Shown here piece after piece: positions 1 through 47,152 of a stretch of DNA of 47,152 nucleotides. The stretch is from NCBI GenBank assembly GCA_012516175.1, contig JAAYWZ010000106.1:1-47152 (forward strand), written 5' to 3'. Both the position numbers and the translations under genes were made by a program. The stretch comes from Bacilli bacterium. Its GTDB lineage: Bacteria; Bacillota_I; Bacilli_A; Haloplasmatales; Haloplasmataceae. Numbering within the stretch: the first letter of the stretch is position 1; every line of letters starts with the position of its first letter. The notes below the pieces were generated by a model, which had not been told where the DNA came from, did no database searches, and was given only the letters and a program-made list of their open reading frames with translations.

Positions 1-111
1 GAAAAAGTAAAGTTTGCGAAACGCATCTTTCTTATAGATATTATTCTTCTTATCGCTATTCTATCTTTATCCCAACAATTCCAACAATACTCTTTACTTT
101 CCTTCCTACTC
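1..111. repeat. Left arm of a perfect 111-bp inverted repeat
   Basis: Bases 1-111 are the exact reverse complement of bases 374-484 (paired positions sum to 485), and the match stops at base 112. The spacer is 262 bp. The right arm is the 5' part of the PH-like gene on the minus strand; the left arm gives that reading frame an artificial-looking C-terminus. A perfect inverted copy at the very edge of a sequence is typical of a fold-back chimera or an assembly-graph end, so a real inverted duplication is the less likely reading. Confidence 0.9.
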
Positions 112-523
112 GATCACCATTAAGGATATTTTTTAGAATAATTGGTTTATTATTAACAACAATTATCTTGTATGTTGTAAGCAGTTTATTAAAGTCTAAA
201 AGATGCGTGCGGATGAGAATTTCAGTTATATTACTCAGATTAATAATCCTAATTCTTTTATAGATTAGACCTTTTTGATAAATTAAGCGTTCATTAGTAA
301 TATAAACATAATGAAAATTAATGCGATAGAAGTCAAATAAAGTTTTTATTAAGAGTGGAAAGAAAAGAAAGATGAGTAGGAAGGAAAGTAAAGAGTATTG
401 TTGGAATTGTTGGGATAAAGATAGAATAGCGATAAGAAGAATAATATCTATAAGAAAGATGCGTTTCGCAAACTTTACTTTTTCTATGACTTTCTCGTTA
501 GGTAAAAGCGGTAGATTTTTCAT
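56..523 (-). CDS. PH-like (bPH_2/YdbT-type) membrane protein; 3' end disrupted by inverted repeat
   Basis: The frame starts at an ATG with a good SD (aaggag, 6 bases upstream). Residues about 20-65 form two hydrophobic helices, followed by a short beta-rich region containing YVYITNERLIYQKG, which resembles bacterial PH (bPH_2) domains of small two-helix membrane proteins. Function is unknown. From about residue 138 the frame crosses base 112 and enters the inverted copy of its own 5' region, so the last 17 or so residues (VGRKVKSIVGIVG...) are antisense translation and unlikely to be native. The true C-terminus is not in this window. It is divergent from the DUF4397 gene. Confidence 0.6.
   Translation of the reverse strand: MKNLPLLPNEKVIEKVKFAKRIFLIDIILLIAILSLSQQFQQYSLLSFLLIFLFFPLLIKTLFDFYRINFHYVYITNERLIYQKGLIYKRIRIINLSNITEILIRTHLLDFNKLLTTYKIIVVNNKPIILKNILNGDRVGRKVKSIVGIVGIKIE
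374..484. repeat. Right arm of the 111-bp inverted repeat
   Basis: This is the exact partner of bases 1-111. It encodes, on the minus strand, roughly residues 14-50 of the PH-like protein, including its first membrane segment, so this copy is probably the genuine one. Confidence 0.9.
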
Positions 524-661
524 GATTAGCTCCTTCTTTAGTATTTATCTCATTATAACATAATGGGATATTTTCCTCAATTTATAAAAATAACGATTTT
601 GCCTATATGTTTTTGTCACTCGCATCATACAATATACTAGACTGATGATGGAGGGATAAAT

Positions 662-1348
662 ATGGATTACTATCAACAATTTCCACGGCCAGTAAATATT
701 CGGTTTGTCAATGAACTAATGCCGATGCAAATGGTCGATATCTTCATTAACGATAGTCCTGCAATTAGAGGATTAATGGTTCGGCAAGTAACACAACCCA
801 TCCCAATCCCCATGGGTAACTACAACTTTAAGGTGTACCAAAGTGGCACTAACCAATTATTAGTTAATCAAAATCTCCAAATTGACCGCAATAGCTTAAT
901 CAGAATCGCTATGGAAGCCAATCGTGTTATCTTAAAAGTTACCGATGACATGATGGATCAAATGATGCCCTATGGAATGCCAATGAATTATGGACAAATG
1001 CCAATGCCACAATGCCCACAAATGAATCAAAGACGTGATACAGAAGTTATGGGTCAAAGTCGAATCAGATTTATTAACCTTTCACCTAATGCGCCTAGTC
1101 TTGATATTACTACACCAACAGGAATCGCTCTTTTCCGAAATGTACCTTATCGTGCCACTACCGATTATTTGAATCTTGCTAGTGGTGTGCATAATCTCCA
1201 AGTTAGAGAAGCGGGAACAGATCGCATCTTACTCACAATCCCCAATGTGGTTTTAAATCCAAATGATGTTAAGACAATATATGCGATTGGTTTAGTAGGT
1301 GGCACACCAATGTTTGAAGTAATCATACTCGACGATAACATCCTATAA
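662..1348 (+). CDS. Protein with two DUF4397 domains and a Met-rich linker
   Basis: The 228-residue product has two similar halves: residues about 10-95 and 130-225. Both contain the DUF4397 pattern (RFVNELMPMQMVDIFIN and RIRFINLSPNAPSLDI, each followed by a G(N/V)(Y/H)N(F/L)(K/Q)V strand). DUF4397 is an immunoglobulin-like beta domain often found on cell envelope or spore proteins. There is no signal peptide or membrane segment. The linker at about residues 96-125 is very rich in Met with Pro, Gln, Tyr and one Cys. The start ATG follows the SD gagggataaat. It is a single-gene unit closed by a strong terminator. Molecular function is unknown. Confidence 0.8.
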   Translation: MDYYQQFPRPVNIRFVNELMPMQMVDIFINDSPAIRGLMVRQVTQPIPIPMGNYNFKVYQSGTNQLLVNQNLQIDRNSLIRIAMEANRVILKVTDDMMDQMMPYGMPMNYGQMPMPQCPQMNQRRDTEVMGQSRIRFINLSPNAPSLDITTPTGIALFRNVPYRATTDYLNLASGVHNLQVREAGTDRILLTIPNVVLNPNDVKTIYAIGLVGGTPMFEVIILDDNIL

Positions 1349-1351
1349 TGT

Positions 1352-1379
1352 AAAAACAGCAAGCAATTGCTGTTTTTTT
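1352..1379 (+). terminator. Intrinsic terminator after the DUF4397 gene
   Basis: An 11-bp stem (1352-1362 with 1367-1377), loop gcaa, runs into a T tract. It lies 4 bases after the stop codon. Confidence 0.85.
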
Positions 1380-1464
1380 GTATATTTTATTTACATATAT
1401 ACTATGTTTTGATAGGATAATAGACGTATACTTTTGGGAAATTCAGGAAAGGTTAGGTGGAGTG

Positions 1465-2400
1465 ATGATCGTTAAAGTGGAAAATGTTTCAAAGACCTAC
1501 AAAAACGGTGTAAAAGCCCTCCAAAACTTAAGTTTTGAGGTAAGGGAAGGGGAAATCTTTGGACTTCTAGGACCAAATGGTAGTGGCAAAACAACTTCCA
1601 TCAATTGTATCTTATCCCTACTAAAATATGAAGCAGGAAATATTGAAATCTTTGGCGAAAGTATGACACCAGAACGTTATGACCTTAAAGCCCAAATTGG
1701 TTATGTTCCCCAACAAGTCGCAGTATTTAATGAACTAACCGTCGAAGAAAATATTGATTACTTTTGTGGGTTATATGTAAAGGACAAACAAAAACGAAAA
1801 TCTTTAGTTGACGAAGCAATTGACTTTGTTTCGTTAAATGATTATCGGAAGTTTTATCCGAAAAAGCTATCTGGCGGTTTATTAAGAAGATTAAATATCG
1901 CATGTGGAATTGCTCATAAACCACGGTTAATCATTCTCGATGAACCAACAGTAGCTGTTGACCCCCAAAGTCGGAATAAGATTTTAGAAGGAATTGTAAA
2001 ACTAAATAAACAAGGTGCAACTATTGTTTATACTTCCCATTACATGGAAGAGGTAGAACAAATCTGTAGTTACATTGTAATTATGGATAAAGGACAAGTT
2101 GTCAGTCATGGGACGAAAGAAAAGCTTAAAGCAATGATAAATTTAGGTGAAACCATCGAGATTACATTACCTAATCGTAACGAAGCATATCTTGATTTAT
2201 TTAGACAACTACCTAATGTTTTAGATTGTTTCTATAAAGACCGCATCTTAGTTGTTAAGAGCGGTAAAGGTCAAACTAATATCCCGAATGTTTTACAACT
2301 TATGAATGAACACGATATTAAATATGAAACTATTTATTCTTCACTTCCAACTTTAAATGATGTGTTCCTTGAAATTACTGGAAAGGAACTACGAGACTAA
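1465..2400 (+). CDS. ABC transporter ATP-binding protein (ABC-2 exporter type)
   Basis: Cytoplasmic ATPase that powers the two permeases encoded next. The 311-residue product shows Walker A GPNGSGKTT, Q-loop region YVPQQ, an ABC signature LSGGLLRR, Walker B LIILDEP, a D-loop and the H-loop histidine in YTSHYMEE. The 75 or so residues after the nucleotide-binding domain form the C-terminal extension common in exporters related to DrrA/NatA. The frame is open to a TTG at 1378, but that lies in the preceding terminator; ATG 1465 has the SD aggtggag and begins MIVKVENVSK, as expected for the family. The substrate cannot be read from sequence: drug, lantibiotic, Na+ or lipid are all possible. Confidence 0.93.
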   Translation: MIVKVENVSKTYKNGVKALQNLSFEVREGEIFGLLGPNGSGKTTSINCILSLLKYEAGNIEIFGESMTPERYDLKAQIGYVPQQVAVFNELTVEENIDYFCGLYVKDKQKRKSLVDEAIDFVSLNDYRKFYPKKLSGGLLRRLNIACGIAHKPRLIILDEPTVAVDPQSRNKILEGIVKLNKQGATIVYTSHYMEEVEQICSYIVIMDKGQVVSHGTKEKLKAMINLGETIEITLPNRNEAYLDLFRQLPNVLDCFYKDRILVVKSGKGQTNIPNVLQLMNEHDIKYETIYSSLPTLNDVFLEITGKELRD

Positions 2401-2401
2401 G

Positions 2402-3535
2402 ATGAGGATTTACTTCACGCGCTTAAAATGTTTAATACGCGACAAAGGTAATCTCTTTTGGGCGATAATCTTTCCCCTATGTCTAGGAACTTTCTTCTAC
2501 TTAGGGTTTGGTAGACTTACCATGGATAGTTTTATCGATACCATCGATACCTATGTTGCGAGTGATTACTACTCGGACCTCTTAGTTAGCCAAATGCAGG
2601 AAGTGAAGATTAATACAGATAAACCGTTGTTTAATGTAAATGTTGATAAGACTAAAGCAGAACTCGAACAATTACTTCAAGATAAAAAAATTAAGGGTTA
2701 TATATATGTTGAGAATAATGAGATAACATATAGGGTAAATGGCAGTGGGGTGGACCAAACGGTAACAAAAGGTTTTTTAGACCAATACCTGCAAATCTCA
2801 GAATTAATTGTAAAGGTTAGTACTACAAATCCAGAGAAAATAAATGATGTCATAAACGATCTAGCGAAACAAAGATCATATGTGAAAGAGATATTATCTG
2901 GTTCAAACCCTAAAGCTAATCGACTTAATGTTTATTTCTTTGCGTTAATCGCTATGGCTTGCTTATATGGTAGTTTCTGGGGCATTGGTCTTGTTCGTGA
3001 TATTGAAGCTGATAATTCACCACTAGCAGCCCGTGTTAATATTACACCAACGCATAAGTTTAAACTAATCGTAACTTACTTTCTCGCTGCGTTAACTTTA
3101 CATTTCAGTGGAAATATGATGCTAGTATTATATTTAAAATATCTTCTGCAAATTGAGTTTTCTAATAACCTCTTATTAATAATACTCACATCATTTGTCG
3201 GAACGATTGGTGGTATCACTTTTGGTGCCTTCATGTCAATCTTAGTTAAAGGTACACCTGAGAAAAAAGAGGGTATTGTCAATATCATATGTTTATTCTT
3301 AAGTTTTTTATCAGGTTTAATGTTCCTTGATGTGAAATATTTTATTGATCGAAATATTCCCTTCTTTAGTTATGTTAATCCAGCTAGTTTATTAACTGAT
3401 TCTTTATATAGTCTTTATTACTATAATAGTTTATCACGTTATTTCTTAAGATTATCAATCTTAGCCGTCCTTTCTCTCATCTTTATCAGTGGTACATACT
3501 TCAAGATGCGAGGTAATCGTTATGATAGTGTCTAA
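2402..3535 (+). CDS. ABC-2 type transporter permease (first of two)
   Basis: The 377-residue membrane protein starts 1 base after the ATPase stop codon. It has one N-terminal membrane helix (about residues 18-38), an extracytoplasmic region of about 150 residues, then five or six hydrophobic segments from about residue 180 to the end. This is the ABC2_membrane_3 (YhfE/DrrB-like) architecture. The start was taken as ATG 2402 (MRIYFTRLK) rather than an upstream in-frame ATG inside the ATPase gene. It overlaps the next permease by 14 bases, implying translational coupling and a heterodimeric membrane unit. Confidence 0.88.
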   Translation: MRIYFTRLKCLIRDKGNLFWAIIFPLCLGTFFYLGFGRLTMDSFIDTIDTYVASDYYSDLLVSQMQEVKINTDKPLFNVNVDKTKAELEQLLQDKKIKGYIYVENNEITYRVNGSGVDQTVTKGFLDQYLQISELIVKVSTTNPEKINDVINDLAKQRSYVKEILSGSNPKANRLNVYFFALIAMACLYGSFWGIGLVRDIEADNSPLAARVNITPTHKFKLIVTYFLAALTLHFSGNMMLVLYLKYLLQIEFSNNLLLIILTSFVGTIGGITFGAFMSILVKGTPEKKEGIVNIICLFLSFLSGLMFLDVKYFIDRNIPFFSYVNPASLLTDSLYSLYYYNSLSRYFLRLSILAVLSLIFISGTYFKMRGNRYDSV

Positions 3536-4667
3536 ACTATACTGGAAGCTCTTAAAAAAGAACGGTTTTGTCTTTATTTTTTATTTAGGGATTTTCTTAA
3601 TGATTACAATCCTGACGGCTCAGAGTTTACGAAATAATAACACGCAATATGAAGATGTTAAAGTAAAAGTTGCTTTATATGATGAGGATCAGACAACCTT
3701 TACAGATAATATTAAAGACTATCTCAAAGATTATGTTGTGTTTAAAGATATTGATAGAAATCGAGTAGATGATGCCTTCTTTTATCGGGAAGTTGAAGTA
3801 GTTGTGATTATTCCTGAAGGATTTACAACTAACTTCTTTAATAGTGATGTGGCAAACATCAATATTAAGGTATTACCAGAATCAACCAAAGCTTTTACCT
3901 TTGAACAAGTAATTAATAAATATCTAAATCTCGTCAGAGTCTATCAAGATAACGACCTTATTAACGAAGACTATCATACAGAAATAAAAGAAATACTCGC
4001 AAAGGAAGTAATGATCACTCTACCAGAATCAAACTTAGAGAACTATATCTTAGTTCACTTCTACTATAATTATGTTGCTTATATTGCTTTTGCCCTAATC
4101 ACTACCTTAATGGGTACGATTATGGCTACCTTTAAATCACTAGATATTAAACGTCGCAATAATATTGGTAGTATCTCGAATCGCAAAATGAATTTAGTAT
4201 TGTTAGTCTGTAATACACTACTTGGGCTTGGTGTATTAGGAATTCTAATTGTCTTAAGTATCATCCTATATAAAGATTTAATCTTTAACCTAAACACATT
4301 TTACCTCATAATCAATAGTCTAATCTACACAGTCACTATTATTGCCTTGACTTACTTTATTATCGCCCTCTTTGATTCACGGCAAATTATTGGTGCGATT
4401 GCCAATGTTCTCTCCTTAGGTAGTGCTTTTATAACGGGAGTTTTTATTCCCCAAGAATTCTTAAATAAAGGAATCTTATATTTCGCCCAAATCTTCCCAA
4501 GTTTCTGGTTCATTAAAGCAAATGATTATTTAGCAGACTTAACGCATTTTGACCTAGCAATCTTGAAACCTGCTTTTCAAGCTTTCCTTGTTCAAATAAT
4601 CATGGCAATCGTGTTTATAGGATTAAGCTTAATAATTAGTAAGAGGAAACAATTAGCGGAAAACTAG
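3522..4667 (+). CDS. ABC-2 type transporter permease (second of two)
   Basis: The 381-residue paralogue of the preceding permease has the same layout: N-terminal helix (about residues 14-35), an external region rich in charged residues to about residue 175, then five or six helices. The segment ITGVFIPQEFLN before the last helices is typical of ABC-2 permeases. ATG 3522 is preceded by the SD gaggt and overlaps the upstream stop. The ATPase and two permeases form a complete exporter. No adjacent two-component system, peptide gene or regulator indicates the substrate. Confidence 0.88.
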   Translation: MIVSKLYWKLLKKNGFVFIFYLGIFLMITILTAQSLRNNNTQYEDVKVKVALYDEDQTTFTDNIKDYLKDYVVFKDIDRNRVDDAFFYREVEVVVIIPEGFTTNFFNSDVANINIKVLPESTKAFTFEQVINKYLNLVRVYQDNDLINEDYHTEIKEILAKEVMITLPESNLENYILVHFYYNYVAYIAFALITTLMGTIMATFKSLDIKRRNNIGSISNRKMNLVLLVCNTLLGLGVLGILIVLSIILYKDLIFNLNTFYLIINSLIYTVTIIALTYFIIALFDSRQIIGAIANVLSLGSAFITGVFIPQEFLNKGILYFAQIFPSFWFIKANDYLADLTHFDLAILKPAFQAFLVQIIMAIVFIGLSLIISKRKQLAEN

Positions 4668-4679
4668 ATATATAAACTC

Positions 4680-4705
4680 AAAGCCTAGGTGTGAACCTAG
4701 GCTTT
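4680..4705. other. Perfect 11-bp stem-loop after the ABC operon
   Basis: aaagcctaggt (4680-4690) pairs with acctaggcttt (4695-4705) around the loop gtga. It probably ends or stabilises the ABC exporter transcript, but it lacks a T tract on either strand, so intrinsic termination is uncertain. Confidence 0.6.
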
Positions 4706-4787
4706 GTGTATAATCAATATACTTTTTCTAAATATATTGATGTAAAGAAAATATTTAATGGAAAGATAAGTATGGAAGTAAAAATTA

Positions 4788-4813
4788 AAAAACAGCGACT
4801 TAACGCTGTTTTT
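4788..4813 (+). terminator. Hairpin with T tract in the gap before uvrA
   Basis: aaaaacagcg (4788-4797) pairs with cgctgttttt (4804-4813), loop acttaa. It has terminator form, but the T run is directly followed by ggggg and an SD-ATG unit, so it could also be an attenuator for what follows. Confidence 0.55.
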
Positions 4814-4852
4814 GGGGGAGATAAATGTTTAAAAAAGAGTTTAAGGGATAAG

Positions 4853-4874
4853 TATGAGTTTGTTTGAGGGATTT
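4853..4874 (+). repeat. Direct repeat copy 1 (22 bp)
   Basis: Identical to 4904-4925. Each copy contains an ATG, reads MSLFEGF, and is preceded by a G-rich SD. Confidence 0.8.
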
Positions 4875-4988
4875 AATTTTATGAGTGGTTATAGGGGGGT
4901 AAATATGAGTTTGTTTGAGGGATTTGATTATGAGATTTTGAAAGGGATAATATATGAGAAACGACTTTTAAAAAGGGTGTTTTCCTAA
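4854..4988 (+). CDS. Possible 44-residue small protein with internal repeat
   Basis: An ATG with SD aaggga (5 bases upstream) opens a 44-codon frame ending in TAA. It contains MSLFEGF twice, 17 codons apart, and a basic C-terminus (EKRLLKRVFS). A second tiny frame (MFKKEFKG) with SD gggggag ends 2 bases before this ATG. No family is recognised. It may be a genuine small protein, a leader peptide array, or a remnant of tandem duplication. Confidence 0.25.
   Translation: MSLFEGFNFMSGYRGVNMSLFEGFDYEILKGIIYEKRLLKRVFS
4904..4925 (+). repeat. Direct repeat copy 2 (22 bp)
   Basis: Identical to 4853-4874 and offset by 51 bp, which is exactly 17 codons, so the reading frame is kept between copies. 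Confidence 0.8.
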
Positions 4989-5160
4989 CACCATGAGAAA
5001 TTATAATATGTTAGACATAATTCGTCAACTATTATATATTGTGAAAACGTTTTTTAATTTTATGATAGTGTTTTCATCTAATATTTTAACAATTATTTAG
5101 TGTTATTTAGCGAAAATATCTTCTTTTCAAGCAAAAAACAAACAAAAGTTTGAAAATATG

Positions 5161-5169
5161 TGTTATAAT
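5161..5169 (+). promoter_or_regulatory. Extended -10 promoter of uvrA
   Basis: TGTTATAAT fits the extended -10 consensus TGnTATAAT. No good -35 is visible. The predicted start is about 30 bases before the uvrA ATG. Confidence 0.5.
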
Positions 5170-5204
5170 ATCATCGTGTTATATGCTATAAGAATGGTGA
5201 TCGT

Positions 5205-8039
5205 ATGGAACAACAATTCATCTATGTCAAAGGTGCACGGGAAAACAATTTAAAGAATATCGATGTAAAAATACCACGTGGTAAGTTAGTGGTCATGACA
5301 GGATTATCAGGTAGTGGGAAATCGAGTTTAGCTTTTGATACGATTTATGCGGAAGGACAACGACGCTATGTTGAGAGCTTATCTGCTTACGCTAGACAGT
5401 TTTTAGGTAATCTCGATAAACCAGATGTTGATAGTATTGAAGGATTGTCACCTGCTATTTCCATTGACCAAAAGACCACTAGTCGTAATCCTCGTTCTAC
5501 TGTTGGTACAGTAACGGAAATTCATGATTATCTTCGTCTCATGTATGCACGGATTGGACATCCCATCTGCCCAGAACATCATGTTGAGATTACAGCACAG
5601 TCAGTTGACCAAATCGCTGACAAGTTAATGGCGCTACCAGAACGAACAAGAATTCAAATCTTAGCACCATTTGCGCGCGGTAAGAAGGGAACTTTCAAGA
5701 ATGAGTTTGAACAACTTAAGAAAGATGGTTATGTCCGGGTTAGAGTCGATGGTGAAATGCGCGATTTGGATGAAAAAATTGAACTAGAGAAAAACATTAA
5801 GCACAATATTGAAGTCATTGTCGACCGTTTAGTAATTAAGGATGGGATTATGTCCCGGTTAGTTGACTCTTTAGAAACCGCCCTTAAACTAGGTGAGGGT
5901 AAGGTTCTAGTTGATCTAGATGGAAAAGAAGAGTTAATATTTAGTGAGAAATTTGCTTGTCCTTATTGTGATTTTACTATTAGCGAACTAGAACCACGTC
6001 TTTTCTCCTTTAACTCTCCCTTTGGTGCTTGTCCAGAATGTAGTGGCTTAGGATTTAAAAGAGAATTAAGTGTGGATTTGATTATAAATAACCCCAACCT
6101 ATCCATTGCGGAAGGGGCAATTAAGGGAGTTGAAAGTCCTGATACCTACATGTACCAACAAATCGCAGCGGTATGTAAATATTACAACATTGATATTACT
6201 AAACCTATAAGAGATCTTACCAAAGATGAATTTGATATAATTATGTATGGCTCTAAAGAGGTCATAGATTTTTCTTTCGAGGGTAAGACCGTACGCCATG
6301 AGAAGACAGGTTATTTCGAAGGAATTTATAATAATTATAAGAGACGTTATATGCAGACAACCTCCTCTTATATTAGAGAATGGTTTGAAACGATGATGCA
6401 AGAAGAAGTTTGCCATGCTTGTCAAGGTAAGCGATTATCAAAACAAGCTTTATCAGTATATATAGGTGGTAAAAACATCTATGATTTATCCCAACTTTCA
6501 ATTGAGGAAGCATATCAGTTTATTACTAATCTCCAATTATCACCAAAAGAAGAAAAAATCTCTGATATGATTCGTAAGGAGATTAAAGAACGCTTAAGTT
6601 TTCTCATTAATGTTGGGTTAGGTTATCTTACTTTAAGCCGTAGCGCAGGTACCTTATCTGGTGGAGAAGCCCAACGGATTAGGTTAGCTACTCAAATTGG
6701 CTCGCGGTTAACAGGTGTTTTATATGTTCTTGATGAACCTTCTATCGGTTTACATCAACGCGATAATCATCGCTTAATATCCACACTGAAATCAATGCGG
6801 GATTTAGGTAATACCCTAATTGTTGTTGAACATGATGAAGATACAATGTTAGAAAGTGATTACATCATCGACATTGGTCCAGGTGCTGGTGTGCATGGTG
6901 GTGAGGTAGTGGCCTGTGGGACACCAAAAGAGGTTATGCAAAATGATAAGTCGATTACAGGTAGATATTTGTCAGGTAAAGAGTTCATACCCCTACCAAC
7001 CAAACGAAGAAATGGTAATGGGAATTATTTAGAAATCATCGGCGCAAAAGAAAACAACCTAAAAAACATCAATGTGAAGATTCCTTTAGGAAAGTTTGTT
7101 GTAGTTACTGGTGTATCTGGTAGTGGTAAATCAACCTTAATTAATGAGATTCTTTATAAAGCCGTATCACAACATGTCTACCATACGAAAGAAAAACCAG
7201 GTAAATTCGAACGCATTGATGGCATCGAGAAAATCGATAAAATTATAAATGTCGACCAATCACCAATTGGTCGTACTCCGCGTTCTAATCCCGCGACTTA
7301 TACTGGAGTGTTTGACCAAATCCGTGATTTATTTGCGGAAACCCAAGAAGCAAAGATGCGCGGCTATAGTAAGGGTCGTTTTTCCTTTAATGTTAAAGGG
7401 GGAAGATGTGAGGCATGTAATGGTGATGGTGTCATCAAGATTGAAATGCATTTCCTCCCCGATGTTTATGTCCCTTGTGAAGTCTGTCACGGTAAAAGGT
7501 ATAATCGTGAGACCTTAGAAGTGAAATACAAAAATAAAAACATCGCGGATGTTTTAGAAATGACCGTTGAAGACGCACTCACTTTCTTTGAAAATATCCC
7601 TTCTATATATCGCAAGATCAAAACCATCTATGATGTTGGTTTAGGTTATATTAAACTTGGCCAACCTGCTCCAACTCTCTCAGGTGGGGAAGCCCAACGG
7701 GTGAAACTTGCTAGTGAACTCCATAAACGGATTACTGATAATACTTTATTCATCCTAGATGAACCCACTACTGGTCTTCATACCGATGATGTTAAACGTC
7801 TAATTTACGTTTTACAAAACATTGTTGATCAAGGTGGCACGGTGGTAGTTATTGAACATAATCTTGATGTGATCAAATGTGCCGATTACATTATCGACTT
7901 AGGTCCTGAAGGTGGAGATCGTGGTGGTGAAGTGATTGCGACTGGTACACCTGAAGAAGTCGCTGTAAATGAAGTTTCATTCACTGGTCAATATTTACGC
8001 AAAATCTTAGAAAGAGATCAATTACGTAATAATCAGTAA
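5205..8039 (+). CDS. uvrA: Excinuclease ABC subunit A
   Basis: DNA damage sensor of nucleotide excision repair; the dimer loads UvrB on lesions. The 944-residue product has the full two-ABC layout: Walker [10 protein letters not shown] (about 33-41) and GVSGSGKST (about 636-644), two LSGGEAQR signatures (about 484 and 825), Walker B motifs [11 protein letters not shown] and [11 protein letters not shown], and two zinc modules (CPYC/CPEC near 250-280; CEAC/CEVC near 735-765). Length is normal for UvrA. The start ATG has the SD ggtgatcgt. uvrB, its usual neighbour, is not present. A terminator separates it from the next gene. Confidence 0.98.
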
Positions 8040-8055
8040 TAAATAGTAATACAAT

Positions 8056-8082
8056 AAGGATAGTTTCCCACTATCCTTTTTT
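8056..8082 (+). terminator. Intrinsic terminator of uvrA
   Basis: aaggatagt (8056-8064) pairs with actatcctt (8070-8078), loop ttccc, followed by a T run. Confidence 0.85.
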
Positions 8083-8094
8083 GTTGGTGATCGT

Positions 8095-8694
8095 ATGAAA
8101 TATTTATTCTTATTGATAGCGCTTGTTTTATCACTAATAATTAATGAACTTTTACTTGATTACTTAATGGATATTTTTAAACTAATGATGGATGTTGTTT
8201 ATCTTCTAAATCGGATAACCTTAACGCTCTTCTTCTATTTCATTTTTAAATATATTTATGATAAAAATAAGAATAAAAGTAACAATAGTAAATATCTAAT
8301 CAAAAATTTATCGATAATATACATAGTTTGGTTAGTAGGTTTACTATTTGGTCGTGTTCATTATTTACCTGATTATGACCTAAAAACTCATTTTAACTTC
8401 CGTTCCTTTTTACCTTATTGGTTTCATCATTTAGATAATCAACTGGTTTTACTATATATCATTGGTAATATTCTTGTCTATATTCCCTTTGGATTAGTAG
8501 TCCGTTATTACTTTCGTATTATTCTAAGCATCATTATTTGATTTGGGACAATTATATTTTTTGAACTACTTCAAGGTATCACAAACCTAGGATTCTTCGA
8601 TATTGATGATATCATCTTAAATGGTATCGGTGGAATATTAGGAATAGTATTTATGACTCTTTTCTTACAGATTTTTCCTAATAAGGGTGGTTAA
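8095..8694 (+). pseudogene. VanZ-like membrane protein interrupted by one in-frame TGA
   Basis: An ATG with SD ggtgatcgt starts a frame that stops at TGA 8539-8541 (148 codons), but the same frame continues for 50 more codons to TAA 8692. The read-through part carries the VanZ C-terminal signature: FFELLQGITNLGFFDIDDI followed by LNGIGGILG. VanZ proteins have four or five helices and a conserved E-x-x-Q plus D-x-x-N-x-x-G region, which is exactly what the stop removes. The codon would be Trp if it were TGG. Alternatives are a real nonsense mutation, a sequencing error, or TGA read as Trp; the last is disfavoured because other genes here use TGA as stop. Function of the family: envelope protein, related to teicoplanin-resistance VanZ. 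Confidence 0.75.
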
Positions 8695-8718
8695 TTTATT
8701 TTTATTTTTGTCATTTTA

Positions 8719-8727
8719 TGTTAAAAT
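8719..8727 (+). promoter_or_regulatory. Possible extended -10 promoter before the YvlD-like gene
   Basis: TGTTAAAAT matches the extended -10 form and lies 22 bases before the chosen ATG of the YvlD-like gene. Confidence 0.35.
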
Positions 8728-8749
8728 GAGAAATAGCGAAGGTGATAGT

Positions 8750-9385
8750 ATGAATAATAAGAATGAGCTTCAAAGTATCCATGATTTAGAAGAAGAATAT
8801 AAAAGTATCTTTGAAGAATTCGCCAATAGCGATGAGGAACAAACATACTCAAAAAAAGAGGTTAAGAAAATTATTGAAGCTTTTCTCTTTAAAGAAATAG
8901 TGGAAAATCCCAATCATCGAGAGCGGAAAAGTCGGGTCAAAAATCTTTTTATCTCAGCAAGAAATATGGGTGAAAAACTCTTTAGTTTTCAAGCATTAAT
9001 GCGGTTTGGTTTATCATACTTGTTTAATACAGGTATTCTATTACTAATTAATGAGTATATGTATTCCCATCTCTTTAGTTATAAATCAACAGTATTTATC
9101 CTCGCATTAGGTTTTACTGTGATAGAAAGGTTATTAAAACCTTTATTGTTTCTTGCAGATTTAATCTCCTTCACCTTCCTAAAAGTTGGATTAGCTACTA
9201 TTGCTATATTTACCCTTGCGGGTTTTGGTCTAACTTACCTGTTAGATGAGCGTATTCCTTTTGAACGTTTGTTAATTATTTCCATTATCGTTTCAATTCT
9301 GATGAGTGTACTAGAGTTAATTAAGAAAGACTCTGGATTTAAGACCGATTTTGTGGATGGCGAGGTCGATGAGGATGATCAATAA
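8750..9385 (+). CDS. YvlD-like membrane protein (phage holin superfamily IV type)
   Basis: The 211-residue product has an acidic, charged N-terminal half (residues 1-75), then four hydrophobic segments between about 80 and 200 and an acidic tail. The helix pattern with GFTVIERLLKPLLFLADL and FLKVGLATIAIFTLAG resembles the YvlD / 4-TM holin-like family. Position supports this: in Bacillus yvlD directly precedes hprK and lgt, as here. ATG 8750 follows the SD aaggtgat; the frame is open further upstream but without a comparable SD. Its 3' end overlaps the hprK start. Role unknown, possibly envelope stress related. Confidence 0.6.
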   Translation: MNNKNELQSIHDLEEEYKSIFEEFANSDEEQTYSKKEVKKIIEAFLFKEIVENPNHRERKSRVKNLFISARNMGEKLFSFQALMRFGLSYLFNTGILLLINEYMYSHLFSYKSTVFILALGFTVIERLLKPLLFLADLISFTFLKVGLATIAIFTLAGFGLTYLLDERIPFERLLIISIIVSILMSVLELIKKDSGFKTDFVDGEVDEDDQ

Positions 9386-10313
9386 AATAAAAGTTAAAGA
9401 TTTAGTCGAAGAATTAAAACTTGAAGTCGTTTGTGGTAAGGAAGGGTTAAATCGTCGCATAACCTCAAAGATGTTTTCTCGCCCTGGAGTAGAACTCGCA
9501 GGCTTATTTGATTTCTATGAAGAAGATCGGATTCAAGTGATTGGTACGAAAGAATACACTTTTTTTCACTGGTTAAATGAAAATGATCAAGTTGAACGAA
9601 TCGCAAAATTATTTCGAGAAAAGACTCCTTGTTTTATCTTTTCTAATAATTTTGAGGTACCTCATGTTTTTATCGAAAATGGTGAAAAGACAAATATTCC
9701 CATCCTTAGAAGTCCTAAACGCACAACGCAACTTATCAATGATGTAACTACATATTTAGCAGAAGCGCTCGCAGAAACCATCAACATGCATGGAGTTTTA
9801 GTTGATGTGCATGGTGTAGGTGTATTAATCCGTGGTGAAAGTGGTATCGGTAAAAGTGAAGCTGCGTTAGAACTTATCAAACGCGGTCATAAATTAATTG
9901 CGGATGATAATGTCATTATTTATGAAAAAGAAGTAGGAACTTTAGTTGGTAAACCACCCAAATTGCTAGAAATGTTCATGGAAATCCGTGGTATCGGTAT
10001 TGTTAATGTGATGCGGATGTTTGGTGCTAGCGTTTATCGGCATAAAAAGCGCATTACCTTAGTCGTTGACTTAGAGTTAGCGGAAGATAATCGAGAATAT
10101 GACCGCTTAGGAGTAGAAGAACCAACCATTAAAATCCTCAATACAGAAGTACCTTACATCAAGATTCCGATACGACCAGGACGCAACATGGCTAGTTTAA
10201 TTGAAGTGGCAGCGATTAACCGCCGTTTACGGTTCATGGGCTTTAATTCAGCGCAAGAATTTATTGATAATTTAAATAAATATATTCAAACACAACATGA
10301 TGAAGATGAATAA
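9375..10313 (+). CDS. hprK: HPr kinase/phosphorylase
   Basis: Phosphorylates Ser46 of HPr (and reverses this), the switch for carbon catabolite repression with CcpA in low-GC Gram-positives. The product has the N-terminal domain (MINKIKVKDLVEEL...), the P-loop GESGIGKSE at about 154-162, and the signature MEIRGIGIVNVMRMFG followed by the active-site region. Length (312) is normal. ATG 9375 is preferred because the protein then aligns with B. subtilis HprK; ATG 9369 is also possible. It overlaps the upstream gene by 11 bases and leads the hprK-lgt-trxB unit. Cre-like sites elsewhere in the window give it likely downstream targets. Confidence 0.96.
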   Translation: MINKIKVKDLVEELKLEVVCGKEGLNRRITSKMFSRPGVELAGLFDFYEEDRIQVIGTKEYTFFHWLNENDQVERIAKLFREKTPCFIFSNNFEVPHVFIENGEKTNIPILRSPKRTTQLINDVTTYLAEALAETINMHGVLVDVHGVGVLIRGESGIGKSEAALELIKRGHKLIADDNVIIYEKEVGTLVGKPPKLLEMFMEIRGIGIVNVMRMFGASVYRHKKRITLVVDLELAEDNREYDRLGVEEPTIKILNTEVPYIKIPIRPGRNMASLIEVAAINRRLRFMGFNSAQEFIDNLNKYIQTQHDEDE

Positions 10314-10331
10314 GAATGGTGGTAAGTGAAA

Positions 10332-11219
10332 ATGGTGTTTAATGATGGTAACGTGTTTCTCGAAATCGAAAAGTTTAAATTATTTGGCTTAGAGATTGGT
10401 CCAATAATTATCGCTTGGTATGCTGTACTAATTCTTACTGGAGCTATGACAGCGATGGTACTTGCGATAATTGAAGGCAAGAAAATTGGGGTCGATAAGG
10501 ACTTCATCATTGACACAGTACTCTATGGTATACCCATAGCGGTTGTTGGAGCGCGGTTATATTATGTAATCTTTGCCTGGGACTACTATAAGGATAACCC
10601 CATCGATGCTTTGAAAATATATGAAGGGGGACTCGCTATCCACGGTGCCGTGATTTTTGCGGTATTATGGGGTCTTTATTATTGTCGCCGTCGTAATGTC
10701 GAGTTCTTACGAGCGATCGATTTAGCTGCTCCAGGATTCTTAATTGCCCAAGCCATTGGTCGCTGGGGTAACTTTATGAATCAAGAAGCACATGGTGGTA
10801 AAGTGCCCGGTGCAACGCTTGTGGATCAAATTAATTACTTAAGCAGTGTCGGTATTCCCAAGTTTGTGATTGAAAAAATGTATATCAATGGTGCTTACAT
10901 GCATCCAACCTTCTTCTATGAGTGTTTATGGAATCTCTGTGGTTTTGCATTCATGTTAATATTACGACGCACCAAGTACCTCTATGTAGGGGATTTAGGT
11001 TTAGTATATATGATGTGGTATTCCTTAGGTAGAGGCATTATCGAACAAATGCGAACAGATAGTTTATACCTTGGTAATATTAGAGTAGCCCAATTAATTA
11101 GTGGTTTATTATTTGTCGCTGGTGCTGTTATCTTTATTTTAAGACATTATTATAAGTGGAATCCTAAGCATTACTACGTAATTATTGAAGAAAATCGAGG
11201 TGTAGTTAATGAACAATAA
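10332..11219 (+). CDS. lgt: Prolipoprotein diacylglyceryl transferase
   Basis: Integral membrane enzyme that moves diacylglycerol from phosphatidylglycerol to the lipobox Cys of prolipoproteins. Seven hydrophobic segments are apparent. Signature residues are present: YEGGLAIHGA (essential His), GRWGNFMNQEAHGG (Lgt signature with Arg and Asn) and MHPTFFYE. ATG 10332 fits the SD ggtgg better than GTG 10326, which is only 3-4 bases from it. It overlaps trxB by 11 bases. A likely client in this window is the YdcC-like lipoprotein at 42.2 kb. Confidence 0.96.
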   Translation: MVFNDGNVFLEIEKFKLFGLEIGPIIIAWYAVLILTGAMTAMVLAIIEGKKIGVDKDFIIDTVLYGIPIAVVGARLYYVIFAWDYYKDNPIDALKIYEGGLAIHGAVIFAVLWGLYYCRRRNVEFLRAIDLAAPGFLIAQAIGRWGNFMNQEAHGGKVPGATLVDQINYLSSVGIPKFVIEKMYINGAYMHPTFFYECLWNLCGFAFMLILRRTKYLYVGDLGLVYMMWYSLGRGIIEQMRTDSLYLGNIRVAQLISGLLFVAGAVIFILRHYYKWNPKHYYVIIEENRGVVNEQ

Positions 11220-12141
11220 TATTTATGATTTAATCATCATTGGGGCAGGTCCAGCAGGTATGACTAGCGCAATTTATGCAGCTAGGGCTGGACTAAATGT
11301 GTTAATGTTAGATCGTGGTGCCCCTGGTGGACAAATGCTTAATACATATGAAATTGAAAATTATACTGGTTTTGAAAAAATCACTGGTCAAGAACTCTCA
11401 ATGAAAATGTTTAACCATACCCAAAGTTTAGGGGTTAAATATAGTTATGGTGATGTTCAAGGAATCAAAGATGAAGGTAAGATTAAACTTGTCCAAACCG
11501 AAGATAATACATATCAAGCACTTGCGGTCATCATTGCGACAGGTACCATTAATCGGCGGTTAGAAGTACCTGGTGAAGATGAACTTGCTGGTCGCGGTGT
11601 TTCTTGGTGTGCTGTATGTGATGGAGCTTTCTTCCGAGACCGGGATGTCGTCGTTATTGGTGGGGGTAACTCTGCTTTAGAAGAAGCTCTGTATCTCGCG
11701 AACTTCTGTCGGAAGGTCACAATCATCCACCGTCGAAAAGAGTTTCGTGCTGATTTAATTGCGCAAGAACGCGTTAATAAGCATCCTAAGATTGATTTTG
11801 AATTAGATGCGGTAGTTGTTCGCTTTAATAAAGTCAATAATAAGTTAGGTAGTGTAACAGTAAAAAATGTCCTAACTGGCGAAGAAAAAGATTTATTATG
11901 TGAAGGTGCCTTCATCTATGTTGGACAAGATCCAGTAACAAGTATGTTTAAAGATCTCATCGCTTTAGATGAACGAGGGTTTATTATCGTAAATGAAAAA
12001 TTGGAAACAAATGTCCAAGGCATATATGCGGCTGGAGATGTCTGCTCTAAAGAATTACGACAAATCCTTACTGCCACAAGCGATGGTGCAATCGCAGCGC
12101 AAAATGCGATTAAGTATATTGATAATCTAAAATCAAACTAG
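11209..12141 (+). CDS. trxB: Thioredoxin-disulfide reductase
   Basis: NADPH-dependent FAD enzyme that reduces thioredoxin. It shows the FAD-binding GAGPAGMTSA, the redox-active CAVC (Cys at about 134 and 137) followed by DG, the NADPH-binding GGGNSALEEA, and the C-terminal FAD motif GIYAAGDV. The 310-residue length is standard. It is the last gene of the hprK-lgt-trxB unit and is closed by a terminator. Confidence 0.97.
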   Translation: MNNNIYDLIIIGAGPAGMTSAIYAARAGLNVLMLDRGAPGGQMLNTYEIENYTGFEKITGQELSMKMFNHTQSLGVKYSYGDVQGIKDEGKIKLVQTEDNTYQALAVIIATGTINRRLEVPGEDELAGRGVSWCAVCDGAFFRDRDVVVIGGGNSALEEALYLANFCRKVTIIHRRKEFRADLIAQERVNKHPKIDFELDAVVVRFNKVNNKLGSVTVKNVLTGEEKDLLCEGAFIYVGQDPVTSMFKDLIALDERGFIIVNEKLETNVQGIYAAGDVCSKELRQILTATSDGAIAAQNAIKYIDNLKSN

Positions 12142-12172
12142 GAACTTGGCCATAAGGTTAAGTTCCTTTTGT
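12141..12172 (+). terminator. Intrinsic terminator of the hprK-lgt-trxB unit
   Basis: An 11-bp stem (12141-12151 with 12156-12166, two wobble pairs), loop ataa, then TTTT. The stem begins on the last base of the trxB stop. Confidence 0.8.
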
Positions 12173-12217
12173 TTAAAAGAATATTATAGGTAACAGATAA
12201 TAAAAGTTCACTTAATA

Positions 12218-12226
12218 TGGTATAAT
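12218..12226 (+). promoter_or_regulatory. Extended -10 promoter of rapZ-yvcK-whiA
   Basis: TGGTATAAT is a perfect extended -10 element, 31 bases before the rapZ ATG. No good -35 is seen. Confidence 0.55.
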
Positions 12227-12256
12227 GGTAGTGAATCGGTATAAAGTGGTGATGTA

Positions 12257-13138
12257 ATGACTAAATTGGTAAAAAACTTATTATTAGTTACAGGAATGAG
12301 TGGAGCTGGTAAATCGGTAGCTCTAAGTTGTCTAGAAGACTTAGGATATTATTGTATCGATAATATGCCGGTCGTATTACTAAAACACATTACTTCTTTA
12401 ACAAGTGAGAATAACTCTAACTACAACAATATTGAGAACTTTGCGGTAGTGGTTGATAGCCGTAGTCAAGATTTTGGTAGTTTATTAGATGTAATAGCTG
12501 AACTTAGAAAGTCTAGTCAACTAGATTTAAAGATTCTATTTTTAGATGCGAACGATGATACCTTAGTAAAAAGGTATAAAGAAACAAGACGTGTTCACCC
12601 GCTTACTAAGCAAGGCTCTATTATTGAAGCGATCCATTTAGAACGCGATGTTTTATCCAAATTAAGAGAAAATGCGGACTATATCATTGATACTTCTTAT
12701 TTAAGCGCCAATAAACTTAAGACCGAGATATTATCACGCTTTACTACAAAACTGAATATCTTTGATGTTAACATCATGAGTTTTGGCTTTAAACACGGCG
12801 CACCGATTGATTGTGATTTTGTCTTTGACGTACGCTTTTTACCTAATCCATTTTATGAATCAGATATGCGCGAAAAAACGGGGTTAGATAAAATTGTTTA
12901 TGATTATGTAATTGAACGTAATGATACGACCCAATTCTTGAGCAAACTAGTTGAATTATTAGATATTGTCATCCCTCGTTTTTGGGATATCGCTAAGAAT
13001 CAAATTATTATTGGCATTGGTTGTAGTGGTGGTCAACATCGTTCGGTTGCGATTGCTGAAGCTTTATATAAGCTTTTAAAAGATAAGTATCATTGTTACG
13101 TATGGCATAGAGATATTGACAAGAAAGGTAAGGAGTAG
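12257..13138 (+). CDS. rapZ: RapZ/YvcJ family nucleotide-binding protein
   Basis: P-loop ATPase/GTPase. In E. coli RapZ is an RNA adaptor for small-RNA decay; in Bacillus YvcJ affects competence. The product has Walker A GMSGAGKS (13-20), a Walker B-like AVVVDSRS, and the C-terminal domain with IGIGCSGGQHRSVAIAE, the conserved phosphate/RNA-contact motif. Length 293 is normal. It is followed at 3 bases by yvcK and then whiA, the conserved Firmicutes triad. Confidence 0.95.
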   Translation: MTKLVKNLLLVTGMSGAGKSVALSCLEDLGYYCIDNMPVVLLKHITSLTSENNSNYNNIENFAVVVDSRSQDFGSLLDVIAELRKSSQLDLKILFLDANDDTLVKRYKETRRVHPLTKQGSIIEAIHLERDVLSKLRENADYIIDTSYLSANKLKTEILSRFTTKLNIFDVNIMSFGFKHGAPIDCDFVFDVRFLPNPFYESDMREKTGLDKIVYDYVIERNDTTQFLSKLVELLDIVIPRFWDIAKNQIIIGIGCSGGQHRSVAIAEALYKLLKDKYHCYVWHRDIDKKGKE

Positions 13139-13141
13139 GCT

Positions 13142-14110
13142 ATGGAACGCAACCCTAAATTAGTATTCATCGGTGGTGGTACCGGACTTTCTAGTGTGTT
13201 AAAGGGGATTAAAAAGTATCCCATCGATATTACCGCTATTATTAGTGTTGGAGATGACGGTGGTAGTAGTGGTGATATTAGAAATTCCATTCATGTTGTT
13301 CCTCCTGGTGATATCCGGAAAGTTATGGTGGCGATGAGCGAAACAGAGCCCCTTTTAAATACATTATTAAACTATCGGTTTCCGAGTGATACGATTTTTG
13401 GCAACCATACCGTTGGTAATATTCTCCTTACTGCTTTATTTCAAATAACAGGAGATTATGTAAAAGCCATCTCCCAACTATGTAAGGTTTTGAATGTTAA
13501 AGGCACAATTCTACCTGTGGCGGAAAAACCACTTACATTATGTGCTATCATGAGTGATGGATCATTTGTTTGTGGTGAGAGCAATATTACAGCAGCGAAT
13601 AAATGTATTGAGAAGCTTTTTTTAAAAGAAGAAGATATTCAAGCAACTCCAGAAGTTATTAAAGCGATTAACGATGCTGATATGATCGTTATGGGCCCAG
13701 GTAGTTTATACACTAGTGTCATTCCCAATCTTATCGTACCTGGTGTTAAAGAAGCGATAAATAAATCAAAAGCAAAAAAGGTCTATATCTGTAATGCGAT
13801 GACGGAACCTGGGGAAACTGATCACTTTACAGTTAGCGATCATGTCAAAACTCTCGAGAGGTATCTAGGTGAGAATACGATCGATATCATCTTGGCAAAT
13901 ATGGATCAAGATCTTGACCACGAAGTCTTAGAACGGTATAAGAGTCAAAATTCGGAAATCGTCCAAATCGATTATGATGAAATCATTAAATTAAATAAAG
14001 AATTGATTGCTGATAAGTTTGTTTATATAAATGAGAATAAACATGTTAGACATACTAGTAATAAAATAGCGGCTTATATTTTGATGAAGCTAATTGAAAC
14101 ATTAGATTAA
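13142..14110 (+). CDS. yvcK: YvcK gluconeogenesis factor (CofD-like)
   Basis: Binds UDP-GlcNAc and is needed for morphology and growth on gluconeogenic substrates in Bacillus. The product has FIGGGTGLSSVLKG, then SVGDDGGSSGDIR and PPGDIRK, the CofD/UPF0052 nucleotide-binding motifs, plus GNHTVGN and MGPGSLYTSVIPNL. It is 322 residues long. It lies 3 bases after rapZ and in the triad with whiA. A gluconeogenic role would suit an organism fermenting amino acids. Confidence 0.95.
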   Translation: MERNPKLVFIGGGTGLSSVLKGIKKYPIDITAIISVGDDGGSSGDIRNSIHVVPPGDIRKVMVAMSETEPLLNTLLNYRFPSDTIFGNHTVGNILLTALFQITGDYVKAISQLCKVLNVKGTILPVAEKPLTLCAIMSDGSFVCGESNITAANKCIEKLFLKEEDIQATPEVIKAINDADMIVMGPGSLYTSVIPNLIVPGVKEAINKSKAKKVYICNAMTEPGETDHFTVSDHVKTLERYLGENTIDIILANMDQDLDHEVLERYKSQNSEIVQIDYDEIIKLNKELIADKFVYINENKHVRHTSNKIAAYILMKLIETLD

Positions 14111-14124
14111 GTGAGGTGATACAA

Positions 14125-15087
14125 GTGTCATTTGCCTCGAGAACTAAGAGCGAGCTTGTATCGCTAAATGTCTCTGATTGTTGCGCGAGGGCGGAATTAT
14201 CTGCTTTAACAAGAATCAATGGTGTATTAAGTATCTCTTCTCATGGTATGCGCATTGAGTTCGAAACACAGAATGCGGCGATTGCTCGTCGCTATGTAAA
14301 ATTAATTAGACAACTCTATGATGTCCAAATCGATTTATTAACCCGTAAGCAAATGCGGTTAAGTAAAGCCAACGTTTACATAATTAGAATCTCTTCCCAT
14401 GCGGAAATGATTGTCAATGATTTACACTTAATCGATAGTTCCAGTATTATTAAAGGGATTAATCCTGAACTAATCGAAAATCAATGTTGCGCGAGGGCTT
14501 ATTTACGAGGTGCCTTTCTTGCAAGTGGTTCAGTAAATGATCCCGAGCGTTCGAGTTATCATTTAGAAATCACCGTATTTGACCAAGAACTAGCGGAAGA
14601 TATAAAAAATCTTTTTAACAGATTTGATCTAAATGCCCGGACTCTTAAAAGAAAGAAGGGTTACATTGTCTATATCAAAGAGTCAGAGAAGATTTCTGAT
14701 TTCTTAAGAGTTATAAATGCGACGAATGCAATTCTCGAATTTGAAGATGTGCGTATTCTGCGTGATATGTATAACTCCGCTAATCGAATTCGTAACTGTG
14801 AGATTGCGAATCTAAATAAGACTTGGGATGCAGCAAGAGAACAAATCGATAATATTAACTTAATTATCGATAAATTTGGTTTGGATATTCTTGATAATAA
14901 GCTCCAAGAAGTAGCGATACTTAGATTAAATAATCCGGAAGCTACTTTTAATGAACTAGCGGAACTTTATTATGAAACATATCATAAACCGATTAGTAAA
15001 TCCGGGTTGAATCATCGATTTCGGAAATTAAATGAATTTGCCAAACGGATTCGCGAAACAGAAAATAAGAATTTACAAGATGTGTGA
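14125..15087 (+). CDS. whiA: WhiA DNA-binding protein
   Basis: Conserved Gram-positive protein with an N-terminal domain related to LAGLIDADG homing endonucleases and a C-terminal helix-turn-helix; it affects sporulation in Streptomyces and division/chromosome segregation in Bacillus. Here the N-terminus begins SFASRTKSEL, the internal YLRGAFLASGSVNDPERSYH-type segment is the LAGLIDADG-like region, and EVAILRLNNPEATFNELAEL is the HTH. GTG 14125 is chosen: it has SD aggtgat at 5 bases and gives the family N-terminus. It ends in TGA, which argues against TGA = Trp in this genome. Confidence 0.95.
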   Translation: MSFASRTKSELVSLNVSDCCARAELSALTRINGVLSISSHGMRIEFETQNAAIARRYVKLIRQLYDVQIDLLTRKQMRLSKANVYIIRISSHAEMIVNDLHLIDSSSIIKGINPELIENQCCARAYLRGAFLASGSVNDPERSSYHLEITVFDQELAEDIKNLFNRFDLNARTLKRKKGYIVYIKESEKISDFLRVINATNAILEFEDVRILRDMYNSANRIRNCEIANLNKTWDAAREQIDNINLIIDKFGLDILDNKLQEVAILRLNNPEATFNELAELYYETYHKPISKSGLNHRFRKLNEFAKRIRETENKNLQDV

Positions 15088-15105
15088 TTCGTCATACATC
15101 TTTTT
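15078..15105 (+). terminator. Intrinsic terminator overlapping the whiA stop codon
   Basis: A 10-bp stem (15078-15087 with 15092-15101, one wobble), tetraloop ttcg, then TTTTT. The 5' arm contains the last codons and the stop of whiA. Confidence 0.8.
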
Positions 15106-15106
15106 A

Positions 15107-15115
15107 TGTTATAAT
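15107..15115 (+). promoter_or_regulatory. Extended -10 promoter of ridA-amidase
   Basis: TGTTATAAT directly follows the whiA terminator and lies 21 bases before the ridA ATG. Confidence 0.5.
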
Positions 15116-15135
15116 TAGAAAAAAGGAGGAGAATT

Positions 15136-15516
15136 ATGGATAAGAAAGTGATTTATACCGAAACGGCACCAAAAGCGATTGGACCATACTCGCAAGCAGT
15201 GTTAGTGGGAGATTTATTGTTTGTTTCGGGACAAATACCCTTAGACCCAGAAACAATGACCATTGTTTCTGATGATGTCAAGGTACAAACGCATCAAGTA
15301 TTAAAAAATCTTCAAGCAATTCTAGCTGAAGCTGATATGAGTTTTAATAACGTGGTAAAGACTACCGTATTTATTAAAGATATGAATGATTTTGCGGCGA
15401 TTAATGAAGTTTATGCGGAGTACTTCACCACCACCAAACCTGCAAGAGCTTGTGTGGAAGTAGCACGTTTACCAAAAGATGTTAAAGTTGAAATTGAGTT
15501 AATTGCCCATAAATAG
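15136..15516 (+). CDS. ridA: RidA family 2-iminobutanoate/2-iminopropanoate deaminase
   Basis: Hydrolyses reactive enamine/imine intermediates released by PLP enzymes and dehydratases. The 126-residue product has the family start [21 protein letters not shown], and the signature [20 protein letters not shown] with the conserved catalytic Arg. The SD is aaggaggag. It is followed 8 bases later by the amidase gene, forming a two-gene unit. Its task fits an organism with much amino acid deamination. Confidence 0.95.
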
Positions 15517-15524
15517 GTGAAATG

Positions 15525-16994
15525 ATGAATTCACGTTTAAAAAAGTTCAGCGAAACTTGGTTAATTGATGCAACGATTTCTGATATCCAAGAAAAATTAG
15601 ATAAGGACGAAATTACTTCTTATGAACTCGTCCTCATGTATTTGTATCGGATTGAGAAGTTTGATAAACAGGGACCAATGATTAATTCGGTTTTAGAGAT
15701 AAATCCCGATGCGTTAAATATTGCAGCTAGCTTAGATCATGAGCGAAGAGTAAAAGGTCCCCGAAGTCTCGTACATGGTATTCCAATTATTCTAAAAGAT
15801 AATATTGATACAGGCGATAAAATGCATACTTCAGCGGGAAGTTTAGTCTTGAAAGATTCATATGCGAAGCAAGATGCGTATGTGACTAAACTATTAAGAG
15901 AAGCAGGAGCAATCATTTTAGGTAAGGCTAATATGACGGAATGGGCTAATTTTATGACTTATAAGATGCCCAATGGTTATAGTTCGCGTGGAGGTCAAGT
16001 TTTAAATCCTTATGGACCAGGTAGGTTTGATGTAGGTGGGTCCTCCAGTGGTAGTGCAGCTGCAGTTAGCGCTAATTTTACAACTGTCGCATTAGGCACA
16101 GAAACCTCGGGTTCCATCCTAAGTCCTGCCAGTCAGAACTCTTGTGTGGGTCTAAAACCTACCATCGGTTTAATTAGTCGTCGAGGTGTAATACCAATAT
16201 CACACACACAAGATACAGTTGGACCAATTACGCGATGTGTTAAAGATGCGGCTATTCTTATGAGTTATTTAGCTAAACCAGACCCAGAAGATCCTATTAC
16301 TTTAACTAATCCTTATGAAAACATTAATTATTTAAACTATTTAGAACGTGATGGTTTAAGGGGAGTAAAATTAGGGATTTGTCGGGAAAAACATTTTGAG
16401 TATTTAAATGAAGAAAAAAGGCAAATTATGGATAAAGCTATTAAGGTAATTGAAGAACTAGGTGGTATTACTAAGGACGTGGCTATCCCTAGTATAAACA
16501 CTAACTGGAATATTAATGTTTTATTATATGAGTTTAAGAATGGCATTAACTATTATTTAAGCAGCATCGATTCTTCCTTAGGTGTAAGAACATTAAAGGA
16601 TATTATTAGAATAAATGAAGAAAATCCTGAAACCCATTTAAAATATGGTCAAACTATTCTCCTTGAATCAGAACAAACTTCAGGTACACTTACTGACCCC
16701 GAATATTTGAATAGCCTACAACATGATATCTATTATGCTAGGGAACAGGGTATTGACAAATTATTAAAAGAAGAAGATTTAGATGTTCTAATCTTCCCTA
16801 ATAACTATGGTGCTGCTATACCCGCAAAAGCTGGTTATCCATCAATAACAGTGCCTGCAGGGTATACAAGTGAAGGTGAACCTGTAGGTATAACCTTCAC
16901 AGGAAGAGCTTTTAGTGAACCACTACTTTTTAAGGTTGCATATGCATATGAGCAAGCAACACTTCATCGAGTATCTCCCAAGTTAAGCGAATAA
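15525..16994 (+). CDS. Amidase signature family hydrolase
   Basis: The 489-residue product carries the amidase Ser-cisSer-Lys triad: the Lys in IILKDNIDTG, the Gly/Ser-rich loop GGSSSGSAAAVSANF (cis-Ser) and the nucleophile in ALGTETSGSI. Downstream motifs GLKPTIGLISRRGVIPIS and HTQDTVGPITR are also typical. The protein resembles stand-alone amidases of Gram-positives rather than GatA, as no gatB or gatC is nearby and the C-terminal region lacks GatA features. The substrate is unknown. ATG 15525 has better SD spacing than ATG 15522. It shares a transcript with ridA. Confidence 0.88.
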   Translation: MNSRLKKFSETWLIDATISDIQEKLDKDEITSYELVLMYLYRIEKFDKQGPMINSVLEINPDALNIAASLDHERRVKGPRSLVHGIPIILKDNIDTGDKMHTSAGSLVLKDSYAKQDAYVTKLLREAGAIILGKANMTEWANFMTYKMPNGYSSRGGQVLNPYGPGRFDVGGSSSGSAAAVSANFTTVALGTETSGSILSPASQNSCVGLKPTIGLISRRGVIPISHTQDTVGPITRCVKDAAILMSYLAKPDPEDPITLTNPYENINYLNYLERDGLRGVKLGICREKHFEYLNEEKRQIMDKAIKVIEELGGITKDVAIPSINTNWNINVLLYEFKNGINYYLSSIDSSLGVRTLKDIIRINEENPETHLKYGQTILLESEQTSGTLTDPEYLNSLQHDIYYAREQGIDKLLKEEDLDVLIFPNNYGAAIPAKAGYPSITVPAGYTSEGEPVGITFTGRAFSEPLLFKVAYAYEQATLHRVSPKLSE

Positions 16995-16995
16995 A

Positions 16996-17026
16996 CAAAA
17001 AGTGACTATTCAAAGTCACTTTTTTT
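16996..17026. terminator. Bidirectional terminator between the amidase and a convergent gene
   Basis: aaaaagtgact pairs with agtcacttttt (16997-17007 with 17014-17024), loop attcaa, with A and T tracts on the two sides. The stop codon of the minus-strand gene lies within the hairpin. Confidence 0.85.
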
Positions 17027-17350
17027 GAATCCTTCAAAAAACTTATCAAACTCTTCAAAATCTAATAGAATGAATCGTTCCTGTATTTGTTTTTGCTTAT
17101 CACAGATAAACACTTCATATGTTAAATCATCTATTTGTTTAATGCTAATCTCACTTATTAAATCTAAATTAATCTTTTTATTTATTTTCTTTCCATCGCT
17201 TAATACTAATTCTTCAGGTGTAATGACATATAAAAATGTAATGTTATGATCCTGATAAAAAGCTACCCCCTTATACATAATACTGTTTGGATCTAAATGG
17301 TTCTTTTTAATAACTCTTTTTAACAATTCCTCGCGGATAATCACTAACAT
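17006..17350 (-). CDS. Small uncharacterised protein, PH-like pattern
   Basis: The 114-residue soluble protein has predicted beta strands (GVAFYQDHNITFLYVI, PEELVLSDGKKI, LISEISIKQI, YEVFICD) and a C-terminal amphipathic helix ending FEEFDKFFEGF, an arrangement seen in small bacterial PH-like domains. No enzyme motif or signal is seen. ATG 17350 is preferred over GTG 17365 because the SD aggaaagg lies 4 bases upstream of it. It is a single gene divergent from the hut operon. Confidence 0.6.
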   Translation of the reverse strand: MLVIIREELLKRVIKKNHLDPNSIMYKGVAFYQDHNITFLYVITPEELVLSDGKKINKKINLDLISEISIKQIDDLTYEVFICDKQKQIQERFILLDFEEFDKFFEGFKKSDFE

Positions 17351-17414
17351 CCATCCTTTCCTCACTACATCATATGATAGTAAGCGGAGAAATATTTAGT
17401 TTAAAGATGCTTTA

Positions 17415-17443
17415 TTGATATATGGGATTAATTATTATATAAT
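17415..17443 (+). promoter_or_regulatory. hut operon promoter
   Basis: TTGATA (17415-17420), 17-base spacer, TATAAT (17438-17443). Transcription should start near 17450, placing the cre-like site just downstream. Confidence 0.75.
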
Positions 17444-17458
17444 ATACTTATTGAAGAG

Positions 17459-17472
17459 TGAAAACGCTTACT
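17459..17472 (+). promoter_or_regulatory. cre-like CcpA operator before hutH
   Basis: TGAAAACGCTTACT differs from the core cre consensus (TGnAARCGnWWWCA) only in the final base. It lies about 10-20 bases after the predicted transcription start and 14 bases before hutH, where binding would block transcription. Confidence 0.6.
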
Positions 17473-17485
17473 TTAGGAGGATAAA

Positions 17486-19015
17486 GTGAAAACGATAATT
17501 ATTGATGGTAATAATTTAACACTCGAAGATTTCATCGAAGTTGTGCGTTTTAAAGCCAAAGTAAGTCTAAGTGATGTTGCGAAAGAAAAAGTAGTTAAAT
17601 GTCGGGCTTATATGGAACAACTTATTAGCGAAGATAAGGTCATCTATGGTGTTAATACTGGATTTGGTAAGTTATCACAAGTTAAAATTAGTTTATCCGA
17701 TACCAGCAAACTTCAAGAAAACCTATTAAAGAGTCATGCTTGTGGTGTAGGAGAATATCTTGATGAAGAATCTACCAGAGGTGTAATGCTTCTTAGAATA
17801 AACGCTCTTGCAAAGGGATATTCAGGGATTAGACTTTCTACGCTAGAAAGGTTAATATTCTATTTAAATGAAGGTATTTTACCACTCATACCAGAAAAAG
17901 GATCTTTAGGTGCTAGTGGTGATTTAGCACCATTAGCGCACATGGCTTTAACTCTGATTGGGATTGGTAAGGTAAGATATAAAGGCGAAATTCTTGATAT
18001 TAATGATGTCTTAAGTAAGTACGGCATAAAACCTTTAGATGGATTACTTGAAAAAGAAGGATTAGCTTTAATCAATGGTACGCAGGTCATGACCTCGATT
18101 GGGGCGATTGCGACTTATGATGCATTTAATCTAGTGAAACTTGCTGATATCGCTGGCAGTATGACCATGGAAGCTCTCTATGGGATAATAGATGCGATGG
18201 ATGGACGGGTTTCACAAGTAAGAGGGCATGCGGGACAAATTCAAGCGGCAGAAAATATTCGCTTACTTACGGAAAATAGTGAATTTATTACCCATCAGGG
18301 GGATAAACGGACACAAGATGCTTATGTTTTAAGATGTTTACCAGTAGTACATGGTGCTGTTAAAGATGCTTTAAAACATATAAAAGAAAAAGTGGAAATA
18401 GAAATGAATGCAGCGACTGACAATCCATTAATCTTTCCTGACTATAATGTAATATCTGGGGGTAACTTCCATGGTGAACCCATGGCCATAGTTTTTGATT
18501 ATTTGAAGATTGCGTTAAGTGAACTTGCAAATATTTCGGAGCGGCGGATTGAGAGATTAGTTAATCCCCAGCTCAATGAGGGGTTACCTGCTTTTCTAAT
18601 TAAGAATGGTGGATTAAATTCTGGATTCATGATTTTACAGTATGTTGCTGCGAGTTTAGTAAGTGAAAATAAGATGTTGAGTCATCCAGCGAGTGTGGAT
18701 TCAATACCTTCTAGCGCCAATCAAGAAGACCATGTGTCAATGGGAACGATAAGTGCTCGTTATGCCCGGGAAATAAGTAAAAATGTCCAAACAGTCTTAG
18801 CGCTTGAACTATTATGTTGCGCACAAGCCATCGATTTACGGGAGAAAAAAAGATTAGGAAAAGGTACAAAAGTTGCGTATGAAATTATTCGTAAGCACAT
18901 ACCTTTCATTGAAGAAGACTATTTATTAAAACCATTGATTGATAAAATGATTGAACTTGTGCAGTCTAATATTATCCTTCAAGAAGTAGAAAATGTTGTT
19001 GGTAAGTTAAGATAA
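17486..19015 (+). CDS. hutH: Histidine ammonia-lyase
   Basis: Deaminates histidine to trans-urocanate, the first step of histidine catabolism. The MIO cofactor triad Ala-Ser-Gly is present in GSLGASGDLAPLAHM (about residues 143-145), with GVNTGFG near the N-terminus and the active-site segments NGTQVM and SSANQEDHVSMG. Length 509 is normal. It starts at GTG with a strong SD (aggagg). It is the first gene of a five-gene operon and has a sigma-A-type promoter overlapped downstream by a cre-like site. Confidence 0.97.
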   Translation: MKTIIIDGNNLTLEDFIEVVRFKAKVSLSDVAKEKVVKCRAYMEQLISEDKVIYGVNTGFGKLSQVKISLSDTSKLQENLLKSHACGVGEYLDEESTRGVMLLRINALAKGYSGIRLSTLERLIFYLNEGILPLIPEKGSLGASGDLAPLAHMALTLIGIGKVRYKGEILDINDVLSKYGIKPLDGLLEKEGLALINGTQVMTSIGAIATYDAFNLVKLADIAGSMTMEALYGIIDAMDGRVSQVRGHAGQIQAAENIRLLTENSEFITHQGDKRTQDAYVLRCLPVVHGAVKDALKHIKEKVEIEMNAATDNPLIFPDYNVISGGNFHGEPMAIVFDYLKIALSELANISERRIERLVNPQLNEGLPAFLIKNGGLNSGFMILQYVAASLVSENKMLSHPASVDSIPSSANQEDHVSMGTISARYAREISKNVQTVLALELLCCAQAIDLREKKRLGKGTKVAYEIIRKHIPFIEEDYLLKPLIDKMIELVQSNIILQEVENVVGKLR

Positions 19016-19027
19016 GGGGGATTTGTA

Positions 19028-21067
19028 ATGAATTTAAATGAAAGAATTTCCCAAGCAATGGAAATTAAACTTGATAGTATCTTTGTAGAATTACCACCGA
19101 AAAAAGAATTCCTACCAGGGATAAGAAGAGCACCTAAAAGAGAGTTTACCTTAACCAAACAAGAAACAGAATTAGCGCTTAAGAATGCGTTAAGATATGT
19201 GCCAGAAAAGTGGCAGGACATCTTGGCAGAAGAATTCTTAGAAGAACTTCTTACTAGGGGAAAGATTTATGCTTACCGGTTTCGACCAGAAGGTAGAATT
19301 TATGGAAAACCAATTGATGAGTATAAAGGGAAAACGATCGAAGGCAAAGCATTTCAAGTGATGATTGATAACAACCTTGATTTTGAAGTTGCCCTCTATC
19401 CCTATGAACTAGTCACCTATGGCGAAACGGGATCAGTTTGTCAGAACTGGATGCAGTATCATTTAATTAAACGTTATTTAGAAGTAATGGATGAAGACCA
19501 AACTTTAGTAGTAATGTCTGGGCATCCTTTAGGATTATTTAAATCCAATACAAATGCACCTCGTGTCATTATCACTAATGGTTTGATGGTGGGGATGTAT
19601 GATAATCTTGAAAACTTTAATCGTGCCCAATCATTAGGTGTTGCATCCTATGGGCAGATGACTGCTGGTGGTTGGATGTATATTGGTCCACAAGGGATTG
19701 TGCATGGGACTTATTCAACCATTCTAAACGCGGGTAGAACTAAACTGGGTATACCACCACAAAATAATCTCGCTGGTGTCTTGTTTGTTTCTAGTGGTTT
19801 AGGTGGAATGAGTGGAGCTCAAGGGAAAGCTTGTAAAATAGCTGGTGGGGTAGCGATAATAGCGGAAGTAGATTATACCCGGATTGAAACTCGATATAGT
19901 CAGGGTTGGATTGATATCGTCACTAGAAGTGCCGATGAAGCCTATAAATTAGCTTTAGAATATCAAAAGAAGAAAGAGCCAGTCGCGATTGCCTATTATG
20001 GTAATGTGGTAAATTTGCTAGAATATGCAGATGAACATGATATCCATATTGATTTACTAAGTGATCAAACCAGTTGCCATGCAGTATATGATGGAGGTTA
20101 TACTCCTGTAGGTTTAACATTTGAAGAACGCACTGAATTACTAAAGTCCAATAAACCATTATTTAAACAATATGTGGATGAGGGATTAAGACGACACTTT
20201 GCGGTAATAAAATCGTTAGTAAATAAAGGTAGTTATTTCTTTGACTATGGAAATAGTTTTATGAAAGCTATTTATGATGCTGGCGTAAAGGAAATCTGTA
20301 GGAATGGAGAAAACCCTCTAGATGGCTTTATTTGGCCAAGTTATGTTGAAGATATCATGGGTCCGATATTATTTGATTATGGTTATGGACCATTTAGATG
20401 GGTATGTTTGAGTGGTAAAGATGAAGATTTAGATATTACCGATAAAGCTGCGATGGAATGTATTGATAAAGATCGGCGTTTCCAAGATTTAGATAATTAT
20501 AATTGGATTAGAGACGCTAAGAAGAATAATCTCGTAGTTGGTACGAAAGCTAGAATTTTATATCAAGATGCGTTAGGTAGAACTAAGATTGCCTTAAAGT
20601 TTAATGAGTTAGTTAGAAAAGATATAATTGGCCCGGTCATGATTGGTCGTGACCATCATGATACAGGTGGTACTGATTCACCATTTAGAGAAACAGCAAA
20701 CATTAAAGATGGTTCGAACATCATGGCAGATATGGCGACCCAAGTCTTCGCAGGTAATGCAGCGCGCGGAATGAGTTTAGTCGCATTACACAATGGTGGT
20801 GGTGTTGGTATCGGAAAAGCTATCAATGGTGGTTTTGGATTAGTATTGGATGGTAGTACTCGTGTTGATGAAATCATTCTTCAAGCAATGCCTTGGGATG
20901 TCATGGGCGGTGTCGCCCGTCGCTCATGGGCAAGGAATATGAATAGTGTGGAAACTGCCATTCAGTATAATCTATCTACAGGTAATCATATCACCCTGCC
21001 ATATTTCACAAATGAAAATAAGATTAAAGAACTTGTAGATAAAATGTACATTCCAGGAGGTAAATAA
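19028..21067 (+). CDS. hutU: Urocanate hydratase, long form
   Basis: Converts urocanate to imidazolonepropionate using tightly bound NAD+. Family motifs are SYGQMTAGGWMYIGPQGIVHGTY, split here by function: NAD-binding SSGLGGMSGAQGKA (about 255-268), the catalytic Cys in DQTSCHAVYDGGY (about 350), and GRDHHDTGGTDSPFRET. At 679 residues it is about 120 longer than the classical enzyme (about 555); the extra length includes an N-terminal part (residues 1-60) and insertions in the C-terminal half (about 410-530). Long forms occur in several anaerobes. It lies 12 bases after hutH. Confidence 0.95.
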   Translation: MNLNERISQAMEIKLDSIFVELPPKKEFLPGIRRAPKREFTLTKQETELALKNALRYVPEKWQDILAEEFLEELLTRGKIYAYRFRPEGRIYGKPIDEYKGKTIEGKAFQVMIDNNLDFEVALYPYELVTYGETGSVCQNWMQYHLIKRYLEVMDEDQTLVVMSGHPLGLFKSNTNAPRVIITNGLMVGMYDNLENFNRAQSLGVASYGQMTAGGWMYIGPQGIVHGTYSTILNAGRTKLGIPPQNNLAGVLFVSSGLGGMSGAQGKACKIAGGVAIIAEVDYTRIETRYSQGWIDIVTRSADEAYKLALEYQKKKEPVAIAYYGNVVNLLEYADEHDIHIDLLSDQTSCHAVYDGGYTPVGLTFEERTELLKSNKPLFKQYVDEGLRRHFAVIKSLVNKGSYFFDYGNSFMKAIYDAGVKEICRNGENPLDGFIWPSYVEDIMGPILFDYGYGPFRWVCLSGKDEDLDITDKAAMECIDKDRRFQDLDNYNWIRDAKKNNLVVGTKARILYQDALGRTKIALKFNELVRKDIIGPVMIGRDHHDTGGTDSPFRETANIKDGSNIMADMATQVFAGNAARGMSLVALHNGGGVGIGKAINGGFGLVLDGSTRVDEIILQAMPWDVMGGVARRSWARNMNSVETAIQYNLSTGNHITLPYFTNENKIKELVDKMYIPGGK

Positions 21068-21068
21068 A

Positions 21069-21962
21069 ATGCCGATTGTTCAATGTGTGCCAAACTTCTC
21101 TGAAGGACGTGATATAGAAAAAGTTGAATCAATCGTTTCTTGTTTGAAAAATCAAGAGGGATTTAAACTGGTTAGTTATGAGATAGATCCAAGTTATAAT
21201 CGTACTGTTGTTACCTTATTAGGTGATCCAGAAAAAATTGTACATGCGGTTGTCGAAATGGTGGGAAAAACAACAGAACTAATTGATTTAAACCATCATG
21301 AAGGGGAACATCCCCGTATGGGAGCCACTGATGTGATTCCATTTATACCAATAAAAGATATCACCATGGCTGAATGTGTTGAAATTGCGAAGCATTGTGC
21401 TAAATTAATCAATGAAAAATATAATATTCCCATTTTTCTCTATGAAGAAGCCCAAGAAAGAGAATATCGACGTGACCTTGCAAATATCCGCAAAGGTCAA
21501 TTTGAAGGAATGAAAGAAAAAATCAAATTACCAGAATGGGCACCTGATTATGGTAAACCAGAAATCCATCCAACTGCCGGTGCGACTGCGGTAGGTGCAA
21601 GATTCCCATTAATCGCATTTAATATTAATTTAGATACCAATAATATAGATATTGCGAATAATATCGCTAAAGCGATTAGGTTTTCGAATGGAGGTTTCCG
21701 CTATATTAAAGCCGGACCTGCTGAAATTAAAGAAAAAGGTATCGTGCAAGTGACGATGAATATCACTAATTATAAAAAGACCCCAATATATCGCGTCTTT
21801 GAAACAGTAAAAATGGAAGCGAAGCGCTATGGTGTGAATGTGACAGGTAGCGAAATCATTGGTTTAGTGCCCATGGAAGCTTTGGTGGAATCATTAGAAT
21901 ACTACTTAGGATTAGAAGAGTTTAATATGAATAAGGTATTAGAAACCCATCTCTTAGAATAG
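21069..21962 (+). CDS. ftcD: Glutamate formimidoyltransferase
   Basis: Transfers the formimino group of formiminoglutamate to tetrahydrofolate, releasing glutamate. The 297-residue product has the N-terminal family motif VQCVPNFSEGRD, then NHHEGEHPRMGATDVIPF with the catalytic His, and HPTAGATAVGARFPLIAFN. Only the transferase part is present; the cyclodeaminase, fused in mammals, is a separate gene 1.3 kb downstream (fchA). The start is 1 base after the hutU stop. Confidence 0.96.
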   Translation: MPIVQCVPNFSEGRDIEKVESIVSCLKNQEGFKLVSYEIDPSYNRTVVTLLGDPEKIVHAVVEMVGKTTELIDLNHHEGEHPRMGATDVIPFIPIKDITMAECVEIAKHCAKLINEKYNIPIFLYEEAQEREYRRDLANIRKGQFEGMKEKIKLPEWAPDYGKPEIHPTAGATAVGARFPLIAFNINLDTNNIDIANNIAKAIRFSNGGFRYIKAGPAEIKEKGIVQVTMNITNYKKTPIYRVFETVKMEAKRYGVNVTGSEIIGLVPMEALVESLEYYLGLEEFNMNKVLETHLLE

Positions 21963-21972
21963 GTGAAGATAG

Positions 21973-23241
21973 ATGAGCAATTTGATTTTCAAAAATATCG
22001 CGCAACTTGTTACGATGCGAGGACCAAACAGGTTAAGGAAAGGTCAAGAAATGCGCGATGTTGAAATACTAGAGAATGGTTATGTGGTAGTTCAAGGCGA
22101 TACCATTATTGATATTGGTACAGGTGATGGGTATCGTAACTATATGGATAATAACACTGAGGTAGTCGATGCTTCTGGGTTAGTGATGACTCCTGGATTA
22201 GTTGATAGTCATACTCATTTAGTCCATGGTGGAAGTCGGGAACATGAACTTACCATGAAACTTGAAGGTTATAGTTATCTCGATATCTTAAGAGCGGGGG
22301 GCGGAATACTTAATACAGTAAAGAAAACAAGAAAAACATCTTTTGAAGATTTATATGAAAAAGCTAAAAAAAGTTTAGATATTATGGTCTGTTTCGGGAC
22401 TACCACCGTAGAAGCGAAAAGTGGTTATGGACTAGATTTTGATACTGAAATTAAGCAATTAGAAGTCGCCAAAAGGTTAAATGATTCTCATCCTGTGGAT
22501 ATTGTCTCAACCTTTATGGGAGCACATGCTTATCCAGAAGAGTATAAACATAATCATGATGCTTTCTTAGAAATAGTAATAAAGATGTTGCCCTATATTA
22601 AAGAACATAATCTAGCTGAATTTTGTGATGTTTTCTGCGAAAGAGAAGTTTTCTCATATGATGAAAGTCGATATATTTTAGAAAAAGCGAAAGCCTATGG
22701 ATTTAAGTTAAAGATTCATGCCGATGAGATGGACTCTATTGGTGCTGTGGATATTGCCTGTACTTTAGGATGTGTATCAGCAGATCACCTTGTTGAAACT
22801 AAAGATGAAGATTTTACTAAATTAGCTAAGCATGATATCGTCGCCAATCTATTACCAGCGACCAGTTTCAATTTGAATAAGAACTATGCGAAAGCCCGTC
22901 AAATGATTGAGATGGGTTGTGGGCTTGCCCTTTCTACCGATTACAATCCTGGTAGTTCCCCTACAGAAAACATTCAGCTTGTGATGCAACTCGCTGGATT
23001 AAAGTTAAAGATGACTCCTAAAGAAATTCTCACCGCAGTGACTATTAATGGTGCTTGCGCGGTTAAGCGAGAGAAAGAAATAGGGTCCATTGAAGTAGGC
23101 AAGAAAGCTGATTTAGTGTTATTTGCGGTTCCTAATATTGATTATTTAGTTTATCATTTTGGGATAAATCATGTTAAAGATGTCTATAAGAATGGCAAAC
23201 TTGTTGTGCATAATCAAGTAATCTGTTATGAGGAGGAGTAA
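21973..23241 (+). CDS. hutI: Imidazolonepropionase
   Basis: Amidohydrolase that opens the imidazolone ring to give N-formimino-L-glutamate. Metal-binding His residues lie in VDSHTHLVHGGSRE (His80, His82), with further ligands in KIHADEMD and the Asp in LSTDYNPGSSP. Length 422 is normal. Although it acts before FtcD in the pathway it follows ftcD in the operon. The final bases overlap the SD region of fchA. Confidence 0.96.
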   Translation: MSNLIFKNIAQLVTMRGPNRLRKGQEMRDVEILENGYVVVQGDTIIDIGTGDGYRNYMDNNTEVVDASGLVMTPGLVDSHTHLVHGGSREHELTMKLEGYSYLDILRAGGGILNTVKKTRKTSFEDLYEKAKKSLDIMVCFGTTTVEAKSGYGLDFDTEIKQLEVAKRLNDSHPVDIVSTFMGAHAYPEEYKHNHDAFLEIVIKMLPYIKEHNLAEFCDVFCEREVFSYDESRYILEKAKAYGFKLKIHADEMDSIGAVDIACTLGCVSADHLVETKDEDFTKLAKHDIVANLLPATSFNLNKNYAKARQMIEMGCGLALSTDYNPGSSPTENIQLVMQLAGLKLKMTPKEILTAVTINGACAVKREKEIGSIEVGKKADLVLFAVPNIDYLVYHFGINHVKDVYKNGKLVVHNQVICYEEE

Positions 23242-23242
23242 T

Positions 23243-23881
23243 GTGTTAGTCGAGTTAAAAGTAAAAGAATTCATCAATGAAGTTGATTCATCTAAACCAG
23301 CTCCTGGTGGTGGTAGTGTATCAGCTCTAGCAGCCACCTTAGGTGTGGCTTTAGCAAAAATGGTTGCGCATTTAACCTTTAATAAAAAGAAGTTCTTAGA
23401 ATTAGATGATATGATAAGACATGATTATTTAGAAAACTTCACGATTTTAACTAATATCAAAGACGAATTAGTTAAATTAATTGATGAAGATACAGAAGCA
23501 TTTAATGAGTTTATGAAAGCTTTAGAACTTCCTAAGAATACAGAGGAAGAAATCATGATTAGAAAACAAGCACTTAAACAAGCAACATTAAAAGCGATAG
23601 AGGTTCCTAATAAAGTGATGCATTATACAGTTAAAGCTTTAGAAACTACAGTTAAGATGATGCCTTTTGGGTCTAAGAACGCGATTAGTGATATTGGTGT
23701 AGGAGCCTTATTACTATATAGTGGGCTTGAAGGAGCTACTCTAAATGTGCTAATTAACTTAAAAGGTTTAGATGATGAAAGTTTAATCGATCAGTATCAA
23801 AAAACTTGTGAAATAAACCTTGCTAAAGGAAAGTTATTAAAACATCAAATCCTCGATTTTGTTTATCAAGGATTAAAATAA
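23243..23881 (+). CDS. fchA: Formimidotetrahydrofolate cyclodeaminase
   Basis: Releases ammonia from 5-formimino-THF to give 5,10-methenyl-THF. The 212-residue, mostly helical product has the family signature KPAPGGGSVSALAATLG near the N-terminus and the MPFGSKNAISDIGVGALL motif near the C-terminus. GTG 23243, 1 base after the hutI stop, has an ideal SD (aggaggag); an upstream in-frame ATG at 23228 would lie inside hutI and before the SD. It is the last gene of the hut operon. FolD and Fhs, needed to use the one-carbon unit, are not in the window. Confidence 0.94.
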   Translation: MLVELKVKEFINEVDSSKPAPGGGSVSALAATLGVALAKMVAHLTFNKKKFLELDDMIRHDYLENFTILTNIKDELVKLIDEDTEAFNEFMKALELPKNTEEEIMIRKQALKQATLKAIEVPNKVMHYTVKALETTVKMMPFGSKNAISDIGVGALLLYSGLEGATLNVLINLKGLDDESLIDQYQKTCEINLAKGKLLKHQILDFVYQGLK

Positions 23882-23886
23882 TGAAT

Positions 23887-23922
23887 AAAAAAACAACTAA
23901 ATAACCTTTAGTTGTTTTTTTT
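23887..23922 (+). terminator. Terminator of the hut operon
   Basis: aaacaactaaa pairs with tttagttgttt (23891-23901 with 23907-23917), loop taacc, flanked by an A tract and a T tract. Confidence 0.85.
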
Positions 23923-23973
23923 ACGATTGTTTTTTGATAAAATAGGAAAAGAATCACTTATATGGAGGAAATC

Positions 23974-24483
23974 ATGGGAGTAGAACTATTAAAATACGGC
24001 ATAATAATCTTTATCGTTATAATAGTGATCTGGTTAATTATCGAACAAGTACTAAAAAAAGAACGACTTAAACAAACATTGACTGTAATAAAAGAATCAT
24101 TTGATAATCCAATTATTGAAATTGGAAAGAAAAAACCATATGATATCATCCTTACAGTAAATGACAAGAAATATGTGATTAAGATTTTACCCGTTTCGAA
24201 TAAACAGATAGTCATTACTAATCATAATACTTGGATATATTATGATGGTGGTAGGTTATCGTTAGAAAACAGAATTAAAAATATTATTAGTTTTATGGAT
24301 TTAACTAGTGAGGATTATGTGGAAAAAGTGGTTCTATTATATCCACGAAAACCACACATGCAGCGATATATTAATGAAAATGAAATGGTTATTGTCAATA
24401 ATTTTGATGTAGTATATAAAACAAGAATACTTGATTTCCGCTCTTTTGGAGCATATTTATCAGATATTAAAGATAAGCAATAA
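23974..24483 (+). CDS. Uncharacterised protein with one N-terminal membrane anchor
   Basis: The 169-residue product has a hydrophobic helix at residues 5-28, a basic stretch (KKERLK) and a soluble domain of about 135 residues. The soluble part has a strand-rich core (YDIILTVNDKKYVIKILPV) and later VVLLYPRKPHMQRY and NNFDVVYKTRILDF. The order of a DxxLT...K.YVIKI core followed by a hydrophobic strand recalls restriction-endonuclease-like folds, but no catalytic motif is certain. ATG 23974 follows the SD ggagg. It is a single gene between two terminators. Function unknown. Confidence 0.6.
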   Translation: MGVELLKYGIIIFIVIIVIWLIIEQVLKKERLKQTLTVIKESFDNPIIEIGKKKPYDIILTVNDKKYVIKILPVSNKQIVITNHNTWIYYDGGRLSLENRIKNIISFMDLTSEDYVEKVVLLYPRKPHMQRYINENEMVIVNNFDVVYKTRILDFRSFGAYLSDIKDKQ

Positions 24484-24510
24484 AGAGGAGTCAGAAAAAC
24501 TCCTCTTTTT
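24482..24510. terminator. Bidirectional terminator
   Basis: aaagaggagt (24482-24491) pairs with actcctcttt (24499-24508) around cagaaaa, followed by T. It separates the unknown gene from convergent ansA. Confidence 0.85.
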
Positions 24511-24512
24511 GC

Positions 24513-25502
24513 TTACTTGTAGTATTCATCTTCAAATACACTCTTAATGTAATCATAATCATTTTTATAACCTAAAGCTAACATCAGTTTGATTCTGGCT
24601 TTTTGACCACTTAAGTTCCCACCAAATATAACACCCATTTCCCGAAGTTTCTTACTACCACCAGGATAACCATAATTGTCAAATACTCTACCTTTTGGAC
24701 AGCGGGAAACTAAGATAACCTTTATACCAGATTCTATTGCCTTTTTAATAGCAGGTACCATCATCGGTGGAACATTACCCCTACCTAGAGCTTCAATGAC
24801 TAGTCCTTTAGCACCTTTACTAATATAATAATCGACTAAATCACCGTCCATGCCTGCAACGACTTTAATCAAGTATACTTGTTCTTCAATTTTATTAGTA
24901 GGTATATGGGTAGAAATATGGGTTGAACTGCGGTAGAAGAGTACTTGGTTATCATCAACAATTCCTAATGGTCCAAATTCTAAGGATTTAAAGGTATCTA
25001 ATGCCATAGTGTGAGTTTTCATCACTTCATTAGCCGCATTAATATCACCATTCATGACCACCAGCACACCTTTATTTCTCGCATCAGGAGAAATGGCTGT
25101 GCGGATAGCCGCAACTAAGTTACTGGGACCATCATAACCGAGTTCTGAGACGCTACGCATTGCACCAACTAGGATGATGGGCTTTTCTGTGCGTAAGTTT
25201 AAATCTAGAAAATAGGCAGTTTCTTCTAAAGTGTCAGTACCATGGGTGATGATTACTCCCGTAATGTCATCACGGTCGATATAAGTTTGGACATGTTTTG
25301 CGAGATTTAACATAATATTTGGGGTAATGTACGGAGATGGCAGGGAGATATAATCATCAACTTCGATATCGGCAATATTGGAGACATCTTTTACATAAGA
25401 TAGTACTTCTTGTCCTCCTAATGCAGGTACGGCAGCTTTAATGTTTTCATCAATTTGCATGGAGATGGTTCCACCAGTGAAGATAATCGCTACTTTATTC
25501 AT
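24513..25502 (-). CDS. ansA: L-asparaginase family protein
   Basis: Hydrolyses asparagine to aspartate and ammonia. Two family signatures are present: FTGGTIS (residues 8-14) with the nucleophilic Thr, and THGTDTLEETA (86-96) with the second Thr-Asp pair. Also present are GAMRS and GPSNL. By eye, the position of the triad Lys (Lys162 in E. coli AnsB) is a Pro here. There is no signal peptide, so the enzyme is cytoplasmic. The gene follows cyuA by 14 bases in a two-gene operon. Confidence 0.92.
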   Translation of the reverse strand: MNKVAIIFTGGTISMQIDENIKAAVPALGGQEVLSYVKDVSNIADIEVDDYISLPSPYITPNIMLNLAKHVQTYIDRDDITGVIITHGTDTLEETAYFLDLNLRTEKPIILVGAMRSVSELGYDGPSNLVAAIRTAISPDARNKGVLVVMNGDINAANEVMKTHTMALDTFKSLEFGPLGIVDDNQVLFYRSSTHISTHIPTNKIEEQVYLIKVVAGMDGDLVDYYISKGAKGLVIEALGRGNVPPMMVPAIKKAIESGIKVILVSRCPKGRVFDNYGYPGGSKKLREMGVIFGGNLSGQKARIKLMLALGYKNDYDYIKSVFEDEYYK

Positions 25503-25516
25503 TTTCTCACCTCATA

Positions 25517-26788
25517 CTAATACCCTTTAAGAATTTCCACAATTTTATAATCTGTATCACTTGATTTACCTAAATATCCAATATTTCTAATAGTATCTTC
25601 GATATCATTGCTGATAATACCAACATGATTATTGATAGATTGATTATTAAGTGCTAGATTAACGGCACGAAAAGCACTACTTGTAACTGATGCGACTTTA
25701 AGTGCACAAGTACATTTAGCCCCATCACATAAAATTCCCGTTAGGTCAGCTAGCATGATTTTTAAAGTGTCTTCTATCTGGATAGAATTACCTCCTTTGA
25801 GAAAACATAAACCACAACTAGCACCTGCGGCGGCGAAAACAGCACCACATAGATAAGATAATCTACCTATCTGCACTTTTAAATGAATAGCGATGAGATT
25901 AGACAAGATTAGAGCACGATACAATGCTTCGTTTGGTAAATTATGTTTTTTAGCATAAACTATTAAGGGGACACTTACAGTTATACCCTGATTCCCAGAA
26001 CCGGAATTAGTAACAACAGGTTTTCTTACCCCGCTCATGCGCGCATCACTAGCACTAGCTGTATATGCTATTGCTGTCGTAATTATGTCATCATTATTAG
26101 TATGGATTATTGTACTTCCTACATTTAACCCACAACTTTCTTGTAATCCTGTTTGCGCAATATGGAAGTTGTAGGTTATCTGTTGATTTAATAAATGAAG
26201 TAAATCAGTATAATCGCAAGTTTTCGCATAAGTATAAATATCTTTAATATTTAGTAATTGATAATCGATATTACTCGTACTAATATTTGCATCATCTTGT
26301 TGATATAAAATTTTGCCGTTCTTCGTTATTCTCGTTATATTAGTATGTTTGTGTTTAATTTCTACTTGTGCATATTCATCCTCGTGATATACCGTAACTT
26401 GTATATATAATTTAATATCATTATCGATAATTTCTAGTTCGACAAAATCCTTATTTAGTAATTCTTTTGTTTTCATAATCACTTCATTAGATATATTTTC
26501 TAAGACTTGAAGTTCCCTTTCTGCATCTCCTCCTAAGATACCTAAAATGCAACTAGGGATGACACCATAAAGATTAGTACCAGGAATATATACATAAGCC
26601 GCATTCTTATAAATATTGGTGCTTACCTTGAGATGTACTTTATCAACAGGTTTTCCTAAGATGCACCGAGCTTTGGCGGCACAGAAACTTACAGCGACTG
26701 GTTCAGTACATCCAGTCGCCACTTCTAACTCTTTTTTTAGTATTTCTGTATATGTATCAATTTGTAATTTCTCCACTCTATTCACCAC
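25517..26788 (-). CDS. cyuA: L-cysteine desulfidase family protein (CyuA/YhaM, UPF0597)
   Basis: The family degrades L-cysteine to pyruvate, ammonia and sulfide using a [4Fe-4S] cluster, and is related to the alpha domain of iron-sulfur L-serine dehydratases. The 423-residue product has ATGCTEPVAVSF at about residue 25, and the C-terminal Cys cluster GLCFLKGG, LCDGAKCTCALKVAS. Family hallmarks SGSGNQGITVSVPL are also seen. Activity on serine cannot be ruled out. It is first in a minus-strand operon with ansA, divergent from citC, with a cre-like site in the shared control region. Confidence 0.88.
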   Translation of the reverse strand: MVNRVEKLQIDTYTEILKKELEVATGCTEPVAVSFCAAKARCILGKPVDKVHLKVSTNIYKNAAYVYIPGTNLYGVIPSCILGILGGDAERELQVLENISNEVIMKTKELLNKDFVELEIIDNDIKLYIQVTVYHEDEYAQVEIKHKHTNITRITKNGKILYQQDDANISTSNIDYQLLNIKDIYTYAKTCDYTDLLHLLNQQITYNFHIAQTGLQESCGLNVGSTIIHTNNDDIITTAIAYTASASDARMSGVRKPVVTNSGSGNQGITVSVPLIVYAKKHNLPNEALYRALILSNLIAIHLKVQIGRLSYLCGAVFAAAGASCGLCFLKGGNSIQIEDTLKIMLADLTGILCDGAKCTCALKVASVTSSAFRAVNLALNNQSINNHVGIISNDIEDTIRNIGYLGKSSDTDYKIVEILKGY

Positions 26789-26800
26789 CTATACATCACC

Positions 26801-26828
26801 ATTATAACAAACCCCCATTCTAAATAAA
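26801..26828 (-). promoter_or_regulatory. Possible cyuA-ansA promoter
   Basis: On the minus strand TATAAT (26806-26801) is preceded at 16 bases by TTTATT (26828-26823). The -35 is poor. Confidence 0.4.
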
Positions 26829-26869
26829 AGATGAATTTAATGATAATTATTTATGTTGCTATAAAAAGA

Positions 26870-26883
26870 TGTAAGCGTTTTAA
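26870..26883. promoter_or_regulatory. cre-like operator in the cyuA/citC divergent region
   Basis: TGTAAGCGTTTTAA on the plus strand has one or two departures from the cre consensus, and its complement TTAAAACGCTTACA is equally close. It lies about 65 bases upstream of the cyuA -10 and about 30 bases upstream of the citC -35, so it could serve either or both. Confidence 0.5.
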
Positions 26884-26911
26884 AAAATCAACATCTTTAC
26901 ATTAAATATTG

Positions 26912-26940
26912 TTTACTTTAACTCTTAATAGGGGTATAAT
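26912..26940 (+). promoter_or_regulatory. Promoter of the citC-glm-mal-citDEF operon
   Basis: TTTACT (26912-26917), 17-base spacer, TATAAT (26935-26940), 32 bases before the citC ATG. Confidence 0.6.
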
Positions 26941-26972
26941 TCAATTGGTAGGACTTTAGGCAAGGTGTTAGT

Positions 26973-28007
26973 ATGATTACCATGGATGTTGTTAATTTAC
27001 ATAACCAGAACCGGATAAATGAATTAAAGTTATTTGTAAGTCAATTCAACTTACAATTTGAAAGTGATATAGATTATTCTCTCGCGATTTATGATGATGG
27101 TAAGTTAGTCGGTACTGCTTCAAAAGCGCGTAATGTATTAAAATGTTTTGCGATATTACCAGAATATCAAGGACAAAATCTTACCAGCATGCTTGTTAAA
27201 GCCATTGAAGATCGCATGTTTAGAGAAGGTTTATACCATTTTTTTATTTATACTCCTAGTCATAATAAGCAAATCTTTACATCTATAGGTTATAAAGAGA
27301 TCATAACCTCTAACAACATCACATTATTAGAAAATGGTATTCATGAGATTAAGAAATTTTTACTGAATTTAAAAAACAAGTATCGAATTAGTGATAAACC
27401 GAAAAGTTGCATCGTCATGAACGGTAATCCCTTTACTTTAGGACATTTATATTTAATTGAAACTTGTGCTAGCGAAAATGAGGAAGTTATCGTTTTTGTC
27501 GTTAGTGAAGATAAATCAAGTTTCCCATTTGAGGTTAGGTTTAATCTCATCCAAAAAGGTACTAAACACTTAAACAATGTTAAGGTAATTGAAACTGGTC
27601 CCTATCTAGTATCTAATAGTATCTTTCCCTCTTATTTCTTAAAAACGAATAATGAAAAAGAAGTATCACAAGCACAAATGGATTGTGATATTTTTGTGAC
27701 CTATTATAAACCCATGTTTAACATTATCAAACGCTATATTGGAACGGAACCTTATTGTGAAGTTACAAGTATTTATAACACGATGATGAAAAAAGTACTT
27801 CCATCGCATGGTGTATTAGTTAAAGAAATTGAAAGAAAACAAGGGGAAGAAGGCTTTATTAGTGCTTCAAAGGTGCGAGAATGTTTACGCAATGATGATT
27901 TTGTGAGTATCAAGATGATGGTACCACCAACTACTTATGAATTTTTAACTTCAGAGGAAGCGAAACCAATCATTGAAAACCTAAAAGCGAAACAAGGACG
28001 GCATTGA
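26973..28007 (+). CDS. citC: [Citrate (pro-3S)-lyase] ligase / citramalate lyase ligase
   Basis: Acetylates the thiol of the prosthetic group on the CitD acyl carrier subunit with ATP, activating the lyase. The 344-residue product has an N-terminal GNAT-like domain (residues 1-120; LPEYQGQNLTSMLV) and a C-terminal nucleotidyltransferase domain with the HxGH-type motif MNGNPFTLGHLYLIE (about 148-162). It is first in a ten-gene operon and ends TGA, 1 base before the next ATG. Because the operon encodes the methylaspartate route, the lyase activated is probably citramalate lyase. Confidence 0.93.
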   Translation: MITMDVVNLHNQNRINELKLFVSQFNLQFESDIDYSLAIYDDGKLVGTASKARNVLKCFAILPEYQGQNLTSMLVKAIEDRMFREGLYHFFIYTPSHNKQIFTSIGYKEIITSNNITLLENGIHEIKKFLLNLKNKYRISDKPKSCIVMNGNPFTLGHLYLIETCASENEEVIVFVVSEDKSSFPFEVRFNLIQKGTKHLNNVKVIETGPYLVSNSIFPSYFLKTNNEKEVSQAQMDCDIFVTYYKPMFNIIKRYIGTEPYCEVTSIYNTMMKKVLPSHGVLVKEIERKQGEEGFISASKVRECLRNDDFVSIKMMVPPTTYEFLTSEEAKPIIENLKAKQGRH

Positions 28008-28008
28008 G

Positions 28009-29298
28009 ATGATGGATATTTGTACAGCTCGGGATGAAAGAATAAAGATTATAAAATCATTATTGAGCTATGAAAAAGTGATAATCTCCTTAAGAGTTAA
28101 TTATCCTGGACCTTTGAAAATCAACCAAGAAACATTAACGGTAGCAAATGTGATTCATGAAGAAATAAAACAAACATTTAATGTTAATAATTTTCGCTAC
28201 TTTGAGAGTTTCGAAGGACCTATTTATCTATATGAAATATCTAGTAATGACCCCCTAGACATTAAGAAACGAGTTATTGCGATCGAAGATAATCACCCTT
28301 TAGGAAGGCTCGTTGATATCGATGTGTACTATAACACGATAAAGAGCATAAGTCGAAGAACACTAAATTTAAGTCCGCGGAAATGTTTCTTATGCGAAAA
28401 TGAAGCCTTTCGGTGTATCGTTGAAAAAAATCATTCTGCGGAAGAAGTAATCAAGTATTTTAATGATAAAGTGCAGAAGTTCTTAAACATCCCTTTAGAT
28501 TTAATGGAGTTCGCGATACAAGCGATGTTGTATGAAGTGAGCCTTGAACCCTCTTTTGGTAAAGTAAGTCCCTCAACTAGTGGTGCTCATCAGGATATGG
28601 ATTATCACTTATTTCTTGACTCCATATCCGTTATAAGTAAATACATGTTGAAATTTGCCCAACTAGGATTTCAGAGTAAATCAATTAATGAAATGTATGA
28701 TGCATCAGTAGAGATAGGCAAAGCTTGTGAAGAAGCGATGTTTAAGAAAACCAAAGGGGTAAACACCCAAAAAGGATTAATCTTTGTGTTAGGGTTACTT
28801 ATAATGAGTAGTGCGAAAGTGATATATTGTGGTAAAGATTTTTCGGAAATCTTTACGTATGTTGAAATGTTAGGCAAGCAAAAATTTAAAGAATTAGAAA
28901 ACCTTAACCGAGATAATTTAACTAAGGGTGAACAAGTCTATAAACAATATAATATAGGTGGAGTAAGATTTGAAGCCAGTTTAGGGTTCCCCTTAATTCA
29001 AGAGGCACTAAAAATAATAGATTTACAAGATAGAACCTCTTTTGTTAAGACTTTCATTTACCTTATGAGTAAATGCGATGATACAACGATTATTAGTCGG
29101 AGAGGGTTGGACTCCTTAAATTATGTGAAACAAGTGATGAGTAGATTGTATCTTGAAGAACTTGATTTTTATAAGATTCAACAAGTAAGTGAGGATTTTA
29201 TCCATAAGGGGATAAATCCAGGTGGCTCTTGTGACTTACTCTGTGGCACAATTTTCTTAAAACTTGTTAAAAATTACATTGATAATATAAATAAATAG
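28009..29298 (+). CDS. citXG: CitX-CitG fusion: lyase prosthetic group synthesis and transfer
   Basis: Residues about 1-160 match CitX, which transfers the phosphoribosyl-dephospho-CoA group to the acyl carrier protein: HPLGRLVDIDVY and ISRRTLNLSPRKCFLC are its signatures. Residues about 165-429 match CitG, the triphosphoribosyl-dephospho-CoA synthase: EPSFGKVSPSTSGAHQDMDYHLF and NPGGSCDLLCG. The two are separate in many bacteria but fused in some. The frame is uninterrupted across the junction. Its product is needed for CitD at 33.9 kb. The short SD (aagga) and 1-base gap suggest coupling to citC. Confidence 0.92.
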   Translation: MMDICTARDERIKIIKSLLSYEKVIISLRVNYPGPLKINQETLTVANVIHEEIKQTFNVNNFRYFESFEGPIYLYEISSNDPLDIKKRVIAIEDNHPLGRLVDIDVYYNTIKSISRRTLNLSPRKCFLCENEAFRCIVEKNHSAEEVIKYFNDKVQKFLNIPLDLMEFAIQAMLYEVSLEPSFGKVSPSTSGAHQDMDYHLFLDSISVISKYMLKFAQLGFQSKSINEMYDASVEIGKACEEAMFKKTKGVNTQKGLIFVLGLLIMSSAKVIYCGKDFSEIFTYVEMLGKQKFKELENLNRDNLTKGEQVYKQYNIGGVRFEASLGFPLIQEALKIIDLQDRTSFVKTFIYLMSKCDDTTIISRRGLDSLNYVKQVMSRLYLEELDFYKIQQVSEDFIHKGINPGGSCDLLCGTIFLKLVKNYIDNINK

Positions 29299-29313
29299 AA
29301 GGAGAGAAGCACG

Positions 29314-29733
29314 ATGAATAGTAATGGGAAGACAGTAGTAATAGGGGTAATTGGTGCTGATGTTCATGCCGTAGGCAACAAAATTATTGAACATGTTTTG
29401 ACTAGTGAAGGCTTTAATGTGGTAAATGTTGGGGTTATGTCAAGCCAAGAAGACTTCATAAATGCGGCGATTGAAACCAATGCTGATGCCATTTTAGTAT
29501 CTTCATTATATGGGCATGCGGAATTGGATTGTCAAGGGTTTAGGGAAAAATGTAACGAAGCGGGCTTAACCAACATTTTATTATACATAGGTGGTAATAT
29601 TGTGGTTGGTAAACAAGATTTCGCCGATGTTGAAGAACGTTTCAAAAAAATGGGCTTTAACCGTGTCTATGCACCAGGTGTCAGAATTGAAGAAGGTATT
29701 AAAGACTTGAAGAAGGATCTTGGAATAGTATGA
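29314..29733 (+). CDS. glmS: Glutamate mutase sigma (S) subunit
   Basis: Small cobalamin-binding subunit of adenosylcobalamin-dependent glutamate mutase, which converts L-glutamate to (2S,3S)-3-methylaspartate. The B12 'base-off/His-on' signature D-x-H-x-x-G is seen as [10 protein letters not shown] (Asp16, His18, Gly21), with [12 protein letters not shown] and YIGGNIVVG further on. The 139-residue length is typical. The SD aaggagag is good. It ends in TGA overlapping the glmL ATG by 4 bases. Confidence 0.96.
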
Positions 29734-31115
29734 TAGAAGCTTATTTACTTATTGATTTTGGTAGTACATATACCAAATTAACCTTAGTTGATGTTGGTAA
29801 TGAAAGAATTATCGCAACTGCAAAAGCTATTACGACAGTAGAAACCAACATTATGGAAGGCTTTAATCAAGCTTATCAACTACTCTGCGAAAAGTTTGAT
29901 AGAAATGAAGTTAAAATAGTTAAGAAACTCGCTTGTTCCTCCGCAGCTGGTGGACTCAAGATGATTACGATTGGGCTCGTACCAGAGTTAACAGTGGAAG
30001 CTAGTAAAAGAGCAGCGTTAGGAGCGGGGGCGCGAGTACTTAAGACATATAGTTTTGAATTAACTAATGCGGAAATACAGGAAATCCTCAGTTCAAAAGT
30101 CGATATTATCCTTCTGTCTGGTGGCACCGATGGTGGTAATACCAAAACAATTCTTCATAATGCCCATAAGATTGCAGAAAATATCAAGCATATCCCGATA
30201 ATCGTTGCTGGTAATAAATGTTGTTATGATGACATTAAAACCATCTTTGATGATGCTGGTTTTAATTATGTGTTTACCGAAAATGTGATGCCAAGGTTAA
30301 ATGTCCTTAATGTTGTGCCTGTTCGGGAAAAGATTCGCGAAATCTTTATGAAAAACATCATTAAATCCAAAGGTATGGATGAAGCAAACAACTATATTGA
30401 TGGTATCCTGATGCCAACACCAGCAGCAGTACTCAAAGCTGGTGAAATCTTAAGTTTAGGAACATCTAAACAAGATGGAATCGGTGATTTAATTATCGTT
30501 GATATCGGGGGAGCGACCACTGATGTTCATTCCTTAGCGGATGGATATCCTACGAAAGCGGGAATAAACTTAAAAGGGCTCCAAGAACCATTTGCGAAGC
30601 GCACAGTTGAAGGTGATTTAGGCATGCGCTATTCTGCCTTAGCACTATATGAAGCTAGTGGCGAAAAACTGATTAGGGAATATGTTGATGTTCCTGATAT
30701 CAAGGAAAAATGTGCTTATCGTCATGACCATATAAACTTTGTACCAAAAGATGAACTGGATATTGCCTTTGATGAAGCGCTGGCGAAAGTCGCAACTCGG
30801 TTAGCGTTAAATCGTCATGCTGGCTATTTAGAAGTAGTTTACACACCTATTGGAGATATTTTTAATCAATATGGAAAGGATTTAATGGAAGCTAAATACT
30901 TAATCGGAACAGGTGGGGTTATCGTCCACAGTAATAATCCCGAGAATATCTTAAAAGAAGGTTTATATTCATCAAGTGAACCGACTATTTTGAAACCTAA
31001 ACACCCAATCATCAAGATTGATTACGAGTATATCTTATCAGCGATGGGTCTCCTCGCTTTTGACTTACCTGATACGGCTTTAAACATTATGAAGAAATAT
31101 ATAGTTGAGATTTAG
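29730..31115 (+). CDS. glmL: Glutamate mutase reactivating protein GlmL (MutL)
   Basis: Actin/Hsp70-fold ATPase found between the two glutamate mutase subunit genes; it is thought to exchange inactivated cobalamin. It shows phosphate-binding loops [12 protein letters not shown] (residues 9-20) and [13 protein letters not shown], plus [11 protein letters not shown] and GTGGVIVHS. It is 461 residues long. It is not the mismatch-repair MutL despite the shared name. It overlaps glmS by 4 bases and abuts glmE. Confidence 0.94.
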
Positions 31116-31128
31116 GAGGAAAAGGAAA

Positions 31129-32595
31129 TTGGAGCTCACAAATAAAAAACTCTCAATGGATGAACTTCTTAAAATTCGGGAAGAAGTTTTAAAAACATGG
31201 CCAACAGGTGAACAAGTTCGTGATTTAGAAGCGAACATTAGATATGCACTTAAAGTTCCAAAGAATAAAAACTTTGCGTTACGTCTTAAAAAAGCGAAAC
31301 ATGATCAACAAGTGTTGACCCAACCTCGAGCTGGCGTTGCGTTAATCCAGGAATTAATCGATCTCTTACGCTACTTAGCAGAAGAAGGTGAAGCTGACCT
31401 CTTACCAGTAACCATAGATTCCTATACCCGACAGAATCGGTATGAAAACTGTGAATTAGGTATTGAAGAATCACGACGTTTAGGTCGCTCCATGTTAAAT
31501 GGGTTCCCTGTAGTAAACCATGGGGTATATGGTGCTAGATTAGTTCAAGAAAGTTTAGATTTACCCATCCAAGCTCGCCATGGTACACCTGATGCACGCT
31601 TAATGAGTGAAATTATCCATGCGGCTGGTTGGACCTCCAACGAGGGTGGGGGGATCTCTTATAATGTACCTTATTCCAAAGATGTCCCATTAGAAAAATC
31701 CATTAAAGACTGGCAATACTGTGACCGTTTGGCTGCTATTTATGAAGAACATGGTATTCCGATTAACCGTGAACCCTTTGGACCCCTTACTGGTACTTTA
31801 GTACCACCTTCAATGTCCAATGCGGTAGCGATTATCGAAGCCCTTTTAGCTGCCGAACAAGGGGTAAAACATATCACTGTAGGTTATGGGCAATGCGGTA
31901 ATCAAATTCAAGATATTGCGGCTATTAAAGCCTTAGATGAACAAACAGAAGAGTATTTAAAAAAGTATGGTTACAATGATGTGTTAGTAACCACTGTATT
32001 CCATCAATGGATGGGTGGATTTCCTAAAGATGAAGCGAAAGCTTATGGGGCAATCGCGAACGCGTCCGTTACTGCAGCTTTAGCAAAAGTCACCAAAGTT
32101 ATTGTTAAAACACCTCATGAAGCGATTGGTATTCCAACGAAAGAAGCCAATGCGAATGGGCTTAAATGTACCAAAATGGTATTAAACCTTCTAGCTGACC
32201 AAAAAGTTTATATGTCGAAGAAACTAAAGGAACAAATGACAATTATTAAAGAAGAGACCAATTGCATTTTAAATAAAGTCTTTGAAGTAGGTAATGATGA
32301 TTTAGCAGTAGGTGTTGTAGAAGCTTTTAAACGCGGTATTTTAGATATTCCATTTGCGCCAAGCAGATATAATGCTAATAAGATTTTGCCTGCACGTGAT
32401 ACTTATGGAGCAGTACGTTATCTTGAATTCGGTAATGTGCCTTTAACGGAAGAACTCAAGGCTTACAACCGTTATATGTTAGAAAAGCGTGCTATTATCG
32501 AAAAAAGACCAGTTGATTTCCGTATGACTGTTGATGATATCTTTGCGATAAGTGAAGGCCGCTTAGTTGGTCGTCCAATTAATTTTCGGAAGTAG
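31129..32595 (+). CDS. glmE: Glutamate mutase epsilon (E) subunit
   Basis: Catalytic TIM-barrel subunit of glutamate mutase, binding glutamate and the adenosyl group of B12. Motifs include TWPTGEQV near the N-terminus, [43 protein letters not shown] and [15 protein letters not shown]. The start is taken as TTG 31129: it follows the SD aggagg by 9 bases and gives [19 protein letters not shown], matching the family N-terminus; a start further upstream would lie inside glmL and before the SD. Product length is 488. Confidence 0.95.
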
Positions 32596-32603
32596 GTGAG
32601 TAA

Positions 32604-33860
32604 ATGAAAATAGTTGATGTTTTATTGAGTGAGGGTAAATCAGGATTCTATTTTGATGATCAACGCGCAATCAAAAAAGGTGCTAAACAAGACTTGTTCA
32701 TTTATGAAGGTGAACCAGTAACTTCAGGGTTCACCGCAATTAGACAAGCTGGGGAAGCTATAAGCGTAATGCTAGTACTTGATAATGGGGATATTGCAGT
32801 AGGTGATTGCGCTGCTGTCCAATATTCTGGCGCAGGTGGACGGGACCCCTTATTCTTAGCGAAGGACTTTATTCCTATTATTAGGGAATACATTAAACCA
32901 GAACTGATTAATCAAGAACTTCTATCTTTCCGCAATTTAGCGGAAAAGATTGATAAACTCCAAGTTAATGGTAAACCACTACATACAGCAATTCGCTATG
33001 GTGTAACCCAAGCTATCCTGCAAGCGGTCGCCAAAGCGAATCATTTGACGATGGCAGAAGTAATTCAGCGAGACTATCAAATCAGCCATGAGATTTCCCG
33101 CATCCCCATCTTCGGTCAATGTGGTGATGAACGTTATACTAATGTGGACAAGATGATTATTAAAGAAGCAGATGTCTTACCACATGGTCTAATCAATAAT
33201 ATTGAAAAGAAACTTGGATATAAGGGTGAACTATTATTAGATTATGTTACCTGGTTAAGAGACCGAATTATTACCAAACGATTAAGAGATGATTATCAAC
33301 CAATTCTACATTTAGATGTGTATGGTACTATTGGTATTATCTTTGATAATGACACAAAGAAGATGGCTGATTATATTGAAACATTAGCGAATGCCGCAAG
33401 ACCATTTAAACTCAGAATCGAAGGACCAATGGATGTGGAAGACCGCGAAAAACAAATTGAAGCACTGAGACTTTTAAGAGAAGAAATTGATAGCCGTTAT
33501 ATTCCTGTGGAAATTGTTGCGGACGAATGGTGTAACACTTTAGAAGATATTAAAGATTTTGCGGATAGAAAAGCAGGACATATGATCCAAATTAAAACGC
33601 CTGATTTAGGAGGCATCAATAACATCGTTGAAGCCATACTATATTGTAGAGAAAAGGGTATTGGTACGTACGTTGGTGGTACCTGCAATGAAACCAATGT
33701 CTCCGCTGAAGTAACCACCAATATCGCTCTTGCATGCGGTGCCGATCAAGTTCTCGCTAAACCAGGTATGGGATTTGATGAAGGTTATATGATTGTTAAT
33801 AATGAAATGAATCGGGTTATCGCGATTGTTAAGTACCATAACAGTAAAAAGGATGATTAA
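32604..33860 (+). CDS. mal: Methylaspartate ammonia-lyase
   Basis: Eliminates ammonia from 3-methylaspartate to give mesaconate. It is an enolase-superfamily enzyme: metal ligands appear as Asp in LHLDVYGTIG (about 239), Glu in RIEGPMD (about 273) and Asp in VADEWC (about 307), with the catalytic Lys in IQIKTPDLGG (about 331). Length 418 is as in Clostridium tetanomorphum. It starts 8 bases after glmE. The next enzyme, mesaconate hydratase, is not encoded in the window. Confidence 0.97.
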   Translation: MKIVDVLLSEGKSGFYFDDQRAIKKGAKQDLFIYEGEPVTSGFTAIRQAGEAISVMLVLDNGDIAVGDCAAVQYSGAGGRDPLFLAKDFIPIIREYIKPELINQELLSFRNLAEKIDKLQVNGKPLHTAIRYGVTQAILQAVAKANHLTMAEVIQRDYQISHEISRIPIFGQCGDERYTNVDKMIIKEADVLPHGLINNIEKKLGYKGELLLDYVTWLRDRIITKRLRDDYQPILHLDVYGTIGIIFDNDTKKMADYIETLANAARPFKLRIEGPMDVEDREKQIEALRLLREEIDSRYIPVEIVADEWCNTLEDIKDFADRKAGHMIQIKTPDLGGINNIVEAILYCREKGIGTYVGGTCNETNVSAEVTTNIALACGADQVLAKPGMGFDEGYMIVNNEMNRVIAIVKYHNSKKDD

Positions 33861-33861
33861 C

Positions 33862-34131
33862 ATGCGCTTAACTAAACCAGCTAAAGCTGGCACATATGAA
33901 TCCAATGACATCTATATCATGATTTATCCAACTGAGGAAGATACGTTTATCGAAATTGAAAGTATCGTTAGTGAATTATATGGTAAACATATTAGACAAG
34001 TTATTGAAGCAGTCTTAAAAGAACATAATTTGACGAATGTCTACGTTAAAGCGATTGATAAAGGAGCCTTGGATTATGCGATTCGCTCGCGCATGCTTAC
34101 CGCTATTAAAAGAGGGTTAGAACATGAATAG
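33862..34131 (+). CDS. citD: Citrate/citramalate lyase gamma subunit (acyl carrier protein)
   Basis: Small carrier that holds the phosphoribosyl-dephospho-CoA thiol arm. The 89-residue product starts RLTKPAKAGTYESND, and Ser14 sits where the attachment Ser of Klebsiella CitD is found. ATG 33862 (SD aaagga) is 1 base after the mal stop. The last 8 bases overlap citE. CitXG and CitC, encoded upstream in the same operon, modify this protein. Confidence 0.93.
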   Translation: MRLTKPAKAGTYESNDIYIMIYPTEEDTFIEIESIVSELYGKHIRQVIEAVLKEHNLTNVYVKAIDKGALDYAIRSRMLTAIKRGLEHE

Positions 34132-34984
34132 GATTAGAAGAAGCATGTTGTTTATTCCTGGGAATAATCCAGGTATGGTCCAAAATGGTGATGTTTTTGA
34201 TAGTGATGCGTTAATCTTCGATTTAGAAGATAGCGTTGCTTTAGAAGAAAAAGATGCAGCACGTGAACTCGTTAAACAAGCGCTAGAAACATTTGAATTT
34301 AATGCAGAACTCATCGTGCGCCTTAGTCCACTTGATTCACCCTTCTTTGAAGCTGATATCGAAGCATTAAAAAAGTTACCAATAAACATGATACTACTCC
34401 CCAAAGCCAGTGTTGAAGGAGTTAAAGTATTAGAAAAGCAGCTTAGAGGCACTAATATCAACATTATGGTGCTAATAGAAAGTGCGCTAGGAGTAGAAAA
34501 AGTCTTTGATATTTTAAGTACGAGCGAGCGCTGTTTAGGTTTAATGTTAGGAGGAGAAGATTTGTGCGTTGACTTAAATTGTAAGCGCACAAAGAGTGGA
34601 CAAGAACTCCTCTATGCCCGCATGCGTGTCGTTAACGCTGCCAAGGCTTTAAATAAATTCTGTATCGATACACCTTTTACAGATGTAAATGATGAAGAGG
34701 GACTTCAAAAGGATGCAGAATTTGCGAAAGCTTTAGGTTTTGATGGTAAAGCTGCCATTAATCCCCGTCAAATTATCACAATCAATAAAGTCTTTAGTCC
34801 AAGTGAACATGATATCAAACATTCACTAAGAATCTTAGAAGCCCGTGATATAGCGACTAAAGAGGGTAAGGGTGTTTTTGCCATAGATGGTAAGATGGTT
34901 GACCTTCCGATAATTAAACGGGCAGAATATATTATTGAAGTCGCAAAGAAATTAAAGTTAGTGAGTGACAATGATGAAGATTAA
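34124..34984 (+). CDS. citE: Citrate/citramalate lyase beta subunit
   Basis: Cleaves the citryl- or citramalyl-thioester to acetyl-carrier plus oxaloacetate or pyruvate. The 286-residue HpcH/HpaI-type TIM barrel shows RRSMLFIPGNNPGM, IFDLEDSVALEEKD, the substrate Arg in LIVRLSPLDSP, metal-binding Glu in VLIESALG and Asp in GGEDLCVDL. By gene context the expected ketoacid product is pyruvate. It overlaps both citD and citF, indicating tight coupling. Confidence 0.94.
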   Translation: MNRIRRSMLFIPGNNPGMVQNGDVFDSDALIFDLEDSVALEEKDAARELVKQALETFEFNAELIVRLSPLDSPFFEADIEALKKLPINMILLPKASVEGVKVLEKQLRGTNINIMVLIESALGVEKVFDILSTSERCLGLMLGGEDLCVDLNCKRTKSGQELLYARMRVVNAAKALNKFCIDTPFTDVNDEEGLQKDAEFAKALGFDGKAAINPRQIITINKVFSPSEHDIKHSLRILEARDIATKEGKGVFAIDGKMVDLPIIKRAEYIIEVAKKLKLVSDNDED

Positions 34985-36476
34985 CGGTTATAAGGAAAAT
35001 TTTGAATTATTTACTTCCGTTGATTTACATAAGACATCCAAATTAATTTATCCAAACAAAAATAACTTAAGCAAAGATAAATATCGTGATAGTTTAGATA
35101 AACTACTTGATGAACTACCGCTTAAGGATGGGATGACTATTAGTTTCCATCATCATCTGCGTAATGGTGATTATGTCTTAAACATGGTTATGGAAAAAAT
35201 TGCCCAAAGAAATATTCACGATATCACCATCTTTGCGAGTTCACTCTTTCCTTGTCACAAGCCAATAGTAGATTTAATCGAGAAGGGAATTGTAACCCGC
35301 ATCTATGCAGCTTACATATCTGGACCTGTAGCTGAAGCAATTAGTTTTGGTAAACTAGAAAAAGTATGCGTCATGCATACTCATGGTGGAAGAGTCCGCT
35401 TAGTTGAAAGTGGCGATGTAAAAATTGATCTTGCATTTATCGCCAGTCCAACATGTGATAAGCTGGGGAATATTTCGGGAAAACACGGTAAGAGTGCTTG
35501 TGGTTCCCTTGGGTATGCAGTAACTGATGCACAGTACGCTGAGATTGCGGTAGCGATTACTGATAATTATGTGGATCATATAGATGAATATGAAATCGAG
35601 GGCAGATATATCGATTACATAGTTTCTGTACCATCCATAGGTGATCCGAAAGGGATTGTATCAGGAACTACCCAAATCACTCGTAACCCCATTGGACTAA
35701 AGATAGCCAGATTAGCTGCTGATGTAATTCGCTACTCAGGTTATTTCCGCAATGGATTTTCCTTCCAAACGGGAGCGGGAGGAGCAAGTCTGGCGGTAAG
35801 TTACTACCTAAAACAAATTATGAGAGAGCACCAAATAAAAGGTAGTTTTGCCTCTGGTGGGATAACCGGTTATATTGTCGAGATGTTAGAAGCGGGTCTA
35901 TTTGACAAACTCTATGATGTGCAATGTTTCGATTTAGAAGCAGTCCGTTCTATTCGTGAAAATAAAAATCATATCGCGATAAGTGCATCTAAGTATGCGA
36001 ATATTAACGATGATGCAATTGTTAATGATTTAGATTTTGTCATCTTGGGAGCTACTGAAATTGATCTTGACTTTAATGTGAATGTCACCACCAGTTCTAC
36101 TGGCATCATTATGGGTGGATCAGGTGGACATGCCGATACTGCTAGTGGTTCGAAGGTAACGATCATTGTATCTCCGCTATTTAATGCTCGTATTCCTTTA
36201 ATAAAAGAACGGGTATTATGTCGAACCACGCCTGGTGAGAGTGTTGATGTTTTAGTTACAGAAAGAGGAATTGCGGTTAATCCTAAGCGTACTGATTTGC
36301 TCGAAAACTTTAAAAGAACTAATTTACCTATTGTATCCATTGAAGAATTAAAAGAAATTACTGATAAGTATCTAGGTGTTCCCGAAGAGATTGCCTTAGG
36401 TGATAAAGTAGTAGCGGTAATTGAATATCGTGATGGAACAGTAATTGATATGCTGAGACAAAAACTCAACAGATAA
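34971..36476 (+). CDS. citF: Citrate/citramalate lyase alpha subunit (acyl carrier transferase)
   Basis: Exchanges the acetyl group on the carrier for citrate or citramalate (CoA-transferase fold). The roughly 500-residue product has SFHHHLRNGDYVLN, FQTGAGGASLAVSYYL, GGSGGHADTASGSKVTI and TTPGESVDVLVTERGIAVNP, as in CitF. ATG 34971 is favoured; GTG 34965 and ATG 34974 are in frame alternatives. It overlaps citE. It is the last gene of the operon, followed by a strong terminator. No citrate transporter or oxaloacetate decarboxylase is nearby. Confidence 0.94.
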   Translation: MMKINGYKENFELFTSVDLHKTSKLIYPNKNNLSKDKYRDSLDKLLDELPLKDGMTISFHHHLRNGDYVLNMVMEKIAQRNIHDITIFASSLFPCHKPIVDLIEKGIVTRIYAAYISGPVAEAISFGKLEKVCVMHTHGGRVRLVESGDVKIDLAFIASPTCDKLGNISGKHGKSACGSLGYAVTDAQYAEIAVAITDNYVDHIDEYEIEGRYIDYIVSVPSIGDPKGIVSGTTQITRNPIGLKIARLAADVIRYSGYFRNGFSFQTGAGGASLAVSYYLKQIMREHQIKGSFASGGITGYIVEMLEAGLFDKLYDVQCFDLEAVRSIRENKNHIAISASKYANINDDAIVNDLDFVILGATEIDLDFNVNVTTSSTGIIMGGSGGHADTASGSKVTIIVSPLFNARIPLIKERVLCRTTPGESVDVLVTERGIAVNPKRTDLLENFKRTNLPIVSIEELKEITDKYLGVPEEIALGDKVVAVIEYRDGTVIDMLRQKLNR

Positions 36477-36497
36477 AGATGAAGTGTCAATTATAAT

Positions 36498-36539
36498 GGG
36501 AGGAAATCCGACATTTGCTAAATTTCCTCCCTTTTTTTT
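36498..36539 (+). terminator. Terminator of the citC-citF operon
   Basis: gggaggaaat (36498-36507) pairs with atttcctccc (36522-36531) and is followed by eight T. Confidence 0.88.
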
Positions 36540-36560
36540 CTTCTAGACTATAGGGGTTTC

Positions 36561-36588
36561 TTGAAAAATATCATTTTTATGTTAAAAT
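36561..36588 (+). promoter_or_regulatory. Promoter of the HepT-like gene
   Basis: TTGAAA (36561-36566), 16-base spacer, TAAAAT (36583-36588) with an extended TGT just before it. The predicted 5' untranslated region is about 80 bases. Confidence 0.55.
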
Positions 36589-36678
36589 AATATATTAATA
36601 GTAAATATTCTATTATAAACGAGATTAATAGTTGTTAATTTATAAATTGGTTAGATTCTAAAATTTAAGGAGGAATTT

Positions 36679-37002
36679 ATGACTAAACTTGTGAACATTT
36701 TTCTTGATGAAATTCTTACTACAATAAATAAAGTTATAGAATTACTGAAAGATAAGACAATTGATGATTTTAAGAGTAATTATCACATGGTAGAAAACGT
36801 CATCAAATACCTAAACATTATTAGTGAAGCAGCTCGTCATGTACCTGATGATGTTAAACAGGGGTTTAGTGATATTCCTTGGGAAGAACTAATTAATTTG
36901 CGTAATATTGAAAAGAGCCCTGAACACATTAATCTCGTTTGGAATATTGCTACGAGTAAGTTGGTAGAAATCAAGACAATCATCGAAGAAGTTATAGTTT
37001 AA
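36679..37002 (+). CDS. HepT-like (DUF86) protein with degenerate active site, no antitoxin partner
   Basis: The 107-residue helical protein matches the DUF86/HepT family in its middle part: VENVIKYLNIISEAARHVPDDVK, then FSDIPWEELINLRN and LVWNI (read in segments). HepT toxins carry an R-x4-6-H-x-Y motif after the RN pair; here Arg75-Asn76 are followed by IEKSPEHINLVW, which lacks the H-x-Y and is about three residues short. No MntA-type nucleotidyltransferase antitoxin gene is adjacent. It is therefore probably not a classical toxin. The SD aaggagg is strong and a promoter and terminator frame it as an independent unit, so it is likely expressed. Confidence 0.7.
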   Translation: MTKLVNIFLDEILTTINKVIELLKDKTIDDFKSNYHMVENVIKYLNIISEAARHVPDDVKQGFSDIPWEELINLRNIEKSPEHINLVWNIATSKLVEIKTIIEEVIV

Positions 37003-37007
37003 TAAAT

Positions 37008-37041
37008 AAGTCCTTCAAGGTATTCCTTGAAGGACTTTTAC
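37008..37041. terminator. Bidirectional terminator between the HepT-like gene and bcd
   Basis: A perfect 13-bp stem, 37008-37020 with 37025-37037, loop tatt, then a short T run. Confidence 0.85.
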
Positions 37042-37045
37042 TTTC

Positions 37046-38125
37046 TTATAAACTCTTACTGTTTGGAATGTAGTTTGAACGAATATTCTTAATCATTTCA
37101 ATCCGTTCTTCAGCGTATCTATTTGCGGCTAATTGTGTATTAATATTATATTTTTTCGCTAATGCAAAAATATATAATAAGCGATCGTAAATGCGTTCTA
37201 CAATCTTTAAGGTCTTTTCCCGATCATATGGTGGGAAGAATTCTTGATACACATTGATTAACCCGCCGCCATTAATTACAAAATCAGGAGCGTAAAGGAT
37301 GTCTAATTCCATTAACATATCGCCATGGCGCTTTTCATCAAGAAGGACATTATTAGCACAGCCACCAACAATTTGGCATTTTAATTGTGGAATAGTATCA
37401 TCGTTTAATACAGCACCAATAGAACATGGTGCGAAGATATCGCAATCTACAGAGTAGATTTCGTCGGGTTTTACTGCTTTTGCATTGTATGATTTTACCA
37501 TTAATTCAACTTTTTCTGGTGCAATATCAGTAACGATGAGTTTGGCACCTTCTTGATATAGGTATTCACATAATTGGCGACCAACAGCTCCTAGCCCTTG
37601 TACAGCAACAACTTTATCCTTTAAGGAATTGCTACCCCATTTTTCCATCGCACATGCTTTTAATCCCCAGTAAACACCATAAGCAGTGACTGGTGAAGGG
37701 TTACCTGATAAATCTGCCCTACCATTGATGTAGTCAGATTCCATCAACATGTATTCACAATCATGCTCATCAATATTCATGTCTTCACCGGTGTAGAAAC
37801 GTCCATTTAGAGATTGGACATAACGACCATAAGCGCGTAAGTAACTCTCTGTTTTTACTGTTTTGGGATCGCCTAATAATACAGTCTTGCCACCGCCACA
37901 GTTACATTCAGCAGCTGCACACTTATAAGTCATCCCACGGGATAAACGAACAACATCGAAGAGCGCTTCTTCTTCTGTCTTGTAGTTCCAGAGTCTAGTT
38001 CCCCCGATAGCGGGACCTAACTTGGTATCATGAATCGCAGTAATCCCTTTTAAACCTGTTGTTTTGTCATAGAAAAATATGATTTGCTCGTGACCATATT
38101 TCTCCATGTAGTCAAAAATACCCAT
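37046..38125 (-). CDS. bcd: Branched-chain amino acid dehydrogenase (leucine dehydrogenase type)
   Basis: NAD-dependent oxidative deamination of leucine, valine or isoleucine to 2-oxoacids. Motifs: GPAIGGTRLWNYKTEEEAL, the catalytic Lys in RLSRGMTYKCAAAECN followed by GGGKTVLLGDP, and the dinucleotide fold VQGLGAVGRQLCEYL. The 359-residue length is right for leucine dehydrogenase. ATG 38125 has SD ggaggga; an in-frame ATG 15 bases upstream overlaps that SD. It is the third gene of ptb-buk-bcd, the gene set that in Bacillus heads the bkd operon. The 2-oxoacid dehydrogenase genes are absent here. Confidence 0.93.
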   Translation of the reverse strand: MGIFDYMEKYGHEQIIFFYDKTTGLKGITAIHDTKLGPAIGGTRLWNYKTEEEALFDVVRLSRGMTYKCAAAECNCGGGKTVLLGDPKTVKTESYLRAYGRYVQSLNGRFYTGEDMNIDEHDCEYMLMESDYINGRADLSGNPSPVTAYGVYWGLKACAMEKWGSNSLKDKVVAVQGLGAVGRQLCEYLYQEGAKLIVTDIAPEKVELMVKSYNAKAVKPDEIYSVDCDIFAPCSIGAVLNDDTIPQLKCQIVGGCANNVLLDEKRHGDMLMELDILYAPDFVINGGGLINVYQEFFPPYDREKTLKIVERIYDRLLYIFALAKKYNINTQLAANRYAEERIEMIKNIRSNYIPNSKSL

Positions 38126-38154
38126 AGAATCTCCCTCCAATAATAATTTTATTA

Positions 38155-39222
38155 TTAATACGTTTTTGCCTCTTCTTCACCATTTAGGACACGTAAAGCA
38201 CCTAGTGCTAAGGCAAGGAGTTCATCCTCACCAGGATATACAAGCACAGGAGCGATGAATTTTACTCTTTCAGTGATGCGATTAGTGATATAAGGTTCAT
38301 ATGCTAGACCACCAGTTAACACGATGTAGTCAACATCACCATAAAAGACGGTACTACAAGCACCAATCTCTTTAGCAATTTGGTAAATCATCGCATCCAT
38401 AATCAATTCAGCATATTTATCCCCATTTTCAATGCGTTTGACAATCTCTTTTGCGTTATTGGTGCCTAAATAGGCAACCAACCCCCCTTGACCATAGTTC
38501 ATTCGTTTAATATCTTGAAGTGTATATTGTCCACTAAAACATAGTTTATACAGTGGTCCTAATGGTACGGTACCACTGCGTTCTGGGCTCATTGGACCAT
38601 CACCATCAAGGGCATTGTTTACATCAACAACTCGACCTTTTCTGTGGCAAGCCACACTTATCCCACCGCCAAGGTGAGCCACAACTAGGTTCATTTCCTC
38701 ATACTTTTTATCCACATCTTTAGCAACCTTTCGAGCAGTAGCTTTATGATTCAAAGCATGAAAGATGCATTGACGTTCAAATAAGGGATGCCCTGATATC
38801 CTTGCAATATCTTCCATCTCATCAACACTTACAGGGTCGACGATAAACGCGGGGATATTCAAATCTTTTGCGATTTCATGGGCAATGATGCATCCTAAAT
38901 TTGAGGCATGTTCACCCCGTTTGGCCTCATATACATCTTGAATCATGTGTTCATTAACTAAATAAGTACCGCTCTCTAAAGGTCTTAACATTCCTCCCCG
39001 ACCACAAACAGCAGCGAGTTTAGAAATATCAAAATTACGAGTTTTAAGGCTTTCTAAGACAAGGCTTTTGCGAAATTCAAATTGACTAATGATATTCGGA
39101 AATGGTTTTAATTCTTCAACAGAATGAGAGATTTTTTCTTCAAATACTTGTTTATCATCATCGTAGACAGCAATTTTCGTTGATGTCGAACCTGGATTGA
39201 TGATTAGGATTAATTTACCCAT
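38155..39222 (-). CDS. buk: Butyrate kinase (or branched-chain fatty acid kinase)
   Basis: Forms ATP from butyryl- or branched acyl-phosphate. It belongs to the acetokinase family: LIINPGSTSTKIAVYDD, CGRGGMLRPLESGTY, VVAHLGGGISVACHRKGRVVDV and LDGDGPMSPERSG are seen. The 355-residue length is that of butyrate rather than acetate kinases (about 400). The start ATG, SD aaggag, lies 2 bases after the ptb stop. With bcd next to it, isobutyrate/isovalerate kinase activity is plausible. Confidence 0.94.
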   Translation of the reverse strand: MGKLILIINPGSTSTKIAVYDDDKQVFEEKISHSVEELKPFPNIISQFEFRKSLVLESLKTRNFDISKLAAVCGRGGMLRPLESGTYLVNEHMIQDVYEAKRGEHASNLGCIIAHEIAKDLNIPAFIVDPVSVDEMEDIARISGHPLFERQCIFHALNHKATARKVAKDVDKKYEEMNLVVAHLGGGISVACHRKGRVVDVNNALDGDGPMSPERSGTVPLGPLYKLCFSGQYTLQDIKRMNYGQGGLVAYLGTNNAKEIVKRIENGDKYAELIMDAMIYQIAKEIGACSTVFYGDVDYIVLTGGLAYEPYITNRITERVKFIAPVLVYPGEDELLALALGALRVLNGEEEAKTY

Positions 39223-39224
39223 TA

Positions 39225-40130
39225 CTAATTCTCCTTATCTAGAAGTACACTTAAGGCGATAGAATAGAGTTTTGATTCGGCGCTATCAGCACGACTAGTT
39301 AAAACAATAGGTACTCTCGCTCCAACGATGATACCAGCACTCTTAACATTGTCAGAACCAAAGACCCAACCTTTGTACAAAGCGTTCCCAACTTCAATAT
39401 ATGGTACAATGAGTATATCCGCATTACCTGCGACAGGATTCTTAATGTTTTTTATGCGTGCTGCTTCTTTATCAAGAGCTAAATCAATTGCCAACGGACC
39501 GCAAATGTCACATTGGAAAATTTCTAAGTTTTCTACCATCTTTTCAACTTCTTGACATTTAATCGTTGATGGCATCTTTGGGTTCACTTTTTCGACTGCA
39601 CTTATACAAGCAACTTTAGGACGTGAGATACCAATATTGTGGGCTAATTTAACCGCATTTTTAGTGATTTTCTTTAAATCATCAATACTGGGGTCAATAT
39701 TCATCGCACCATCACTTAAGAAAATTAAACGGTCAAATTTAGGTAGTTGGATAACCATTACATGACTAATGAGATTATCGGTTCGAAGTCCTACTTCTTT
39801 ATCTAAGACTTTTTTCATGATAATGGCGGTATCAACAATACCCTTCATCAATACATCAGCGCTACCAGGTGATACGGATTTTACTGCTTCAAGACATGCT
39901 TGTTCCTTATCTGGAACATTAACAAGTTGACAATTGACAAAATCAAAGTTCATTTCCTGCGCTATGTTGCGCATTTTGATTTCATCACCAAACAAAATGA
40001 AATGAGCTAGATTAAGTTTAACTGCATCACTTACTGCTTGGAGTACTTCATGATCTTCGGCACATGCTACCGCAATTGTTTTGTTTGGACGAGTTTGAGC
40101 ACATAACATAATTTCATCTAATGACTTCAT
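39225..40130 (-). CDS. ptb: Phosphate butyryltransferase (acyl-CoA:phosphate)
   Basis: Converts butyryl-CoA or branched acyl-CoA to the acyl-phosphate used by Buk. The product of about 301 residues belongs to the PTA/PTB family, with VKGIVDTAIIMKKVLD, HVMVIQLPKFDRLIFLSDGAMN, NADILIVPYIEVGNALYK and GIIVGARVPIVLTSRADS. ATG 40130 has the SD aaggag at a normal distance; GTG 40136 is too close to it. A close cre match lies just upstream of the gene. It heads the ptb-buk-bcd operon. Confidence 0.94.
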   Translation of the reverse strand: MKSLDEIMLCAQTRPNKTIAVACAEDHEVLQAVSDAVKLNLAHFILFGDEIKMRNIAQEMNFDFVNCQLVNVPDKEQACLEAVKSVSPGSADVLMKGIVDTAIIMKKVLDKEVGLRTDNLISHVMVIQLPKFDRLIFLSDGAMNIDPSIDDLKKITKNAVKLAHNIGISRPKVACISAVEKVNPKMPSTIKCQEVEKMVENLEIFQCDICGPLAIDLALDKEAARIKNIKNPVAGNADILIVPYIEVGNALYKGWVFGSDNVKSAGIIVGARVPIVLTSRADSAESKLYSIALSVLLDKEN

Positions 40131-40145
40131 AAACACATCTCCTTA

Positions 40146-40159
40146 AGAAAACGCTTTCA
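40146..40159 (-). promoter_or_regulatory. cre-like CcpA operator before ptb
   Basis: On the minus strand TGAAAGCGTTTTCT, preceded by T, departs from the cre consensus only in the last base. It lies 6 bases downstream of the -10 element, on or just after the predicted transcription start, and 16 bases from the ptb ATG. Confidence 0.65.
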
Positions 40160-40164
40160 AGATA

Positions 40165-40192
40165 ATTATACTATAATTTGGAAAGATATAAA
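40165..40192 (-). promoter_or_regulatory. Probable ptb promoter
   Basis: On the minus strand TATAAT (40170-40165) is preceded at 16 bases by a weak -35 TTTATA (40192-40187). Confidence 0.45.
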
Positions 40193-40209
40193 GAGTTTTT
40201 TATAAAATT

Positions 40210-40238
40210 TTGACTTCTAGTTACTAATCCATTACAAT
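40210..40238 (+). promoter_or_regulatory. Promoter of the ANT(6)-like gene
   Basis: TTGACT (40210-40215), 17-base spacer, TACAAT (40233-40238). The 5' untranslated region would be about 15 bases. Confidence 0.65.
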
Positions 40239-40260
40239 TATTATGACATGGGGTGAAAAT

Positions 40261-41079
40261 ATGAATGATATTCTGAAAAAAATTATTCAATTCGCAGATG
40301 AACATGAAGATATTAGAGCGTGTTTACTAACTGGTTCAAGGACTAATAGTAATATTACACCCGACATTTATCAAGATTATGATGTTATTATGCTTACTAA
40401 TACACCAGATTACTACCTTCATGATCATCGTTGGGTTCATACTTTTGGTGACTTAGTTATGTATCAACATAACATCATCGATCTTAATAAACATATATTT
40501 TTATTACTATACCAAGAACAGTTTCGTATCGATATGACATTTGTCTCGATAAGTCGCTTATCCGAAGTTATCCAAGATAGTCTCTTAGTGAAATTACTTG
40601 ATAAAGATGGAATGATTCCCAATTTAGGAGTAGCAACGGAAAAGAATTATTATGTAAAAAAACCTACAGAACAAGAATTTCAAAAAGCAGTTAATGAGTT
40701 CTTTTGGTGTTTAAATAATGTCGCTAAAGGTATAAAGCGTGATGAACTAATTTATGTTAAAACGATGTTTGATACAATTGTTCGCAAACCATTAATCGAG
40801 GTAATCTGTTGGTATATTGGATGTCTATATGATTTTCAGGTAAATCTTGGTGCTTATGGTCGCTTTATCAAAAGATATCTTCCGTTTAGTCTATATGAAT
40901 TGTTAGAGGAAACTTATGTAGGAAAAAACTATGAAGATATTTGGGGGGCAATCTTGACTAGTTGTAGACTCATGCGTATAACAGGTACCTTTGTCGCAGA
41001 AAAGTTAGGTTATCAATATCCCTTGCAAGATGATATTAACATGCAGAAATATTTAGAGAAAATAAAAAATACACATTAA
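40261..41079 (+). CDS. Aminoglycoside 6-adenylyltransferase-like nucleotidyltransferase
   Basis: The 272-residue product matches the ANT(6)/AadE family: LLTGSRTNSN with the Gly-Ser nucleotide-binding pair (25-26), then DIYQDYDVIML with Asp39 and Asp41 as metal ligands, and the C-terminal helical region (EFFWCLNNVAKGIKRDE). ATG 40261 has SD ggggtg. It is slightly shorter than known AadE enzymes (about 286-302). It has its own promoter, no mobile element nearby and ordinary base composition, so this is more likely a resident chromosomal homologue than an acquired resistance gene. Whether it modifies streptomycin is not known. Confidence 0.85.
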   Translation: MNDILKKIIQFADEHEDIRACLLTGSRTNSNITPDIYQDYDVIMLTNTPDYYLHDHRWVHTFGDLVMYQHNIIDLNKHIFLLLYQEQFRIDMTFVSISRLSEVIQDSLLVKLLDKDGMIPNLGVATEKNYYVKKPTEQEFQKAVNEFFWCLNNVAKGIKRDELIYVKTMFDTIVRKPLIEVICWYIGCLYDFQVNLGAYGRFIKRYLPFSLYELLEETYVGKNYEDIWGAILTSCRLMRITGTFVAEKLGYQYPLQDDINMQKYLEKIKNTH

Positions 41080-41097
41080 GTTAATAATGTGCATTAA

Positions 41098-41364
41098 TTA
41101 TTTATGGTTCTTATCATTCTTATCACTATTTTCTTTATATACATCGCTGAAATCGAATAACTCGCGGATATCAACTTCTAAAGTTTTTGATAATCGATAA
41201 GCATTTGCGATGGTAATATTCTTTTCTGCTCGTTCGATTTGTCCAATATAAGTACGATGCATACCACTCAAAAAACCTAACTCTTCTTGGGATAGACCTT
41301 TACTCATCCTAAGTAAGCGTAACTTCTTACCGAAGAGCTCGTTAAACTCACGATCTTTCATCAT
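41098..41364 (-). CDS. XRE-family helix-turn-helix regulator
   Basis: The 88-residue protein is almost entirely one HTH_3 domain (residues 8-70): LRLLRMSKGLSQEELGFLSG, HRTYIGQIERAEKNIT and LSKTLEVDIRELF. The recognition helix HRTYIGQIER resembles that of restriction-modification controller (C) proteins and small Bacillota repressors. No restriction or methylase gene is nearby. The tail is charged (KENSDKNDKNHK). The SD is ggtggtgat. A 10-bp palindrome 36 bases upstream may be its own operator. Regulated genes are unknown. Confidence 0.88.
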   Translation of the reverse strand: MMKDREFNELFGKKLRLLRMSKGLSQEELGFLSGMHRTYIGQIERAEKNITIANAYRLSKTLEVDIRELFDFSDVYKENSDKNDKNHK

Positions 41365-41399
41365 TTATCACCACCATTTACTTAAAAAATACTTATAAA

Positions 41400-41409
41400 T
41401 ATCTAGATA
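41400..41409. promoter_or_regulatory. Palindrome TATCTAGATA, possible XRE operator
   Basis: Perfect 10-bp palindrome in the region between the XRE gene and acpS, at promoter distance from the XRE start. A single palindrome of this size can occur by chance. Confidence 0.3.
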
Positions 41410-41439
41410 ATCTACAGACTAAAAGTAGCATCGTGCATT

Positions 41440-41462
41440 TTTGCGAAATTTTCTTTCGCAAA
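41440..41462. other. Stem-loop upstream of acpS
   Basis: tttgcgaaa (41440-41448) pairs with tttcgcaaa (41454-41462), loop ttttc. It lacks a clear T tract and could be a regulatory leader hairpin or a protein-binding inverted repeat. Confidence 0.5.
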
Positions 41463-41497
41463 TTATGTTTAACATTTATTTCTTTGAGGTGATGACA

Positions 41498-41839
41498 ATG
41501 ATTTTTGGTGTAGGCACTGATTTAGTTGAAATTAACCGAATTAAGGTTAACTATCAAAGACTCGCTGAACGAGTACTAAGTGAAAAAGAATTTGAACTCT
41601 TCAGGCGTTTTAATAATGAAAACCGAAAACTAGAATTCCTTGCTGGTCGTTTTGCGGTGAAAGAAGCTTATGCGAAAGCTCTAGGTACAGGTATAGGAGA
41701 GCTAAGATTTAAAGATATTGAAGTACTTAATGATGAGTTAGGTAAACCATTTATTAATATGCAAAATGATTCAAAAATACATGTGTCTATCAGTCATACT
41801 GAACAATATGCTTTAGCATTTGTGGTGATTGAAGAGTAA
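41498..41839 (+). CDS. acpS: Holo-[acyl-carrier-protein] synthase
   Basis: Transfers 4'-phosphopantetheine from CoA to ACP. The 113-residue product has the two family motifs: GVGTDLVEINRI (metal-binding Asp) and FAVKEAYAKALGTGI (metal Glu and catalytic Lys), plus HVSISHTEQYALA. ATG 41498 follows SD gaggtgat and gives the family N-terminus MIFGVGTD. As in Bacillus it precedes a ydcC-like lipoprotein gene, although a DUF378 gene on the other strand is inserted between. Confidence 0.96.
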   Translation: MIFGVGTDLVEINRIKVNYQRLAERVLSEKEFELFRRFNNENRKLEFLAGRFAVKEAYAKALGTGIGELRFKDIEVLNDELGKPFINMQNDSKIHVSISHTEQYALAFVVIEE

Positions 41840-41864
41840 AAAGGCTAATTTCTTAGCCTTTTTT
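41838..41864. terminator. Terminator of acpS (and of the convergent DUF378 gene)
   Basis: aaaaaggctaa (41838-41848) pairs with ttagccttttt (41853-41863), loop tttc. It has A/T tracts on both sides, so it can work in both directions. Confidence 0.85.
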
Positions 41865-41867
41865 ACT

Positions 41868-42074
41868 TCAATCTTCTGTTGGTGCAAATAGCAAACCAAT
41901 GTTTATTAAACCTGTGATACCTACGAGGGTATAAATTGTTCGAGAAACAATTGAAGTTTCACCCGCAAATAACCAAGCTACAAGGTCAAATTGGAACAAA
42001 CCAATTAAACCCCAGTTAATCGCACCGATAATGGTTACGACGAGGGCGATTTTTTGAAGTAATGTAACACTCAT
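41868..42074 (-). CDS. DUF378 membrane protein (YuzA-like)
   Basis: The 68-residue product has two membrane helices (about residues 7-25 and 45-63) and the family signature IIGAINWGLIGLFQFDLVAWLFA followed by IYTLVGITGLINIG (read as two segments). DUF378 proteins are small, widespread in Bacillota, and of unknown function. The SD aggagg lies 7 bases from the ATG. It is a single gene on the opposite strand between acpS and the YdcC-like gene. Confidence 0.9.
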   Translation of the reverse strand: MSVTLLQKIALVVTIIGAINWGLIGLFQFDLVAWLFAGETSIVSRTIYTLVGITGLINIGLLFAPTED

Positions 42075-42195
42075 AAGTCCGCCTCCTCTTTAGTTTTCAC
42101 TAATATTATCTCTATTCGTGACAATTTTATACATTGTAGAATATTATCATAATTCAAGTCATAAGATTTAATGAAAAATGATGCGAGGTGGAGTT

Positions 42196-43206
42196 ATGCG
42201 TAAACTTATTTATATCTTAACTATGGTGTTACTCATAGGGCTTATAAATGCTTGTGATAAGCATAGTCAGACTGATATCGTTAAAGCATTGGGTGAAAAG
42301 GTAGAAGAAATCAAAGCCTTTGAAGTTGATGCAGTAATGGATATCAAAGAAATGAATAAATCCCATCTTTTTGATGTCAATATTAAATTTCAACAACCTC
42401 ATTATTATAAGGTGACTTTAAAGAATCGCGACAGCCAGAATGTTCAAATTGTCTTAAAGAATGATGAAGGTGTTTATGTTTTAAGTCCTGCTTTAAATAA
42501 GAGTTTTAAATTTCAAAGTGACTGGCCATTAAATAGTTCGCAACCATACTTATTCCAATCCTTAGTTAAGGATATTATCAATGACAAAAACGCGATGATC
42601 ACTAAACAGGGTGAAGATTACGTAATTGATACCAAAGTAAACTATCGTAAATCACAAGAACTCAGTAAGCAACGCATTATCGTTGATGGGAAAACACTAT
42701 TCCCGAAAGAAGTAATTGTGTTTGATTCTGGTATGAATGAAAAGATGAATGTTAAATTCACAAATGTTAATTTAAAGCCAAAGTTTAATGAAGAAGAATT
42801 CGAAGTAGAATATAGTATGAATAAAGCCATTGACACATTCGGCGCTACCTTACCGACATTTGCAGAGCGGGACATCATGTATCCCACGAATATTCAAGGA
42901 ACAGAGTTAACAGCAGAAACAGTAAAAGAACTCGATAACGGAAAACGTGCAATTATGACCTTTGAAGGGCCGAAATCCTTTACTGTTATTCAAGAATACA
43001 TTGACAAGGAAGAAGAATTAGGTCCTTCAGAAATATTATTTGCAGATCCTATAATTATTTGTAGTGGGGTAGCCTTCTTAAGTGATCGGTCACTAATCTG
43101 GATTGAAAATGGCATTGAGTTCTTCCTCTTCTCGAATGACTTAACTCCCGATCAATTATATACCATCGCCAATTCCTTCACTAAAGCTACAAGTGCTGAA
43201 AAATAA
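42196..43206 (+). CDS. YdcC/LolA-like lipoprotein
   Basis: The 336-residue product starts with a lipoprotein signal peptide: MRKLIYILTMVLLIGLINAC, with the lipobox Cys at position 20 (substrate for Lgt). The mature part has beta-rich repeats such as VDAVMDIKEM, NIKFQQPHYYKVTLKNRD and IVLKNDEGVYVLSPALNKSFKFQSDWP, typical of the LolA-like outer-membrane-lipoprotein-sorting fold seen in Bacillus YdcC, a sporulation protein. Position after acpS agrees. ATG 42196 has SD aggtggag; an earlier in-frame ATG does not. The next gene starts 2 bases after its stop. No other sporulation gene is in the window. Confidence 0.75.
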   Translation: MRKLIYILTMVLLIGLINACDKHSQTDIVKALGEKVEEIKAFEVDAVMDIKEMNKSHLFDVNIKFQQPHYYKVTLKNRDSQNVQIVLKNDEGVYVLSPALNKSFKFQSDWPLNSSQPYLFQSLVKDIINDKNAMITKQGEDYVIDTKVNYRKSQELSKQRIIVDGKTLFPKEVIVFDSGMNEKMNVKFTNVNLKPKFNEEEFEVEYSMNKAIDTFGATLPTFAERDIMYPTNIQGTELTAETVKELDNGKRAIMTFEGPKSFTVIQEYIDKEEELGPSEILFADPIIICSGVAFLSDRSLIWIENGIEFFLFSNDLTPDQLYTIANSFTKATSAEK

Positions 43207-43208
43207 CG

Positions 43209-44330
43209 ATGAATGAACGATTAAATAACTTAACCTTACATACCCTTCGCCAATACCGAAAACTAATTGAATCATCACCAAATGGTATTGATTTGACGGT
43301 TGGCGAAGGGCATTTCCACGCCCCTTTTAATGCGAAATTAGGTGTTTATGAAGCCCTTCTTATGAATCAAACCAAATATAGTACCATTAGTGGTGAAGAG
43401 GATTTACGGAAGAAATATGTTAGTAAATATTATCCTCAATATAGTCATGATGAAGTTATCATTACCAATGGTGCTACGCAAGGTGTCTTTATTTCTCTTA
43501 TGTCATTAATTAATAGTAATCAAGATGAAGTAATTGTGTTAGCTCCTTATTATCCTAGTTATGTGCAAATAATAACTCTATTAGGTGCAAAGCCGATTAT
43601 TATTGATACAGCAAGTGATAACTTTAAGATCACCGTTAACAAACTGAAAGAGCATATTACACCTAATACAGTGGGTTTAATTATCAATGAACCATGTAAT
43701 CCTACGGGTATAACATATTCTTTAGAGGAAAAGAGTGAATTACTCAAACTTTTTAAGAAAAAGGATTTATATATCATCGTTGATGAAGTATATCGTGCTT
43801 ACACTAATGAGGATCATGTATCCTTCACTGAACTCATGGATTTAGATTTAAAAGAGAAGTTTATCTTTATTAATAGTTTATCAAAATCACATCTAATGAC
43901 TGGTTTTAGAATTGGTTTTGTCTTAAGTAGTAAGAAGATAATAAATAACTTACATAAGTTAAATTGTTTGATGATTGCGTCTTTATCGAAACTCCTACAA
44001 GAAGGGGCTAAAAATGCACTTGACGATGATTATTATCCCAATTTTGTGCGTAAATATTATTTAAATAACACTCGCTATCTTCAAGATGAACTTAATGAGT
44101 TAAATATTGATTATGTTAAGGGTAATGGGGGTTACTATGTTTTTATAAGGACGGATAAGTTAGGGTTAGATGATGAGGGTTTAGCAAAAATCTTAAGTGA
44201 GAAATATCAGATTGCGGTGGTGCCTGGTAGGATCTTTGGTGAAGAGTATAATCATTATATAAGAGTTTCTTGTTGTCGGGATATCCAAGATATTATACGC
44301 TTTATTGGAGTTTTACGAGAAATCAAATAA
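43209..44330 (+). CDS. Class I/II PLP-dependent aminotransferase
   Basis: The 373-residue fold-type I aminotransferase has ITNGATQGVF (PLP phosphate region), NEPCNPTG, the PLP-pyridine Asp in VDEVYRAY, the Schiff-base Lys in NSLSKSHLMTGFRIGF, and a C-terminal Arg in YIRVSCC for the substrate carboxylate. This places it in the AspB/PatA-like group; the amino donor is not determined. It begins 2 bases after the YdcC-like gene, in a position where Bacillus has alr, but it is not a racemase. Confidence 0.92.
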   Translation: MNERLNNLTLHTLRQYRKLIESSPNGIDLTVGEGHFHAPFNAKLGVYEALLMNQTKYSTISGEEDLRKKYVSKYYPQYSHDEVIITNGATQGVFISLMSLINSNQDEVIVLAPYYPSYVQIITLLGAKPIIIDTASDNFKITVNKLKEHITPNTVGLIINEPCNPTGITYSLEEKSELLKLFKKKDLYIIVDEVYRAYTNEDHVSFTELMDLDLKEKFIFINSLSKSHLMTGFRIGFVLSSKKIINNLHKLNCLMIASLSKLLQEGAKNALDDDYYPNFVRKYYLNNTRYLQDELNELNIDYVKGNGGYYVFIRTDKLGLDDEGLAKILSEKYQIAVVPGRIFGEEYNHYIRVSCCRDIQDIIRFIGVLREIK

Positions 44331-44368
44331 GAAAATAGTACTTTATATTTGAAAGAAAAAAGTTTACA

Positions 44369-44398
44369 TTGGTGAAAAAATACACTTATTGTTATAAT
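44369..44398 (+). promoter_or_regulatory. Upstream promoter (P1) of the candidate small RNA region
   Basis: TTGGTG (44369-44374), 18-base spacer, TATAAT (44393-44398) with an extended TGT. Confidence 0.45.
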
Positions 44399-44419
44399 AT
44401 CGTTTTTTTATCAAAATGC

Positions 44420-44448
44420 TTAACAAAAAGAAAAGTCTATGTTATAAT
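44420..44448 (+). promoter_or_regulatory. Promoter (P2) of the candidate small RNA
   Basis: TTAACA (44420-44425), 17-base spacer, TATAAT (44443-44448) with an extended TGT. Predicted start is near 44455, just before the first hairpin. Confidence 0.65.
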
Positions 44449-44454
44449 TTTCGT

Positions 44455-44609
44455 GTAGCACTACAAGAGTAGTGTTACCGCAAAAATATTATTTTGCACC
44501 CCCATATACCCTTTTCATAATAACCCCTAATATTGGGTCGTGGGTTAATACCCACGACCCCCCATTCAATTGGGCACTAAAAGTTAGAGTAATGAATCTA
44601 ACTTTTTTT
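44455..44609 (+). ncRNA. Candidate structured small RNA with C-rich single-stranded stretches
   Basis: A transcript of about 155 nt bounded by a good promoter and an intrinsic terminator, with no plausible ORF. Predicted hairpins: 44456-44477 (9 bp, loop aaga), 44480-44497 (6 bp), 44535-44560 (10-bp GC-rich stem gggtcgtggg/cccacgaccc, loop ttaata) and the terminator. Between them lie unpaired C runs: accccc (44498-44503), accc (44509-44511 area), aacccc (44522-44527) and acccccc (44557-44563). C-rich loops in Gram-positive small RNAs such as RsaE/RoxS pair with SD sequences. I do not recognise it as 6S, SRP, tmRNA or RNase P RNA. A leader of tex is an alternative, but the terminator argues for an independent RNA. 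Confidence 0.6.
44579..44609 (+). terminator. Terminator of the candidate small RNA
   Basis: aaagttaga (44580-44588) pairs with tctaacttt (44597-44605), loop gtaatgaa, followed by T. Confidence 0.8.
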
Positions 44610-44705
44610 ATTTATAGAGAGCTAACTAATTTAATATACTAAATCTCGAAAAAATATGTTAGAATAAGTTAGTATGAATGCTTTATTCAGATTGAGGAGG
44701 ATATA

Positions 44706-46898
44706 ATGGCAGAAGTTGTTTTTAATCAAGATTTAATTGTGAAGATTGCCAAAGATCTAAACATTAAGCCAATTCAGGTAGAAAAAGTGTTGGAACTTTT
44801 GGCAGATAATAATACCGTGCCATTTATCGCACGTTATCGAAAAGAAGTAACAGGTGCATTGGATGAAGAGAAGATTAGGGAAATATCAAAAGAGTATGAA
44901 TATCAACTCAACTTGTTACAACGTAAAGATGATGTCATTAGATTAATTGCGGAAAAAGGTAAACTAACAGACGAGTTAAGAGATAAAATCTTGAAATGTG
45001 AAAAACTTGCAGAAATCGAAGATATTTATCGTCCTTATAAAGAAAAGAAAAAGACACGGGCTACAGAGGCAATAGCGAAAGGATTAGAACCTTTAGCACA
45101 TACATTATTATCATTCCCTAAGGAAATCGATATTCTAGCGGAAGCACAAAAATACATTAATCCTGAACATGGTGTAAATGATATTAATGAGGCTTTACAA
45201 GGTGCGATGGATATTATCGCCGAAATAGTAAGTGATGATGCAGACATTAGAAAATTTGTTAAAGATGTCATTTTCCATGAAGGAGTTATCCAATCTAAAG
45301 TTAAAGATGAGACTCTAGATGAACGTAAGGTTTATGAAATGTATTATGATTATCAAGAACCAATAAGTAAGATTGTCTCACATCGCATTCTCGCGATTAA
45401 TCGTGGTGAAAACGAAAAAGTCTTACGTGTTTCTCTAGTTGAACCTAAAGAGAAAATACTTAACTTTATTTATAATAAAATGATTAAAGATGATAAATCT
45501 CCTGTTACTGAATATGTAATGATGGCATGTGATGATGGCTATAAACGCTTGATTAAACCATCAGTAGAACGGGAGATTAGAGCTGAGTTAAAAGAAAAAG
45601 CAGAGGAACAGGCAATTACGATATTCTCGGAAAATCTTCGTAAGCTGTTACTGCAACCACCGATGAAAGAAAAAATTGTATTAGGTATTGACCCAGCTTA
45701 TCGGACAGGTTGTAAATATGCGGTGGTTGATGGTACGGGAAAACTATTAACTAAAGGTGTGATTTATCCGCATGAACGTTATGTGGGCGAGGAAGTAAAT
45801 GATGAACGTGTGCAAGAAGCAAGACGCGAAATCATTAAAGTTGTTGACGATTATAATGTTGATATTATTGCGATCGGCAATGGTACAGCTTCCCGTGAAA
45901 CTGAGGAATTTGTCATAAGTGTAATCAATAACCTTAAACGCGATGTATCATATATTATAGTTAGTGAAGCAGGAGCCAGTGTATATTCAGCCTCAGAGCT
46001 TGCGAAAGAAGAGTTTCCTGATTTACATGTTGAGGAACGTTCGGCAGTATCAATTGCGCGTAGACTTCAAGATCCTTTATCAGAATTAGTCAAGATTGAT
46101 CCTAAATCCATTGGCGTTGGCCAGTATCAACATGATGTTAATCAAACAAAACTGGCAGAGACTTTACAATTTGTGGTTGAAACCACAGTTAACCGCGTTG
46201 GTGTTAATGTCAATACTGCCAGTGAAGCATTATTAAAATATGTATCTGGTTTAAATACCCAAGTCGCAAGAAATATTGTGCAATATCGGAATGAACATGG
46301 TAAGTTTAAATCGAGAGAAGAACTCAAGAATGTAAGCCGTTTTGGTGCTAAAGCTTATGAGCAAGCTATTGGGTTTTTAAGAATTGTTGATGGTGTGCAA
46401 CCTTTAGATAAAACAGGGATTCATCCAGAAAATTACGAAAATACGATGAAGATACTCAAACATCTTGAATGCACTGTAAATGATTTAGGTAGAGAAAAAC
46501 TAATTGACAAAATTAGTAATGCTGATTGCAAAGAATTAATGCATATTACTAATTTAGGTGAGCATACTTTAAATGATATCCTCGATGCTTTAGTAGCACC
46601 AAATCGAGATCCACGTGATGATTTACCTAAACCATTATTAAAGCGTGGCGTTATGCGTTTAGAAGACCTTCATGTTGGTATGGAACTCCAAGGAACAGTG
46701 CGCAATGTTGTGGATTTTGGTGCTTTCGTTGATTGTGGTGTTAAAGAAGATGGTTTAGTACATCGTTCTAAACTTAGTAAACGGTATATTAAACACCCAA
46801 TGGAAGTAGTAAATGTTGGAGATATTGTGACAGTTTATGTTGAAAGTATTGATTTATTACGAAGAAGATTGTCACTTACGATGATTAAACCAGAATAA
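44706..46898 (+). CDS. tex: Tex family RNA-binding transcription accessory protein
   Basis: Conserved cytoplasmic nucleic-acid-binding protein (homologue of eukaryotic Spt6). The 730-residue product shows the N-terminal HTH-like region with NNTVPFIARYRKEVTGALDE (split signature), a YqgF/RNase H-like domain (VLGIDPAYRTGCKYAVVD, about 322-450), tandem helix-hairpin-helix motifs (VNVNTASEALLKYVSGL and FKSREELKNV, about 500-570) and a C-terminal S1 domain (about 655-725; LQGTVRNVVDFGAFVDCG). The SD is gaggagg. Its promoter is not clear. Confidence 0.97.
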   Translation: MAEVVFNQDLIVKIAKDLNIKPIQVEKVLELLADNNTVPFIARYRKEVTGALDEEKIREISKEYEYQLNLLQRKDDVIRLIAEKGKLTDELRDKILKCEKLAEIEDIYRPYKEKKKTRATEAIAKGLEPLAHTLLSFPKEIDILAEAQKYINPEHGVNDINEALQGAMDIIAEIVSDDADIRKFVKDVIFHEGVIQSKVKDETLDERKVYEMYYDYQEPISKIVSHRILAINRGENEKVLRVSLVEPKEKILNFIYNKMIKDDKSPVTEYVMMACDDGYKRLIKPSVEREIRAELKEKAEEQAITIFSENLRKLLLQPPMKEKIVLGIDPAYRTGCKYAVVDGTGKLLTKGVIYPHERYVGEEVNDERVQEARREIIKVVDDYNVDIIAIGNGTASRETEEFVISVINNLKRDVSYIIVSEAGASVYSASELAKEEFPDLHVEERSAVSIARRLQDPLSELVKIDPKSIGVGQYQHDVNQTKLAETLQFVVETTVNRVGVNVNTASEALLKYVSGLNTQVARNIVQYRNEHGKFKSREELKNVSRFGAKAYEQAIGFLRIVDGVQPLDKTGIHPENYENTMKILKHLECTVNDLGREKLIDKISNADCKELMHITNLGEHTLNDILDALVAPNRDPRDDLPKPLLKRGVMRLEDLHVGMELQGTVRNVVDFGAFVDCGVKEDGLVHRSKLSKRYIKHPMEVVNVGDIVTVYVESIDLLRRRLSLTMIKPE

Positions 46899-46935
46899 AC
46901 TGATTTGATTTTGGCTAATTTTCGTGGTTAATATC

Positions 46936-46964
46936 TTGACAACTTAAAACAGATAGTGTATTAT
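46936..46964 (+). promoter_or_regulatory. tRNA operon promoter
   Basis: Consensus TTGACA (46936-46941), 17-base spacer, TATTAT (46959-46964), just before tRNA-Ser. Confidence 0.7.
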
Positions 46965-46982
46965 AAAATGGCGTTTTAGAGT

Positions 46983-47075
46983 GGAGTAATACTCAAGAGG
47001 CTGAAGAGGCGCCCCTGCTAAGGGTGTAGGTCGGGGAAACCCGGCGCGAGGGTTCAAATCCCTCTTACTCCGCCA
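46983..47075 (+). tRNA. tRNA-Ser(GCU)
   Basis: Acceptor ggagtaa pairs with ttactcc, with discriminator G and encoded CCA. The anticodon stem cgccc/gggtg holds the loop ctgctaa with anticodon GCT at 47017-47019. A long variable arm (taggtcggggaaacccggcgc region) marks a class II tRNA, as expected for serine. The T loop gttcaaat is present. Confidence 0.97.
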
Positions 47076-47083
47076 TTTTATAT

Positions 47084-47152
47084 GCCGACTTAGCTCAATC
47101 GGTAGAGCAACTGACTTGTAATCAGTAGGTTACGGGTTCAATTCCTGTAGTC
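47084..47152 (+). tRNA. tRNA-Thr(UGU), 3' end cut by the window
   Basis: It begins with acceptor strand gccgact, D loop with agctcaatcggtagagca, anticodon stem actga/tcagt with loop cttgtaa and anticodon TGT at 47117-47119, and T arm gggttcaattcct. The sequence ends inside the 3' acceptor strand. It follows tRNA-Ser by 8 bases and shares its promoter, so a larger tRNA cluster probably continues. Confidence 0.93.

Follow-up and report, generated by a model that had tools for sequence, protein, structure and literature searches.

The window analysed here, a 47,152-nt stretch of DNA, comes from a member of the Haloplasmataceae, a family placed near the Mollicutes that includes the contractile bacterium Haloplasma and for which no small RNA work was found in the open-access literature searched. 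The gap between an aminotransferase-like gene and tex, names that were given to the flanking genes in an earlier sequence-only reading of this DNA and that fit their translations by eye, holds a predicted small RNA (sRNA) gene (Table 1). Comparison with relatives establishes this locus as a conserved, structured and strand-defined element, bounded by a conserved predicted promoter and terminator. Beyond tex, two tRNA genes lie at the end of the window (46983-47152), the last one cut by the contig end.

Table 1. Predicted features of the tex-linked sRNA locus, its flanks and the second C-rich sRNA, with positions in the window
Feature	Position	Strand	Evidence or remark
Upstream gene, aminotransferase-like	43209..44330	+	ORF; orthologues adjoin the sRNA in relatives; flank, outside the RNA
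Conserved box TTTATCAAAATGCTTAACAAA, overlapping the -35	44407..44427	+	Conserved at 7 tex-linked loci
sRNA promoter TTAACA-17-TATAAT with extended TG	44420..44448	+	11/12 consensus; layout shared by 8/8 copies
sRNA transcript, ~155 nt, ends approximate	44455..44611	+	Fold z -9.8; covariation; homologues in 7 genomes, one of which has two copies
Hairpin 1, 10 bp	44455..44478	+	All cells (100%) pair; double-sided changes at 4 pairs; several G-U variants
Hairpin 2, 6 bp, almost unchanged between copies	44480..44497	+	Fold and alignment
52-nt block (hairpin 2 and most of the linker)	44480..44531	+	Identical in 7 genomes
Single-stranded C-rich linker, 37 nt, proposed seed region	44498..44534	+	Open in both the MFE and the consensus fold; excess of complementary 8-mers at start regions
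Hairpin 3, GC-rich, 11 bp here	44535..44560	+	Fold and alignment
Hairpin 4, small CCC...GGG stem	44561..44574	+	Fold and alignment
Intrinsic terminator hairpin and U-tract	44579..44613	+	Fold; equivalent terminators of different sequence in relatives
Downstream gene, tex	44706..46898	+	ORF; flank; near the sRNA in 7/7 tex-holding genomes
Second C-rich sRNA (hairpin 4976-4992, linker 4814-4965, terminator 4780-4813)	4780..4993	-	In all 8 genomes
Second sRNA promoter TTGACG-17-TATAAT	5000..5028	-	Same layout in every genome inspected
Two cre-like sites (TGAAAACACTATCA, AAAACGTTTTCA) preceding the second sRNA	5042..5076	-	One or both recur in most copies

The promoter consists of a -35 element (TTAACA, 44420-44425), a 17-nt spacer and a -10 element (TATAAT, 44443-44448) preceded by the extended TG (TGnTATAAT); it is kept in all eight copies of the element, with a single -10 base change (TATACT) in the G002b copy. 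Two tandem extended -10 promoters had been proposed, and it is the downstream one that is conserved. Promoter-like letters are indeed present further upstream (TTGGTG at 44369 and TGTTATAAT, ending at 44398), but they have no counterpart in other genomes and the tandem arrangement is thus unsupported as a feature. The conserved box that overlaps the -35 element may be a regulator site or an upstream promoter element; a matrix search of about 1 Mb of sampled sequence gave no further convincing site for it, and no regulon.

Downstream of this promoter, the predicted order of elements is hairpin 1, hairpin 2, an unpaired linker with three C runs (5'-ACCCCCAUAUACCCUUUUCAUAAUAACCCCUAAUAUU-3'), hairpin 3, hairpin 4 and the terminator. 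The fold of 44455-44610 reaches -55.2 kcal/mol against -24.3 +/- 3.2 for shuffled sequences. The hairpins and the U-tract terminator lie where they had been proposed, and the length of about 155 nt agrees; four hairpins precede the terminator, however, where three had been named, and the GC-rich stem has 11 bp, not 10. Similarly, three of the four C runs placed in or beside single-stranded parts fall within the unpaired linker, but the predicted structure places the fourth (acccccc, 44557-44563) within the stems of hairpins 3 and 4.

This structure is well supported by the alignment, in which 95% of cells pair, compared with 40-52% when the partners are slid. The suggested covariation check came out in its favour: the score is 0.207 versus 0.136 for shuffled alignments (0 of 500 as high), a control that related sequences without structure can nevertheless pass, and both partners have changed in six pairs, of which four are the compensatory changes of hairpin 1, found there alongside G-U changes. 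The slid-partner control and the alternative terminator sequences, which vary between genomes while the promoter/terminator layout stays, point the same way. Read from the opposite strand, the G-U variants of hairpin 1 would turn into A-C mismatches, so the plus strand is the RNA.

The element was found only within the family. BLASTN recovered it from six of the seven other Haloplasmataceae genomes examined, and a covariance model built from the eight copies and searched in a sample of 198 genomes of the class scored 125-143 bits in seven genomes and 91 bits for a second copy in G002, with no match in genomes outside the family. In total, seven of eight Haloplasmataceae genomes carry the element, each time close to tex; the one without it, G001, is a draft assembly that also lacks tex, so that this absence is uninformative. 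The seven tex-linked copies are identical over 52 consecutive nucleotides, whereas the fourfold-degenerate sites of tex are only 28-53% identical in the same genomes; conservation and covariation span six genera. The second G002 copy has diverged and lies beside a recombinase-like gene (G002:C61, L013, about 1400-1650, minus strand), and it retains 31 consecutive columns. A short stretch, CCTTTTCATAATGACCCCTAATAAG, following TATAAT in G004:C93 (L240, about 395-430, minus strand) may be a third RNA of this kind or a degenerate one. The exact core matched Haloplasmataceae records only among GTDB contigs, including Haloplasma contractile and Inordinaticella fortuita, and gave no match in viral contigs. 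Near matches to the core or its pattern in other Bacilli are mostly complements of gene starts, on the opposite strand; these matches in other genomes of the class illustrate what the linker appears to mimic.

Conservation, covariation, the conserved promoter and terminator and the lack of a known family together bear out the proposal of a new small RNA. In the Rfam search no family reached threshold for either RNA, and the model of 6S, the family singled out beforehand, gave no match; 6S RNA forms one long imperfect hairpin with a central bubble, unlike the four separate hairpins and open linker predicted here. Among the closest known systems are the streptococcal csRNAs (Cia-dependent small RNAs), whose unpaired linker is complementary to the ribosome binding site (RBS) and AUG and whose CiaR-controlled promoters carry the CiaR box, a TTTAAG-N5-TTTAAG repeat (PMC8186281). 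The tex-linked sRNA shares with csRNAs the plan of a hairpin, an unpaired linker and a hairpin/terminator, a linker in which a C-rich run comes after the letters UUUUCAUAAUAA, and an unpaired stretch complementary to RBS/AUG, the complements of which are enriched at predicted starts. It differs from them by its larger size, its four hairpins and 52-nt invariant block, and its lineage and locus. The csRNA model (RF02379), with a cut-off of 57 bits, matches it weakly: the copy of this window scores 21.8 bits (E 1.4) and that of G007 25.2 bits (E 0.16); the second sRNA scores 22.8 bits and its G005 copy gives no match. No CiaR repeat occurs between 44380 and 44455, where the conserved box is instead TTTATCAAAATGCTTAACAAA. 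With its score below threshold and the CiaR box missing from this region, the tex-linked sRNA is not assigned to the csRNAs.

RoxS/RsaE of Bacillus and Staphylococcus has several C-rich regions, four in the case of RoxS (PMC5419742), which pair with G-rich Shine-Dalgarno sequences (SDs) and block translation; C runs are present in the tex-linked sRNA too. Sequence, structure and promoter are different in the tex-linked sRNA, and it is not counted as an RsaE member because the RsaE model gave no match at E <= 10. LhrC of Listeria carries three redundant CU-rich UCCC sites in one sRNA that block SD sequences (PMC4132741); these sites are in loops and linker, whereas the tex-linked sRNA has its three C runs together in a single unpaired linker, which extends over the AUG as well, and no LhrC match was found in Rfam. 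An independent promoter and terminator, absence of coding and an intergenic position are features that this RNA has in common with trans-acting sRNAs in general.

The complement of the linker, AAUAUUAGGGGUUAUUAUGAAAAGGGUAUAUGGGGGU, reads as a start context made up of an SD, a spacer, an AUG and AAA, with further G runs. Its relation to translation starts was evaluated on 797 predicted start regions, taken mostly from an 800-kb sample of G007, with the window and pieces of G000. Linker-complementary 8-mers occur in 93 of the 797 start regions and in 29 of 797 coding regions; linkers shuffled with their dinucleotide content kept give 47.5 +/- 11.5 at starts (0 of 300 as high), and the reversed linker gives 50. 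Matches of 9 nt are likewise in excess (34 versus 13.8 +/- 5.5; 1 of 300 shuffles), and for contiguous matches of at least 10 nt the excess over these 797 predicted starts is not significant. Coverage by linker complements is highest around the start codon. Mean duplex energy at starts is -12.2 compared with -11.3 +/- 0.4 for shuffled linkers, and the difference between starts and coding regions is weakly better than that of shuffles (7 of 51). The linker thus shows excess complementarity to start regions, and the 8- and 9-mer excess, in weaker agreement with the duplex energies, suggests that it is tuned to start contexts generally. The sequence-only reading had described the SD sites of the genome as very G-rich; this holds for a minority, a G run of at least four lying upstream of 81 of the 797 sampled predicted starts.

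For individual targets, searches of eight genomes by pattern (GGGGTTATTATGAAAAGGG, AGGGGTTATTATG, AAAGGGTATATGGGGGTG and GGGGTTATTATGAAA) revealed no cross-genus orthologous set among the matches listed; the matches examined were mostly ordinary gene starts, three of them, again among the matches listed, being common only within genus g1. The 797 predicted starts were also ranked by duplex energy to give a list of top candidates. The strongest candidate is a gene of unknown function with a AGGGGUUAUUAUGGA start context, restricted to genus g1; both g1 genomes have tgAGGGGTTATTATGGA, while the other genera have different start contexts in the eight genomes compared. A candidate lineage-specific target is a gene of unknown function (G000:C143, L261, and G001:C135, L260) with the start context AGGGGTTATTATGGA, whose strong complementarity to the linker is seen in genus g1 only. 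Target prediction, which had been suggested as a check, gave enrichment at starts and, among the matches listed, no target conserved across genera.

The C run at 44557-44563 had been paired, in the earlier proposal, with ggggggt at 4894-4900, in what was then viewed as an SD-ATG array. The match exists literally, but what looks like an array is no leader of an mRNA. It is the complementary strand of the second C-rich sRNA, about 40 kb from the tex-linked one, and the two stretches match because both RNAs appear antisense to the same kind of site. A coding interpretation of 4800-4990 as a 44-aa ORF was rejected; a protein search with this ORF led to homologous DNA in five genomes, in three of which the frames are broken, and promoter and terminator are on the minus strand. 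The second sRNA was found with a sequence model in all eight Haloplasmataceae genomes, with two copies each in G005 and G006, and seven matches outside the family, at about 16-21 bits, are weak and unconvincing. Its 152-nt linker is built of CAU...CCC modules such as CAUAUUUACCCCCC, CAUACUUAUCCC and CAUUUAUCUCCCCC, which number about 3-7 per copy. The two RNAs belong to the same bacterial family and are alike in having a strong promoter, a 5' hairpin, an unpaired C-rich linker and a terminator; there is no evident overall sequence similarity between them, and the second has more modules, in variable number, and cre-like sites upstream. These sites (TGAAAACACTATCA, AAAACGYTTTCA), which resemble the cre consensus, precede most copies and suggest possible control by CcpA. 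The start complementarity of the second linker is no higher than that of its shuffled versions over the 797 predicted starts, so that a function for this RNA is proposed from its architecture. A wider reading, in which two unrelated family-wide "anti-start" RNAs with tandem anti-SD and anti-AUG modules would act as broad translation dampers on G-rich-start mRNAs and not as regulators of few targets, the second possibly under carbon catabolite control, is speculative and rather unlikely.

Several other explanations of the tex-linked element deserve consideration. The most substantial of them, although improbable, is a conserved RNA whose linker mainly partners a protein or the ribosome, for example by standing in for the 3' end of 16S rRNA (as decoy or mimic) or by serving as a platform for an RNA-binding protein: 52 substitution-free nucleotides exceed what seed pairing to a few targets usually needs, and the eight genomes yielded no conserved mRNA target among the matches listed. 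The linker, however, is more than a CCUCC-like sequence and also spans the second codon, the AUG and the spacer, start regions match its complements more often than those of shuffles with the same dinucleotide content, and neither 6S nor any other protein-binding RNA in Rfam matches. A cis-acting tex leader, that is, a riboswitch or attenuator whose terminator would keep RNA polymerase from entering tex until a ligand or protein intervened, is harder still to defend. The sRNA is close to tex and in the same orientation in six of seven genomes, and a conserved single-stranded core followed by a terminator resembles a leader; yet in G004 another gene lies directly downstream (a predicted D-aminoacylase, named by eye from sequence), the second G002 copy adjoins other genes, the terminator stem has no evident antiterminator partner and is not conserved in sequence, and start-site complementarity explains the conserved linker.

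There is very little to recommend a short coding sequence on the minus strand, AGGGG-TTATT-ATG AAA AGG GTA TAT GGG GGT GCA AAA TAA, which has a good SD and a 9-codon peptide, MKRVYGGAK. Its presence in all seven tex-linked copies follows from the invariance of the DNA; neither the third codon positions nor the flanks vary any more than the remainder, the peptide is altered by the loss of one base in the second copy of G002, and the promoter, the covarying G-U-containing hairpins and the terminator are all on the plus strand. That the promoter-like, hairpin and C-rich letters are functionless products of chance is scarcely credible: scanning this region for consensus promoters does not by itself score higher than shuffled sequence, but conservation and covariation across six genera already refute it.

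The tex-linked locus is therefore best read, with reasonable confidence, as a stand-alone, trans-acting antisense sRNA that would block translation initiation in a csRNA/RoxS-like mode and would found a new family; we infer from sequence comparison its transcription, action in trans and repressive effect. An RNA of about 155 nt would start at a dedicated promoter and stop at a dedicated terminator, and stable hairpins at both ends would present the 37-nt unpaired linker. Each linker C run could mask a G-rich SD, and UUUUCAUAAUAA could pair across the second codon, the AUG and the spacer. The sRNA would probably bind selected mRNAs with G-rich SDs and block 30S binding, which in turn may lower translation and mRNA stability. 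The idea that C-rich parts block SDs is in this respect favoured by the enrichment of linker complements at starts, but the seed named for it, the paired C run acting on the array, is less likely than the invariant unpaired linker.

Since the linker is the complement of ribosome start sites, the sRNA probably turns off the synthesis of proteins. Its seed and targets are directly testable by mutation thanks to the 52-nt invariant block and, if the interpretation is true, two start-antisense C-rich RNAs would mean that control of the csRNA/RoxS type reaches into a new bacterial branch.
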